53,667 bases of DNA from Tenericutes bacterium RIFOXYA12_FULL_35_10 (GTDB lineage: Bacteria > Bacillota_I > Bacilli_A > Acholeplasmatales > Acholeplasmataceae): NCBI GenBank assembly GCA_001830045.1, contig MIDA01000033.1:1-53667 (forward strand), given 5' to 3'. Position numbers and translations under genes: made by a program. Shown here in pieces: positions 1-53,667 of this stretch (its first letter is position 1; every line of letters starts with the position of its first letter). The notes under the pieces were generated by a model. It saw nothing but the letters and a program-made list of their open reading frames with translations, was not told the DNA's origin and did no database searches.

Positions 1-1
1 T

Positions 2-652
2 GCTTCACTTTTAGTAGCGAATACCTACCATCTTTACCAAATCGTTATTACAGCGCTTGTACTTCTTTGGGGTTTTAGACTATTCTTTTACATCGGTCTT
101 AGAAACTGGTCAAAACCTGAAGATTTTAGATACGTCAATATGCGAAAAAACTGGGGTAAACACGTTCATTTAAAAGCATATTTTATCGTATTTATGCTTC
201 AAATGACATTCTTACTCATTGTTTCTCTTCCTATTCAACTATCAGCTTATGTTGATGTTGCTATAGATTTGACAGGTTATATCATCATCGGGGTAGGTGT
301 TCTTCTTTGGATCATTGGTTTTATCTTTGAAGCCGTTGGCGATCAACAACTTAAAACATTCAAATCAAATCCTGAAAATAAAGGAAAAATCATGCAGTCT
401 GGATTATGGAAATACACAAGACATCCCAATTATTTTGGTGAAGCTGTCATGTGGTGGGCTGTTTGGATTGTGAGTATGTCGACTTTATCCTGGATGAATG
501 TCATTGGTATCATTGGACCAATCTTCATTACTTATCTTTTACTCTTCGTCTCAGGTGTCCCACTCTTAGAAAAGAAATATAAAAATAACGAAGCTTTCCA
601 AGCTTACGCAAAGAAAACATCGATATTCTTCCCATTACCACCTAAAAAATAA
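2..652 (+). CDS. DUF1295 / steroid 5-alpha-reductase-like membrane protein (5' end outside window)
   Basis: An open frame runs without stop from base 2 to 652, so the first in-frame ATG at 140 is internal and the gene starts upstream of the window. The visible part has several hydrophobic segments, an ED.RY...R..WG motif near the cut edge, a [13 protein letters not shown] motif in the middle and an FFPLPPKK tail. This pattern is typical of DUF1295 proteins, which resemble steroid 5-alpha-reductase and isoprenylcysteine methyltransferase C-terminal domains. RHPNYFGE is the conserved loop of that fold. The substrate is unknown. A bidirectional hairpin follows directly. The family is well supported; the function is not. 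Confidence 0.85.
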
Positions 653-680
653 GAGGTCAGCAATGACCTCTTTAATTTTT
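648..680. terminator. Bidirectional terminator between DUF1295 gene and dnaJ
   Basis: Nine-base arms AAGAGGTCA (651-659) and TGACCTCTT (664-672) enclose a GCAA loop. A T-rich run follows on the plus strand (TTAATTTTT) and the run ATTTTTTAGG on the minus strand. It sits between convergent genes and overlaps both stop codons. Confidence 0.85.
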
Positions 681-1790
681 AAATAAGTTCTTAAATTTTT
701 GCCAGCTTGATTCTTTATCACTTGATTCTAGGTGTTCTAATTGTTCATAAAGTTTCTTTTCTTGTTGCGATAAATTCTTAGGCACTTTAATCTGAACAAT
801 CACTTGTTGATCGCCTTTACGTTTGGTTCTCACATTGGCAATACCTTTTTCTCTCATTCTGAGAATCGTACCATGTTCAATACCTGCTGGAATCTTTAAA
901 TTCACATCACCGTAAATCGTTGGTATATCAACACTCGTTCCTAAGACTGCTTGTGTGATCGTAATGGGAACTTCAAGGATAATGTCATCATCTTGACGTT
1001 TAAATACTTTATGGGGGCGAACTCTAAAGTTTAAATAGAGATCTCCAGGTGTGCCACCTTTCGCACCACCATTACCATAACCTGCTACTTTTAAAGACAT
1101 GTTGTTATCAACACCTGCTGGGATGTTGACATCAACGTTTTTAACATTCTTTTCTAAACCGCGACCATTACATGATGGACAACGCTTTTTAATGATCTTG
1201 CCAGCGCCACCACATTTAGGGCATGCTTGTTGTGTACGCATCGCACCAAACATCGTGCGCTGTTCTACGTTAATGAATCCATCACCGTGACAACGATCAC
1301 AGACTTCAACATCTTTCGATGATTCAGCACCAGAGCCGTGGCAGACATGACATTCTTCCTCAACTTCAACACTGATTGGTTTTTTAGTTCCTAAAACAGC
1401 TTCCATAAAATCAATGGTTACGGTTCTTTCTAAGTCATCACCACGTTGTGGACCTGCATAGTTTTCTTTCCGACCACTTCTTCCGCCACCAAAAAATTGG
1501 CTAAAGATATCAGAGAATCCACCAAAGTCACCAAACCCTGAGAAACCTGAACCAGCACCACCAAAGGGATTCCCTTGATGACCATACTGATCGTATGCAG
1601 CTCTTTTTTGTTGATCAGAGAGCGTGTCATAAGCTTCTTGAACTTCTTTAAATTTAGCTTCAGCATCCTTTTCGCTTGAAACGTCTGGATGGTATTTTTT
1701 TGCTAGCGTACGGTACGCTTTTTTGATTTCATCGTCAGAAGCACCCTTTTGAATGCCTAAGACGTCATAATAATCACGTTTATCTGCCAT
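672..1790 (-). CDS. dnaJ: Chaperone protein DnaJ (Hsp40)
   Basis: Cytoplasmic co-chaperone that stimulates DnaK ATPase and delivers unfolded clients. In order: J domain (about residues 5-70, HPD at 34-36), Gly/Phe-rich region (about 72-105), then four zinc-binding CxxCxGxG repeats (CHVCHGSG at 147, CDRCHGDG at 164, CPKCGGAG at 190, CPSCNGRG at 204) and the C-terminal client-binding domain. At 372 residues it is full length. The start chosen is the ATG at 1790, preceded by GGAG eight bases upstream; the longer frame from 1820 would start inside an intercistronic hairpin with no ribosome site. It is the last gene of hrcA-grpE-dnaK-dnaJ. Confidence 0.97.
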   Translation of the reverse strand: MADKRDYYDVLGIQKGASDDEIKKAYRTLAKKYHPDVSSEKDAEAKFKEVQEAYDTLSDQQKRAAYDQYGHQGNPFGGAGSGFSGFGDFGGFSDIFSQFFGGGRSGRKENYAGPQRGDDLERTVTIDFMEAVLGTKKPISVEVEEECHVCHGSGAESSKDVEVCDRCHGDGFINVEQRTMFGAMRTQQACPKCGGAGKIIKKRCPSCNGRGLEKNVKNVDVNIPAGVDNNMSLKVAGYGNGGAKGGTPGDLYLNFRVRPHKVFKRQDDDIILEVPITITQAVLGTSVDIPTIYGDVNLKIPAGIEHGTILRMREKGIANVRTKRKGDQQVIVQIKVPKNLSQQEKKLYEQLEHLESSDKESSWQKFKNLFKN

Positions 1791-1808
1791 AACATCAACT
1801 CCAATGTC

Positions 1809-1830
1809 ATTGAGGGGCAATGCCCCTCAT
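1809..1830 (-). promoter_or_regulatory. Intercistronic hairpin between dnaK and dnaJ
   Basis: A near-perfect inverted repeat, ATGAGGGGCA and TGCCCCTCAT around a single A, lies in the 44-base gap between dnaK and dnaJ. It has no proper T-run on the minus strand. It is more likely an mRNA stability or processing element, or a partial attenuator lowering dnaJ relative to dnaK, than a full terminator. The structure is seen; the role is inferred. Confidence 0.6.
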
Positions 1831-1834
1831 TTAA

Positions 1835-4199
<2,365 letters not shown>

Positions 4200-4213
4200 G
4201 TTATCCCTCTTTA

Positions 4214-5227
4214 CTATTTTTTATAAAGTTTACCCAAGTTACTTGCAATGTATTCAACTAATGGGATGACTTTGTTATATTCCATACGTGTGGGTCCAAC
4301 GACCGCGATTGTACCATGCTCAAATTCACTGATGCGATAAGGCACGGAGATAATGGTGCAATTTTCCATCGGAATGAGTTGCAATTCACTACCAAATTTA
4401 ATACTTAATCCTTCATGATCACCGATCAGTTTAACCAGTTCCCTTCGGTCTAGCATATCAACAAAGTTTTTGATGTGCTTAACATTATGAAACTCGGGTT
4501 GATTGAAGACATTGGTGACACCTGATAAATAGAAATTATCTTCTGCAAACTTAGAAAATGCATGGATGAATGAATGAATGAGTTGGGTCTGATATTCCAT
4601 AAATGATTGGATTTCAGATTTTGCAAATTCAGCTTCTAATATATGACTTGCATCTGAGATCTTACGGTTTTTAAGTAAATCATCTAATGTTTTAATAACT
4701 TCTTTTAATTCATTGATATTCATATCCTCGGGGATACGAATGTTTTGATGTTGCACATGACCTTGGTCAGTCACAATCAAAATGACTGCATCTTTTTCCG
4801 ATAAAGGAATAAAATCAATCTTTTTAATTAAACTTTGGTGCGATGATGGTCCAACAGCCATCGCTGTATAATTGGTGAGTTCTGATAAAAGATGAATGGC
4901 TTGTTCAACAGCAGCTTCCCTGGCAATCGTATTTTTTAAGAACACTTCATCAATTAAAGGAAATTGCATTTGAACATCGCTATCACGCGTCACCAAATGT
5001 TCGACATAATAGCGGTAACCTTGTTCAGATGGAACTCTGCCTGAAGATGTATGTGTTTTTTCAAGATAACCTAATTCTTCAAGTTGTGCCATGTCGTAAC
5101 GTAGCGTTGCACTTGAAAAATTTAAATAGGGCATATTGGTCAGTGTCTTTGATCCAACAGGCTGTGCATCTTTGACGTATGCTTCAATAATAGCCTTTAA
5201 AATTAACTTTTGACGACTTGTAATCAT
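4214..5227 (-). CDS. hrcA: Heat-inducible transcription repressor HrcA
   Basis: Repressor of class I heat-shock genes that binds CIRCE and is folded by GroE in other bacteria. The 337-residue protein has an N-terminal winged helix (about residues 1-75, including the family pattern PVGSKTL and the SSGRVPSEQGYRYYV hallmark), a dimerisation/GAF-like core, and a C-terminal IAVVGPTRMEYNKVIPLVEYI segment characteristic of HrcA. The ATG at 5227 follows GAGGTGG. Two CIRCE-like operators flank its promoter, so it is predicted to repress its own operon. Confidence 0.97.
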   Translation of the reverse strand: MITSRQKLILKAIIEAYVKDAQPVGSKTLTNMPYLNFSSATLRYDMAQLEELGYLEKTHTSSGRVPSEQGYRYYVEHLVTRDSDVQMQFPLIDEVFLKNTIAREAAVEQAIHLLSELTNYTAMAVGPSSHQSLIKKIDFIPLSEKDAVILIVTDQGHVQHQNIRIPEDMNINELKEVIKTLDDLLKNRKISDASHILEAEFAKSEIQSFMEYQTQLIHSFIHAFSKFAEDNFYLSGVTNVFNQPEFHNVKHIKNFVDMLDRRELVKLIGDHEGLSIKFGSELQLIPMENCTIISVPYRISEFEHGTIAVVGPTRMEYNKVIPLVEYIASNLGKLYKK

Positions 5228-5240
5228 GCATCCACCTCGG

Positions 5241-5267
5241 TTAGCACTCCTTTGGGATTTGTGCCAA
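5241..5267 (-). promoter_or_regulatory. CIRCE-like HrcA operator, proximal
   Basis: TTAGCACTC (5241-5249), a nine-base spacer, then TTGTGCCAA (5259-5267). This has the exact 9-9-9 architecture of CIRCE (TTAGCACTC-N9-GAGTGCTAA). The left arm is perfect and the right arm matches 6 of 9. It lies between the transcription start and the hrcA ribosome site. Confidence 0.85.
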
Positions 5268-5271
5268 TTTT

Positions 5272-5300
5272 ATTGTACATGAACAGATTGGCACTGTCAA
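5272..5300 (-). promoter_or_regulatory. hrcA operon promoter (sigma-A type)
   Basis: On the minus strand the -35 is TTGACA (5300-5295), the spacer is 17 bases, and the -10 is TACAAT (5277-5272). This near-consensus promoter is bracketed by the two CIRCE-like sites, as expected for a strong vegetative promoter held down by HrcA. Confidence 0.9.
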
Positions 5301-5314
5301 GGATTATGTGCTAT
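5288..5314 (-). promoter_or_regulatory. CIRCE-like HrcA operator, distal
   Basis: TTGGCACTG (5288-5296), a nine-base spacer, then ATGTGCTAT (5306-5314). It is a second 9-9-9 element, degenerate in both arms (7 of 9 and 6 of 9 to CIRCE), and it covers the -35 hexamer of the hrcA promoter. Confidence 0.65.
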
Positions 5315-5319
5315 TTTGT

Positions 5320-5346
5320 GAAAAAAATAAAAGACACATAGTGTCT
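5320..5346 (-). terminator. Terminator of the MBL-fold gene
   Basis: On the minus strand AAGACAC, a TAT loop and GTGTCTT are followed by TTATTTTTTT. The hairpin touches the stop codon of the metallo-hydrolase gene and insulates it from the hrcA promoter. Confidence 0.8.
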
Positions 5347-5960
5347 TATTTAGATTTTTGTTTCATCCACTTTTCATAGAAGGGATTATTCTTTTGTTCA
5401 TAGCGAACGGTTGTGTTTTCATCATGCCCTGGATAGATTTTTGTATTGCCCGGAAGTGACAAAAGCGAAAGCACACTTTTTCTTAATTCTGGTAAATTAC
5501 CTGAATATAAATCATGTCTTCCAACCGATTCTTTAAATAAGGTATCCCCTGTAAAGATTTTTTGTTCATACATAAACGATAACCCACCTTTTGTATGACC
5601 AGGTGTATAGAAAACATGAATGAAATGGTCAGCAAACGGAATCTGATCACCATCACTTACAAAGCGTAAATCCATATTCTTTCGTTTATAGGGATGTGTT
5701 TTGGGTGCGTAACCATTATATTGGTCTTCAAATAAGAGATGTGCATCTTCTTTATGAATGTAGATGGGTACCTCAAAATGTCCAATTAAATCGATGTGAT
5801 CGTTATGTGCATGCGTTAAAAGGATACCTGCCAACTTCTTATCTCCCATCTGATCAATAATAGAATCATAGCTATGTGATGGGTCAATTAAGATGCACGT
5901 ATCAAAACGACAAAGCAGATAAACATGTGATAAATCATCATTACCTTTAAACTGTATCAT
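5346..5960 (-). CDS. MBL-fold metallo-hydrolase (glyoxalase II-like)
   Basis: A 204-residue cytoplasmic metallo-beta-lactamase-fold enzyme. The zinc motif THAHNDHIDL gives H50, H52, D54 and H55. Later ligands are the His of TPGHTKGG, the Asp of FTGDTLF and the His of YPGHD. This motif set matches the compact glyoxalase II-like hydrolases common in Firmicutes, which act on thioesters such as S-lactoylglutathione analogues; the substrate here is unknown. The ribosome site before the ATG at 5960 is weak, and a terminator for rpmG lies just upstream, so its promoter is unclear. Confidence 0.88.
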   Translation of the reverse strand: MIQFKGNDDLSHVYLLCRFDTCILIDPSHSYDSIIDQMGDKKLAGILLTHAHNDHIDLIGHFEVPIYIHKEDAHLLFEDQYNGYAPKTHPYKRKNMDLRFVSDGDQIPFADHFIHVFYTPGHTKGGLSFMYEQKIFTGDTLFKESVGRHDLYSGNLPELRKSVLSLLSLPGNTKIYPGHDENTTVRYEQKNNPFYEKWMKQKSK

Positions 5961-5972
5961 GGTTTTACATTA

Positions 5973-5996
5973 GAAAAAAAACTATTCCGAGAATAG
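5973..5996 (-). terminator. Terminator after rpmG
   Basis: On the minus strand CTATTC, a TCG loop and GAATAG are followed by eight T residues. It ends two bases below the rpmG stop codon. Confidence 0.8.
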
Positions 5997-5997
5997 C

Positions 5998-6147
5998 TTA
6001 TTTCTTTTCCTTGTGAATGGTGTACTTTCTTTCACGTGGGCAATATTTTTTAACTTCCATGCGCTCAGGATGAGCTTTTTTATTCTTATTTGTATGGTAG
6101 TTTTCTTCGCCGCATTCGGTACAAACCAATTTGACTAGGTCGCGCAT
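5998..6147 (-). CDS. rpmG: Large ribosomal subunit protein bL33 (RpmG)
   Basis: Small 50S protein of 49 residues starting [17 protein letters not shown] and carrying the typical [24 protein letters not shown] pattern, split here by family blocks. The ATG at 6147 is chosen because GGAGG lies six bases upstream and the promoter -10 lies at 6173-6178; a longer frame would start upstream of the transcript. The first Cys pair (CTEC) is present, but the second is CPRE, so the fourth zinc Cys is replaced by Glu. Other bL33 paralogues also lack a full set. It is monocistronic. Confidence 0.95.
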
Positions 6148-6172
6148 AATATCCCTCCAAACATACGTAAAC

Positions 6173-6201
6173 ATTATAACAAATCGCACATTCTTTTTCA
6201 A
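6173..6201 (-). promoter_or_regulatory. rpmG promoter
   Basis: On the minus strand TTGAAA (6201-6196), a 17-base spacer and TATAAT (6178-6173), placed about 26 bases before the bL33 ATG. Confidence 0.85.
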
Positions 6202-6307
6202 TCGTTTTATGACTTAATTTTATTTTGGTGTAATATCCCATAAAGTTTGAAGCATTTCACCTTTATGTTTCATCCATTTTAACGTATAATTGACCTAGGT
6301 GATAAAA

Positions 6308-7369
6308 ATGACACAAAGAGAATCAAGTCGCCCCGTAACCGTTGGACCTTACCAACTCGGTGGCAACACAAAAGTTTATATTCAAAGTATGACAAATACA
6401 TACACCAAAGACGTCGAACAGACTGTCAAACAAATAAAGCAATTAACCGATGCAGGATGTGACATCGTTAGAGTTGCAGTTTTAGATATGGTTGATGCTA
6501 AAGCTTTAGGGGAAATCAAAAAGCAGATTTCTATACCTTTGGTTGCAGATATCCATTTTGATTACAGACTCGCACTTGAGGCAATTAATCAAGGTGTTGA
6601 TAAAATTAGATTAAATCCAGGAAATATCCCCAAAAGAGAACATGTCATGGAAGTTGTTGAAGCTTGCAAAGCAAAAAACATTCCTATCCGTATCGGTGTG
6701 AACAGTGGTTCTCTACCTAATCGTATGGCACCAACACCAGAAAACATGGTTGCAACCGCGAAACATCATGTAGAGATTTTAGAATCGATGGGTTTTTATG
6801 ATATTGTTTTATCATTAAAAGCAACCGATATGAACTTAATGATTGAAGCTTACCGTTTAGCAGCGAAAACATTCCCTTATCCATTACATTTGGGTGTTAC
6901 TGAAGCGGGTACTGCATTTAGTGGTGCGATAAAGAGCGCCATGGGTATCGGTATTTTACTTGCTGAAGGCATTGGTAATACCATTCGTGTTTCATTAACG
7001 GATAATCCTATTTTAGAAATTCAAGCAGCCAAAGAAATATTGAAAAATTTAGGTTTAAAAGATAAGGTTCCTAATCTGATCAGCTGTCCAACCTGTGGTA
7101 GAATTCAATACGATATGATCGATATTGCTAAACGTATTGAACAATACTTACTTAAGATAAACAAAACCATAAATGTTGCCATCATGGGCTGTGCAGTGAA
7201 CGGTCCCGGTGAAGCTACCCATGCAGATATTGGTATTGCGGGTGGTAAGGGTGAAGCCATACTATTCAGAAGAGGAAAGATCATTAAAAAGATTAAAGAA
7301 TCTGAAGTTTATGATGTTTTAGTTGAAGAGATCAATAACTTTGATGATTCAAAAAAGGATGTAGAATAG
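6308..7369 (+). CDS. ispG: 4-hydroxy-3-methylbut-2-en-1-yl diphosphate synthase IspG (GcpE)
   Basis: Penultimate enzyme of the MEP (non-mevalonate) isoprenoid pathway: a [4Fe-4S] reductase converting MEcPP to HMBPP. The 353-residue protein has an N-terminal TIM barrel (IQSMTNT; GCDIVRVAV; LVADIHFDY; KIRLNPGNI) and a C-terminal cluster domain. The cluster ligands are C260 and C263 in SCPTCGR, C295 in MGCAVNGPGE, and E302. The ATG at 6308 is preferred to the GTG at 6299, which forms part of the ribosome site AGGTGA. A possible -10 TATAAT lies at 6285-6290, giving a very short leader. Confidence 0.97.
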   Translation: MTQRESSRPVTVGPYQLGGNTKVYIQSMTNTYTKDVEQTVKQIKQLTDAGCDIVRVAVLDMVDAKALGEIKKQISIPLVADIHFDYRLALEAINQGVDKIRLNPGNIPKREHVMEVVEACKAKNIPIRIGVNSGSLPNRMAPTPENMVATAKHHVEILESMGFYDIVLSLKATDMNLMIEAYRLAAKTFPYPLHLGVTEAGTAFSGAIKSAMGIGILLAEGIGNTIRVSLTDNPILEIQAAKEILKNLGLKDKVPNLISCPTCGRIQYDMIDIAKRIEQYLLKINKTINVAIMGCAVNGPGEATHADIGIAGGKGEAILFRRGKIIKKIKESEVYDVLVEEINNFDDSKKDVE

Positions 7370-7388
7370 ACGCTTTGGCGTCTTTTTT
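7368..7388 (+). terminator. Terminator of ispG
   Basis: GACGC (7369-7373), loop TTTG and GCGTC (7378-7382), followed by six T residues. It overlaps the stop codon. Confidence 0.85.
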
Positions 7389-7414
7389 CATGTTAAATGA
7401 TGCTTAAAACATGA

Positions 7415-7444
7415 TATAATCAAGATAAACAAGACACTGGGGAG
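7415..7444 (+). promoter_or_regulatory. Probable -10 and ribosome site of the lipoprotein gene
   Basis: TATAAT at 7415-7420 without a convincing -35, then GGGGAG at 7439-7444, seven bases before the ATG at 7452. It lies directly after the ispG terminator, so the downstream gene has its own promoter. Confidence 0.5.
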
Positions 7445-7451
7445 AAAAATA

Positions 7452-8525
7452 ATGAAATTGAAACGCATGTTCATTGGTTTAAGTATATTGGGTTTGGTTT
7501 TTACTTTAACTGCTTGTAACCCGGGTGATGAAATCCCTATTGAAACAATACCAACAGAAAACGACAACACTGCTGAACAAATCATTCTTAATCACTTACA
7601 AAAAGAATATGTTGTTCTAGATCTTTTCTTTCAAGTGGAAACAGATTATGACTATGATCTCAGTCGAATTGACTATCTTGTTTTATTTAACGATCCCTTC
7701 CTAAGAGCTTACGTCTTAGATGATTCGAGAGAAATAAGCTATCGTTATGTTGAACAAGGGGATAAACCTTATTTTATTTACCAAGAAGGATCAACATTTG
7801 TTCAAACAACTGGCTTAACATCCGTTCGAACTGCGTGGACGTTTGATCATATCATCTTCGAACTTTTAAAAGATGCTACACTCACAAAAACTGAAAATGG
7901 TCTTAATCACTATAGCATTTCCTATAAAATTAGTGACTTTGATGAAACGAGTCAACACTTATTAGACTATATCGATGCATCGCTTGGTCAAGAAGATCCA
8001 GCAGATGTTGATATGTCTAATGTTGAAATTCATTTTGAGTTACAGGCTACATCTCAAGGCGAAATTGTTTATATAACCATTGATGCACTTGAATATATGA
8101 TCCAAAAATTCCCGATGAAAACAGGCCCCATCGATATCACTTATCACAATGCAGGTATGATGTTTAGCTTTCAAGATAGAACCTATGAAAAAGATGTTAA
8201 CCCGCTAACTTCTTTTGTAATCGATGATTATCCAAACTATATCGTTGAAAATCTTCCTACATTTAATCTCAATCAAGTTATGACGTTAAATCATGAATAC
8301 GATAATGATGCAGACATTTTCAAATTATTTATCACTGAAACAACGACACTCACCTTATCAAATCCAGATGATGTCATGAGTACGATATCAATTTATAACA
8401 TTGAGCTTGGATTTTTCTCAACACTTAGACAAACCCCCATTACTCTAGAACCTGGAACTTATTATCTAGCAATTAATGAATTCATGGGTTTAGGGATACA
8501 AAACATCTTAATTACAACAAACTAA
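7452..8525 (+). CDS. Lipoprotein of unknown function
   Basis: A 357-residue exported protein. It begins with a basic stretch (MKLKR), a hydrophobic run and the lipobox LTAC, so Cys22 should carry the lipid anchor in this single-membrane cell. The mature part is acidic and rich in Asp, Glu and Tyr, and is predicted to lie outside the membrane. I do not recognise a domain; the last 80 residues (TTTLTLSNPDD through TLEPGTYYLAINE) resemble a short beta-sandwich of the pre-peptidase C-terminal kind, but weakly. It is monocistronic with its own -10 and terminator. Confidence 0.75.
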   Translation: MKLKRMFIGLSILGLVFTLTACNPGDEIPIETIPTENDNTAEQIILNHLQKEYVVLDLFFQVETDYDYDLSRIDYLVLFNDPFLRAYVLDDSREISYRYVEQGDKPYFIYQEGSTFVQTTGLTSVRTAWTFDHIIFELLKDATLTKTENGLNHYSISYKISDFDETSQHLLDYIDASLGQEDPADVDMSNVEIHFELQATSQGEIVYITIDALEYMIQKFPMKTGPIDITYHNAGMMFSFQDRTYEKDVNPLTSFVIDDYPNYIVENLPTFNLNQVMTLNHEYDNDADIFKLFITETTTLTLSNPDDVMSTISIYNIELGFFSTLRQTPITLEPGTYYLAINEFMGLGIQNILITTN

Positions 8526-8546
8526 AAGCCACTTAAAGTGGCTTTT
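8524..8546 (+). terminator. Terminator after lipoprotein gene, weakly bidirectional
   Basis: AAGCCACTT (8526-8534) and AAGTGGCTT (8536-8544), followed by TTT on the plus strand. On the minus strand the same hairpin ends the ABC-F operon, with a shorter T-run. Confidence 0.8.
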
Positions 8547-10085
8547 TCATTCATATAATGTGATCTCGTAGTCACAAATATCTTGATAAAATTCTTTTTC
8601 ATGCGAGACTAGAATCAATGTTCCTTGATAATCAATTAGAGCTTCTTTTAATGCTTCTTTTGCTGCAATATCCAAATGGTTTGTCGGTTCATCCATGATC
8701 AGCACGTTTCCCTTTTGATGTCTTAATAAAGCTAATCTTACTTTCGTTTGTTCACCGCCTGATAAACTGTTTAATTCTCTATTTGCCATATCAAAATCAA
8801 TACCATGATTACCAAGTAAGCTCATTACTTCTTTTTTCGTAAAATGAGGGTAGTGATGATGCACTAAATGAAATGGTGTAATATTGTCTTCAAAAATCTC
8901 ATCTTGTTTAAAATAGGCAATCTTTGCTGTATCAATCCATTTAAAACTACCTGAAATAGGTTGAATGATTCCCATAATGGTTTTAATAAACGTTGATTTG
9001 CCAATCCCATTTTTACCTGTAATCGCAACTTTATCTTGTTTTAATACAGCTACATTTAAAGGCTCTAATAAAGGCTCTTGATATCCAATCTCTAAATCGG
9101 TTGTTGTTAAAACATCTTTACCGGTTGCACTTGCCATTGGAAAATAGAAATGATAGACTTTAGATTTTTGTGGAGCGGTGATCCGTTCCACTTTTTCAAG
9201 CATTTTTCTTCTCGATTGTGCACGTTTTGTTGTGGTTGCTCGAACTAAATTTTTCTGAATAAATTCTTCAGTTTTCTTAATAAACTTTTGCTGTGCAACA
9301 AATGCTTTTTCTTGTTGTTCAAATCTTAATTCTTTTTCTTTTAGGTAATACGTATAATCACCTTTATAACGTGTAATCTGTCCGTTTTCTAATGCGAAAA
9401 CCGTATTTGCAATCTCAGATAGAAAGGCTTCTAAATGGGATACAACAATAAATGCTTTGGGATAACTTTGAAGAAATCTTGCTAACCAATCGATATGTTT
9501 CACATCTAAAAAGTTTGTGGGTTCATCAAGTAATAAAATATCAGAATCTCCTAAGAGAAGTTTAGCTAAAATGATCTTAGCTCGCATACCACCAGATAAA
9601 TGTTTGATAGGCTCTTCTAAAATATCCATAGTTAGTCCTAACCCGTGAATCACATTACCTATTTTAGATTTAATCGCGTAAAAATCAGATTTTTCGAGTT
9701 GTTCACCTAAATCTGCAGCCCATCCTAAAATGCGATCATGTTCTTTTTCTGGAGCATGAACGACACTTTCATATAACCGTTCCATCTGTTTTTCTTTTTC
9801 GAAAAGTGGTAAAAAAACATCATATAAATAGGATTTAACCGTAATCTCTGGGGAAATTTTAGCATATTGATCCAAATAACCTACTTTCTTACCTGGTAAC
9901 CATGCTATTTTTCCGGAATCTGGAGAAAGCGAACGATCAAGTAACTTTAATAATGTCGATTTTCCTGTACCATTGGGTCCAACTAATACGGCGTGCTCAC
10001 CTTCAAAAAGGCGCATACTCGCACGCTCATATAAATTTTCCCCACTATAACTAAAACTTATATTCTCTACTTCTAAAATACTCAT
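8547..10085 (-). CDS. ABC-F family ATP-binding protein
   Basis: A 512-residue soluble protein with two fused ABC ATPase domains and no membrane segment, typical of ABC-F factors that bind the ribosomal E site or confer antibiotic protection. Domain 1: Walker A GPNGTGKST (36-44), signature LSGGM (163-167), Walker B LLLDEPTNFLD (184-194). A charged linker (about 238-310) follows. Domain 2: Walker A GKNGIGKST (357-365), signature LSGGE (441-445), Walker B LIMDEPTNHLD (462-472), H-switch VSHEKEF. The start overlaps the upstream thioesterase by four bases (ATGA), showing translational coupling. The target (housekeeping or resistance) cannot be told from sequence alone. Confidence 0.9.
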   Translation of the reverse strand: MSILEVENISFSYSGENLYERASMRLFEGEHAVLVGPNGTGKSTLLKLLDRSLSPDSGKIAWLPGKKVGYLDQYAKISPEITVKSYLYDVFLPLFEKEKQMERLYESVVHAPEKEHDRILGWAADLGEQLEKSDFYAIKSKIGNVIHGLGLTMDILEEPIKHLSGGMRAKIILAKLLLGDSDILLLDEPTNFLDVKHIDWLARFLQSYPKAFIVVSHLEAFLSEIANTVFALENGQITRYKGDYTYYLKEKELRFEQQEKAFVAQQKFIKKTEEFIQKNLVRATTTKRAQSRRKMLEKVERITAPQKSKVYHFYFPMASATGKDVLTTTDLEIGYQEPLLEPLNVAVLKQDKVAITGKNGIGKSTFIKTIMGIIQPISGSFKWIDTAKIAYFKQDEIFEDNITPFHLVHHHYPHFTKKEVMSLLGNHGIDFDMANRELNSLSGGEQTKVRLALLRHQKGNVLIMDEPTNHLDIAAKEALKEALIDYQGTLILVSHEKEFYQDICDYEITLYE

Positions 10086-10594
10086 TCTGGTAGTTCGAAG
10101 AATTCAGGGCTGATGTCATCAGCCACATAAATCCATTGCTCCTTTATAAAATGATCACCTGAAACAATTTTATTGACATCTTGTTTCATATATTTTGCAT
10201 TGCATCGCGCTAGTATTTCACCTTTGGTGTTTGAAATATAGCCTTCACCATAAAATAAAATTTTGCGTGAATCTGTAATTTTTCCCACACAATAAAGCGT
10301 TTCATCCAGTGGGACAGGTTTTAAATATTTGACTGTTAGTTCTACAGTGACTCCAAATGTATTGATATCATCAATTTGAATTGCTCTACCAATGGTTTCA
10401 TCTAAGAGTGCTGTGATAATCCCACCATGCATGCGTTCTGGATAACTTTGGTGAACTTCTCCACCTTGAAATAACCCTAAAATCGATTTGTTTTCTAACT
10501 CGTAATACTTTGTTCTTAAACTCGCTTGATTATCCATACCACACACAAAGCACATGGATGAGTTGTTTTGTTTCTTCGTGACTTTTAGTCTCAT
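10082..10594 (-). CDS. PaaI-like hot-dog-fold thioesterase
   Basis: A 170-residue protein. A short Cys-containing N-terminus (CFVCGMDN) precedes a hot-dog fold with the motif MHGGIITALLDETIGR, the hallmark of PaaI/YbgC-type acyl-CoA thioesterases, where HGG..A.LDE forms the active-site helix. A strand pair follows (VTVELTVKYLKPVPLDETLYC, split by turns). The acyl substrate is unknown. It overlaps both neighbours by four bases, so it belongs to the Nudix-to-ABC-F operon. Confidence 0.85.
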   Translation of the reverse strand: MRLKVTKKQNNSSMCFVCGMDNQASLRTKYYELENKSILGLFQGGEVHQSYPERMHGGIITALLDETIGRAIQIDDINTFGVTVELTVKYLKPVPLDETLYCVGKITDSRKILFYGEGYISNTKGEILARCNAKYMKQDVNKIVSGDHFIKEQWIYVADDISPEFFELPE

Positions 10595-10878
10595 AGGATA
10601 TTCAACTCCAATTTCATGTATAAAAGAAAGATAGATCCAATCACCATTGCGATAAAAAAGAAAATACTTAATGCATGATAAGTCTTTTTTAAAGGGTAGT
10701 CCTCTTTCATTTTTAAAGCTAATCCAATCGATCCAGGGATAAAAAGCAACATCAAAAGATAGTGTCGATTCAATTTAAGTGTCATACCCATGTATAGACG
10801 TAACAAAAACAAAACGATAATACCTGATAAACCAATATAAAACGCATAATAGAAGGTCGCAATCATGATTTCAAACAT
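10591..10878 (-). CDS. Small integral membrane protein, unknown function
   Basis: A 95-residue protein with three hydrophobic segments (about residues 5-28, 40-54 and 68-90) separated by basic loops. No family is recognised. It has a strong ribosome site (GGAGG, eight bases before the ATG at 10878) located inside the preceding 48-residue gene, and it overlaps the thioesterase gene by four bases. Its reality is well supported by spacing and coupling; its function is unknown. Confidence 0.7.
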   Translation of the reverse strand: MFEIMIATFYYAFYIGLSGIIVLFLLRLYMGMTLKLNRHYLLMLLFIPGSIGLALKMKEDYPLKKTYHALSIFFFIAMVIGSIFLLYMKLELNIL

Positions 10879-11017
10879 GTTTTTTACCTCCTATAAGAAC
10901 GTAGATGAGTCCAGCCAAAGGAAGTATAAAAAACAAAAGTGAACCCGTTAAAAATAGACCGATGGTTGCCCATGTGTATGCAGAAAATAAGATGTAAAAA
11001 CGATATTTTAGTTTCAT
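10871..11017 (-). CDS. 48-residue membrane protein, unknown function
   Basis: A short frame that fills an otherwise unexplained gap in the operon. It starts with ATG at 11017, preceded by GAGGTG with a four-base spacer, and stops with TGA at 10873-10871. The protein begins MKLKYRFYILFSAYTW and has two hydrophobic stretches separated by TG, ending GGKKHV. It begins one base after the phosphoesterase gene and overlaps the next gene by eight bases. The ribosome site, exact packing and hydrophobic character argue it is real. No homologue is recognised. Confidence 0.65.
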   Translation of the reverse strand: MKLKYRFYILFSAYTWATIGLFLTGSLLFFILPLAGLIYVLIGGKKHV

Positions 11018-11018
11018 G

Positions 11019-11963
11019 TTACACCTCACTTAGAACGATCACATCCGTGATAAGTTCACCTTCAGCAGTTATTTCAATATGTCTTCCACCTTTTTCTAGA
11101 TTGCCATAACCATTCAGTCCAGTAGCTCTACCATAAGCAAGTAATATGCCATCTTTGGTAAACGTAAAATCATTTAAATGGTCATGACCTACAAAGATGC
11201 CTTGCGTTCTACCAAAGAACGTCATAGCATCAAAAAATCCTGTATCTACGCCTTGTGCATAGACCTTATCTTCTAAAAAATAACCCTCATAATCAACTGC
11301 TTCAATATACTGTCTTAAAGGAATGTGCATGAAAACTAAGCTAGGTAATAAATCATCATCCATAAGATCTTTATACCAATCAATTTGAGCTAATGATAAG
11401 TAGTCATATTCGCCTTCTTCTTCGGTATAAATATCGCGTTCCGCTTTGGAATCTAATAGATAGAGTTTATAAAAGGGTGTATCATCTTTATTAAAGATGA
11501 AATGAAAGTTACCCACTCCTCCATCTTCAAGTTTTGGTCCAACCTTAAAATATAAATAAGCAGTGTCATTTGGAATACGTTTTAAATAATCTTCATACGT
11601 ATTAAAATCTGTTTCATGGTTTCCAAAAATAAATGTCCATGGTGTTTTTAACGTTTCCATAAAATCGATTAATCTTGAAAATAGAGCAGGTCCCGAAGGA
11701 GACATCGTGAGATCACCCGTAATGACGATTAAATCATAATCGTCTTGTTCATTTAAACGTTTGATCAGTTCAAATGTTTGACGATCTCTATAATCATAAC
11801 CATAGGTTAAGTGAAGATCAGTGATCTGCAAGATCTTTAGATTTTCACCTTTCATTTCTAAAACAAAAGGTTCATTATCGGTATAGATGATCTCATAAGG
11901 CGTACATGCTGAAAAAAGAAATAAAGCAAAAGCTCCAAGCAGAAAGATCAAAGGTTTACGCAT
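11019..11963 (-). CDS. Calcineurin-like metallophosphoesterase, lipoprotein
   Basis: A 314-residue exported enzyme. The signal peptide ends in the lipobox FSAC (Cys20). The metal-binding motifs of the calcineurin-like fold are in order: QITDLHL (D49, H51), ITGDLT (D84), FGNHE (N115, H116), MHIPL and GHDHLND near the C-terminus. This matches surface purple-acid-phosphatase-like phosphodiesterases; the substrate could be phosphate esters or nucleotides. It overlaps the upstream gene by eight bases. Confidence in the fold is high, in the substrate low. Confidence 0.88.
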   Translation of the reverse strand: MRKPLIFLLGAFALFLFSACTPYEIIYTDNEPFVLEMKGENLKILQITDLHLTYGYDYRDRQTFELIKRLNEQDDYDLIVITGDLTMSPSGPALFSRLIDFMETLKTPWTFIFGNHETDFNTYEDYLKRIPNDTAYLYFKVGPKLEDGGVGNFHFIFNKDDTPFYKLYLLDSKAERDIYTEEEGEYDYLSLAQIDWYKDLMDDDLLPSLVFMHIPLRQYIEAVDYEGYFLEDKVYAQGVDTGFFDAMTFFGRTQGIFVGHDHLNDFTFTKDGILLAYGRATGLNGYGNLEKGGRHIEITAEGELITDVIVLSEV

Positions 11964-12426
11964 CAGCTAACTCCTCTAAAAGTGTTGATACCTCACTGTA
12001 ACGACATACATACATGTTATAAAACATTTTATTGTATTTTACAAATTCCATTTCATTTTCATTGATATAACGTTTAATGACTTGTGATGCAGGATAAACA
12101 ACGATGATTTTAGGTTTTGGTGATGCTAATAGATGACCTTGATGAAGTAAACTTGATTTCCCTGATTCTCTAACTTCCCAAATCGTTGTACTGTTGATGG
12201 TTAACTCAGCACGAAGTGGCACATAAACATAAATCACTTGATACGCTATACCAGCGATTGTAACATAGGTATGTTGGTGTTCTTTAGTTACTTTTCCATA
12301 CCTATTCATCATGTTTTCTGTTTCCGTTTGGATTTCATCGCTAACTTTTTTTTGGTGCATGTGTACGAACACATAGATCACAAATAAAATGGCGACTACA
12401 CCTAAACTGATATATAAAAAAGGCAC
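11956..12426 (-). CDS. Membrane-anchored protein of unknown function
   Basis: A 156-residue protein with one N-terminal hydrophobic segment (about residues 3-24) followed by a soluble domain of alternating strands and helices (VTIAGIAYQVIYVYVP; IIVVYPASQVIKRYI). The domain, with its TIWEVRESGKSSLL segment, looks somewhat like a compact nuclease-like or NERD-like fold, but no catalytic set is clear. It abuts the Nudix gene exactly and overlaps the phosphoesterase gene by eight bases. Confidence 0.65.
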   Translation of the reverse strand: MPFLYISLGVVAILFVIYVFVHMHQKKVSDEIQTETENMMNRYGKVTKEHQHTYVTIAGIAYQVIYVYVPLRAELTINSTTIWEVRESGKSSLLHQGHLLASPKPKIIVVYPASQVIKRYINENEMEFVKYNKMFYNMYVCRYSEVSTLLEELADA

Positions 12427-12903
12427 TTAAATCAACTCCTTAGTCACTGAAATTAAACGATCACCCTCAAAATGACAATGATAATGATATCGTAGATCTG
12501 AAGATAAAACGTAAGGTAAAAAAGATGAGATATTATGAGCTACACCTAGATTGGTCGGATCAATAATCCAATCCACTTCTTTCCAATCGAGGATTCCTTC
12601 ACTTGTCTGAAGTGGTGTAGCTAGTAGGGGAAGATGATATCCATCTATTAAATAGATATATAATCCTTGACCATTGGCATCAAAACTATTCCATGTCAAA
12701 TACCCTGAATCTTTAATGATGGATTCATGGATATGATAACCTGTTTCTTCAAAGAGTTCACGGATGACACTCTGAATACCATTTTCACCTGGTTGTAATT
12801 TACCACCTAAACCGTTCCAACAGCCTTTCCAAGGCTTTTTTTCACGGTTAATCATTAAGATTTGGCTTCCTTTTTTGATAAATGCTAAGGTATATGTGTA
12901 CAT
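12427..12903 (-). CDS. Nudix hydrolase (MutT-like)
   Basis: A 158-residue protein with a complete Nudix box: G34, then E40 after five residues, then R48-E49-L-F-E52-E53-T-G55 (REUxEExG pattern). It is preceded by WNGLGGKLQPGE, as in 8-oxo-dGTP diphosphatases of the YtkD/MutT type. It hydrolyses nucleoside diphosphates linked to another moiety and probably sanitises oxidised nucleotides. It is the first gene of a seven-gene minus-strand operon ending with ABC-F. A TATAAT lies at 12935-12930 on the minus strand, and GAGGG precedes the ATG. Confidence 0.88.
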   Translation of the reverse strand: MYTYTLAFIKKGSQILMINREKKPWKGCWNGLGGKLQPGENGIQSVIRELFEETGYHIHESIIKDSGYLTWNSFDANGQGLYIYLIDGYHLPLLATPLQTSEGILDWKEVDWIIDPTNLGVAHNISSFLPYVLSSDLRYHYHCHFEGDRLISVTKELI

Positions 12904-12992
12904 GATAGTCCCTCTTTCACACTAAAGATATTATATCATCTTTAAAGAGATGAAAAAAGGGATTTTTTGGTCTAAACTACCTCTGCTTGTTT

Positions 12993-13016
12993 TATAATGA
13001 ATGTAAGTGGGGTGTT
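12993..13016 (+). promoter_or_regulatory. -10 element and ribosome site of the MFS gene
   Basis: TATAAT at 12993-12998, then GGGGTG at 13009-13014 before the ATG at 13021. No clear -35 is seen at 16-18 bases. The -10 decides the start codon because it overlaps the alternative ATG at 12997. Confidence 0.5.
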
Positions 13017-13020
13017 TCAG

Positions 13021-14232
13021 ATGAAAGATATGAAGAAAAGAGCATTACTATTTATCTTACTTTTAGGCGTTATCTCCTTTTTCTCAGATTTTACGCATGA
13101 AGGTGCGAGAAGTATTTACGGCTCTTATTTAGGTTTAATTGGTGCTTCAGCACTTGTGATCTCGTTTACTGCTGGTCTTGGTGAATTTATTGGACAAGCC
13201 ATGAGACTCATAACGGGTTGGATTGCAGATAAGACAAAAAAATATTGGACCATGATGATTGTCGGTTATGCCATCAATTTACTTGCAATTCCACTTTTAG
13301 GTCTTGTAGGTGAATCTTTTTGGGAAGTTGCGATTATCCTAATTTTATTAGAGCGTGTTGGTAAAGCAATTCGTGCGCCTGCAAAATCAACATTAACCTC
13401 CTTCACACAACCTCATTTAGGTGCAGGAAAAGCATTTGCAATCAATGAAGCCTTAGATCAACTGGGTGCCTTTTTAGGACCTTTAATCGTCTTTTTTATC
13501 TTAAATGCACGTGGTGGTGGATCACTTGATAATTACCGATATGCATTTTTAATCTTAGGGATCTTTGCGATTGTCACTTTATGTGTGCTTGTATTTGCAA
13601 GATTTAAATATCCCAATCCAGATCAATTTGAAACTGCTAAACCCATTTCTAAAAATATAAAGCAATATAAGACATTCATCATTTACATGATTGCTATCGC
13701 ACTCATTGCGATGGGTTTTATGGATTTTCCAGTGATTGCATTTCATATCGATCAAAATCTTTTAATCCAAAGTGAACAAATTCCTCTACTTTACGCCATG
13801 GCCATGGGTGTTGATGCAATTGCAGCACTCATTTCAGGTTACTTCTTCGATAAGAAGGGAATCGTTACATTGATTTATCCCATCTTACTTGCAAGTTTAG
13901 CACCTCTATTTATTCTTGTTGTTGGTGACACATGGGCGATTATCCTCGGTATCGTCTTATGGGGAATCGGCATGGGTGCACAAGAGTCCATTTTAAAAGC
14001 TGTTGTTGCTAAACTTGTCCCTAAAACTCATCGGGCTAGAGGTTATGGTATTTTCGCGACCGTCTTTGGTTTATTTTGGTTTATTGGAAGTTTAATCATC
14101 GGTTTGCTTTATGAATTCAATTTGGTTTATGTTGCACTCTTCGTGATTATTATGGAAATCTTTGGTATGATAACCTTACTCTATTTGATAACTCACATCA
14201 ACAAAACCAAGGAGGATAAGGTGAATGTTTAA
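13021..14232 (+). CDS. MFS transporter
   Basis: A 403-residue integral membrane protein with about twelve hydrophobic segments and the loop sequence GWIADKTKKYW after the second segment, matching the MFS motif A region. The C-terminal half repeats this as GYFFDKKGI. The substrate is unknown. The ATG at 13021 is chosen because GGGGTG lies six bases upstream and the likely -10 (TATAAT, 12993-12998) overlaps the earlier ATG at 12997, which would therefore not be transcribed. The gene overlaps the next one by eight bases. Confidence 0.88.
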   Translation: MKDMKKRALLFILLLGVISFFSDFTHEGARSIYGSYLGLIGASALVISFTAGLGEFIGQAMRLITGWIADKTKKYWTMMIVGYAINLLAIPLLGLVGESFWEVAIILILLERVGKAIRAPAKSTLTSFTQPHLGAGKAFAINEALDQLGAFLGPLIVFFILNARGGGSLDNYRYAFLILGIFAIVTLCVLVFARFKYPNPDQFETAKPISKNIKQYKTFIIYMIAIALIAMGFMDFPVIAFHIDQNLLIQSEQIPLLYAMAMGVDAIAALISGYFFDKKGIVTLIYPILLASLAPLFILVVGDTWAIILGIVLWGIGMGAQESILKAVVAKLVPKTHRARGYGIFATVFGLFWFIGSLIIGLLYEFNLVYVALFVIIMEIFGMITLLYLITHINKTKEDKVNV

Positions 14233-14572
14233 ATCCATAGATGATTATGTTAACACATTAGAAGGTCCACTTCATGCATGGACAATCAGTGTGATTGACT
14301 ATTTAAAAAAGAATTATGCTCATTATGAACTTGTATTATCTTATCAACGTCCCATGATCAAAATCAAACCTAAGCTTTTTATCATGCTTGGGGGAGGTAA
14401 AAACCATTTTTCACTCTATACAACTGATTTTGAGTATGTTGAATCCTATAAATTAAGAAAGATCCCTAAAATCAAATTTGGTAAATCTGCTATCCTTTTT
14501 CCTTTGGAAAAACCCGATTATATGAGTCTTGCATACCAAGTTTGTGATGAGGTTATACAAAGAAATAGATAA
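14225..14572 (+). CDS. DUF1801 / YdhG-like protein
   Basis: A 115-residue soluble protein resembling the DUF1801 (YdhG, Fra-type intracellular iron chaperone-like) fold: an N-terminal helix with DYVNTLEGP, a strand with SYQRPMIKIK, FIMLGGGKNHFSLY, then FGKSAILFPLEKPDY and a C-terminal helix. The K.H.SLY and P..K.....I.FP pattern matches that family. The molecular role is uncertain. It has AAGGAGG nine bases before its ATG and overlaps the MFS gene by eight bases, so the two are coupled. Confidence 0.65.
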   Translation: MFKSIDDYVNTLEGPLHAWTISVIDYLKKNYAHYELVLSYQRPMIKIKPKLFIMLGGGKNHFSLYTTDFEYVESYKLRKIPKIKFGKSAILFPLEKPDYMSLAYQVCDEVIQRNR

Positions 14573-14619
14573 CCTGATAAAACCTGCACAAAAAAAGGAT
14601 TATTTTCTAGGATTTCATC

Positions 14620-14647
14620 TTGCAATTTAAAAATCCTATGTTATAAT
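14620..14647 (+). promoter_or_regulatory. tRNA-Lys promoter
   Basis: TTGCAA (14620-14625), a 16-base spacer and TATAAT (14642-14647), placing the transcription start about 15 bases before the tRNA. Confidence 0.75.
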
Positions 14648-14668
14648 AATCAGTGCACGGTTTCATGT

Positions 14669-14744
14669 GCCTCCTTAGCTCAGCTGGTAGAGCAAATGAC
14701 TCTTAATCATTGGGTCGTAGGTTCGAGCCCTACAGGGGGTACCA
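14669..14744 (+). tRNA. tRNA-Lys (anticodon CTT)
   Basis: A 76-base cloverleaf with encoded CCA. The acceptor GCCTCCT pairs with AGGGGGT using two wobble pairs. The D arm is GCTC/GAGC, the anticodon stem AATGA/TCATT encloses loop CTCTTAA (anticodon CTT), and the T arm GTAGG/CCTAC encloses TTCGAGC. The CTT anticodon reads AAG lysine codons only; a second tRNA-Lys (TTT) must exist elsewhere for AAA. Confidence 0.96.
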
Positions 14745-14754
14745 CTTTAAATCA

Positions 14755-14787
14755 AAAAGCACATGTCAATTGACTGTGCTTTTTTTG
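14755..14787 (+). terminator. Terminator of tRNA-Lys
   Basis: AAAGCACA (14756-14763) and TGTGCTTT pair around the palindromic GTCAATTGAC with one bulged T, followed by a run of T residues. Confidence 0.85.
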
Positions 14788-14788
14788 T

Positions 14789-15520
14789 TTATTTTTTTAG
14801 TTTCATATGAAAAGAAATAGGATAGTGATCGCTGATATAAACGCCTTTAACTTCATGATGATAAATCTTAAAATCATGTGGTAATACTTGAGGTGTAAAG
14901 AAGATATAATCAATGGGTTGACCTAAAATGCGATCACTAAACGCGTGATATGTCAGTAAATCTTCAGCTGCTTCTTCATAAAACGTTTTAAACCGTGACT
15001 TCATGAACGTGATGGTTTTAGAGTTTGGTTCCATATTGAAATCACCGGTTAAAACCATAGGTTCATCTTGATCTTTGATTTGGTTGATCAAATCAACTAA
15101 TATTTCTGACTGTCTTAAACAGATCTCATCGGATGCGTAGTCTAAATGTGTGTTAAAAAAGATGAAATCATTAAATCGTGCATAGGTGACAATCCTTGGA
15201 AAATGACTTCCCTTTAAATTGGATGAAATATCAGGTGTTTCTGTCAACCATTTCGTTCCACTCATTGAGGGTCTTAATCCTTTTTTATAAAAAATAGGTG
15301 TACCTTCACCACGTTCATCACGCGGTTGAAAGATAACATCATAAACATCAGATAACCCTGATTTCAAATCATCAACCATCAAGGGAGATGCTTCTTGAAA
15401 TCCAATGACATCAAATCCTTGTTTTAAAACAAAGTTAATCATACGTTCTTTTCGATATGGCCACGCATTTTCCAAATCATTAGCTACGTTAATTCTTAAA
15501 TTAATACTTGCTATAAACAT
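14789..15520 (-). CDS. Endonuclease/exonuclease/phosphatase (EEP) family protein
   Basis: A phosphodiesterase-fold protein of about 243 residues with the EEP motifs in order: FIASINLR at the N-terminus, IGFQEA (metal-binding Glu), FNTHLDYAS, TGDFNMEPNS and a C-terminal SDHYPIS (catalytic Asp-His). Relatives include exodeoxyribonuclease III, sphingomyelinases and inositol phosphatases; the substrate cannot be told. The longer frame starts at 15571, but a TATAAT (15581-15576 on the minus strand) lies five bases before that ATG, so translation more likely begins at 15520, where family members start. No signal peptide is seen. The start is uncertain because the ribosome site is weak. Confidence 0.85.
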   Translation of the reverse strand: MFIASINLRINVANDLENAWPYRKERMINFVLKQGFDVIGFQEASPLMVDDLKSGLSDVYDVIFQPRDERGEGTPIFYKKGLRPSMSGTKWLTETPDISSNLKGSHFPRIVTYARFNDFIFFNTHLDYASDEICLRQSEILVDLINQIKDQDEPMVLTGDFNMEPNSKTITFMKSRFKTFYEEAAEDLLTYHAFSDRILGQPIDYIFFTPQVLPHDFKIYHHEVKGVYISDHYPISFHMKLKK

Positions 15521-15732
15521 CCTATTATTTGGTTTTCCTGAATACTTACAAAAACCTTCTCCCTTCATCATATGTATTATAACATCTCATCATAAAAAGA
15601 ATACCCATTACCACACGCAAATATATGCGTTTCAAACCACTTTAATATGTTTAGATGAGATATTCACGTTCCATATAAAAAGGCCTTTAACAGCCTTAGA
15701 ACTGCATTTAATCCAAGATTTGAAATCATGCA

Positions 15733-15760
15733 AAGAAAAAAGCACTTTGTGAAGTGCTTT
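15733..15760 (-). terminator. Terminator of the InlB-repeat gene
   Basis: On the minus strand AAGCACTT, a CACA loop and AAGTGCTT, followed by TTTTTTC. It lies directly below the stop codon at 15763. Confidence 0.85.
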
Positions 15761-15762
15761 GA

Positions 15763-16077
15763 TTAAACGGATACATTAAGACTTAAAACTTGTTCTAAGT
15801 AGACTGCTACATAAACTAAATCGGCGTTTGGCATAAATTCAGGAAGTTCTCCACTCCAACCCACAAACACATAACCTTCTCTAGCTGGAGCTTCAGGTAA
15901 AAGATATCCTTCAAGTGATGCACCAGATGCGATGTGTTCTTGATGAACCACATTGCCTGAAGCATCTTCAAAAGTGATTTCTTTAATTTCGATTGTTGTT
16001 GCTTGTGTTTTAGACACCTCTAATAGAAATAGACTAGCTGCCAGCATCACTGTGAGTGCCATGATGATATATTTCAT
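15763..16077 (-). CDS. Exported protein with a single InlB B-repeat-like domain
   Basis: A 104-residue protein with an N-terminal hydrophobic segment (MKYIIMALTVMLAASLF), which acts as signal peptide or anchor, followed by one Listeria-Bacteroides repeat-like unit: TFEDASGNVVHQE, SGASL, LPEAPAREGYVFVGWSGE and VAVYLEQ. These Flg_new/InlB B-repeats are usually found as tandem arrays on large surface proteins; a single copy on so small a protein is unusual. The ATG at 16077 follows GAGGTG with six bases spacing. The upstream GTG at 16086 is part of that ribosome site. Confidence 0.75.
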   Translation of the reverse strand: MKYIIMALTVMLAASLFLLEVSKTQATTIEIKEITFEDASGNVVHQEHIASGASLEGYLLPEAPAREGYVFVGWSGELPEFMPNADLVYVAVYLEQVLSLNVSV

Positions 16078-16148
16078 ACCATGCACCTCTTTTTTAACTT
16101 GATGCTTCTATTATATGTATAAGTCCTTACAACCAACTGACGGGATTA

Positions 16149-16637
16149 TTACGTATTTATTAATTCGTTTGTTTTACTAAGTACTTTGGATAAATGGAGT
16201 TTAAATAAATCAATTTCACCGACTTGATCAATCTGATAAATGGATTGATCCAAAAGTGAGATGTGTTTCGCATCTGAAGATTCCAACTGCCATAAAGGTT
16301 TAAGTTTATGAAGATATTTGTCTTCAACAAGCAAACAGTTAAATCCTTTGACATGACTGTGACAAATCGCTTGAGTTCTTAAATAACTAGTTTCAACAGA
16401 AAGTCTCATCCTTAAAACCGTATCAAAGGGTTGGACGAGTGGGTTTTGACTAAAGTAGATGAGTTTACGATAATCATACTTATGAATCAGTTCTTTAATA
16501 TCATCACCTTCGATGATGTATTTGTCATCTTGTAATTCCAGTTTACGCTTATATTCTTCAGAAGGATAGACTACAAGCTGATTTTTATCATAATCAAACA
16601 TCATGAAAAAAGACCATGGTACGATAAATGGCTGCAT
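16149..16637 (-). CDS. Hypothetical cytoplasmic protein
   Basis: A 162-residue protein starting MQPFIVPWSFFMMFD. The ATG at 16637 is chosen because GGAGGGG lies a few bases upstream; the longer frame to 16688 would translate through that ribosome site. No signal peptide, membrane segment or known motif is visible; it is moderately charged with no repeats. The family is not recognised. It may be co-transcribed with the InlB-repeat gene since no terminator separates them. Confidence 0.6.
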   Translation of the reverse strand: MQPFIVPWSFFMMFDYDKNQLVVYPSEEYKRKLELQDDKYIIEGDDIKELIHKYDYRKLIYFSQNPLVQPFDTVLRMRLSVETSYLRTQAICHSHVKGFNCLLVEDKYLHKLKPLWQLESSDAKHISLLDQSIYQIDQVGEIDLFKLHLSKVLSKTNELINT

Positions 16638-16811
16638 TTTATCCCCTCCTTTTAAGAGTAGTCTACCAAAATAAACTATCTTATACATTAATAACTTCTT
16701 AAGTTTTGATTAATTTTCATCTTTATACAATCTTTATACGAATGCAAACATTATACATACCTTCTTAATACCAAAAAACCTAAACTATACGTGTAAAAGG
16801 GAGGTCTTTTA

Positions 16812-17003
16812 ATGAAAGAACTTATCGGACTAAAAGTCAAAATCGCTTTAAATACAACATCAGGTTTTCTAACACTCGTTGGAAAAGTGATTAATGTTTA
16901 TGATCAATTTATACTCATCGAATCTACAAATGGACCTTATTATGTATCTTTTCAAACAATCAAAACCATTCAAGTGATAGGTGACACTCATGAAACGAAC
17001 TAA
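16812..17003 (+). CDS. Small LSm-like protein, first gene of the potassium operon
   Basis: A 63-residue protein: helix ELIG, then five likely strands (KVKIAL, LTLVGKVINVY, QFILIES, YYVSF, IKTIQVI). This order, with a short helix, a conserved-looking GKV turn and alternating hydrophobics, resembles the Sm/LSm small barrel of Hfq-like proteins, but signature residues are not decisive. GGGAGG lies seven bases before its ATG. It overlaps the next gene by 14 bases, so it is probably translated with the K+ uptake genes. The function is unknown. Confidence 0.6.
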   Translation: MKELIGLKVKIALNTTSGFLTLVGKVINVYDQFILIESTNGPYYVSFQTIKTIQVIGDTHETN

Positions 17004-17409
17004 AAGTATTGTCATCGGATCTGGAAGACTTGGTGCAAGTATTGCTGCTATGTTATCAGATCAAGGCAAAGATGTCATCATTGTCGATAAAGAACAAGCA
17101 TCTTTCCGAAAATTAAATGAAACATTTAGTGGTTATGATGTTATTGGAGATGCTACAGACATGAGTGTTTTAGAAAACGAAGCTAGTATTCACGAAGCAG
17201 ATGAGGTTATTATTACCACTGATAGCGATAACGTCAATTTGTTTATCGCGCATTTGTGCTACTACATGTATCATGTCCCTCATATTTATGTCAGATTTAC
17301 AGATAATGACAAAGGTGTATTAGTTGAAAAAACAAATATTCAAACCATTTTCCCATTTGTTTTATCTATTGATGATTTTAATGAAAAACGTGAGAAGGTG
17401 AAGAAATGA
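16990..17409 (+). CDS. RCK (TrkA-N) domain protein without C-terminal domain
   Basis: A 139-residue Rossmann-fold regulator of K+ transport. It begins KSIVIGSGRLGASIA, a canonical GxGxxG nucleotide loop, then IIVDKE with the acidic residue expected to bind adenosine ribose, and GDATD and VIITTDSD strands. No RCK-C (TrkA-C) domain follows. The ATG at 16990 is preferred over the GTG at 16981 because AGGTGA lies six bases before it. It overlaps the next RCK gene by four bases. Confidence 0.85.
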   Translation: MKRTKSIVIGSGRLGASIAAMLSDQGKDVIIVDKEQASFRKLNETFSGYDVIGDATDMSVLENEASIHEADEVIITTDSDNVNLFIAHLCYYMYHVPHIYVRFTDNDKGVLVEKTNIQTIFPFVLSIDDFNEKREKVKK

Positions 17410-18083
17410 AGATCGTGATTGTTAATGGAACACATGAAGCCGATTTTATTATCAAAAAATTTAAACAAGAAAAACATGATTTAACTGTGATAAATTCTGA
17501 TCGAGATTTCGGAACTTATATCAGTGCATCAAATCGGATTCCTGTTCTCTATGGAGATCCAACAAAAGCTTACGTTTTAGAAGATGCATCAGCATATAAT
17601 GCAGATGTGTTTATTGCATTATCTACCAATGATATTGATAACTATGTCGCATGCATTACAGCAAAACAACTCTTTAATGCCAAGCGTGTTGTCTGTGTCG
17701 TAAGAAATCCTAAAAGGGTCGATGTCTTTAAAAAGTTAGGTATTGATTCTGTTATTAGTTCAACTTATTTACTCGGAGAAAGTATTAAAAATGAATCGAT
17801 TATTGAAGATTTTATTCGTACAATGACGATGGAAAATGAGAAGATTTTGATCACTGAAATGATTGTTGATGAAAATTCAGTCATCGCAAACCAAAAAGTA
17901 CGCGATGCAAAAATCCCGGATTTTATTAATATTGGTTGTATCTACAGAGATCCTGAAGTCGTGATTGCAAATGGTGACACCACCATTTATCCACATGACC
18001 GTTTAGTGATTATATCAACACCACAACGTCAGAAACAAGCTATCGATTTCATTCAACGAAAGGTTGATGACAATGAAAACTAA
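17406..18083 (+). CDS. trkA: TrkA/KtrA-type RCK protein with degenerate nucleotide loop
   Basis: A 225-residue peripheral K+ transporter subunit with an RCK-N domain (about residues 1-130, GDPTKAYVLEDA, VFIALSTNDIDN) and an RCK-C domain (about 140-215, ANQKVRDAKIPDFINIG; DTTIYPHDRLVIIS). The N-terminal GxGxxG is replaced by NGTHEAD, so nucleotide binding may be lost or altered. The upstream 139-residue protein keeps the intact loop, suggesting a heteromeric ring in which one subunit binds nucleotide and this one supplies the C domain. It overlaps the trkH gene by 11 bases. Confidence 0.88.
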   Translation: MKIVIVNGTHEADFIIKKFKQEKHDLTVINSDRDFGTYISASNRIPVLYGDPTKAYVLEDASAYNADVFIALSTNDIDNYVACITAKQLFNAKRVVCVVRNPKRVDVFKKLGIDSVISSTYLLGESIKNESIIEDFIRTMTMENEKILITEMIVDENSVIANQKVRDAKIPDFINIGCIYRDPEVVIANGDTTIYPHDRLVIISTPQRQKQAIDFIQRKVDDNEN

Positions 18084-19536
18084 TACGGTTAAAGGATATC
18101 CAATGATCATTGGGTATCTTGGTTTTTTCATGATGCTCATTGGTTTTATTATCTTAATTCCCTTAGTTGTTTTAATCTTTGATCCAAGTGAAATCAAAGA
18201 TGCCTATTTTTGGATTATTCCAGGGGTTTCATCGCTGATTCTTGGCTATTTGATGAGTCAAACACTTAAAGGAAGAAAAGCAGAAAAACTTGAAAGACAT
18301 CAAGATGCTGTTCTTTTAGTATCCATTTGGATTTTAGCCATTTTTATCTCTTCTTTTCCACTCTTTTTAAGTGGTGATTATACGTTTAGTGAAAGTATTT
18401 TTGAAGCGACCAGTGGTTATTCAACAACAGGCTTATCTGTTGTTGACGTTACCAACGCATCAAAAATGCTACTTCTTTATCGTAGCATTATGCAATTTAT
18501 TGGTGGGATTGGATTAGTTTTAGTCTTAACATCAGCAATTTCAGATAAATATGGCATGAGACTTTATCATGCTGAAGGACATAATGATAAATTATTACCT
18601 AATCTAGCACGTTCTGCAAGACTTATTTTATCATTATACAGCCTTTACATTGTTTTAGGTGTCATTGCCTATACCGCGTTTGGAATGTCATTTTTTGATG
18701 CGATTAACCATTCGATAGCAAGCTTATCAACAGGCGGTTTTTCAACACGTCTTGAATCAATCGGTTATTATGCTAGTTTTCCAATTGAAATCATCACGAT
18801 GATACTCATGTTACTTGGAAGTACAAATATGATTATCCATTTGATGATATTTAAAGGAAAATTTAAGAAAGCGATGCAACATATTGAAATGCGTCTTTTC
18901 TTATGGGTGACCATATTGTTTATTGGACTACTTTGGGTAACTATTAGTCGCGCATATGATTTATTTTCTTTAAGACAAGCACTCTTTCAGTATGTCAGCG
19001 CGATTACTACAACCGGATTCCAAACGGTTCCTAGTTTCAATGCATTACCTTCAATCTTTAATTTTGGTGTTATAATATTGATGATTGTTGGTGGTCAAGC
19101 TGGATCAACTTCAGGTGGTATAAAACAATACCGTGTTGGCTTAATGTTTAAAGAACTTTATTGGAATATCAGAGATCGTTTATCTCACCAAAGAACCATT
19201 CATACCTATGATATCTTTAAGTTTGGTAAAAAAACAGACATTGAACCAGAAGACTTATACTACAATCATTCATTTATTATGATTTATATGATGGCACTCG
19301 TCATTGGAACATCCATTTTTATGCTCTATGGACATTCACTTGAAGCATCTTTATTCGAATTTTCATCTTCACTTGGTACCGTAGGTTTATCCATTGGAAT
19401 CATTGGGACGCAAACACCTGCTGTCTTACTATGGACATCAACTATCGGTATGTTTTTAGGAAGATTAGAGTTTTTCGTAGTGATTATAGCTTTTTCAAGT
19501 ATGGTCTTAAAAATCACGAAAAAGAAGGTTTTATAA
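18073..19536 (+). CDS. trkH: TrkH/KtrB-type K+ uptake channel subunit
   Basis: A 487-residue polytopic membrane protein with the four pore repeats of the superfamily, recognised from their selectivity-filter segments: SGYSTTGLS, SLSTGGFST, ITTTGFQT and SLGTVGLS. The Gly of each filter is present. It takes up K+ (or Na+/K+) under control of the RCK subunits encoded just upstream. The ATG at 18073 is preceded by AGGT and overlaps trkA by 11 bases. The stop at 19534-19536 abuts the sensor kinase start. Confidence 0.93.
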   Translation: MKTNTVKGYPMIIGYLGFFMMLIGFIILIPLVVLIFDPSEIKDAYFWIIPGVSSLILGYLMSQTLKGRKAEKLERHQDAVLLVSIWILAIFISSFPLFLSGDYTFSESIFEATSGYSTTGLSVVDVTNASKMLLLYRSIMQFIGGIGLVLVLTSAISDKYGMRLYHAEGHNDKLLPNLARSARLILSLYSLYIVLGVIAYTAFGMSFFDAINHSIASLSTGGFSTRLESIGYYASFPIEIITMILMLLGSTNMIIHLMIFKGKFKKAMQHIEMRLFLWVTILFIGLLWVTISRAYDLFSLRQALFQYVSAITTTGFQTVPSFNALPSIFNFGVIILMIVGGQAGSTSGGIKQYRVGLMFKELYWNIRDRLSHQRTIHTYDIFKFGKKTDIEPEDLYYNHSFIMIYMMALVIGTSIFMLYGHSLEASLFEFSSSLGTVGLSIGIIGTQTPAVLLWTSTIGMFLGRLEFFVVIIAFSSMVLKITKKKVL

Positions 19537-21009
19537 TTGAATTGGAAACGGACGAATCAACTGATTTTTGTTTTAGTTGTCATCTTCTTATCAACACTTT
19601 TGTCGTTTGCATTTGAACAGCTTAATCTGCGAAGAGAAAACATACTTCTTGTATATATTGCGTCGATTATTTTAATCATCATTCAAACGAAGAGCAGTCA
19701 AATCGGTTTGATTTCAACCCTGATCTTAATCTTTGTATTTAACTTCTTCTTCACTGAACCGAAATACACATTTATTATTGATGATGTTAACTACATCATC
19801 ACATTAATCATATTCGTTGTGACCATTGTCATTATTGGATCACAAACAGCAAAACTCCAGTACCAGATTAATTACGCGAAGACAAATGCTAAGAAAATCG
19901 AACTACTTTATCATTTTTCAAATAATCTACATCTTGCATCCAATCGTCAAGAAGTCATTCATGTGATGTTAAAAGCACTTAAGGATGATTTACAACGTAA
20001 TGTATCGTTTTATGATTTAAATAATCAACTCATCGGCGATTCAATGATTGAAGATCATCAAAAACAAATCGTCAGACAGATGATTAAAGATAAAATTCAT
20101 GGTGGTGCTTTTGAAATCATTCATCGTGAATTAGGTTATAAAGTGATTATTGTTCATTCTAAGGATACGACATATGGTGCTTTATGCGTCGATTGCATGA
20201 AGGGTGATTTATCAAAAGATGATCTCGAATTCATTCAAACTGTATCGCTTCTAGTAAGTGGTGTACTTGATCAGATTCACAGTAGAGATGTTGAACAAAA
20301 TGCTAAACTGGAAGTCGAAAAAGAACGTTTTAAAACCATTTTATTAAGAAGTATCTCTCATGATTTAAGAACACCCTTAACAACCCTACAAACTGGACTA
20401 TCATTTATTGAAGATAGTTATGATTTAATCGATGAAAAGACAAAATTAGGTATTATTAAAGATCTTTATGATGAAACAGCACAACTGAGTGTATTTATCG
20501 AAAACATTCTTTACATGACACGTTTAAGTTCTCATCATAAAGTGTTACGTATACAACAAGAATTGGTTGAAGATTTATTTAATGAAGCCAAAGAACGAAC
20601 TTCCCATCGCTTAGGGCTTCATCCACTTGTTATTGAAGAATGTTTTGAACAAACCGTTGAAGTAGATGGTCAACTGATTGTGCAAGTGCTTATTAATCTC
20701 ATTGATAACGCCATTAAACATACAAAAAATGATGCTAAAATTATGTTACACTATGCGTTAAAAGCTGATCGAGTAATCTTTGAAGTTAAAGATAATGGTG
20801 GTGGTATTCCAGATGAATACTTATCTAAAATCTTTGATGATTATCAATCCTTTCAACATGCATCTGGTGATATTCAACGCGGTGTTGGCTTAGGATTATC
20901 CATCTGTCGTTCCATCGTTGAAGCTCACCAAGGCATGATCACTGCTTTTAATAATGAACTTGGTGGTGCAACATTTCATTTTGAAATACCTAAGGTTGGT
21001 GAGAAATAG
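19537..21009 (+). CDS. KdpD-like sensor histidine kinase
   Basis: A 490-residue membrane kinase. Four hydrophobic segments (about residues 8-25, 37-50, 56-72, 88-102) resemble the DUF4118 domain of KdpD and include the FNFFFTEP signature. A GAF-like region (about 120-250), HisKA with H275 in SISHDLRTP, and a HATPase domain with NLIDNAIKH, DNGGGIP and GVGLGLSI follow. The N-terminal KdpD/USP cytoplasmic domains are absent. The start is TTG at 19537, directly after the trkH stop, with GAAGG eight bases upstream and no ATG before the first membrane segment. It probably senses K+ or turgor for the adjacent uptake genes. Confidence 0.9.
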   Translation: MNWKRTNQLIFVLVVIFLSTLLSFAFEQLNLRRENILLVYIASIILIIIQTKSSQIGLISTLILIFVFNFFFTEPKYTFIIDDVNYIITLIIFVVTIVIIGSQTAKLQYQINYAKTNAKKIELLYHFSNNLHLASNRQEVIHVMLKALKDDLQRNVSFYDLNNQLIGDSMIEDHQKQIVRQMIKDKIHGGAFEIIHRELGYKVIIVHSKDTTYGALCVDCMKGDLSKDDLEFIQTVSLLVSGVLDQIHSRDVEQNAKLEVEKERFKTILLRSISHDLRTPLTTLQTGLSFIEDSYDLIDEKTKLGIIKDLYDETAQLSVFIENILYMTRLSSHHKVLRIQQELVEDLFNEAKERTSHRLGLHPLVIEECFEQTVEVDGQLIVQVLINLIDNAIKHTKNDAKIMLHYALKADRVIFEVKDNGGGIPDEYLSKIFDDYQSFQHASGDIQRGVGLGLSICRSIVEAHQGMITAFNNELGGATFHFEIPKVGEK

Positions 21010-21011
21010 AT

Positions 21012-21692
21012 ATGAATCAAACAAATCGAACGATTTTACTGATTGAGGATGATGAAATCTTACAACGCTTTTTAACACTCGCATTAAAAACAAACGGTTA
21101 TGATGTTTTACAAGCTAAAGAAGGTGCAATTGGTTTAGCTATACTTGCTAATCAGCATGCTGATTTAATATTACTTGATTTAGGTTTACCAGACATGGAT
21201 GGCATCGATGTACTTAAAGAGATCAAAACGATTTCGACACAACCAGTGATTATCATCTCAGCTAGAGGGCGTGAGGTTGACAAAGTGAGTGCACTTGATA
21301 TGGGTGCAAACGATTACGTTACAAAACCATTTAATATCGGTGAAGTGCTTGCAAGAATTAGGGTTGCTCTACGTTCTGTCCCTGCACTACCTGACATTTT
21401 GTTTGAATATCAACAACTAAAAATTGATTTCGAAAAAAGACTTGTACTCGTCAATGATCAAGAAGTTCATTTAACTCCGATAGAATTCAAATTACTTGAA
21501 CTCATGGTGCGTCATCAAGGAAAAGTATTAACACACCATTTCATTCAAGAACATGTATGGGGATACCATACGGTTGATGATTATCAGTCACTTCGTGTCT
21601 TTATGGCAAGCATTCGTAAAAAGATTAATCAATTGAGTGATGAAAGCTATATTTTAACCGAAGTTGGTGTCGGTTATCGCTTTAAAGAATAA
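21012..21692 (+). CDS. KdpE-like response regulator (OmpR family)
   Basis: A 226-residue protein with an N-terminal receiver (acidic pair EDDE, phospho-acceptor D56 in LLDLGLPD, the Ser of IIISAR, Lys of TKPF) and a C-terminal winged helix ending VGVGYRFKE. It begins two bases after the sensor kinase stop, so the two form a pair, with closest resemblance to KdpE. It is predicted to regulate K+ uptake genes; no KdpFABC genes are present in the window, so the target is likely its own Trk operon. Confidence 0.92.
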   Translation: MNQTNRTILLIEDDEILQRFLTLALKTNGYDVLQAKEGAIGLAILANQHADLILLDLGLPDMDGIDVLKEIKTISTQPVIIISARGREVDKVSALDMGANDYVTKPFNIGEVLARIRVALRSVPALPDILFEYQQLKIDFEKRLVLVNDQEVHLTPIEFKLLELMVRHQGKVLTHHFIQEHVWGYHTVDDYQSLRVFMASIRKKINQLSDESYILTEVGVGYRFKE

Positions 21693-21726
21693 AAAAAACG
21701 GGAACTCTGATCTAGAGTTCCTGTTT
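21691..21726. terminator. Bidirectional terminator between convergent response regulators
   Basis: GGAACTCT (21701-21708), loop GATCT, AGAGTTCC (21714-21721). Eight A residues flank it on the left (T-run for the minus strand) and TGTTTT on the right. Confidence 0.85.
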
Positions 21727-22416
21727 TGCGAAATCACCAAGTTTATACCCAAATCCCCACATCGTAATGACGATTTTAGGATTAGAAGGATCATCTTCAA
21801 TCTTTTCTCTTAAACGTCGAATATGGACGTTAATCACATTATCATTATAATAATATTCTTCACCCCAAACGGTGCGATACATTTGTTGTTTAGAGAATGT
21901 TTGATCGGGATGTGTGAGTAGTAATTTTAAAATTTCAAATTCTTTTAATGTTAAATCAATGACATGGTCATTTTTCTTCACTTCAAAACTACTTAAGTTA
22001 ATATCGAGGGTACCAATTGTAAACTTTTGTTTGGTTTCTTTTTCTTGAACCTTGTGAGCACGTCTTAAAACAGCTTTGACTCTAGCGATTAATTCAAGCA
22101 TTGAAAAAGGTTTAGCAAGGTAATCATCAGCACCAAGACCTAAGTTAATTGCTTTTTCAACATCGGTATCTTTGGTTGAAATAATGATCACGGGAACATC
22201 ACCTTTTGAGCGTATGTGCTTTAGCACATTTTCGCCACTTACTTTAGGTAACATCAGATCCAGTAAGACGGCATCATAGGGGATGATATCAAATTGTTTG
22301 ATGGCTTCTTCTCCATCGAAAACAGCTTTCACTTCGAACATTTCTTCTTTGAGTTTCGATTCTATACTACGGCTGATTAAAACATTATCTTCTACAATTA
22401 AGATTTTTTGACCCAT
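21712..22416 (-). CDS. Orphan OmpR/PhoB-type response regulator
   Basis: A 234-residue protein with receiver (EDN, D53 in LLDLMLP, IIISTKD, AKPFS) and winged-helix domains (LTLKEFEILKLLL; NVINVHIRRLREKIE) ending MWGFGYKLG. The ATG at 22416 follows AGGAGG with seven bases spacing; the longer frame reads through this site. No kinase gene is adjacent on its strand, so its partner is unknown. It converges on the KdpE-like gene, but the sequences differ clearly. It has its own extended -10 at 22491-22483. Confidence 0.9.
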   Translation of the reverse strand: MGQKILIVEDNVLISRSIESKLKEEMFEVKAVFDGEEAIKQFDIIPYDAVLLDLMLPKVSGENVLKHIRSKGDVPVIIISTKDTDVEKAINLGLGADDYLAKPFSMLELIARVKAVLRRAHKVQEKETKQKFTIGTLDINLSSFEVKKNDHVIDLTLKEFEILKLLLTHPDQTFSKQQMYRTVWGEEYYYNDNVINVHIRRLREKIEDDPSNPKIVITMWGFGYKLGDFAKQEL

Positions 22417-22482
22417 ACGATATCCTCCTACACTCAATAAACGGCTTTGTTTTCTTAAAAAATGACTTGTTTACTTATCATC

Positions 22483-22491
22483 ATTATAACA
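22483..22491 (-). promoter_or_regulatory. Extended -10 promoter of the orphan response regulator
   Basis: TGTTATAAT on the minus strand (22491-22483), a TGnTATAAT extended -10. No -35 is apparent. It lies below the terminator at 22513-22555, so the gene is transcribed independently of what is upstream. Confidence 0.65.
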
Positions 22492-22512
22492 TGAATTTTT
22501 AAAATCATCTCT

Positions 22513-22556
22513 ATAAAAAACGCCTTGACTGCACGGGGGGTATGGCAGTCAAGGCA
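22513..22556 (-). terminator. Strong terminator with 12-base C-rich loop
   Basis: A perfect 11-bp stem with GTTTTTTAT downstream on the minus strand. It forms the 3' end of the candidate small RNA. Confidence 0.85.
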
Positions 22557-22628
22557 ACCGAGATGTCATAAAACAACTTTATCAATCGAAAGGATTTTTA
22601 AAGTGTTTATGTTTTACGCTATCTTGGT
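22513..22628 (-). ncRNA. Candidate small non-coding RNA with C-rich terminator loop
   Basis: Between two terminators the minus strand holds an extended -10 (TGTTATAAT, 22643-22635), giving a predicted start near 22628. About 115 bases later comes a perfect 11-bp stem (GCCTTGACTGC/GCAGTCAAGGC, 22555-22545 with 22532-22522) followed by a T-run. The 12-base terminal loop carries six consecutive C residues (CATACCCCCCGT), reminiscent of C-rich sRNA loops that pair with G-rich ribosome sites. No ribosome site plus reading frame is seen. Alternatives are a long 3' UTR or a tandem second terminator of the GH16 gene. No known RNA family is recognised. Confidence 0.45.
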
Positions 22629-22634
22629 ATCTTT

Positions 22635-22643
22635 ATTATAACA
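22635..22643 (-). promoter_or_regulatory. Extended -10 of the candidate small RNA
   Basis: TGTTATAAT on the minus strand (22643-22635), identical to the element used by the downstream response regulator. No convincing -35 is present. Confidence 0.5.
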
Positions 22644-22673
22644 GGTTTTTTAATGAAAGAAATGAATTAATCA

Positions 22674-22705
22674 TGAAAAAAAGTATGTGACTTTGCACAT
22701 ACTTT
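22674..22705 (-). terminator. Terminator of the glucan-utilisation operon
   Basis: On the minus strand the arms AAAGTATGTG and CACATACTT enclose a six-base loop and are followed by seven T residues. It lies just below the GH16 stop at 22712. Confidence 0.88.
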
Positions 22706-22711
22706 TTGAAG

Positions 22712-23860
22712 TTAAGGTTGAAATGTAAAACTGAGTGTGTTTGATAATGGGGATACTCTACCACCAAAATCAACAGCTTCAACTTGGATGTTATAACTTT
22801 GATTTGCTGTTAAACCTTTGAATGTGTATTGATTGAGATTGGCATAACGATAAAATCTACCATCTAAATAAATCGCATAGTGTTCAACGCCGTAATCATC
22901 ATCTGATTTTGCCCAGAATATGGTGTTTTTGAGTTGTGCAACTTGAATATCACCAGGTTGTGTTGGTTCTTCAAGATCCACTTTCGCGTAATCTTGTTTG
23001 TAAACTCTGACATAATCAATTTCAAATGTTGTTGGGAAAATCGTGTTATCAATACCTTGAGCACCACCCCAATCGCCACCAATCGCTAAATTGATGATAA
23101 GAAAGAACATTTGATCAAAAGGGAATGCTTCATTGTAAGCAACTTCTTGATTAAGCTCAGCAACATAGTTAAATTCACCGAGTTTATCACCATCAACAAA
23201 CGTTAAAATTTTACCTGGAGTCCAAATCATTTCATAATCTTTGAATTCTGTTTCAACATTATCATAAATTCTAGAATATCCAATTTGTGTACCTAGTCTA
23301 TGATTAAACTTTTCCGTGTGTATGGTTGAATGGATACGATCTTTATCATAACCCACGTATTCCATAATATCGATTTCACCGCTATCTGGCCAACCGCCAT
23401 AAACACTACCTAAAGGCATCATCCAAATTGCTGGCCAAGTGCCACGCCCTGAAGGCATTTTAGCACGTGTGACGATTCTCACATATTGGAAATTACCTTT
23501 ATATCTGGTTGTTAAACGTGAAGATGTGTATGGCATACCGCCCATAGATTCTTGTTTAGCTGTAATCACCATTTTACCATCAACGATGGCTGTATTGTTA
23601 CGTGTGTAATACTGTCTTTCGTTGTTTCCACCACCGAAGGCACCTTCTTCAAAGTTCCATTTGGTTTCATCAACAGCATCACCTGAAAATTCATCAGCCC
23701 ATATACAAACCCATCCACCATCAAGTGTGGGATTATCACAATCTTCTACTGCTTCTAATGGAGCAAGTCCATTAGGCACACCTGTGGGTACTGTTTCCTC
23801 AGGTGTTTCGCATCCAACTAAAATGAATGCAAGAAATAATACAATGAGTAATTTTTTCAT
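22712..23860 (-). CDS. Exported GH16 endo-beta-1,3-glucanase (laminarinase-type) lipoprotein
   Basis: A 382-residue secreted enzyme tethered by Cys17 (lipobox LVGC). The GH16 domain (about 50-285) has the catalytic GEIDIMEYVG with E162 as nucleophile, D164 and E167 as acid/base, plus GRGTWPAIWMMP and LAIGGDWGG, the pattern of laminarinases. Residues about 300-382 form a fibronectin type III-like domain (HYAIYLDGRFYRY; YNIQVEAVDFGGR). It is the last gene of the glucan operon and has AAGGAGG before the ATG. It would cleave beta-1,3-glucan at the cell surface; beta-1,3-1,4-glucan is an alternative substrate. Confidence 0.92.
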   Translation of the reverse strand: MKKLLIVLFLAFILVGCETPEETVPTGVPNGLAPLEAVEDCDNPTLDGGWVCIWADEFSGDAVDETKWNFEEGAFGGGNNERQYYTRNNTAIVDGKMVITAKQESMGGMPYTSSRLTTRYKGNFQYVRIVTRAKMPSGRGTWPAIWMMPLGSVYGGWPDSGEIDIMEYVGYDKDRIHSTIHTEKFNHRLGTQIGYSRIYDNVETEFKDYEMIWTPGKILTFVDGDKLGEFNYVAELNQEVAYNEAFPFDQMFFLIINLAIGGDWGGAQGIDNTIFPTTFEIDYVRVYKQDYAKVDLEEPTQPGDIQVAQLKNTIFWAKSDDDYGVEHYAIYLDGRFYRYANLNQYTFKGLTANQSYNIQVEAVDFGGRVSPLSNTLSFTFQP

Positions 23861-23869
23861 GCCGCCTCC

Positions 23870-24805
23870 TTATTCACCGGTTATACCTGTGCGATCTATG
23901 CTTTCTGTAAAATATCTTTGCGCTATAAAGTATAACACAAGTAAAGGTAAAATGGTTAACATGTTACCCGCTAAAACAATAGCTTCATTGAGTTCAGCTC
24001 CTGGGGTCCCTGGAGGGAAGAGTTGAATGTATGAATTTCTAAATGCATTTAATTTGAGTGGTAAAGTAATTTGATCACCCACGAAAAGTGATGTGATAAA
24101 TGTTTCATTCCAATACCAAACGAAACTAAATAAGAACACGATGATAAATGATGGAATTGCAAGTGGAATCGCAATCCGTGTAAAAATCTTAAATTGTGAT
24201 GCACCATCGACTTCTGCAGATTCCATTAAGATACCTGGTATGGTCTTAAAGAATTGATAGAAAATCAAAATGTAAATCGCAGCGTTAATCCCTTGACCAA
24301 AAATGGCTGGTAGAATCATCGCATTTTGTGTACTCATTAAGCCTAAGTTGCGATAAATAAGCATATTGGCAACCATCGTGACTTGTGAAGGGAGAATAAA
24401 GGTTGCAAGCATTAACCCAAAGAATACTTTCTTTAAAGGGAAATTAAATTTAGCAAAACCATAACCAATCACTGCACTCGAGATAGTGACGGATAACGTC
24501 ACTTTTAAAACATAGGATGTTGTTCCAACAATGGTACCTGGTAAACCTAATACTTGTAGAGCTCTTTGATAGTTTTCCCACTGAAGTGTTGATGGAATCC
24601 ATTTGACACCTTCGTTAATTAAATCTTCAACGCTCTTAAAACTGTTGACAAGCATAAATAAGACCGGATAAAGATAAATGTAACTAAAACTAATCAGTAA
24701 TGTATAAATCACAATCTTGTAAAACAAACCGTCGACAAAGTTCATACCGAAGAGAACATGACGAAGTTTTGACTTAAGGTGTTTCACATCAATCTTTTTC
24801 ATCAT
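23870..24805 (-). CDS. Sugar ABC transporter permease, MalG-type (pair 2)
   Basis: A 311-residue inner-membrane subunit with six hydrophobic segments and the EAA loop ESAEVDGASQFKIFTRIAIP, which docks to the ATPase. It pairs with the MalF-type permease encoded directly upstream, overlapping by one base (TAATG), with GGAGGAG in the overlap. Together with the other pair in this locus it would import beta-glucan oligosaccharides. No ATPase gene lies nearby. Confidence 0.92.
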   Translation of the reverse strand: MMKKIDVKHLKSKLRHVLFGMNFVDGLFYKIVIYTLLISFSYIYLYPVLFMLVNSFKSVEDLINEGVKWIPSTLQWENYQRALQVLGLPGTIVGTTSYVLKVTLSVTISSAVIGYGFAKFNFPLKKVFFGLMLATFILPSQVTMVANMLIYRNLGLMSTQNAMILPAIFGQGINAAIYILIFYQFFKTIPGILMESAEVDGASQFKIFTRIAIPLAIPSFIIVFLFSFVWYWNETFITSLFVGDQITLPLKLNAFRNSYIQLFPPGTPGAELNEAIVLAGNMLTILPLLVLYFIAQRYFTESIDRTGITGE

Positions 24806-25902
24806 TATTTCTCCTCCTTACGAATCGAAAGTAAGCCCACAAAGATTAGCATAATTAAAACCATAAGGATAAAGTAGATCCAAGCCATCGCCGCAGCATA
24901 ACCATAACCAAAGCGGAATGAACTATCAGGTCCACCATTAATCATGTGTTGTCTTGCTAAATCGAGAATACCATTAGGTTCAACAAATAAAGACATCGAT
25001 ACAACAACATAAATCACAGCAACCGTAATGAGCGGTTTAATGGAAGGTAGTGTAATCTTCCAGAAACGATCCCATGGGGATGCACCATCAATGGATGCTG
25101 CTTCATAAATGGAAGAGTCAATCTTTTGAAGACCTGCCAAGAAGATTAAAATGGGAATCCCTGCATACCATAAGACGAGTAACATCGATGATAAAAGTGA
25201 TTCAATGGGATTTGCGATCCATGATCCTAAGTTACGTGTTAAAGATAATAACACTTCACTATCTTGGAGTGATGGAAGGCTTGTTGCTTCTTGGTTTGTT
25301 AATTCGTTAATGACTGGACCTGTTGCAATGACAACCGGTAAGAAGAAAATGGTTCTCCAAAAGCCTTTGAGTTTAATCGGATTATTGATTAAAACAGCAA
25401 TCAAAATCGAGAAAACAACAACGAGAGGTACACTTAATAACATCTTACCGACATACGTTGCATACATAGGTAATAATGTTTGACTTCTAAAAATGTTTAA
25501 GTAGTTAGTGATTCCAGCAGGTATGCTGATGACACCTTGTTGTGCATTATAATAAGCTTCTTGGAAACTTAAATAAAGCGAGTAAAACATTGGGTATAAT
25601 GTAAAGATTGCAAACCCAATCAACCATGGCAAGATAAAGATATAACCCCGTAGTGCTTCTCTTCTTTTTCTTGTCATTTTGATCTTGATAAAGCTAAATA
25701 AAATGAGTGTAAGTCCTTGGAATCGAACAATGAAGTTATGGGTTAACGCATAACCGATTTTCTTTAAAATAGGACGTACTCTTTTAACATAAAATACCTT
25801 AACTGTCTTGTTATAAAGTGCTGCAACCTTACCAAAAACCTTGATCAAACCTGCACTTACTTTGGTAAAAAATGCTTTTATGGATGCGATCATCTTTTTC
25901 AT
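24805..25902 (-). CDS. Sugar ABC transporter permease, MalF-type (pair 2), with N-terminal extension
   Basis: A 365-residue permease. The core (about residues 85-360) has six membrane segments and the EAA loop YEAASIDGASPWDRFWKITLP. An unusual N-terminal extension of about 80 residues, strongly basic and hydrophobic (AFFTKVSAGLIKVFGKVAAL; RFQGLTLILFSFIKIK), precedes the first normal segment and may form an extra membrane or amphipathic helix. It overlaps the DUF5696 gene by four bases and the MalG gene by one. Confidence 0.9.
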   Translation of the reverse strand: MKKMIASIKAFFTKVSAGLIKVFGKVAALYNKTVKVFYVKRVRPILKKIGYALTHNFIVRFQGLTLILFSFIKIKMTRKRREALRGYIFILPWLIGFAIFTLYPMFYSLYLSFQEAYYNAQQGVISIPAGITNYLNIFRSQTLLPMYATYVGKMLLSVPLVVVFSILIAVLINNPIKLKGFWRTIFFLPVVIATGPVINELTNQEATSLPSLQDSEVLLSLTRNLGSWIANPIESLLSSMLLVLWYAGIPILIFLAGLQKIDSSIYEAASIDGASPWDRFWKITLPSIKPLITVAVIYVVVSMSLFVEPNGILDLARQHMINGGPDSSFRFGYGYAAAMAWIYFILMVLIMLIFVGLLSIRKEEK

Positions 25903-28292
25903 ACGTTCACCACCTTATAACTACGTGCTGATATCACGCCATCTGTGGTAAACCGTGTTGCATATTGATAATTAATATAAATCTTAACACCATTCGTATA
26001 CGTGACTAAAACTAAACCAGTTTCTAAAACTTCTCTGGATTCAATTTGTTCTCCAATGACATATTTTAATGCGTCATTGACGAAATGATAGTTTTCAATC
26101 ACTTCATCTTGATAATTAGATAACGTCGTTGTAAATAGGTCTGCAGCAGGAGTATAGCGCATTTCATATGTGTCTTTTTCTGTTAATACATAAGCAGGAT
26201 TAATCCCAAAATCAACCATCGTTAATAATCTGTCTTCAGCAAGTGCATTAAAGTTCATAAATGGTGTGTAATAGGAAATACTTCCCTTTAAAACAATCGG
26301 TAAAAGTGGAACTAAATCTGTGTAGTAGTCATATTGCGCATTCGTAATAAACATGTTTAAATAGCCATCAGTTTCAGAAAGCATATAACTATTGGGTTGT
26401 GCTAAGATTAAAGAATCATAAAGTGATGCAATCTCTTGATAGGTTTCAATCGAATGCATTCTTTCAAAGTTATCATTATCGTAATAACTAAATAAAATCG
26501 AACCCAATGACATCATAGCAGGACCTGAAACGTTCATGTCTTGATAGAAAGATTGGTCTTGTTTTGCATAAACCAAACTTCTCTCAGGATAAAGCAGATA
26601 TGCTTCAGTGACTTGACCATTTAAGTTTCTATAACGAAGGACCATCTTTAATTTAGATAACGATCTTGCAACATCTCTTGTATAAGATACACGTGATGCA
26701 TCTTCACTTGAATTGATATAATCATTTTCTAAGTAAACACGGTTTCCATCATCCATAATTTGGTTGATGGTATCTTTTAAATCATTTTGATCATAAACAC
26801 GTGTGCGATACGGTGTACGGTTAATAAATCCATCTCTACTCCAACCTAGCAGTGTCACGACTTGATTGGTTAAACCATTTTCTTTAAACATATCATAAGC
26901 ATTTTGAACATCTTTAGCAGATGTCATATTGACTCTGGTAGTTCCAATGAATGAGGGTTCACGGTCACTCATGATATATGCAAGTTGAATGGGAATATCT
27001 GTTGAAGCTTGTTCACGTTCTGTTAAAACGCCTTCTTCAATCAAATAGTCTCTATAATCTTTTGCAATACCAACATAAGATGCATCTTCACCATCTAAAA
27101 TGGTATAACGTGCACGGTAATTCGTTTGTGTGACATCATCATCAATGACATCCGGACCTTGTCCTTCACGGTTGATGACATTTTTATAAAGTTGTCTCAC
27201 TTGATAACGGATGCTTGAACGGTGATATCGTGAAGATGATCCCCAGAAGGATGCGAATAATTGTGAATTTTCTGCACCTTCGATGATATTCACATAATAG
27301 GCATTACCACCTGGACGATGCACAATCCCTGAAATAGGTAGTGTCATCTGAGGTAGAGTTTGCTGTGCATAACCATAATCAGATCCAAAATAACGCGCTT
27401 GGAAATAGGTGTTATAGTATTTGTTTGTTCTAACTAACGCACCAACACCATCAGGAATAACAATATAACCTGGAATTTTATCTTCACGTGCAGCTCCAAA
27501 ATAAGGAAACACTTGAATACCAATTAAACGATAAATATCGCCTTCTTCAACAATCGATTCTGTTGGGATAAAGACTTCAATACCAGCATCTTGCAAACTG
27601 ATCGTCACATCAAAATTCGTTTCAATGGAACCAAGTTCGACAGCAACTGTAAATGAGTTAGCTGTTTTTTCTTTAATGGTTGCCTTCGCTTTTCTATACG
27701 TATACGTTCCTGGTGTAAGATAATAAGGTCTTAAACGATCGGTCTCCGTTTCAGTGATTGCACCATTATTTTGATATTCAACTTCTGCTAAGGAATAAAG
27801 TGAATCGGTATTGATACCTGCTGGTTTAATGTTACCTGTTGTGACATATTCAACCCATAAACCTGAATTCATCAAGTTTCTTGCATTTGTAACGTCTTCT
27901 CTAGTTCCTGAAATCCCTTGGAATTCAGGACGTGAAGACCAGAAATAACCGTTTTCTTCGTTTTTAATCATCATAGAGAATGAATCAACTTCAAAATAAA
28001 CGGTAAACTTACCTGGTACTGAAAACATTTCTTCAAACCCTAAGGTTTCAAGTTCTGCTTCTGAGTAACTTAAGGTATACTTTGTTTCATAATCTTCTAA
28101 AACTTGTTCACTGACATCATCGGTTTGTGTATATCTTGATGATTCAAGTAAGAGTTGATTGATGTATGGATAGTTATCAATCACATCTAAAGACATATCA
28201 AATGCAGGATCTTTTTGATTGGCATTTGCAACCATAAACGTAAAGGATAAGAATAAGACGATGATGAGTACATATTTAAATAATTTAGCCAC
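25899..28292 (-). CDS. DUF5696-type exported protein
   Basis: A 797-residue protein with a signal peptide (hydrophobic residues about 5-22, MVANA cleavage-like end) and a long beta-rich extracellular region. The order and segments (GYFWSSRPEFQG; GYIVIPDGVGALVRTNK; GYAQQTLPQMTLPISGIVHR; YVGIAKDYRDYLIEEG) match DUF5696 proteins that I know from Paenibacillus loci next to Yip1 proteins and sugar permeases. The second half looks TIM-barrel-like, so a glycosidase-like fold is possible, but no catalytic pair is identified. The start is GTG at 28292 with GGGAG ten bases upstream. It overlaps both neighbours. Confidence 0.75.
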   Translation of the reverse strand: MAKLFKYVLIIVLFLSFTFMVANANQKDPAFDMSLDVIDNYPYINQLLLESSRYTQTDDVSEQVLEDYETKYTLSYSEAELETLGFEEMFSVPGKFTVYFEVDSFSMMIKNEENGYFWSSRPEFQGISGTREDVTNARNLMNSGLWVEYVTTGNIKPAGINTDSLYSLAEVEYQNNGAITETETDRLRPYYLTPGTYTYRKAKATIKEKTANSFTVAVELGSIETNFDVTISLQDAGIEVFIPTESIVEEGDIYRLIGIQVFPYFGAAREDKIPGYIVIPDGVGALVRTNKYYNTYFQARYFGSDYGYAQQTLPQMTLPISGIVHRPGGNAYYVNIIEGAENSQLFASFWGSSSRYHRSSIRYQVRQLYKNVINREGQGPDVIDDDVTQTNYRARYTILDGEDASYVGIAKDYRDYLIEEGVLTEREQASTDIPIQLAYIMSDREPSFIGTTRVNMTSAKDVQNAYDMFKENGLTNQVVTLLGWSRDGFINRTPYRTRVYDQNDLKDTINQIMDDGNRVYLENDYINSSEDASRVSYTRDVARSLSKLKMVLRYRNLNGQVTEAYLLYPERSLVYAKQDQSFYQDMNVSGPAMMSLGSILFSYYDNDNFERMHSIETYQEIASLYDSLILAQPNSYMLSETDGYLNMFITNAQYDYYTDLVPLLPIVLKGSISYYTPFMNFNALAEDRLLTMVDFGINPAYVLTEKDTYEMRYTPAADLFTTTLSNYQDEVIENYHFVNDALKYVIGEQIESREVLETGLVLVTYTNGVKIYINYQYATRFTTDGVISARSYKVVNV

Positions 28293-30318
28293 GACTGATC
28301 AACTCCCTTACAATATCTGAGAACAAGACGAACACTTCATTAAGAAGTAAGTAAATGATGAAGAGTACTGCCATAATCATGAGACCGGTAAACACGGTAA
28401 TGAATAAATTCATAATGGTTGGTTTCATGTCATAGAAGTGTACTTCTTTAACCATGATAATCATGTATAAAAGCGTTAAACCAACAACGATATAAAGCAC
28501 AGTTTGATAGATGAAGCCTTCATTGTAAGTTAACACATTGGAAATAATGGTTAGAATAGGTAATCCAATAATCATCGGTAACAACATGTAAGCTGTTCCT
28601 TGATAAACATCAGAAAGTTTACCTTCCCCATCACGAATGCTACATACTAAGTAGTTAGCAACAACAAATAAGAAGAATGGAACAAAGACAGTAACCATTT
28701 CTTGGAACATGTTGATTTCTGATGGAATGTTGTTGTTAAATAAGAAACTTGATTCAAAAATCCAAATAATATAGACGGTAAAGAACATCATTAAATAGAT
28801 CGTTGCCGATAAATTAGATCCCTTACCTTCACGTTTAATACCATAAAAACCATCTGCTGGATGTTTAAAAATATAGAATGGGAAAACAAGTTCACGGTAT
28901 AACTTATACTTATTGAGCTTTTCCTTCAACTTCGTTAAAGGTCTAAGTAAAATAGGCATAAACTTGAAAATGTTATTGGCAATCGCTAAGACGACCAAAG
29001 CTAGGGCAACAATAACAATACCTTGACCTGAGGATAAGAGCGCTTGGTTTCTAACTTCCCAATATGCATCTGAATAACCATCTTGATCACGCGCAACTTC
29101 ATAATATTTCATTGCCGTTTCATAATCCATATCGGCATAATATGCATCACCAAGACCTTGGTTTGCTAAATCGAAGAGTGCATTCATCTTTAACACTTCT
29201 TGCCATGGACCTAAAGATTCAGAATATTTACCATCTTGATAAAGATCAATCGCGTAATGTACTAAGTTTGCAAACTCTGTTGGAATAAAGACTTGAAGTG
29301 ATGATGATGTTTTATCAATCGCGTAAATGTTACTCTTAGAGTCTACTGCAACACCTGAAGGTAGATCAAATAACCCTTTTTGTCCAAAGGTATCTAGACC
29401 AGAGAAGATAAAGAGTACGGATCCATCAGGACCATATTCGACTAAATAACCATCCGATGTGATTGCGAAAATCGTGTTATAAGGACCCACAAATAAATCT
29501 TCAGTGGTATTAAATCCCCAAACCGATTGGTTATAGACGAAGTTAGCGATGTTTAATTTTAAATAACCAAATTCATCTTTGGTTGTTGTTAGAATTAAAC
29601 CATCATTATCAACACCAATGTTATACACAGGTTTAGGAATCATCTTAAACCACTCACGGCGTTGTTGTTCATCAAAGAGCATGTATTTTAAGACATTATC
29701 CCATGTGTTAGGAATTTGGTTACCACCAAAGAATCCGAAGAATGAACCATTGTTTTCAAATTCTGCAAGCCCGTTAATGTTACCTGCTAGAAGCACGTAA
29801 ACATTATTACCACGGTCAGTAATGACTTTCGTTGGTTCAAAAGGATCTGTTTCTTTAAAGAATGGTGAATTTACTGGTTTTTCATAGATCGCACCCAGTT
29901 GATAATCACCTAAGGTTTCATCATAGATAAATTGATATGCTTTCTTATTGCCAAAATCTGCGACATAAAGTGCACCATCAATACCAACATGAACACCTGT
30001 CGGTTGTTCTAAGATACCTTCACCAATAATGGATACTTGATCTTGTTGCAAACTATATTTGATCACGCGTTTATTGCCTGAATCTGCAATATACACGTTA
30101 TCTTCTTTATCAATGGTGATATCTTCTGGGTTAAGTAATGTTTCTCCACCCAAATTGTAGCTCATGGATAAAGGAAGGTAGGCGTCCTGTGTAGGGACAA
30201 TTCTTCCTTGAGAACTTGAATACGTAAATGTTGCGTAAGGGACACCGTTGGCGCTGACGGTAAGGGATGTAACCGAGAACACCATGATTAAAATGAGTAC
30301 AATGATTAATTTTTTCAT
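28285..30318 (-). CDS. NHL beta-propeller / TPR / Yip1-domain membrane protein
   Basis: A 677-residue multi-domain protein: signal peptide (1-23); NHL-like repeats (about 60-345, e.g. ITIDKEDNVYIADSGNKRV, GVAVDSKSNIYAIDK); a TPR-like helical pair (about 352-420, YAIDLYQDGKYSESLGPWQE); a membrane segment (about 432-450); then a C-terminal Yip1-like domain with four or five membrane segments (480-677). The propeller should face outside. Known relatives sit beside sugar ABC genes and DUF5696. A role as surface glycan sensor or scaffold is inferred. It overlaps its neighbours by one and eight bases. Confidence 0.82.
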   Translation of the reverse strand: MKKLIIVLILIMVFSVTSLTVSANGVPYATFTYSSSQGRIVPTQDAYLPLSMSYNLGGETLLNPEDITIDKEDNVYIADSGNKRVIKYSLQQDQVSIIGEGILEQPTGVHVGIDGALYVADFGNKKAYQFIYDETLGDYQLGAIYEKPVNSPFFKETDPFEPTKVITDRGNNVYVLLAGNINGLAEFENNGSFFGFFGGNQIPNTWDNVLKYMLFDEQQRREWFKMIPKPVYNIGVDNDGLILTTTKDEFGYLKLNIANFVYNQSVWGFNTTEDLFVGPYNTIFAITSDGYLVEYGPDGSVLFIFSGLDTFGQKGLFDLPSGVAVDSKSNIYAIDKTSSSLQVFIPTEFANLVHYAIDLYQDGKYSESLGPWQEVLKMNALFDLANQGLGDAYYADMDYETAMKYYEVARDQDGYSDAYWEVRNQALLSSGQGIVIVALALVVLAIANNIFKFMPILLRPLTKLKEKLNKYKLYRELVFPFYIFKHPADGFYGIKREGKGSNLSATIYLMMFFTVYIIWIFESSFLFNNNIPSEINMFQEMVTVFVPFFLFVVANYLVCSIRDGEGKLSDVYQGTAYMLLPMIIGLPILTIISNVLTYNEGFIYQTVLYIVVGLTLLYMIIMVKEVHFYDMKPTIMNLFITVFTGLMIMAVLFIIYLLLNEVFVLFSDIVRELISRG

Positions 30319-31199
30319 TATTTGATCCCCGAATGAGCCATGGTATTCATGACTTTACTTTGTAAGACAATAAACAGTACTAAATTAGGTATAAACATCA
30401 GTAACCCTGCTGCAGCAGCCATCCCTTGACCTGCAACGGTATTACCTTGAGCTGATGTTAAGCTCATCATATAAAATGCGAGTGTACGTTTACTTTCATC
30501 ATTGATGTATAAAACAGAAGTTGTCGTATCATTCCAAATCGCCTGAAAGGCTAGAATACCTACGGTTGCGATTGCTGGAGCGATGATGGGCATGATAATT
30601 TTAAAGAATATCTCCATCTCCGATGCACCATCAATCTTCGCAGATTCGATTAATTCATTGGGTGTTTGATCGATAAACTGTTTAATCAAAAACATCGCAA
30701 CTGGCATGACAATGACTGGTAATATATGTGCCCAGTATGTATCAATTAAACCTGATTGTGCGATAATTAAATATCTTGGAATTTGAACTGCAATCGGTAC
30801 GAACATTAAAGCTAAGGTATTTAATTCAAATAAGAACTTTTTACCTTTAAATTTCATCTTAGATAATGCATAAGCAGAAAATCCAGTGAATAAAATCGCT
30901 AACCCAACCCCTAAAATCGTTACAAACAGTGAGTTCACTAAATATCTAGAAAACGGAACTCCGGATGCACTCACAATTCTTGATAACTCGGTAAAGTTAT
31001 CAAATGTTGGTCTTCTGACGAAGAACTTAGGCGGATACGCGAACAGTTCACTTTGAGGTTTAAACGCATGGTTAATAATAAAGATAATCGGCAATAACAT
31101 CAGCGTTGAAAAAGGTATTAAAAACAGGAAGAATGGTAGCTGACTTCTATGAAAACGTGTGGGATTGATTTTTGTCCCTTGAAATGAGTTACTTTTCAT
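30318..31199 (-). CDS. Sugar ABC transporter permease, MalG-type (pair 1)
   Basis: A 293-residue permease with six membrane segments and the EAA loop ESAKIDGASEMEIFFKIIMP. It follows the MalF-type gene by four bases and overlaps the NHL-Yip1 gene by one base (TAATG). It probably uses one of the two solute-binding proteins encoded just upstream. It is less than half identical by eye to the other MalG-type permease in the locus, so the pairs are not a recent duplication. Confidence 0.92.
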   Translation of the reverse strand: MKSNSFQGTKINPTRFHRSQLPFFLFLIPFSTLMLLPIIFIINHAFKPQSELFAYPPKFFVRRPTFDNFTELSRIVSASGVPFSRYLVNSLFVTILGVGLAILFTGFSAYALSKMKFKGKKFLFELNTLALMFVPIAVQIPRYLIIAQSGLIDTYWAHILPVIVMPVAMFLIKQFIDQTPNELIESAKIDGASEMEIFFKIIMPIIAPAIATVGILAFQAIWNDTTTSVLYINDESKRTLAFYMMSLTSAQGNTVAGQGMAAAAGLLMFIPNLVLFIVLQSKVMNTMAHSGIK

Positions 31200-31203
31200 T
31201 GTC

Positions 31204-32088
31204 TTAGTCCCTTTCTCCTAAAATTTTCCAAGTCACTTTAGAGATGAAATACACCATGATTAAAAGAACAACGCTAATCGCCGCTGCATAGCCCATCATG
31301 TATCTGATAAATCCAAAGTCTTCGATATGGTTAACGATTAACTGACCTGCATATTGTGGTGTCGGGTTAGATCCAGAAAGAGCGACCCCGATACCTCCTG
31401 CTTGGAAGGTTGTCACTACTGCCATCACGGCTCCAAAAAGCATTTGAGGTTTCATGGATGGTATGGTGATGTAAAAAATTTCTTGTGCACGGTTTCTAAT
31501 ACCATCGACATATGCCGCTTCATAAAGCGTCTGATCAATGTTTAAGACACCCGCTAACATCGCTAAGAACCCAACACCCATACTACTCCATAGGGAGACA
31601 ACAATCATAATGGTCATTAAATACTGTGGTGATTGCAAGAACTGAATCGGTTCTAAGATAACACCCCAGTTCATCAATAAACTGTTTAAATAACCTTGTG
31701 AGTCATCTGAGAAAATAATTCGCCACATGGACGCCATCGCAACCCCCATCGTTAAAGATGGAGAGTACAGGATAATGGCTAACACTGTACGCGCTTTAGC
31801 AGGGATTTGCGCAAGCATCCATGCGAGAAAAAACGATAGTAAATATCCAACAGGACCAACGATTAACGCAAACTTCAATGTATTCGATAAAACGAATTGC
31901 ATGAAGACTGTATCCATCGTGATCAGTTCGATATAGTTTGTAATCCCTGTAAATGTAGGTGCTTGAATCGCATTAAAGTATGTAAATGATAAGAACACAG
32001 CAGCTAAAACAGGAATAACGACAAAGACAAAGAATAAAGTCCAGTAAGGTACGATAAACCATGCAGGACGATTCATTTTATGCAGCAT
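31204..32088 (-). CDS. Sugar ABC transporter permease, MalF-type (pair 1)
   Basis: A 294-residue permease with six membrane segments and the EAA loop [22 protein letters not shown], in which the usual GAS is replaced by GIR. It overlaps the large solute-binding fusion by 11 bases, so the two are translationally linked and probably work together. The length is typical, without the N-terminal extension of the second MalF-type protein. Confidence 0.92.
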
Positions 32089-35000
32089 GGTCCACCTCCG
32101 TTAGCCAATAATCAACGGTATAAATGGATGGCACACGGTATGTGTCTCCCATCATATAACCGAACTCGGCCATCTTATATAAAATCTCACGGTTTGAAAT
32201 ACGAACCGCTTCATCCAGTGCGATTCTCGCATTTGTACCATCAAAGACAATCTTTGTCCACGCATTTGAAATTTCACGTTCAACCATGTAAGCACCTGGA
32301 ATACGTGATGCTTCAAGAGCATATTCCCATTGTTCTAAAACTATTTCTTTGTATTCAGTTGGCATAGATAATGTCTTAAACGCATCAATGTTTGCTGTAT
32401 TCCAGAAATAGGTTTGACCGTAAGTTGATTGTAATAAGAATGCAAATTCTGATTGAACATCAGTTGACATCCACCAGCTTAAGAAATCCCATGATTCTTC
32501 AGGATATGCGGTTGTACTCATAATCATCGATGCTTGTGCACCAACTGCTGAATAGCGAATGATTTCATCGGTATCTTCATCGTAAACGCCTGGATGTAGA
32601 TCCATGCCCCATAAACCGTCAAGTTCTGCTGCTGCGTTTTCTAATAAGATATACGTTGATAAATCTGAAATACCAATCGGTAATGTCCCATATCTAAAAT
32701 GGTTATAGAAAGATGCTACATACTTAGGCATGTTATAGAGTGTGAATAAATCACTCATCAGCTGAATACCTTCTAAGGTTTCGTCACTGTTGATCGCGGT
32801 TTGCATACCATTTTCGGTATATAAATCACCACCAAATTGATAGATAAAAGGCATGGTTGCGACGAATGGCTTTAAGCCAGAATATTGTGCAAGTGGTACG
32901 AAATAGTTCATACCATAACTCTGTAAGAGTGGTAAAATTTCAATAATTTCATCCCATGTTTGTGGGATTTCAGTTATACCAATAGATGCTAAAATATCTT
33001 TACGATAATATGTCACCCAGAAGTTTTGTGTCTCAGGTAAACCGTAAACACCTTCTTCAAAGATGTATGGAATCATTGCACCCTTAGAAAAATGTGTGAC
33101 AAGTTCAGCATAACCTTCAAATTGACGAAGATCTAAAGCTGCATCTCTAACTGCAAAATCGTAAGGGATCCAGTGGTTCACACCAATAGCAACGTCAGGT
33201 GCTTGACCTGATGCGTTTGCTAAAATCAGTTTGTTTTGATCTGGCATTTGTGAAACGGTGATTTTTAATTCACCATTATACGTTTGGTCAATCATCGCCT
33301 GCATAATTTCAATGTATTGTCTTGGATGATTCACCCAAACGGTTAATTCGCCTGCTTTACGTTTAGATGCACTATATGGATTATTGATGAAAGATAGAAT
33401 TAAACGCTTTGTACCTTCAAAGAAACTGACAAACACATTCGCGTATGGTTTTTCTAGTTTTTCATCACCATGAACAATGATTCTTTCCATTTCTAAGTTG
33501 GATCTCATTAAACGTTGCATGAGGTTACCTAAAATTTGGTTAACCGATGAATCGCCATCAGAAAACTGTACCATCAGTGATGGTAGTTTATTGATTTGAT
33601 CTGCAATGTTATCAAGACGTGTTGCTGCAACTTTAATGTTACCAATTTCAGACGGTTCATCTGAATCTGTTAATGTTAATAACTTGCTATAATTTGATCT
33701 TAAAATATCTGCCCATGTTCTAATATCATCAGCTGCATTGGGGAAATAGGCTTCGATATCCCAGTCTCTATAACGGTCTGTTCCACCTGAGGTATAACGT
33801 TTTACGTTTAAAGATAAGGTTTGAATTTGGTTCATCACATAACCGATAACTTCAATCGTTTCTCTATAGGGATAACTGACTGCTTCTAATGTGATTTCAT
33901 TTTTACCAGCTTCTAAATAAACTTTGAAAGCTTCACCATTTTCGTCGATTAATGTGCGGTTTAAGAATCTGGTCGTATAGGGGAAAGCATAACTTTCTAA
34001 ATCACTAAAAGGCACTTCACCATTAATATAAATCTTTCTAAATACCGGCATATCTTTAATCATGTACTGACGGTATTTGAATGATAAATGATAGTATCCT
34101 GATGTTTCAACATTCATTTCATAGGTCACAGATTGACCATTATTTTGCCACGAATCACCAAAAATTGTATTGAGTCTTAAAAACTGTGTATCATAGTACA
34201 AATTGGATGGATCTTGTTCTGTACGAAGACGAATGGATGGATCATTACGATGCATCATTTCTCTTGCTGAAATAACAATTTCATCAGAAATGACTTCATG
34301 ATCGCCCATTTCGTTTAAATAGGTTTCATAACTTGGTATTTCAACATCACCAATAAAATAAAACTGTCCAATCAGTAATTCTTGGTTGACATAGTGAAGT
34401 GAAATTTCATCACCTGGATGAAGTTCAAATGCGAACAGTCCTGGATGCATACCTCTGTAATCATAAACATCATATGTACGCCATTCAAAAACCTTATTTG
34501 AACTTGGTTGAATTTCATTTTGATAACGGTCTAATTTAAACTCAGTTGATTCTAATACCCATTTAGAAGGTACAACCAATGTTTGAGACTCATAAAAAGG
34601 GGCTTCACCATTCACTTGAATCATGACTTGCGCATGGTCAATGGATTGTTCAATCTCATAATAATCAAAAGCTAAATAAACTAATCCTGTTTGTGTAAGT
34701 GGGTTTGTAAATGTAATAGGTTCTCCTCTTGTCAAAAGATGGACATCCTGATCAAGTCCACTAAATGCTTGGTAAGCAAGAGCTTGATCACCATAAACAC
34801 TGTGATTTTGATCAATCACTTCGCCAATCATATCACCTGTAAGAACAGTTTGTTCTGAAATGATAGGGTTTAAATTACGATCAACGTAACTTTGTTTTAC
34901 TTCACTATAAAGAGGTGTGTTAAATGCTGCAGACTGATATTCATTTGAGTAATCACTCATGAGTGTCAGTCCATCATAATAACCGTCCATCGTTGACTGC

Positions 35001-35137
35001 TTAAAAAAAGAAAGCGTAATCCATAAGACGAAAAAGATGGACAATATTAATATTACCCATTTTTTAACGGTTAATGCTCTGAAAAAGGCGAAGAAAGTTC
35101 GCATTCCCTTTTTTAAATGGTCAAAGATGTTTCTCAT
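32078..35137 (-). CDS. Membrane-anchored carbohydrate-binding / ABC solute-binding fusion protein
   Basis: A 1019-residue protein. A cytoplasmic basic N-terminus leads to one membrane segment (about 27-45) that acts as uncleaved anchor. Two beta-rich domains follow (about 60-270, and about 285-435 with [10 protein letters not shown] and [20 protein letters not shown]6/35-like), then a helical region (about 465-590) and a complete family 1 extracellular sugar-binding domain (about 597-1000: [54 protein letters not shown]). Normal binding proteins are about 400-450 residues, so this is a fusion. It is likely a large-ligand receptor for permease pair 1. Confidence 0.82.
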
Positions 35138-35150
35138 ATTTCCTCCATAA

Positions 35151-35192
35151 AAAGATGGGTCAGAGAGGGGAAAATTCCCCTCTCATCCCATT
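35151..35192 (-). promoter_or_regulatory. Strong intercistronic hairpin after the solute-binding protein gene
   Basis: GAGAGGGGAA (35163-35172) pairs with TTCCCCTCTC (35175-35184), extended by ATGGG/CCCAT (35155-35159 and 35187-35191) across a small internal loop. A CTTTTTAT run follows on the minus strand. It lies in a 67-base gap in an operon otherwise packed tightly. A partial terminator or mRNA stabiliser raising binding-protein levels over permeases is inferred, as is common for such genes. Confidence 0.7.
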
Positions 35193-35204
35193 GAATTTTT
35201 AAAA

Positions 35205-36656
35205 CTATTTACCTAAATTTTCAAGTTGATCTTGAACGATTTCGTTAGCTTTCGCTTCCCATTCGGCAGCATAAGTTGCAACTGCAGTTGGACCAGCAAT
35301 AACTAAACTATCCCAGTTATATGGATTTTCAGGATCTGATACCCATGCCCAGAATTCTTTATAACCTGGTAACCATTTGTCAAGGTCAGGTTTAGAGAAT
35401 TCAATACGGTTTAAAGTGTAATCAAGACCTTCAATACCATCAACGAGTGCATAAACTCTATCCCAAACGCCTTCATAATCAGCAACAGGGAATCTGTTTA
35501 AATACTGTGGCATTTCGCCAGCAGCGACTGCAGCAGCTTTATCTGCTTCAAGTAGATCAAGACGTGCTAACCAACCTTCTCTACCAAAAGTCATCCATTT
35601 AGCAAGCATAAATGCTTCTTCAGGATATGCAGTTTGATAGGATACACATTGATAATCAAGAATCGTTGGTGGGAATAAACCAGCGGATCCGCTAGGATAT
35701 GGCCAGAAGCCTAAATTGATATTGTTTGTTTCTTTAGCATAATTGATAATACCAAATTGCCAAGAACCTTCGATATCCATTGCAGCATAACCTTCTTGAA
35801 TCATGTAAGTTCTTAATGCTGTGTTTGCTTCAGCATTATAATCTTCTTCTGTGAAACGAGTTGTTGTACCATCAGTTAATTGATGAATCGCAACTTTGGT
35901 TTGCATTGCTGAAATCCAGCCAGCAGAAGTGTAATGGAAAGCTTCTCCATCCCATGTGTCATATTGTACGTTAGCATCATTCATCATTGGCCAAACTTGT
36001 TGGAAGTCAGGTGAACCATACCATGTATCAAAACCGACAACGAGATTTTCTGGATTTGCTAAGTCAAAGTTTTTAATTGCTTTTGCAATTTCAACAAACT
36101 CAGCATGTGTCCAGTCTTTCACTGGGTAACCATCGTTATCAATACGATATTTACCTTCAACAGTTGAAAGGTTCGCTTCTTCAAAAATATCTAAGTTAAT
36201 CATAATACCCTTTAAGAATTGGAATGAAGGAACTGCAAAACGTTTACCATTATATACACCAGTCATGGCGATATTGTCATAAACTAAAGCTGCATCTTCA
36301 TCTAGATCCCACATGGAAGCAACATCCATGGTTAAACCAGCGTTAATTACAGTAGGAACGTTATCGGTAGCAAACACGTCTGGTAATAAACCAGCTTGTG
36401 CTGCAGTCACTAAGTTACCTGTAAATTCTGCACCAGAACCTGCAATGTTCTTACTAAGTGTCACACGAATGTGTGGGTACTTTTCCATAAATTTGTCGAT
36501 CATACGTTGATTGAAATCAGCATCGCCCCAATCAGCGTACGTTAATTCGATGGTTTGAAGTGTTTGTTCGCCTTCAGTTGGAACGGGATCTTTACCGCAT
36601 GCAACAAGTGCTAACACAAACACCAGCATCATCACTAAAGTCATTAATTTTTTCAT
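35205..36656 (-). CDS. ABC sugar-binding lipoprotein
   Basis: A 483-residue family 1 extracellular solute-binding protein. The lipobox LVAC anchors Cys20. The mature part begins with TIELTYADWGDADFNQRMID, and contains FMEKYPHIRVTL, LPDVFATDN, GVYNGKRFAVPS, MDIEGSWQFG and SYQTAYPEEAFMLAKWM, the family pattern. The ligand is probably a beta-glucan oligosaccharide, from context only. A strong hairpin follows its stop codon, and the gene lies 12 bases below the CBM lipoprotein. Confidence 0.92.
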   Translation of the reverse strand: MKKLMTLVMMLVFVLALVACGKDPVPTEGEQTLQTIELTYADWGDADFNQRMIDKFMEKYPHIRVTLSKNIAGSGAEFTGNLVTAAQAGLLPDVFATDNVPTVINAGLTMDVASMWDLDEDAALVYDNIAMTGVYNGKRFAVPSFQFLKGIMINLDIFEEANLSTVEGKYRIDNDGYPVKDWTHAEFVEIAKAIKNFDLANPENLVVGFDTWYGSPDFQQVWPMMNDANVQYDTWDGEAFHYTSAGWISAMQTKVAIHQLTDGTTTRFTEEDYNAEANTALRTYMIQEGYAAMDIEGSWQFGIINYAKETNNINLGFWPYPSGSAGLFPPTILDYQCVSYQTAYPEEAFMLAKWMTFGREGWLARLDLLEADKAAAVAAGEMPQYLNRFPVADYEGVWDRVYALVDGIEGLDYTLNRIEFSKPDLDKWLPGYKEFWAWVSDPENPYNWDSLVIAGPTAVATYAAEWEAKANEIVQDQLENLGK

Positions 36657-36668
36657 TGTAATCTCCTC

Positions 36669-39212
36669 TTAGTTAAAGTTTTGGTAGATTAAAATGTTGT
36701 GTAATGTAAAGATGCCAACTGTAGAAACAAGTGGATCACCAAGTGTACCAAAGTCTAATTCGACTTTAACATTAGTTAATGCAGTTGCAACAACAAAGTT
36801 TACAGTAACTGTTACCATTTCATCTGCTGTAGCAACATTGAAATCATACTTAGAACCTTCAAGAATTGATGCAAATCCTGAATCTGGTAATACGATGTTA
36901 AGTCTGAAGTCTCTTGCTACGCTTGAAGTCATGTGTAAAACAAATGTGTAGTTACCTGGAGCAAGTGCATCAATTATGTAGTAATAATGTGGTTCATAAG
37001 CTTGACCACCAACTGCTGATACATTAAAGACTGCACCGTTTGCAGAATATGCCATTGTGTTCGCAGCATTTCCACCATCGTAGAATCCATGACCACCAAT
37101 AACTGTTTCAGCATTACCATTGACTAATAATTCTGGCATATCTGCGCCATCTTTCTTCATGGATAAGTTATCAAACTTAATCCATTCAGCGCCAGTTTCA
37201 AATGGTGTAAATTGTGTACCAAATTCAAACTTGAATTCAAATGGTAAAGTCATATCTGTGCCTGTTGTAAATTGTAATGTGTAAGTAGCTTTTGTACCTG
37301 TAATTGCAACAACACCAGTTGTTACTAAGTTATTCCAACCAGCTGCTTCACCTTGTGTGAAGAATGGATTTAATGAAATATCTTGAGATGCATATGCATC
37401 AAATACGAATGTATAAGCTGTGTTAGCTTCTAAAGTAAGTTTTGTACCATAGATTAATTGGAGCATGTAACCAGCAGAACCGTTTGCATATTTGGTTAAG
37501 TTGTAAACAAATTCGCCATCAACAACATCTAAAGTAGCAACTGATCCATCCCAATCATTGCTGAATGCTTGCCATCCTGTAGCTAAGAAATCGCCATTTG
37601 CAATGTGTGTTGGAAGAACTGCTTCTTGGATCTTCACATCAGAGAATGTAACTAAACCATCAGCAAAACCTGTTTGTGAACCAAGTTCAAAGACTAGGTT
37701 AACTGCATGATCTTCTTTTGTAACTGTAAATAAGTATTCATAAACTGCATCTTCAGTTGTGATTGCAATACCATCTTTACGACCGTATTCAACCCATGGG
37801 TTGCCATAACCGATAGCTGCATTAATGCTTCTTGCTACTTCGGCTTTAACTGTGAATTGGAGACGGTATGTCTTACCCATTTCTAAGTTAATATAACCTG
37901 TTTGATGTAATTGAATTGCCCAAGCCGCATCACCACCACCGGTAATGTCAACTGCAAATGTACCAGCTGTTGTGTCAAGTGCTGTTGTAACAACAGGAGC
38001 TGTACCCCAGTCTTGGTGCCATACTGCCCATTCTGGAGCATCAACAGTTAAGTCAGCTTCAAAACTACCATTTGCAACTAAGTTTGTTGCATTAAATTGC
38101 ATAGAAACAACTTCAATTGTAAATTCAGCAGTAGCTTCATTTCCTGCAGCATCTTCAACAGTTAAGTAAACGGTATAAGTACCTTCAACAGAAGTATCAA
38201 TCGTAGTAACTGTTTCTTCTGCTGAATTCTTGATGACTGCAACGATTGCTGATGTTAAATCACCATCAATAATATCGTTTGCTGTAATACCAGCTAAAAC
38301 ATCAATTGTACCATCAACTAAGATTGACTTGTTAGCTACGCCAGCAAATGTTGGTGCAGTTTCATCTGGACCGACTTCAACTTCAACGATTTCGATGTTA
38401 TCAAACCATAAGGTTGCGTTAACTGCAACGCCGTTAAGTGCACCTAGTTCGAATAATAAACCACCACGTTGGTTGTCGCGTGTATGAATAAATTCAAATT
38501 CATAGTTCGCCCAAGCTGTTGTAATTGTACGGTGTACGACATTACCTGGCTTAAAGTCTTCAAACCATGGAGCAGATGTTAAGAGTTCACCAACTTGAAG
38601 GTTGATTGTCTTTTCAACTGATGATTTTGCATCAAATGAAACTTTATAAGCTTTACCTTCTTCAAAAGGTACATTCATTTGACCAAATCTTGGTGTATAG
38701 ATGTTAGAACCAGCTACAACTTCTGCTTTTAATGCGCCATCTTCAACTGATAATGTCATTGAAGAACCATCCGCATTATAAACAACTGAAGGATCATCCC
38801 AACCAGCTGTACCTTGAGCGAAGTCTTTGTTAACTAACATTTCGCCTTCAACAACTTCAGGAGCTTTTACTGTGATATAACGCCAACGTTGTGCAGTCAA
38901 AGTATCAACTTTAACTTCGTAGCGAATACCGTGTACGCCCACTTTAGTGGTATCAAGCATATGCGTTTCTGAAACGGTAGCGGTTGTGTTATACGTCATG
39001 ACTGAAGTATAGTCAACGCTATCATTTCCTGTTGCAGTAACGCCAGTTAAAACGTTAAACTCAGTACCAAAATCGAGTGTAACATCATCTGCGCCTGCAA
39101 AAGTAATCGCTGTGAGCTCAGGCTCTGGTGTTGGAATTGGTTCTTCTTTACATGATGCTAAGAAGATTCCAAACACTGCGATTAGTGCTAAAACTAACCA
39201 TTTCTTTCTCAT
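36669..39212 (-). CDS. Non-catalytic surface lipoprotein with four CBM4/9-like domains
   Basis: An 847-residue lipoprotein (lipobox LASC, Cys21). In order: an Ig-like strand region (about 33-116); a CenC-type carbohydrate-binding domain (about 123-278, MLVNKDFAQGTAGWDD); a DUF5011/HYR-type domain (about 284-369, VDGTIDVLAGITANDIIDGD and VEDAAGNEATAEF); then three more CBM4/9-like domains beginning LVANGSFEAD (about 378), HIANGDFLATGW (about 537) and LLVNGNAETVIGG (about 700). No glycosidase domain is present. It is likely a surface glycan-binding protein presenting glucan to the GH16 and ABC system. AAGGAGG precedes the ATG. Confidence 0.87.
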   Translation of the reverse strand: MRKKWLVLALIAVFGIFLASCKEEPIPTPEPELTAITFAGADDVTLDFGTEFNVLTGVTATGNDSVDYTSVMTYNTTATVSETHMLDTTKVGVHGIRYEVKVDTLTAQRWRYITVKAPEVVEGEMLVNKDFAQGTAGWDDPSVVYNADGSSMTLSVEDGALKAEVVAGSNIYTPRFGQMNVPFEEGKAYKVSFDAKSSVEKTINLQVGELLTSAPWFEDFKPGNVVHRTITTAWANYEFEFIHTRDNQRGGLLFELGALNGVAVNATLWFDNIEIVEVEVGPDETAPTFAGVANKSILVDGTIDVLAGITANDIIDGDLTSAIVAVIKNSAEETVTTIDTSVEGTYTVYLTVEDAAGNEATAEFTIEVVSMQFNATNLVANGSFEADLTVDAPEWAVWHQDWGTAPVVTTALDTTAGTFAVDITGGGDAAWAIQLHQTGYINLEMGKTYRLQFTVKAEVARSINAAIGYGNPWVEYGRKDGIAITTEDAVYEYLFTVTKEDHAVNLVFELGSQTGFADGLVTFSDVKIQEAVLPTHIANGDFLATGWQAFSNDWDGSVATLDVVDGEFVYNLTKYANGSAGYMLQLIYGTKLTLEANTAYTFVFDAYASQDISLNPFFTQGEAAGWNNLVTTGVVAITGTKATYTLQFTTGTDMTLPFEFKFEFGTQFTPFETGAEWIKFDNLSMKKDGADMPELLVNGNAETVIGGHGFYDGGNAANTMAYSANGAVFNVSAVGGQAYEPHYYYIIDALAPGNYTFVLHMTSSVARDFRLNIVLPDSGFASILEGSKYDFNVATADEMVTVTVNFVVATALTNVKVELDFGTLGDPLVSTVGIFTLHNILIYQNFN

Positions 39213-42200
39213 TTATTTTCCTCCTTGAAAATAGACATTTATTTGATCGACATATCCATCTCGGATGTCTCTTGTCCACTGACCCATAATGCGATGATCC
39301 TTGATTTCTGATTGTTCATCGCCCTTAACTAAAACAATTTTTTCAATACGGCAAGCCTGATCATAGGTGTTTAAACCTGATCTGTTATGATAGATCACTT
39401 CTGTGTGACCGAATAACCTTAAGGTAATCTTTCCATCTTTGAAGAGTGAATGATGGAGTTTAGGTTCTAACTGGAAGATGAGTTTTCCATCTTCTTGTGT
39501 GAAAAGATGTTTACCAAAGAACATCACTTTCCACATTGAGAGTACTTCAGCAGTTGAACCGGTTAGTCTTGATACAAAACCTTGTCCACGTTTCTTAGGA
39601 TCTGGGTTATTGGAAGGTGCGATAAAGGATGAGTTTTCAAAAGGTGATCTTCCATAAACTTCAGGATCCATCAGTGCAGTGAAGTTTGTTTTCATTTCTT
39701 CATAGAACTGATCATATAAACCTGATTTGAGTAAACCTAAGAGGTATTTGTAGGTCATATGTAAGAAGTTTGATTCTCTTTCGAACCAACCTGGTGTAAA
39801 TGCACGAATACGACCGATTTCATGTCCTTCATCTTCTAAGGAAACGGATGTTTTATAGATATGATGAACAGAATCATAAAGGTTAGACTTTTTAATCGTT
39901 TCATACATCGTTTTCGCTTCATCAGCACTTGCTAAAGTTTTTAAGTAGCGCGCAGGTGCTTCTAAGAAAACTGGGAGTGCGCGCATATCAAACTTGCTGA
40001 CTGAAACAGTGGGTAATCCGTATTCACCAATGAGTGGTTTACCCTCTGAAGTGAGGTTATCTTTATAATCAACTGCTTCATAAACTAGATACGTTGGATA
40101 GATCGGATCAATCGCTTTCGCTTTTTTAATACTTGATTGAAGCGTTTGTTCCATCTGGTTAATGATGGTTTCAAAGTGATTCAACTTAAATGTGATGGTG
40201 TTTGCACCATGTTTAAGTTGTTCACGGTAACTTTCTAACGCATTCATACGTAGATCCCAACGTTCATGTGGTGTATCGGCTTTGACCTTGAGAAGTGCTT
40301 GCATAAGTTCTTCTGTTTGTGTAAGCAGTGATACAAAACGATCAGGATATTGGTTTAACTTAGATTTAACAAATTTAACCAAGGTCATCAGTTCAATCAT
40401 TTCTGAAACGCCTGAACCAAATAAACCTGGTAAACCGTTCATCGCATCATTCCAACCTGGTTTATTCGCTTCATAAGACAATCCAATTTCATGTGGGTCT
40501 AAATGTGCGAACTTATTTAAGATTAAAGTGATCAGTTTACCCATGATGTTGACTTTGACAACACCTGCTTGGTTTTTCAACCAACCATCATGTGCACCTT
40601 CACTGTGGTGGATCGCACCGTATTGTCTAATTTTGCCATCTTTGGTCTTCACATATTTTAATCGTCTTGGTAATACTTGAACAGGTGATTGGAAGAATGG
40701 AACATCTTTATGGAAGAGCACTTGTTCTTCATGGTCTGGGAACACACTTAAGTATGAATCGATCAAATCATAGAAATACGTGAAGTGATCTTCCCAATAA
40801 CCTTCACCAAATGCAGCTTTGACATGAACTCTTGATGATTTTAAGATATGATCGAGCGTTTCTTGAACAGGTAAATGCGCTTGGTCTAATGTGGTTGCAA
40901 TCATCCCTGGTGTAAATTCACCTTTTAACATATCTTGAATCACACTAGGTTGTTTAGATAAATCACCTTCATAAGTGAATTTAACACCTTCAATCGAGAG
41001 TGGATTGTATCCATCTGCTTGAATGAATGAGGTGAACTGTACTAAGTTGAAGTCACCCATCTTTGGTGTAAAGAAAACGTCATTTCTTCTGTTTTGCAAG
41101 ACATCTCTAAAGTTTCCGTTACCTTGAGAGAAATACTTAGGTTCAATTGAGAAGAAATTATAATCTCTTTCTAAATCACCATGTTTTCTAGAATATAAAT
41201 GATAACCGATTTCACCATCTAAGGTTTTAACAACCATCGGTGTACCACCACGTAAGAGATTATCTAAGTAACATTGCTTAACGTATTGATCTAATCTAGG
41301 TTCTGCAGTTTCCATAGCAACCGCATCCATTAAGTTTTGATGTAAGACTTGGTTTTCAACGCGCTTTTCTTCTAAGGATGCAACAGAATAGGTTTTAACC
41401 TTTTCATCAAGCATTTCTTTACTGGATGCATACCCAATGACTGAGTAGAATACTTCATGATTGAAATCTTTGAACTCAAATGCACTCATTGCGGATGGCA
41501 CTTGATTGACATAGGTTTGATCTAACTTGATAAATGCTTTAAAATCATGATTGATTAATTGATACGGAGTTTCTAAGGTTGTATCTTCATCAAATATTTT
41601 TTTATAATCTGCAATATAATGTGGTTTTTGACTTGCTTTGGTGAAGTAGTAATTACCATCCATCACCATCTTAACTTCAGCTGAGTCTTCTGTAGAAGCT
41701 CTGAGCTTATAAAACATGTAGTCATTCGTTTCAACGGTTTCCATCCAACTTTGAAGTAAATTAGAGATGGCTTTATATCCGCCGTAATCAATACCAGAAG
41801 GTAGCACTTGCGCAATTCCATCAACAACCGCTAAATCCATCTTCTTGTTGGTTAAATTGATTAATTCAACTCGTCTAACTAAACCTGCGATGGGTTCACC
41901 CGGTAAGGTGAAGTAAGTGACTTTGACTTTAACACCAAGCTCTTTAATCTCTTCAACGAGTGATAATTCATCGGGTTGAATGATCATATCTTGATCTTTA
42001 CCCGTTTCTTTAAAACATTCATAAACGGTGTTATTTATTTTCAAAAATGTTCTAAAACCAATTTTAGAAACATATTGATACGCTAAATTAGCTGGGTAAA
42101 ACTCCATAATCGAACCATTTTTATCACGAATACCAAAGGATGCGATCGCTTGTCCACGGTTAACGTAAAATGCCCATAGGGGAATCCCCATCGGACCTGC

Positions 42201-42278
42201 GATACCGCTTAAAAAACTTGCGAAAGTCTTTTTCTTTTGGTAGTGATTCATGGTATAGGAAACATTGTTCTGATTCAT
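39213..42278 (-). CDS. GH161/GH149-like beta-1,3-glucan phosphorylase
   Basis: A 1021-residue cytoplasmic enzyme of the GH94/GH149/GH161 phosphorylase clan. Features are an N-terminal beta-sandwich (about 1-290), GEGYWEDHFTYFYDLI (about 491-506), and KPGWNDAMNGLPG (about 606-618), in which D611 is the expected general acid. The last part carries RLTGSTAEVLSMW. At this length and with these motifs it fits GH161 oligo-beta-1,3-glucan phosphorylases better than GH94. It would release glucose 1-phosphate from laminarioligosaccharides of several units. The exact family is inferred. It is the first gene after the internal promoter, with GGAGG four bases before the ATG. Confidence 0.8.
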   Translation of the reverse strand: MNQNNVSYTMNHYQKKKTFASFLSGIAGPMGIPLWAFYVNRGQAIASFGIRDKNGSIMEFYPANLAYQYVSKIGFRTFLKINNTVYECFKETGKDQDMIIQPDELSLVEEIKELGVKVKVTYFTLPGEPIAGLVRRVELINLTNKKMDLAVVDGIAQVLPSGIDYGGYKAISNLLQSWMETVETNDYMFYKLRASTEDSAEVKMVMDGNYYFTKASQKPHYIADYKKIFDEDTTLETPYQLINHDFKAFIKLDQTYVNQVPSAMSAFEFKDFNHEVFYSVIGYASSKEMLDEKVKTYSVASLEEKRVENQVLHQNLMDAVAMETAEPRLDQYVKQCYLDNLLRGGTPMVVKTLDGEIGYHLYSRKHGDLERDYNFFSIEPKYFSQGNGNFRDVLQNRRNDVFFTPKMGDFNLVQFTSFIQADGYNPLSIEGVKFTYEGDLSKQPSVIQDMLKGEFTPGMIATTLDQAHLPVQETLDHILKSSRVHVKAAFGEGYWEDHFTYFYDLIDSYLSVFPDHEEQVLFHKDVPFFQSPVQVLPRRLKYVKTKDGKIRQYGAIHHSEGAHDGWLKNQAGVVKVNIMGKLITLILNKFAHLDPHEIGLSYEANKPGWNDAMNGLPGLFGSGVSEMIELMTLVKFVKSKLNQYPDRFVSLLTQTEELMQALLKVKADTPHERWDLRMNALESYREQLKHGANTITFKLNHFETIINQMEQTLQSSIKKAKAIDPIYPTYLVYEAVDYKDNLTSEGKPLIGEYGLPTVSVSKFDMRALPVFLEAPARYLKTLASADEAKTMYETIKKSNLYDSVHHIYKTSVSLEDEGHEIGRIRAFTPGWFERESNFLHMTYKYLLGLLKSGLYDQFYEEMKTNFTALMDPEVYGRSPFENSSFIAPSNNPDPKKRGQGFVSRLTGSTAEVLSMWKVMFFGKHLFTQEDGKLIFQLEPKLHHSLFKDGKITLRLFGHTEVIYHNRSGLNTYDQACRIEKIVLVKGDEQSEIKDHRIMGQWTRDIRDGYVDQINVYFQGGK

Positions 42279-42289
42279 ATATCCTCCAA

Positions 42290-42303
42290 GGAAATCGGTT
42301 TCT
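42290..42303 (-). promoter_or_regulatory. LacI-type operator upstream of the GH161-like gene
   Basis: GGAAATCGGTTTCT, a pseudo-palindrome with central CG, matches the two operators upstream of the GH94 gene (GGAAACCGATTTCC and TGAAATCGATTTCC). It lies between the predicted transcription start and the ribosome site, so bound repressor would block transcription. Confidence 0.8.
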
Positions 42304-42320
42304 TTCTGTGCTATAAATTA

Positions 42321-42349
42321 ATCTTACCACAAAGTGGTAGCGTTTACAA
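42321..42349 (-). promoter_or_regulatory. Internal promoter of the GH161-led block
   Basis: On the minus strand TTGTAA (42349-42344), a 17-base spacer and TAAGAT (42326-42321). A cre-like site covers the -35 and a perfect 15-base palindrome (TACCAC AAA GTGGTA, 42325-42339) lies in the spacer. Confidence 0.6.
42335..42348 (-). promoter_or_regulatory. cre-like (CcpA-type) site
   Basis: TGTAAACGCTACCA on the minus strand matches the consensus TGWAANCGNTNWCA at all but one position (C for W). It overlaps the -35 region of the internal promoter. A CcpA protein is not encoded in the window. Confidence 0.45.
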
Positions 42350-42355
42350 ATAAGA

Positions 42356-43384
42356 TTATCTGTTAACTTTCGTTGAGTCTCTAATAATTAATTCAACGGG
42401 TAATTTTGTTATCTCTGAGATGTGCTCTTCAGTACCATCCATGAGTTTGATTAAAATCTTTGCTGCCATTTCACCTAACATCTTACGATCTTGTGCAACT
42501 GTTGTTAAGGATGGTGTGAAATGTTTAGCAAATGCAATGTTATCAAAGCCAATGACTTGTACATCTTCAGGAACACGTAAATCTAAATCTCTTAAGCCTT
42601 TTAAAACCCCTAATGCAATATCATCCGATGAAACGACAATCACTTCTGGTTTTTCATGCATCTGTTTCATTAAATCAGAAACGGCATTATACCCTGAGGT
42701 AAATCCAAACGATTCTGCAAATGCAATTTGGGTGTCTTCACAAGGAAGTTCTAATCTTTCCATCTCTCTTTTAAACGCAATCAAACGTTCGTGGAATGCT
42801 TTGGATTGAACAGGGCCAGAAATAAATGCAATTTTTTCTTTCTTTAAATGCTCTTTAATAAAATCAAGTGTGATTTTAATCCCTTGATCATTATCACTAA
42901 CAACCGTGTGTAAGCCTGGGACAATCATGTCTGTTGATACACAAGGAATATCACTATTGATTAATTCATATAATCCTTGATCGTTATAGTTACCTACCAC
43001 GATATAGACACCATCAACTCTTTTATTACGACACCATTCGTAATATGAGAGTTCATGTTGACCTAACTTTTTAACAATAAACGATAATTCATAACCTTGT
43101 TTTTCAACAAATGTTTTAAAATGCTGCAAGATGGATGAAAAGAAACTATGTTCTAATCCAACATCGGATTCTTCAGTAAAAACGATGCCTACCGTATACG
43201 TTCTTTTGGATTTCAGCATACGCGCAGAAGACGCAGGTACATAACCGACTTCTTTGATGTAGTTCATCACACGTGCTCTCGTTTGATCGGATACGTTACC
43301 GTTTTGATTTAACACTTTAGAGATCGTGCCTGGTGCGAGATTAAGTTCGGTTGCGATGTTATAGATTGTTCTTTTTTTCGTCAA
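42356..43384 (-). CDS. LacI-family transcriptional regulator of the glucan locus
   Basis: A repressor of about 342 residues with an N-terminal LacI helix-turn-helix (TIYNIATELNLAPGTISKVL), hinge segment (SSARMLKSKRT) and a periplasmic-binding-type effector domain (TVGIVFTEES; VIVVSSDDIALGVL; VQVIGFDNIAFAKHF). There is no ATG; TTG at 43384 is preferred since AGAAG lies nine bases upstream, while TTG at 43393 overlaps that site and the GH16 stop. Low start strength may keep its level down. It is predicted to bind the GGAAAyCGrTTTCC sites at both promoters of the locus, with a laminarioligosaccharide or glucose phosphate as inducer. Confidence 0.9.
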   Translation of the reverse strand: MTKKRTIYNIATELNLAPGTISKVLNQNGNVSDQTRARVMNYIKEVGYVPASSARMLKSKRTYTVGIVFTEESDVGLEHSFFSSILQHFKTFVEKQGYELSFIVKKLGQHELSYYEWCRNKRVDGVYIVVGNYNDQGLYELINSDIPCVSTDMIVPGLHTVVSDNDQGIKITLDFIKEHLKKEKIAFISGPVQSKAFHERLIAFKREMERLELPCEDTQIAFAESFGFTSGYNAVSDLMKQMHEKPEVIVVSSDDIALGVLKGLRDLDLRVPEDVQVIGFDNIAFAKHFTPSLTTVAQDRKMLGEMAAKILIKLMDGTEEHISEITKLPVELIIRDSTKVNR

Positions 43385-43389
43385 GTCAA

Positions 43390-44109
43390 TCAACTTCTTT
43401 CGTAGACTTTCACATACTTGAATTCAAAATGGACCGGGAAAATCGAATCATCAATCGGACCACCCCATGAACCACCTAAAGCAATGTTTAAAATCAAATA
43501 AAACGGTTGATCAAATGGCCAAAGTTTAATGTGAGGAAAATCTTTTTTCTTAAATGTCACCATGTGGTTTTGATCCAAGAAAAAGGATATGCCTTCTTCG
43601 TCCCATTCAATCGCAAACTCATGAAAACCTTCTAAAATACCTTTAACATCTAAAGCAAGTGTGGGTTGATTACCAATCCAATGATGATTATCTTTGGCGT
43701 GAAGTGAGAAATGGATGTGTTCTGGATTATGTCCAACATGTTCCATTAAATCAATCTCACCACAATCTGGCCATCCCACTTCTTTGATGTTTTGACCTAA
43801 AAACCAAATCGCTGGCCATGTCCCTCTACCTTGAGGAATTTTTGCCATCACTTCAACACGGCCATACTGAATCATGTGTTTATTTAAGGTTGTGAGTTTT
43901 GCTGAAGTGTATTCATTTTGATCATATGTTTCTTTTAAACCAACGATGTGAAGGATACCATCTTTCACATACGCATTTTCTACTTTGTCTGTGTAATACT
44001 GTGCTTCATTATTGCCAAACCCATGACCACCAGTTTCGAGTGTCCAATGTTTAGGATTGGGTTTTCCATCGAGTTCAAAGAGATCTTCCCAAACTAACTT
44101 ATAACTCAT
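43390..44109 (-). CDS. Cytoplasmic GH16 endo-beta-1,3-glucanase
   Basis: A 239-residue single-domain GH16 enzyme without any signal peptide. The catalytic motif is GEIDLMEHVG (E118, D120, E123), with GRGTWPAIWFLG and NIALGGSWGG as in laminarinases. It is a shorter paralogue of the exported GH16 in the same locus but lacks the lipobox and fibronectin domain. A cytoplasmic endo-glucanase implies that long oligosaccharides are imported and cut inside. It overlaps the cupin gene by four bases and is followed by the LacI gene. Confidence 0.92.
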   Translation of the reverse strand: MSYKLVWEDLFELDGKPNPKHWTLETGGHGFGNNEAQYYTDKVENAYVKDGILHIVGLKETYDQNEYTSAKLTTLNKHMIQYGRVEVMAKIPQGRGTWPAIWFLGQNIKEVGWPDCGEIDLMEHVGHNPEHIHFSLHAKDNHHWIGNQPTLALDVKGILEGFHEFAIEWDEEGISFFLDQNHMVTFKKKDFPHIKLWPFDQPFYLILNIALGGSWGGPIDDSIFPVHFEFKYVKVYERS

Positions 44110-44522
44110 TGTTTAGAATCCTCTAAAGACTTGATTAATTTTTGTCTTAATTCTTCAGTCATATAAACTCTGGGTGAATTCTCATAGGATGTATTTTCTT
44201 CTTCGATGATGAGTAGGTGCGCATCTTTACTTAAAGTGTGTGTATGATAGATTCCCATAGGGATTTTATAAATCACATTCTTTTTCATGGGTAAGCATGC
44301 AACTTCACCGGGTATGCCATCTTTTACTTCCACAAAAAACAGATGACATTCACCTTCTAAGAGTACGAAGACTTCATCGGTTAAACTGTGAGCTTCAACG
44401 TATGCCAGTTTATCCATATCGAGTTCATCGATATAATTTAGGATGGCAACTCTCCAGTTTTGATGATGGAATAATTTTTGATAACCAATCCCTTGGTAAT
44501 CATATATTTCATAAAATTTCAT
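44106..44522 (-). CDS. Cupin-domain protein
   Basis: A 138-residue protein with a single cupin barrel: EAHSLTDEVFVLLEGECHLFF (motif 1, with His and Glu) and KIPMGIYHTHTLSKDAHLLI (motif 2, with two His). No catalytic partner domain is present. Small cupins of this kind recur next to disaccharide phosphorylases and may act on sugars as epimerases, or bind them. It overlaps the GH94 gene by 14 bases and the GH16 gene by four, so it belongs to the glucan operon. The function is unproven. Confidence 0.72.
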   Translation of the reverse strand: MKFYEIYDYQGIGYQKLFHHQNWRVAILNYIDELDMDKLAYVEAHSLTDEVFVLLEGECHLFFVEVKDGIPGEVACLPMKKNVIYKIPMGIYHTHTLSKDAHLLIIEEENTSYENSPRVYMTEELRQKLIKSLEDSKQ

Positions 44523-46971
44523 CTAGCTTTACCTCAATGGATGTTTCTGTTTCAATGATGGAATGAATCTGATATTTACCAAAGGAAAGTCCTTTGGGGT
44601 TATGGTAAGTCACTTTCTTTAATTTGCCATTAATGTAAGTCGTAATGGATGCACGTCCATCTATAAAATCTGTTTGATCTAATTTTGGATTTAATTTGAG
44701 TTTTCCTTGATCAAAGGTGATTCCAAAGACTTCTTTACGAATAAGTAATATCATCCACGATGCAGACCCTGTCAAATAAGGATACATACCGAAACCACGG
44801 TCATTAAAGTATTCAGGTATACCAAGTAAGACGTGTGATGATGGGTCTTGTGCCTTTTTAAGGAGTGTCATCATCGCTTCATGACCATACTGAACTAAGT
44901 TATAGCGATATAAACCGTAAGCATACATCACTGCCATGTGTGAGAAGACTGCACCATTTTCTTTATGACCATAAGCAAAACCATATGCTCTTCCCATGTT
45001 GGTTAATACTTTTTTGTAATCGCTATTTAAGCGATATCCGCCTTGATCTTTGACATAAAGCATCTCTTTTGTTTTTACAGCAATCTTTTTCGCTTGATCT
45101 TGGGTCGCTGTTTCATTTAAAAGTGCCATGGTTTGACCCGTTAAATTAAGTGTATCTTTGGAGTCAACATCGTTTCCATCGTTATTAAAATAACTTTGGT
45201 AAACATCACCTTTAAAGCCATTCTTATGGAGATGTTTGATACCTAAATCATATAAATGTTCAAGTTTTGAAATTAAATCTTGTTTGTTGATTAAAATCGT
45301 TTCACCTTTAAAATCTGCAACCAAATCAAAATAATGATTTAACTGATTCTTTTCTTCTAAAAGTAAGCCTAACTCTTTAAAGATTTCAATGTGACTGACT
45401 TCAAGTTTTGAAATCAGCTGTGCTAAAACTTCTAAATTTGCTGTATACATGTGTGTGAAGCTGATGGTTTCACCAAGGTGATGTGCCATATCAAGTCCAT
45501 CGTTCCAGTCAGCATCTTCTAATCTCACAAATCCGTGTTGACCTACGTTTTTAAATCCAACAAGATTTTGTAAAAGTAAATGCTCTAATACTGTACCCTC
45601 ATAAACTTGACCTTTTGCATCCACTTGTTTAGGTGATGCATATGTTCTTGTCTGATGCGTAAAATGCGTGAATTGGTCCATGAAATAACTTTGTTTCTTT
45701 AAAAGGAAATCAAGATCTCCTGTTTCATCAAGATAAAGTTTTGTAGTTAACAGTGGCCACGCACCATGATCAGACCAGACACGTGTAATCATGTTACGAT
45801 CTGCTTTAAACTCACCAGGTTGATCACCGATGATGGTCGCATTCGTACCATCCATGCGGATACCTGCAAAGTTATTGTATAAAAGTTCAATCACAGAGGA
45901 ATCGTTCATCATGATTAAAGCGAGTAAGTCTTGCCATAAATCACGCCAACCTCTGCCACCACGACCATAATCATGGTGTGGTAAATAAGAATTACCAAAA
46001 TATCTTCTTAACATGGGTTGTAAAACAACCCATGATAACTGATTTGTTGTTTTATGATCTGTCATTTCAATCTTTAAACCATCTTGATAACGATTGAAAA
46101 ATGCAATGGTATCAGTTAAAGATTGGTTAAACACTTCTTGATTTAAGAAACGTTTGTCTAATTCAATGTGTTTTTCAGATTGATGAATACCAATCGTCAT
46201 GATAAATGAAAGTGACTGATGAGGATTTAGTTCAACTTCTTCAAATTGAATTCCACCTAAAGCTTCATAACCATTAATCTCATAACCTACGGACTTTAAC
46301 TCATCTAAACCTTTAGGAAAATAAAGTGATCCGCCATTCATTAAATCGTGAGTTGTAGGAATATAGCCTTTAACCTTCATATCGTTTGATGATACGTAAA
46401 CACTATAGAATGTATCATTAACTTGGTGACCACGTTCATCAAAGGATAAAGTTGGCTTTAAAATCATACCACCTTCAACAACTTTAACTTGATTTAAAAG
46501 TGATGTCACATGACGATGATCTCTTAAGTTATCTGCACTTCTTCCGTAAAGAGGAACTGCAGTTGTTATATCAACCTTTTGAACTTCACTTGATTTATTT
46601 GTATACGTTACTAAATGACATTCAACCATACCATCTTGTGGAATGAAGGATGTCACATGCATGTCGTATAAAACGTTACTCCGTTTAATCTTTTGAACAA
46701 AAGGATCATAAGAAGCTTCTAGTAAGTCAGCTTGTTGTCTTTCGGTTTGTCCATTTAAGAAATACATCTCTTTATTAATACGAAAAATCACATTTCTTGA
46801 AAAATGTGGGTGATAGAGGTCTACCTCTGTCGTGGGTTCCATCGCGTAATGATGGTGATCAATCTTTAAATCTCCACCTAATGTTGGTGTGATTGATGCA
46901 CGTAAACCTTTTGTATTAAAAAGTGGAAAATAGATGCCTTGGTTGTTTTTGAATGTGAAATGCGATGTCAT
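44509..46971 (-). CDS. GH94 disaccharide phosphorylase, probably laminaribiose phosphorylase
   Basis: An 820-residue cytoplasmic enzyme, the usual length for GH94. The motif DADWNDGLDM (D488-W-N-D491) holds the general acid, HKENGAVFSHMAV the phosphate site and PYLTGSASWM the C-terminal family pattern. GH94 includes cellobiose, laminaribiose and chitobiose phosphorylases. The beta-1,3-glucanases around it and the known laminaribiose phosphorylase of Acholeplasma laidlawii favour laminaribiose. It would yield glucose and glucose 1-phosphate. It is the first gene of the locus and is under the twin LacI operators. Confidence 0.88.
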   Translation of the reverse strand: MTSHFTFKNNQGIYFPLFNTKGLRASITPTLGGDLKIDHHHYAMEPTTEVDLYHPHFSRNVIFRINKEMYFLNGQTERQQADLLEASYDPFVQKIKRSNVLYDMHVTSFIPQDGMVECHLVTYTNKSSEVQKVDITTAVPLYGRSADNLRDHRHVTSLLNQVKVVEGGMILKPTLSFDERGHQVNDTFYSVYVSSNDMKVKGYIPTTHDLMNGGSLYFPKGLDELKSVGYEINGYEALGGIQFEEVELNPHQSLSFIMTIGIHQSEKHIELDKRFLNQEVFNQSLTDTIAFFNRYQDGLKIEMTDHKTTNQLSWVVLQPMLRRYFGNSYLPHHDYGRGGRGWRDLWQDLLALIMMNDSSVIELLYNNFAGIRMDGTNATIIGDQPGEFKADRNMITRVWSDHGAWPLLTTKLYLDETGDLDFLLKKQSYFMDQFTHFTHQTRTYASPKQVDAKGQVYEGTVLEHLLLQNLVGFKNVGQHGFVRLEDADWNDGLDMAHHLGETISFTHMYTANLEVLAQLISKLEVSHIEIFKELGLLLEEKNQLNHYFDLVADFKGETILINKQDLISKLEHLYDLGIKHLHKNGFKGDVYQSYFNNDGNDVDSKDTLNLTGQTMALLNETATQDQAKKIAVKTKEMLYVKDQGGYRLNSDYKKVLTNMGRAYGFAYGHKENGAVFSHMAVMYAYGLYRYNLVQYGHEAMMTLLKKAQDPSSHVLLGIPEYFNDRGFGMYPYLTGSASWMILLIRKEVFGITFDQGKLKLNPKLDQTDFIDGRASITTYINGKLKKVTYHNPKGLSFGKYQIHSIIETETSIEVKLDEIL

Positions 46972-46992
46972 CTGTTTAATTCTCCTTGCTAT

Positions 46993-47006
46993 GGAAACCG
47001 ATTTCC
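46993..47006 (-). promoter_or_regulatory. LacI-type operator O1 of the GH94 operon
   Basis: GGAAACCGATTTCC, a pseudo-palindrome with central CG, located just after the predicted transcription start of the GH94 operon. Confidence 0.85.
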
Positions 47007-47013
47007 TATTTTT

Positions 47014-47041
47014 ATTATATCTTCTTTTTTTTATTTGTAAA
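47014..47041 (-). promoter_or_regulatory. GH94 operon promoter
   Basis: On the minus strand TTTACA (47041-47036), a 16-base A-rich spacer and TATAAT (47019-47014), flanked by operators on both sides. Confidence 0.85.
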
Positions 47042-47060
47042 GGGCTTTCATAAAAATTTG

Positions 47061-47074
47061 TGAAATCGATTTCC
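47061..47074 (-). promoter_or_regulatory. LacI-type operator O2 of the GH94 operon
   Basis: TGAAATCGATTTCC, containing a perfect 12-base palindrome GAAATCGATTTC, upstream of the -35. Its centre is 68 bases from the O1 centre, a spacing that would allow a repressor-held loop around the promoter. Confidence 0.85.
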
Positions 47075-47081
47075 TAAATGG

Positions 47082-47107
47082 ATAAAAAAAGATGGCTTTA
47101 GCCACCT
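47082..47107 (-). terminator. Terminator after the HTH-nucleotidyltransferase gene (repeat copy A)
   Basis: On the minus strand GGTGGC, a TAAA loop and GCCATC (one G-T pair), followed by seven T residues. All 26 bases are identical to copy B at 47729-47754. Confidence 0.8.
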
Positions 47108-47134
47108 ACAAAAATACAAACACTTTCTTTAATA

Positions 47135-47659
47135 CTAAGGAGTATCAATGAGATTTTTCTTTATTTCTCTTTCATAAATAAGTATGCCTGTTTTTTTAAT
47201 TTCTTCATCAATTTTTGAATGAGGATTAATCATTTGATTACTTAAAACCTCAACCTTTTTACTCAATTTTTCCCTTAACAACTCAATGAACCCATAGTAT
47301 GTAAGACCATGTAAATCTGATTCAATATAAAGATCAACATCACTAAATTCATTTGCAAGACCTTTTGCATATGAACCGAACAGATATACGCGCTCAATAT
47401 CATAATGTGAAGCTAACTCATGAACTGTTTTTTTAATCGAAAGAAATGATAATAAACCATGCTGTTCATCCAATTTCATATGATTTTCATGTGACTCTCT
47501 TAAAAGACGATCAATAAGTAAATTGAGCGCCCATTCGCTTGGATTTCTGATTTCTTGTTCCCAGTTTCTAAGCGTATTGATAGGAACCCCGGTTAACTTT
47601 GAAACATCTTCTTGCGTTAATCCTAGGTTTTCTCTAATCTTTTTTAATGATGGATTCAT
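47135..47659 (-). CDS. XRE-type HTH fused to a MNT-type nucleotidyltransferase
   Basis: A 174-residue fusion. Residues about 1-60 form an XRE-like helix-turn-helix (IRENLGLTQEDVSKLTGVPINTLRNWEQ); residues about 80-165 form a minimal nucleotidyltransferase with GSYAKGLANEFSDVDLYIE, the GSxAxG...SDxDL motif of MNT/KNTase proteins. MNT proteins are antitoxins or adenylylating partners of HEPN toxins, but no HEPN gene is adjacent. The ATG at 47659 follows GAGGTG; the GTG at 47668 lies inside that ribosome site. Its promoter carries repeated ACCTCA-type boxes, suggesting autoregulation. Confidence 0.85.
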   Translation of the reverse strand: MNPSLKKIRENLGLTQEDVSKLTGVPINTLRNWEQEIRNPSEWALNLLIDRLLRESHENHMKLDEQHGLLSFLSIKKTVHELASHYDIERVYLFGSYAKGLANEFSDVDLYIESDLHGLTYYGFIELLREKLSKKVEVLSNQMINPHSKIDEEIKKTGILIYEREIKKNLIDTP

Positions 47660-47666
47660 AACTTTC

Positions 47667-47714
47667 ACCTCAATGTTATTATATACCTCATTGGGGTAGT
47701 TGTCAATATGAGGT
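47667..47714 (-). promoter_or_regulatory. Promoter with three ACCTCA boxes of the HTH-nucleotidyltransferase gene
   Basis: A consensus promoter on the minus strand: TTGACA (47706-47701), 17-base spacer, TATAAT (47683-47678). Three related boxes surround it: ACCTCAATG (47667-47675), ACCTCATTG (47685-47693) and, inverted, ATATGAGGT (47706-47714). They are probable binding sites for the encoded HTH domain. Confidence 0.65.
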
Positions 47715-47728
47715 TAACGCTATGAAGT

Positions 47729-47754
47729 ATAAAAAAAGATGGCTTTAGCCACCT
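47729..47754 (-). repeat. 26-bp direct repeat copy B / terminator of the S51 peptidase operon
   Basis: Perfectly identical over 26 bases to 47082-47107. It acts as terminator for the membrane-protein gene whose stop codon begins at 47756. The two copies bracket the HTH-nucleotidyltransferase gene and its promoter. Confidence 0.85.
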
Positions 47755-48494
47755 TATCTTTCAACTTTGAGTGAGAATCTTTTAATCACAAAATATATGA
47801 TCCCGCCTACAAGAATATCAACAACCAAAAAAAGTGAAATATTCGTAAGTAATTCATCTCTAACATAGGCATTAATATCTAAAACATCATCTTTTTCAGC
47901 TTGTGTCATACCTAAATCAAAACCTGATGTTGCTAAATCAAAAGCTTCAACTTCAAGCATCACATCTTCAGCTAAAATCAGTGTTCCTTCATAATCATAA
48001 AGTGTGAGCGTACCATCATAGGTTTGATCAAGTAAAACATCGTAATAAACTAACCCAATCACGTTAAATCCATAAGATAGCGCACGACCTTCGTATCTTT
48101 CATCTTCATCACTTTGATAAATCATTGTTTCGCCTTCGTTAAATGTTAGTGCCATCTGATCATCTGGATCATCTAAACTTTCAGCATAAGGGATGTTATC
48201 ATGTCTTGGAATAAGAAAGACAACCATATGATGAATATCACCATCTATTCCTTCAGTTAATCCTTGATAGACTAAGACATCATAATCAATGGTTTGAAAC
48301 GAATCATTAAGCTGATAAGATGTTGTCTGATAACGCATAAACCCATCTGCATTTCTTGTTTCAACGACTTCATCAACTAACTCACCAAAGTATTCCAAAG
48401 ATCTTCTTTGTACTGTTTGGTAAAGTGTCAGTGCATAGAGTGCAAAAAATAAGATCACACTAAATACAATATACCAAATCAAAAACTTTTTCAT
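47754..48494 (-). CDS. Membrane protein with external domain, unknown function
   Basis: A 246-residue protein with an N-terminal membrane segment (about 5-27) and a C-terminal one (about 218-237) followed by basic residues (KRFSLKVER). The intervening region of about 190 residues is very acidic, with blocks such as SLDDPDDQMA and QSDEDERYE, and should lie outside the cell. No family is recognised. It overlaps the S51 peptidase gene by four bases. Confidence 0.68.
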   Translation of the reverse strand: MKKFLIWYIVFSVILFFALYALTLYQTVQRRSLEYFGELVDEVVETRNADGFMRYQTTSYQLNDSFQTIDYDVLVYQGLTEGIDGDIHHMVVFLIPRHDNIPYAESLDDPDDQMALTFNEGETMIYQSDEDERYEGRALSYGFNVIGLVYYDVLLDQTYDGTLTLYDYEGTLILAEDVMLEVEAFDLATSGFDLGMTQAEKDDVLDINAYVRDELLTNISLFLVVDILVGGIIYFVIKRFSLKVER

Positions 48495-49171
48495 CTTGAA
48501 ACTCCGTGATGATCATAGTAAAGTTTAGAGGTACCAAGCAAGATAATTTCATTATCATAAACAACGACGGCACCATCATCAGGGCATGTAATAATTGGCA
48601 TTTTATGGGCTCTAAAGACTTTACGCATACCTGCTTTTTGCGTTTTTCTTCTTCTATAATGCGTTTCTAAGAAAAATCCTTTTAGTAGGTCAAGACCTTC
48701 TTCATAGCGAAATGAAGGATAATCAGCATCGATTGAAATATAATAATCTTTAAATTGAATCATTGCGCCAGCAGATGATCCAATGTAGATCTTCTTATGT
48801 GATTCAATTGCTTCTTGAATCCCTTTTTCTTTAATTCTTCGCATCATTTGATCAGGTGCGCCACCTGGAAAATAAAGAATATCTGCTTCCTTAATTTTCT
48901 TAATTGCACTTTCTTTTGTATCTTGATAATAATTGATAAAAAGAAGTTGATCTTCACCAATCCCATAGGGTGAAAAACTATTAACCATTTTTACGTAGTA
49001 TTCACTACCCTTTTCATAATTGATCTGATAGTCACTTTCACTTCTAAATTCATGGTCAAAAAACGAATAAAGTAAAATAGCTACTTTATGTTCTTTTTTA
49101 ATGACATCTTTTAATTCTTCAACAAGCATTTGACTTCCTAAAATACCTCTACTTAATAAAACATTAATCAT
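48491..49171 (-). CDS. S51 family peptidase (dipeptidase E-like)
   Basis: A 226-residue cytoplasmic protein of the class I glutamine amidotransferase-like fold. The nucleophile elbow is IYIGSSAGAMI (S133), and ADILYFPGGAPDQMM supplies the conserved GG turn. This matches S51 peptidases, related to dipeptidase E and cyanophycinase, which cut Asp-X dipeptides or similar. It is co-transcribed with flanking membrane-protein genes. The exact substrate is unknown. Confidence 0.82.
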   Translation of the reverse strand: MINVLLSRGILGSQMLVEELKDVIKKEHKVAILLYSFFDHEFRSESDYQINYEKGSEYYVKMVNSFSPYGIGEDQLLFINYYQDTKESAIKKIKEADILYFPGGAPDQMMRRIKEKGIQEAIESHKKIYIGSSAGAMIQFKDYYISIDADYPSFRYEEGLDLLKGFFLETHYRRRKTQKAGMRKVFRAHKMPIITCPDDGAVVVYDNEIILLGTSKLYYDHHGVSR

Positions 49172-49188
49172 GTTATGTCTCCTTTTTT

Positions 49189-49506
49189 TTAAAATCCAAT
49201 ACGGTATCTATCTTCTAACTTCTTCTTAAAATCAATGGGTAAAGAATCAAATATCGCATTGGGTATACGAAATGAATACCATCTTTGAAATCCTTTTTCT
49301 TTTAAAAAGATAAATATTCTCCCTGGAATTAAACCGTGTGTTCTTGTTGTTAACCAGTTAAAGATTGTGTTTTTCATATATTTAATGAATGCGATATCTT
49401 GAAATAAAATCTCTATCTCTTTTTTTCTTTTTTTGATGACTAAACTATCTTTATAAAATGTTACTTTTTTTGTTATTTTTCTTTCAATCAAAACGTTTGT
49501 CTTCAT
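49189..49506 (-). CDS. Hypothetical protein, PH-like
   Basis: A basic protein of 105 residues starting MKTNVLIERKITKK. The run KVTFYKDSLVIKKRKK, the IEILFQDIAFIKY strand and the later GRIFIFLKEKGFQRWYSFRI resemble the strand order of bacterial PH-like domains, without firm proof. It overlaps the upstream membrane gene by 23 bases. The ATG at 49506 is preferred over the GTG at 49521; neither has a strong ribosome site, so translation may depend on coupling. Confidence 0.6.
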   Translation of the reverse strand: MKTNVLIERKITKKVTFYKDSLVIKKRKKEIEILFQDIAFIKYMKNTIFNWLTTRTHGLIPGRIFIFLKEKGFQRWYSFRIPNAIFDSLPIDFKKKLEDRYRIGF

Positions 49507-49762
49507 GTTTTTTAAGTTCACGCTCTAGATCTTTTATACGATCATCCTTCGCTTTTTCAATGTCTAAATCTGATTTATACATGCTGTAATTGATGAAACC
49601 GATAATAAAAAATAATAATCCAGAAAATAACCCCATACCAATGCCTTGACCGAGTGTCATATTTTCTACAAAAAATGACATGATTGGGAAACCAATCAAA
49701 GCAACGATCGATAGAACAATCAATGTGATACCTCTCACCTTATGATGATCTCTTGTTCGCAT
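49484..49762 (-). CDS. Small membrane protein with C-terminal coiled coil
   Basis: A 92-residue protein with two membrane segments (about 10-31 and 38-60) and a highly charged C-terminal helix (DLDIEKAKDDRIKDLEREL) likely to form a coiled coil in the cytoplasm. AAGGGGG lies a few bases before its ATG, one of the G-richest ribosome sites in the window. It is the first gene of the operon ending with the 246-residue membrane protein. No family is recognised. Confidence 0.65.
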   Translation of the reverse strand: MRTRDHHKVRGITLIVLSIVALIGFPIMSFFVENMTLGQGIGMGLFSGLLFFIIGFINYSMYKSDLDIEKAKDDRIKDLERELKKHEDKRFD

Positions 49763-49797
49763 AAATAATCCCCCTTAATGAAGTCATTATAACATAG

Positions 49798-49825
49798 ATG
49801 AAAAGAAAAGAGGAAATCTCCTCTT
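49798..49825 (-). terminator. Terminator after deoxynucleoside kinase gene
   Basis: On the minus strand AAGAGGA, loop GATT and TCCTCTT, followed by TTCTTTTC. Confidence 0.75.
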
Positions 49826-50426
49826 ACATCACTTTCTTGATTTCTTGAATTGCTTTTTTAAAGACTTCATCTTCAGAAATATTGTTGGTGTTAATGACGA
49901 CATAGGGAATGTCATAAACCGCACATTGTGCAACAACTTTCGTTGTATAATCACTCATTAACTGTTTAAAATACTCTCTATTTTTTTCGAAGTTTTCGAT
50001 TTCTTGTTCTCTACCACGTTCCATAATACGTTTTTCAAAGTTTTTCCAATCAACATCTAAAATCAAATATAAATCAGGTTTTTTCACTTGATTCATATAC
50101 GCATGAAAGACACCATTATACATATTCATAATCGTTGGCATGCTCTTTAAATTGTGCTGTGCAAATAACCAGTGTTCCACTAAATCACGGTCTACGATAA
50201 ATGAACCTTCATACTTCACTTGGTTTAACCAGTGATTATGAATAAAATAAATTTGTAGAAGCATTTCAACGTTTGATTTTTGTTCATAAAGCCATTTTAA
50301 GAGGGTATTAAAGACTTCATCGTTTCTTTCAAACTCTTCCATCACGGGAAGTTCTAAAGCTTCCCCTAATCGTTTTACAAGTGTTGATTTTCCGCTTGCG
50401 ATCATACCGCCAACTGATATTTTCAT
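49824..50426 (-). CDS. Deoxynucleoside kinase (dGK/dAK type)
   Basis: A 200-residue enzyme phosphorylating deoxynucleosides for salvage, which Mollicutes rely on. The P-loop GGMIASGKST (6-15) opens the protein, then EEFERND, VDRDLVEHW (DRx motif of the family) and an arginine-rich lid (RIMERGREQE). These features match the deoxyadenosine/deoxyguanosine kinase family; the preferred base cannot be read off. It lies 14 bases below the GDPD gene and is probably co-transcribed with it. Confidence 0.9.
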   Translation of the reverse strand: MKISVGGMIASGKSTLVKRLGEALELPVMEEFERNDEVFNTLLKWLYEQKSNVEMLLQIYFIHNHWLNQVKYEGSFIVDRDLVEHWLFAQHNLKSMPTIMNMYNGVFHAYMNQVKKPDLYLILDVDWKNFEKRIMERGREQEIENFEKNREYFKQLMSDYTTKVVAQCAVYDIPYVVINTNNISEDEVFKKAIQEIKKVM

Positions 50427-50440
50427 AAATCTAGTCTCCT

Positions 50441-51124
50441 TTATTTGTCTGTTGTTAAATAGTCAACACCCATGCTGTGATAGACAGCTATTTGTTTGGG
50501 ATCATTGACAGTAAAGAGGGCTATGTTGAATCCTTCTTTTTTAAACCGTTTCATGTTTTCTTTGGTTAAAAGTTCATGCCAAATCGATAAATCAATCTTG
50601 TTGAGTCTTGCATCATAGATCGTGATATCATTAAGTTCACCTGTTAGAAGTTGAAGTTCAATGGTATCTGATAAAGCTCGAATATACTTTAAATAATTAA
50701 GATTAAATGAAATCAAAATGGTTTTTAAACCTGGATGATCTTCAATCATATTCACAAGATGTGTCAGTGAAGATAATTCACTCACTTCTTTGACTTCAAT
50801 GACAGCAACCTTGTCATGATAAACACAAAGTTCTAGAAATTCTTCTAAGGTTGGAATATGCTCATTGTCATAAGATTTAACGCCATGACCTGATTTGATC
50901 TTATGTGATTTAATTTGATCAAGTGTCATTTCTTTAATCTTACCTTCTGATTTTGTCATCCGAAGTAAGTTGTCATCATGCATGATTATAAATTGATGAT
51001 CTTTCGTTTCATGGATATCACATTCAATGCCGAAAAAACGTTGTTCTTTACAAGCGAGCTCAAAGGCTGCCATTGTATTTTCAGGTGCTTTTGAGGATAA
51101 ACCTCTGTGTGCAATAATCTTCAT
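50441..51124 (-). CDS. Glycerophosphodiester phosphodiesterase (GDPD)
   Basis: A cytoplasmic phosphodiesterase of 227 residues that splits glycerophosphodiesters to glycerol 3-phosphate and an alcohol. GDPD motifs are all present: IIAHRGLSSKAPENT (catalytic HR and Glu), IECDIHETKD, MHDDNLLRMT and IEVKE. The C-terminal FTVNDPKQIAVYHSMGVDYLTTD is also typical. The ATG at 51124 follows AGAGG; the longer frame to 51154 begins at the predicted transcription start (TACAAT at 51163-51158) and is unlikely. No signal peptide is seen. Confidence 0.92.
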   Translation of the reverse strand: MKIIAHRGLSSKAPENTMAAFELACKEQRFFGIECDIHETKDHQFIIMHDDNLLRMTKSEGKIKEMTLDQIKSHKIKSGHGVKSYDNEHIPTLEEFLELCVYHDKVAVIEVKEVSELSSLTHLVNMIEDHPGLKTILISFNLNYLKYIRALSDTIELQLLTGELNDITIYDARLNKIDLSIWHELLTKENMKRFKKEGFNIALFTVNDPKQIAVYHSMGVDYLTTDK

Positions 51125-51186
51125 AAAAACCTCTACTTGAAAAACGATGTACATTGCTATTGTACCATCACTTCAAGCATTTTGAT

Positions 51187-51220
51187 TAAGAAAAAAGTGA
51201 AGATTTAATCGCTTCACTTT
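51187..51220 (-). terminator. Terminator after the GH20 gene
   Basis: On the minus strand AAAGTGAAG, a nine-base loop and CTTCACTTT, followed by TTTCTTAATC. It lies about 80 bases below the GH20 stop. The bases between (51221-51300) are AT-rich with nothing else recognisable. Confidence 0.75.
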
Positions 51221-51300
51221 ATCTTTATATTAATTTTATTTAAGCGTTATATTTGAATTAATCAATTACTTGATTTCATTCTTTTATCTCTAAAAATTGC

Positions 51301-53211
51301 TTAATGCATCACTGTCATTTTACGCCCATCACGATGCAGGCTGTTACGTTGCTCAACTTTTGATGTCGTAAGTGTTAAGAGTTGAACAATTTTTACAACT
51401 TCTCCAATGGTGATTAATGATGCCATCGACTCATCTAATCCACCTGACTTATTACGTTTTAACCATAACTTCTTAAACTCTTTCATCAGTGGCGCATAAT
51501 GTCTTGCTAACCATTTTTTATAGTCATTAAATTCAGTTGATGTCACATGTTGACCATGCATACGAACCACCATCATGAAAGATTTCACTAAACGTACAGA
51601 AGTTAACATTTCACTTTGGATCAAAATGTCATCATTTTTACTAAAACGTAGTTTAGAAATAGCGGTTTCGAGTGCACTCATTTTATCAAGCATAAAACTA
51701 AAATTACTCATTAACCCATAAGGATGATCTTTATAAAGCAGGTAGAATGATCCCTGGAGATCGTGTGGATTTAAATGTTTAGCCACCGTAAATAAGGAAA
51801 CCAGTTTGGATGCATTATACGTATAAGGTGTTTCATAATCGACATAAGTGCCTAGATCAAGCATAAGTTGACCTGTTCTTCCTAAAAGATCTTCAACAAC
51901 AAATAAGTTAATGTATTCTCTCATCTCTCTTTGGTTATGGATGCGCGCATTCCAAGATTCTAATCCGCCATAAACGATACCTGGAATACTTGCAGGTAAC
52001 ATTTGAAGATGACCGTTATCGCCCCAATCCGTGAGTAACATCCCTAAACCTTTATTGAGTTTGGTATGCAAAATCGCATTTCTGATGTTTTCAAACATCG
52101 TTGTTGTTCTACCTGTAATTGAATTCCAAGATGATGTACCAGGTGCAGCTAAAAACTTCACACCAAGATCACCTAATTGTTTTAATGTTTTATGAAAAGG
52201 GTAATCATAATCATAACCCCAATCAACAAAGATTAAATCTTTAGGCAGTTTTGCAAGTGCATCTGGATAATGATTTAATACATCGCCCCAAATGAGTGGT
52301 GTTTTATTATTGTCTTTCATAAAATCATACAATTTTAAAACATAATTTAAATAGAGTTCACCAACACCGATTTTTTTAGCTTCTTCTTCGGTCTTACCAT
52401 GACCCAGTTCATAAGGTTCATCTAAATTGATGTTAAAGTAGTTTGATTTTGTCGATTTTAACGCATCCTTATAAAAAGATTTCACGAGTTCTAAACTACG
52501 TTCATCTAAAGGATTAATGGTTGATGGATCTCTATGTGATCCCCAAAAAAACATGCCATCTGGCATCACTGCTAGTTCAGGATAATGCTTTAACCACGCC
52601 GTCATGTGTCCTAAGCCATTATGACAAGGAACTAAATCAATCATTCTCGCATTCGCATACTTTTCTAGTGCACGATATTCTTTGGGTGTGATCGGTGTCA
52701 TACCCTCATTATAGAGATGTTCAAACGAAGGGTAGAAATAACTAAAGCCTTCGATATAGAGTTCAAAATGATTGTATTTTAAATCTGAAAGGATATCTAC
52801 ATATTTCTTTAAAGTGTCGAGTTTAGGAATTTTGTTTCTTGAGATATCTAACATGAACCCTCTGAATTCGAGATCAGGTTCATCAGATAAATTTAAATAG
52901 GGAATTTTCCCTTTTTTAATTTTATGCAGTTGAATCAGTGATTTAACACCATAAAATAAGCCATTGACGGTACCATAAAAAATCTGAATGCCTGTCTTAT
53001 CGACCTTAATTCCATACGCTTCTTTACTCAGTGCTGCATCTTTGACAAAGGTAAGATTTTCAATGTGATGATCTTCTTTCTTTTCCAAGATCGGGTTTTT
53101 AAAAGCAGCTTCAGCTTTCTTTGAATCTTTGGTGTGATTGAAATAAATACCTTTGGTGGCATCGAACGTTCCCTCAAGGATGTTTAAATGCTTTGGTGCT
53201 GGATAAATCAT
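51301..53211 (-). CDS. GH20 beta-N-acetylhexosaminidase, cytoplasmic
   Basis: A 636-residue glycosidase. An N-terminal GH20b-like domain (about 1-112) leads into a TIM barrel (EFRGFMLDISRNKIPKLDTL; FELYIEGFSY; MIDLVPCHNGLGHM). The catalytic Asp-Glu pair is D264-E265 in INLDEPYELGHGK, replacing the more usual GGDE. The C-terminal part (about 470-636) is helical. It should remove terminal GlcNAc or GalNAc by substrate-assisted catalysis. No signal peptide is present. GGAG lies nine bases before the ATG. It is probably co-transcribed with the GNAT gene 41 bases upstream. Confidence 0.88.
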   Translation of the reverse strand: MIYPAPKHLNILEGTFDATKGIYFNHTKDSKKAEAAFKNPILEKKEDHHIENLTFVKDAALSKEAYGIKVDKTGIQIFYGTVNGLFYGVKSLIQLHKIKKGKIPYLNLSDEPDLEFRGFMLDISRNKIPKLDTLKKYVDILSDLKYNHFELYIEGFSYFYPSFEHLYNEGMTPITPKEYRALEKYANARMIDLVPCHNGLGHMTAWLKHYPELAVMPDGMFFWGSHRDPSTINPLDERSLELVKSFYKDALKSTKSNYFNINLDEPYELGHGKTEEEAKKIGVGELYLNYVLKLYDFMKDNNKTPLIWGDVLNHYPDALAKLPKDLIFVDWGYDYDYPFHKTLKQLGDLGVKFLAAPGTSSWNSITGRTTTMFENIRNAILHTKLNKGLGMLLTDWGDNGHLQMLPASIPGIVYGGLESWNARIHNQREMREYINLFVVEDLLGRTGQLMLDLGTYVDYETPYTYNASKLVSLFTVAKHLNPHDLQGSFYLLYKDHPYGLMSNFSFMLDKMSALETAISKLRFSKNDDILIQSEMLTSVRLVKSFMMVVRMHGQHVTSTEFNDYKKWLARHYAPLMKEFKKLWLKRNKSGGLDESMASLITIGEVVKIVQLLTLTTSKVEQRNSLHRDGRKMTVMH

Positions 53212-53252
53212 CGTTTATGTCTCCTTTTTTTTATTTTCTAATATAAATGAAT

Positions 53253-53667
53253 TCAAATTTCCAATCTAGAATTGACCAAAAATTTTAAAATTTCTTCATC
53301 GCCATCTTTTTCATAAGTATCTTCAAATCCATACGATATATAGAACTGATAGGGCATCTCATCTTCAACCATGCAGGATGTATAAAGATATTTTTGATGA
53401 TCCGATTTTGTCTTTTCGACTAAGAGATCTAAAACTTTCTTGCCATACCCTAGATGTTGAAAAGGTTTAGCAATCATAAAACGCCATAATAGATATGATG
53501 GTTGATCACTGTCTTTAATGTCATCATCATGAAGTGCGAGCATCACAAATCCAACAAGCTGATCATCATTATAGATTGCTCTTGGCCATGCTTGTGGTTT
53601 TACATAAGCTTCAGCAATTGAAACCGCATTATGTGCAACACATCTTTTTTGTTTGTCATCTAATGTT
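53253..53667 (-). CDS. GNAT acetyltransferase (5' end outside window)
   Basis: The reading frame is open to the window edge, so the ATG at 53546 is internal. The visible part reads NAVSIAEAY, PRAIYNDDQLVGFVML, then the acetyl-CoA motif KPFQHLGYGKKVLDLL and YISYGFEDT, typical of the GNAT fold and close to polyamine-type acetyltransferases such as BltD. The substrate is unproven. It lies upstream of the GH20 gene on the same strand with no terminator between. Confidence 0.85.
   Translation of the reverse strand, partial: TLDDKQKRCVAHNAVSIAEAYVKPQAWPRAIYNDDQLVGFVMLALHDDDIKDSDQPSYLLWRFMIAKPFQHLGYGKKVLDLLVEKTKSDHQKYLYTSCMVEDEMPYQFYISYGFEDTYEKDGDEEILKFLVNSRLEI

Follow-up and report, generated by a model that had tools for sequence, protein, structure and literature searches.

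Gene content of the locus

The window analyzed here is a stretch of 53,667 nucleotides from Tenericutes bacterium RIFOXYA12_FULL_35_10, whose genome comprises 2.05 Mb in 106 contigs. It contains a run of genes encoding solute-binding proteins (SBPs), ABC permeases, and two further proteins located between the permeases, together with neighboring genes, as follows:

35205..36656, minus strand: SBP-A, a lipoprotein solute-binding protein of 483 aa with lipobox LVAC (from sequence and homologues)
32078..35137, minus strand: SBP-B, a membrane-anchored solute-binding protein of 1019 aa (SBP_bac_1, E=7.7e-18)
31204..32088, minus strand: F1, a MalF-type permease of a discrete and highly conserved family (nearest solved structure AlgM1, E=1.4e-13)
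30318..31199, minus strand: G1, a MalG-type permease (BPD_transp_1, E=1.2e-12)
28285..30318, minus strand: NHL-TPR-Yip1 protein of 677 aa, ATG start (Pfam and AlphaFold)
25899..28292, minus strand: DUF5696 protein (PF18952) of 797 aa, GTG start (Pfam and AlphaFold)
24805..25902, minus strand: F2, a second MalF-type permease (BPD_transp_1, E=5.2e-12)
23870..24805, minus strand: G2, a second MalG-type permease (BPD_transp_1, E=8.8e-16)
22712..23860, minus strand: GH16 lipoprotein of the laminarinase type (Glyco_hydro_16, E=3.1e-19)
21712-22437: response-regulator gene, downstream of the cassette

The first-pass annotation had located the DUF5696 and NHL-TPR-Yip1 genes at exactly these positions, as a coupled pair set between two permease pairs, and an ORF and Pfam check bore this out: the two ORFs overlap by 8 nt, with F1/G1 on one side and F2/G2 on the other. 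The GH16 lipoprotein is an enzyme specific to this locus and lies outside of the conserved core, its place being taken by other enzymes at other loci, while two GH149/GH94-like phosphorylases are encoded further upstream of the cassette.

The propeller, polytopic Yip1 domain, and export segment previously ascribed to the NHL-TPR-Yip1 protein all held up as well. Both the NHL domain (E=8.4e-14) and the Yip1 domain (PF04893; E=4.9e-9, 36.7 bits vs. a cut-off of 28.6) scored above their Pfam cut-offs, and a hydrophobic N-terminal export segment spans residues 4-22 in this protein and in DUF5696 alike. TPR_16 scored below its cut-off (E=1.1e-3, 19.8 bits vs. 32.7), and the AlphaFold model of the protein (pLDDT 86.8) shows four TPR-like helices at residues 348-409. 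In the same model, a six-bladed NHL propeller occupies residues 44-346 (Z 30.2, 264 aligned, rmsd 2.8 to 6d69, the NHL domain of Thin). Several TM segments are found past residue 430, and a TM helix at 433-451 precedes the Yip1 membrane domain at 482-651.

Of the two SBPs, SBP-B contains a TM helix (residues 27-45), an N-terminal portion of ~580 aa with a CBM35-like stretch, and a C-terminal SBP domain. A profile of its N-terminal portion yielded weak matches to the CITase 5x7g (E=3.6e-6) and to CBM35 chains, while SBP-A had no Pfam match. The EAA loops are conserved in all four permease families (123-126 sequences each, with 125 homologues for F1), that of F2 containing an invariant W, and thus all four permeases likely engage an ATPase. 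There is no ATPase gene in the cassette. The same genome does encode a stand-alone UgpC/MsmX-type ATPase, which scores above the model cut-off and is located away from any permease.

DUF5696, NHL-Yip1, and both permease pairs constitute one genetic unit

The full order of the cassette is (SBP-A lipoprotein)-anchored SBP-B-F1-G1-NHL-Yip1-DUF5696-F2-G2. Named genomes were scanned with a DUF5696 alignment, which yielded 80 loci from Acholeplasmataceae, Izimaplasma, Bacillus, Paenibacillus, Fictibacillus, Clostridia, Lachnospiraceae, Chloroflexi/Anaerolineae, and Thermosipho, the closest named matches to the window being Acholeplasmataceae and 'Tenericutes' MAGs. Loci from relatives were then added. 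Wherever the flanks were sufficient (at least four genes upstream and at least two genes downstream of DUF5696), the order from SBP-B to G2 was the same, i.e. in 121 of 121 loci, which were picked by likeness to the window protein or by kinship and therefore do not sample DUF5696 genes at random. These loci belong to Acholeplasmatales, Bacillus, Paenibacillus, Clostridia, Lachnospiraceae, Chloroflexota, and Thermosipho. ORF calling by itself recovered the order in 113 of them, and in the remaining eight, which are mostly from GC-rich genomes, a six-frame search recovered every part in the same order, hence the complete count. A shared order in every one of these loci is much more than chance would produce.

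Adjacent core genes overlap or are separated by gaps of ≤30 nt in nearly every locus, and the variations are minor. NHL and Yip1 are encoded as a single protein in 96 of the 121 loci, while in a clade with DUF5696 proteins of ~850 aa they are encoded separately by adjacent genes, with a TM helix at the end of the first protein and five TM segments in the second. F2 and G2 are fused in a few loci (L005, L118, and L168). SBP-A is directly upstream of SBP-B in 52 of the 63 loci tested and downstream of G2 at other loci. The genome of the window itself has at least five cassettes (on C33, C56, C11, C19, and C27). The first-pass annotation had proposed that the DUF5696 and NHL-Yip1 proteins form a separate surface module, a reading that fails because both genes are part of the permeases' own cassette and in fact occupy its center. 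DUF5696, NHL-Yip1, and both permease pairs are one genetic unit, and permease pairs that resemble two incomplete sugar transporters are parts of a single conserved cassette.

The genes of this unit diverge to very different extents. Across ~20 distant loci, median identity was 64% for F1, 58% for G1, 45% for G2, and 43% for F2, followed by SBP-B (37%), NHL-Yip1 (36%), DUF5696 (30%), and SBP-A (25%). Such a constant F1/G1 core combined with a variable SBP-A and DUF5696 would fit a substrate-facing position of the latter two.

Co-occurrence was examined in 195 genomes drawn from the phylum, in which strong DUF5696 matches were found in 31 genomes, NHL-Yip1 in 30, and F1 in 30. DUF5696 and NHL-Yip1 have 30 genomes in common (Fisher p=1.7e-34, a value that ignores shared ancestry), and the near lack of exceptions is the point here, rather than the p-value. 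The NHL-Yip1 and F1 families are confined to the identical 30 genomes, and DUF5696 occurs in those plus a single further genome, G097, the only one with DUF5696 but without F1. It carries a remnant, consisting of the last ~220 DUF5696 residues joined to the beginning of a phosphorylase-like gene, which is followed by F2, G2, and GH16. NHL/Yip1 is located immediately upstream and on the same strand at 79 of the 83 DUF5696 genes. The F1 family is sharply delimited as well, with 84 members at 417-513 bits and the next permeases at ≤169 bits, and all 84 members reside within the 30 genomes that have NHL-Yip1. A DUF5696 match lies within 7 kb of F1 in 77 of the 84 cases. When the other seven F1 loci were re-read, each was either at a contig edge or had DUF5696 present as a full gene or an edge-cut fragment. 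Apart from the G097 remnant, the apparent exceptions to the cassette were all dismissed as ORF-calling artifacts, contig edges, or unscored candidates. The earlier suggestion that the pair co-occurs with sugar ABC genes was therefore strengthened by both the 121 loci and the 195-genome counts, which show the association to be obligate, and the opposite distribution, with the pair mainly in genomes lacking sugar ABC loci, proved to be false.

The probable substrates of the cassettes were inferred from the neighboring enzyme families. A GH16 enzyme together with a GH149-like enzyme points to β-1,3-glucan; SOGP/GH94 with PF10091, together with GH3, to β-1,2-glucan; NamZ, GH3, a BadF-type kinase, and MurNAc-6-P etherase (MurQ) to peptidoglycan sugars; and GH43 with arabinose isomerase (AraA) to arabinan, while GH123 or GH85 is found beside the cassette at some loci. 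As judged from these neighbors, the cassette would serve chemically unrelated glycans in several phyla. DUF5696 is found next to all of these enzyme sets, and not only the first, on which ground we rejected it as a laminarin-specific hydrolase. Since the core is unchanged amid so many linkages, a role in transport is favored over any one hydrolytic specificity.

Fold and active site of DUF5696

DUF5696 is recognized by Pfam over residues 209-792 (E=1.6e-123, 413.8 bits vs. a gathering cut-off of 25.6), and its AlphaFold model, built with 64 homologues, has a mean pLDDT of 91.4 and a pTM of 0.90. The model consists of an N-terminal signal/anchor helix, a beta domain (residues 87-400), a TIM barrel (residues ~406-745), and a C-terminal beta domain. 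Its best matches among solved structures are all members of GH129, namely NagBb (5wzq; Z 28.1, 563 aligned, rmsd 3.9) and ZgGH129 (5opq; Z 28.0, 572 aligned, rmsd 3.5), with the next families near Z 19. The relationship is detectable in profile comparisons as well, as a DUF5696 profile matched 5wzn (E=1.6e-4) and an hhalign comparison of DUF5696 with GH129 homologues gave E=2.2e-12 over 458 columns. The homologues used in this comparison are three NagBb-like proteins from other genomes, caught by PF18952 and sharing 49-62% mutual identity, of which the L156 protein matched 5wzn with E=4.4e-147. The predicted structure thus shows DUF5696 to have the full GH129 alpha-GalNAcase fold, so that the barrel-like appearance of its second half, remarked upon in the first-pass annotation, turned out to reflect a TIM barrel within a whole-chain GH129 fold. 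Kinship to alpha-amylases was considered and rejected. The sub-threshold PF18952 matches in relatives are GH13 enzymes that cover only ~60-120 barrel positions, and GH129 is far better (Z 28 vs. 19). The Pfam GH129 family itself (PF11308) had zero matches in the 195 genomes, even though three of them hold GH129 homologues detected via PF18952; as PF11308 misses known homologues, absence by this model is no evidence. Among the viral contigs and plasmids searched, no GH129 relatives were found.

For the active site comparison, we took the nucleophile of NagBb to be D435, the Asp of its YLDVF motif, and assumed the ZgGH129 D486N and GH101 D764N variants named in PDB titles to be mutants of the equivalent residue; the SEE motif of NagBb-like proteins (E459/E460 in L156) was likewise presumed to hold the acid/base Glu. 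In each of four alignment settings, the YLDVF Asp (D416 in L156 numbering) is paired with Met594 of the window protein. Among 124 family members, this column contains D in 44, E in 19, A in 14, S in 11, N in 8, and others in the remainder, i.e. Asp in about a third, and the residue differs even between close relatives. The SEE motif falls into a gap in all four alignment settings, and D plus E together reach ≤27% throughout columns 628-640. As judged by these alignments, the canonical GH129 catalytic pair is lost in DUF5696. At the best-conserved positions of the barrel, G, P, Y, N, T, and L predominate, and some of these positions, which follow strands 2, 5, and 7, would line the mouth of the barrel, a pattern of conservation that would fit a retained binding cleft. 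The idea of a hidden glycosidase acting on laminarin consequently found no footing, given the missing GH129 nucleophile and acid/base and the presence of DUF5696 at non-laminarin loci. A family without known function thereby gains a fold, a putatively lost activity, and an obligate set of partners.

A candidate dual-permease glycan importer and its relation to known systems

We consider it probable that one dual-permease ABC glycan importer contains DUF5696 and NHL-TPR-Yip1 as obligate, non-catalytic subunits. We infer that the proteins would form a physical complex for the import of oligosaccharide or polysaccharide fragments, in which F1/G1 and F2/G2 would be distinct permease pairs and energy would come from an MsmX/UgpC-type ATPase encoded elsewhere. 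On the outside, SBP-A and SBP-B would receive the glycan together with the propeller and the dead GH129 domain of DUF5696. This ectodomain would be tethered on the outer side of the membrane and serve to hold or steer the glycan without cleaving it. For NHL-TPR-Yip1, we envisage a membrane scaffold whose Yip1 helices would tie the permeases together and whose propeller and TPR helices would contact SBP-B and DUF5696 on the extracellular side. Adaptation to each substrate would fall to SBP-A and partly to DUF5696, with F1/G1 as the constant core. A precedent for such a scaffold role is YknW, a member of the Yip1 family that modulates how the YknXYZ exporter is assembled (PMC4887032). Three points temper the proposal: two importers merely sharing one operon would be expected to exhibit identical synteny; with Asp kept at the nucleophile position in about a third of DUF5696 proteins, and with several acidic positions near barrel strand ends in most of them, some other members of the family may be catalytic; and the ~30% identity of DUF5696 between loci seems low for a pure scaffold, which counts against it.

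The example of YknW may also be taken to suggest that DUF5696 and NHL-Yip1 act in the assembly or quality control of the permeases and have no contact with the glycan, which would agree with the tight spacing of both genes between the permease pairs and the loss of the catalytic residues of DUF5696. We regard this as unlikely, because a whole GH129 chain (~570 residues aligned) that is variable and found across phyla is a better fit for a substrate-facing protein than for a chaperone. An even less probable alternative is that the active site of DUF5696 has been rebuilt and that the protein works as a glycosidase, trimming glycans on their way in. It has the GH129 fold, D or E is found at column 594 in 51% of the family, and acidic residues occur near barrel strand ends at positions 443, 524, 642, and 706 in 69-80% of the family. 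However, none of the barrel positions is invariably D or invariably E in the family alignment, the window protein has a Lys at 706 in addition to its Met594, the acid/base segment is without a match in every alignment setting, and DUF5696 occurs at loci of unrelated linkages. A sensor or gate, in which the propeller and DUF5696 detect glycan and Yip1 relays the signal, either opening one permease pair or controlling expression, is suggested by the combination of an extracellular propeller and a polytopic domain in one chain and by the downstream response-regulator gene, but it is just as improbable, as a domain search of both proteins found no signaling domain in either and the regulator adjoining the enzyme side of the window cassette is of the LacI type.

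Regarding the architecture of the proposed importer, CUT1-type ABC importers contain one F/G pair and two NBDs per complex, and the window cassette encodes two F/G pairs. It is conceivable, if somewhat doubtful, that all of the components assemble into a single ABC supercomplex with four different TM subunits in two heterodimers, a Yip1 scaffold, and a roof made of the dead glycosidase, the propeller, and the anchored SBP, which would amount to a Sus-like surface capture machine in bacteria without a typical outer membrane. If this were one complex, it would constitute a type of ABC importer, built on four distinct subunits in the membrane, of which we know no description.

The first-pass annotation knew of no function assigned to the two proteins, and the literature that we searched agrees. 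DUF5696/PF18952 is named in none of these papers, although subscription titles were mostly outside of the search and an earlier description is possible, and a search for Yip1 in connection with sugar ABC transporters returned nothing on the DUF5696 cassette. Comparison with known systems is informative nonetheless. DUF5696 shares its whole-chain fold and a sequence relation with the GH129 enzymes (the NagBb alpha-N-acetylgalactosaminidase, 5wzn, and the ZgGH129 3,6-anhydro-D-galactosidase, 5opq), yet it differs from them in that the catalytic Asp is replaced and unconserved, the segment of the acid/base Glu is without a match, and the protein is exported and encoded in a transporter operon. 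With the CUT1-type importers, such as maltose MalFGK2 and alginate AlgM1M2SS with AlgQ, the cassette has in common an SBP and MalF/MalG-type permeases with EAA loops, F1 being nearest to AlgM1 among solved structures, whereas its two non-identical permease pairs, two SBPs, DUF5696, and NHL-Yip1, as well as the lack of an ATPase gene, set it apart. In YknWXYZ, too, an ABC transporter has its own membrane protein of the Yip1 family, but this system is an exporter with a membrane fusion protein and has neither a propeller nor a GH129-like protein. A further parallel is found in the beta-glucan clusters of Acholeplasma laidlawii and Paenibacillus, which are described as containing GH16, phosphorylases, an SBP, and two permease sets, mostly without an ATPase (Kuhaudomlarp et al. 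2019, PMC6484121). In A. laidlawii, two neighboring permease clusters, one of them without an SBP, were proposed to share an SBP (PMC6484121). The description given there treats them as two adjacent clusters and appears not to mention proteins between the permease pairs (PMC6484121), and the layout that it depicts for A. laidlawii looks like the two halves of a DUF5696 cassette.

GH129 enzymes matched by the DUF5696 model

Homologues of NagBb, a GH129 alpha-N-acetylgalactosaminidase, are encoded at three loci from other genomes:

L156:6233-8056, GH129 homologue of NagBb
L157:6389-8215, GH129 homologue of NagBb
L158:5668-7479, GH129 homologue of NagBb

All three score above the cut-off of Pfam's DUF5696 model (PF18952) but under that of Pfam's own GH129 model, so a genuine enzyme can be wrongly annotated as DUF5696 when PF18952 is the sole criterion.

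DUF5696 genes of contig C56 and genome G097

L001 / L004, contig C56 of the window's own genome, DUF5696 gene, 852 aa, open by ORF calling
L155 / L181, genome G097, contig C3 at about 139 kb, DUF5696 remnant

One in-frame stop had been assigned to the C56 match. Since the ORF caller returned a single uninterrupted ORF over the full 852 aa, this stop was probably placed at the natural end of the gene. At the G097 locus, the start of a phosphorylase-like gene is joined in frame to the last ~220 residues of DUF5696, followed by F2, G2, and GH16, while the remaining cassette parts are absent; this remnant is either a deletion or a misassembly.

Surface proteins and neighboring gene sets

window:36669-39212, CBM_4_9 and Ig-like surface protein, 847 aa
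L180:4860-6842, SBP-A of another own-genome cassette, 660 aa

The 847-aa protein is encoded immediately upstream of SBP-A, and large Ig/CBM proteins of a similar kind come after other cassettes (L124, L171). The L180 SBP-A carries an additional N-terminal stretch that, by eye, resembles a surface Ig-like domain. Within the ~850-aa DUF5696 clade (L116, L119, L123, L130, L141, L153, L172, and L173), NHL and Yip1 are encoded by two separate genes, and a recurring gene set comes after the cassettes. Its L116 version comprises NamZ, GH3, a BadF-type kinase, and a MurNAc-6-P etherase, i.e. peptidoglycan sugar use.
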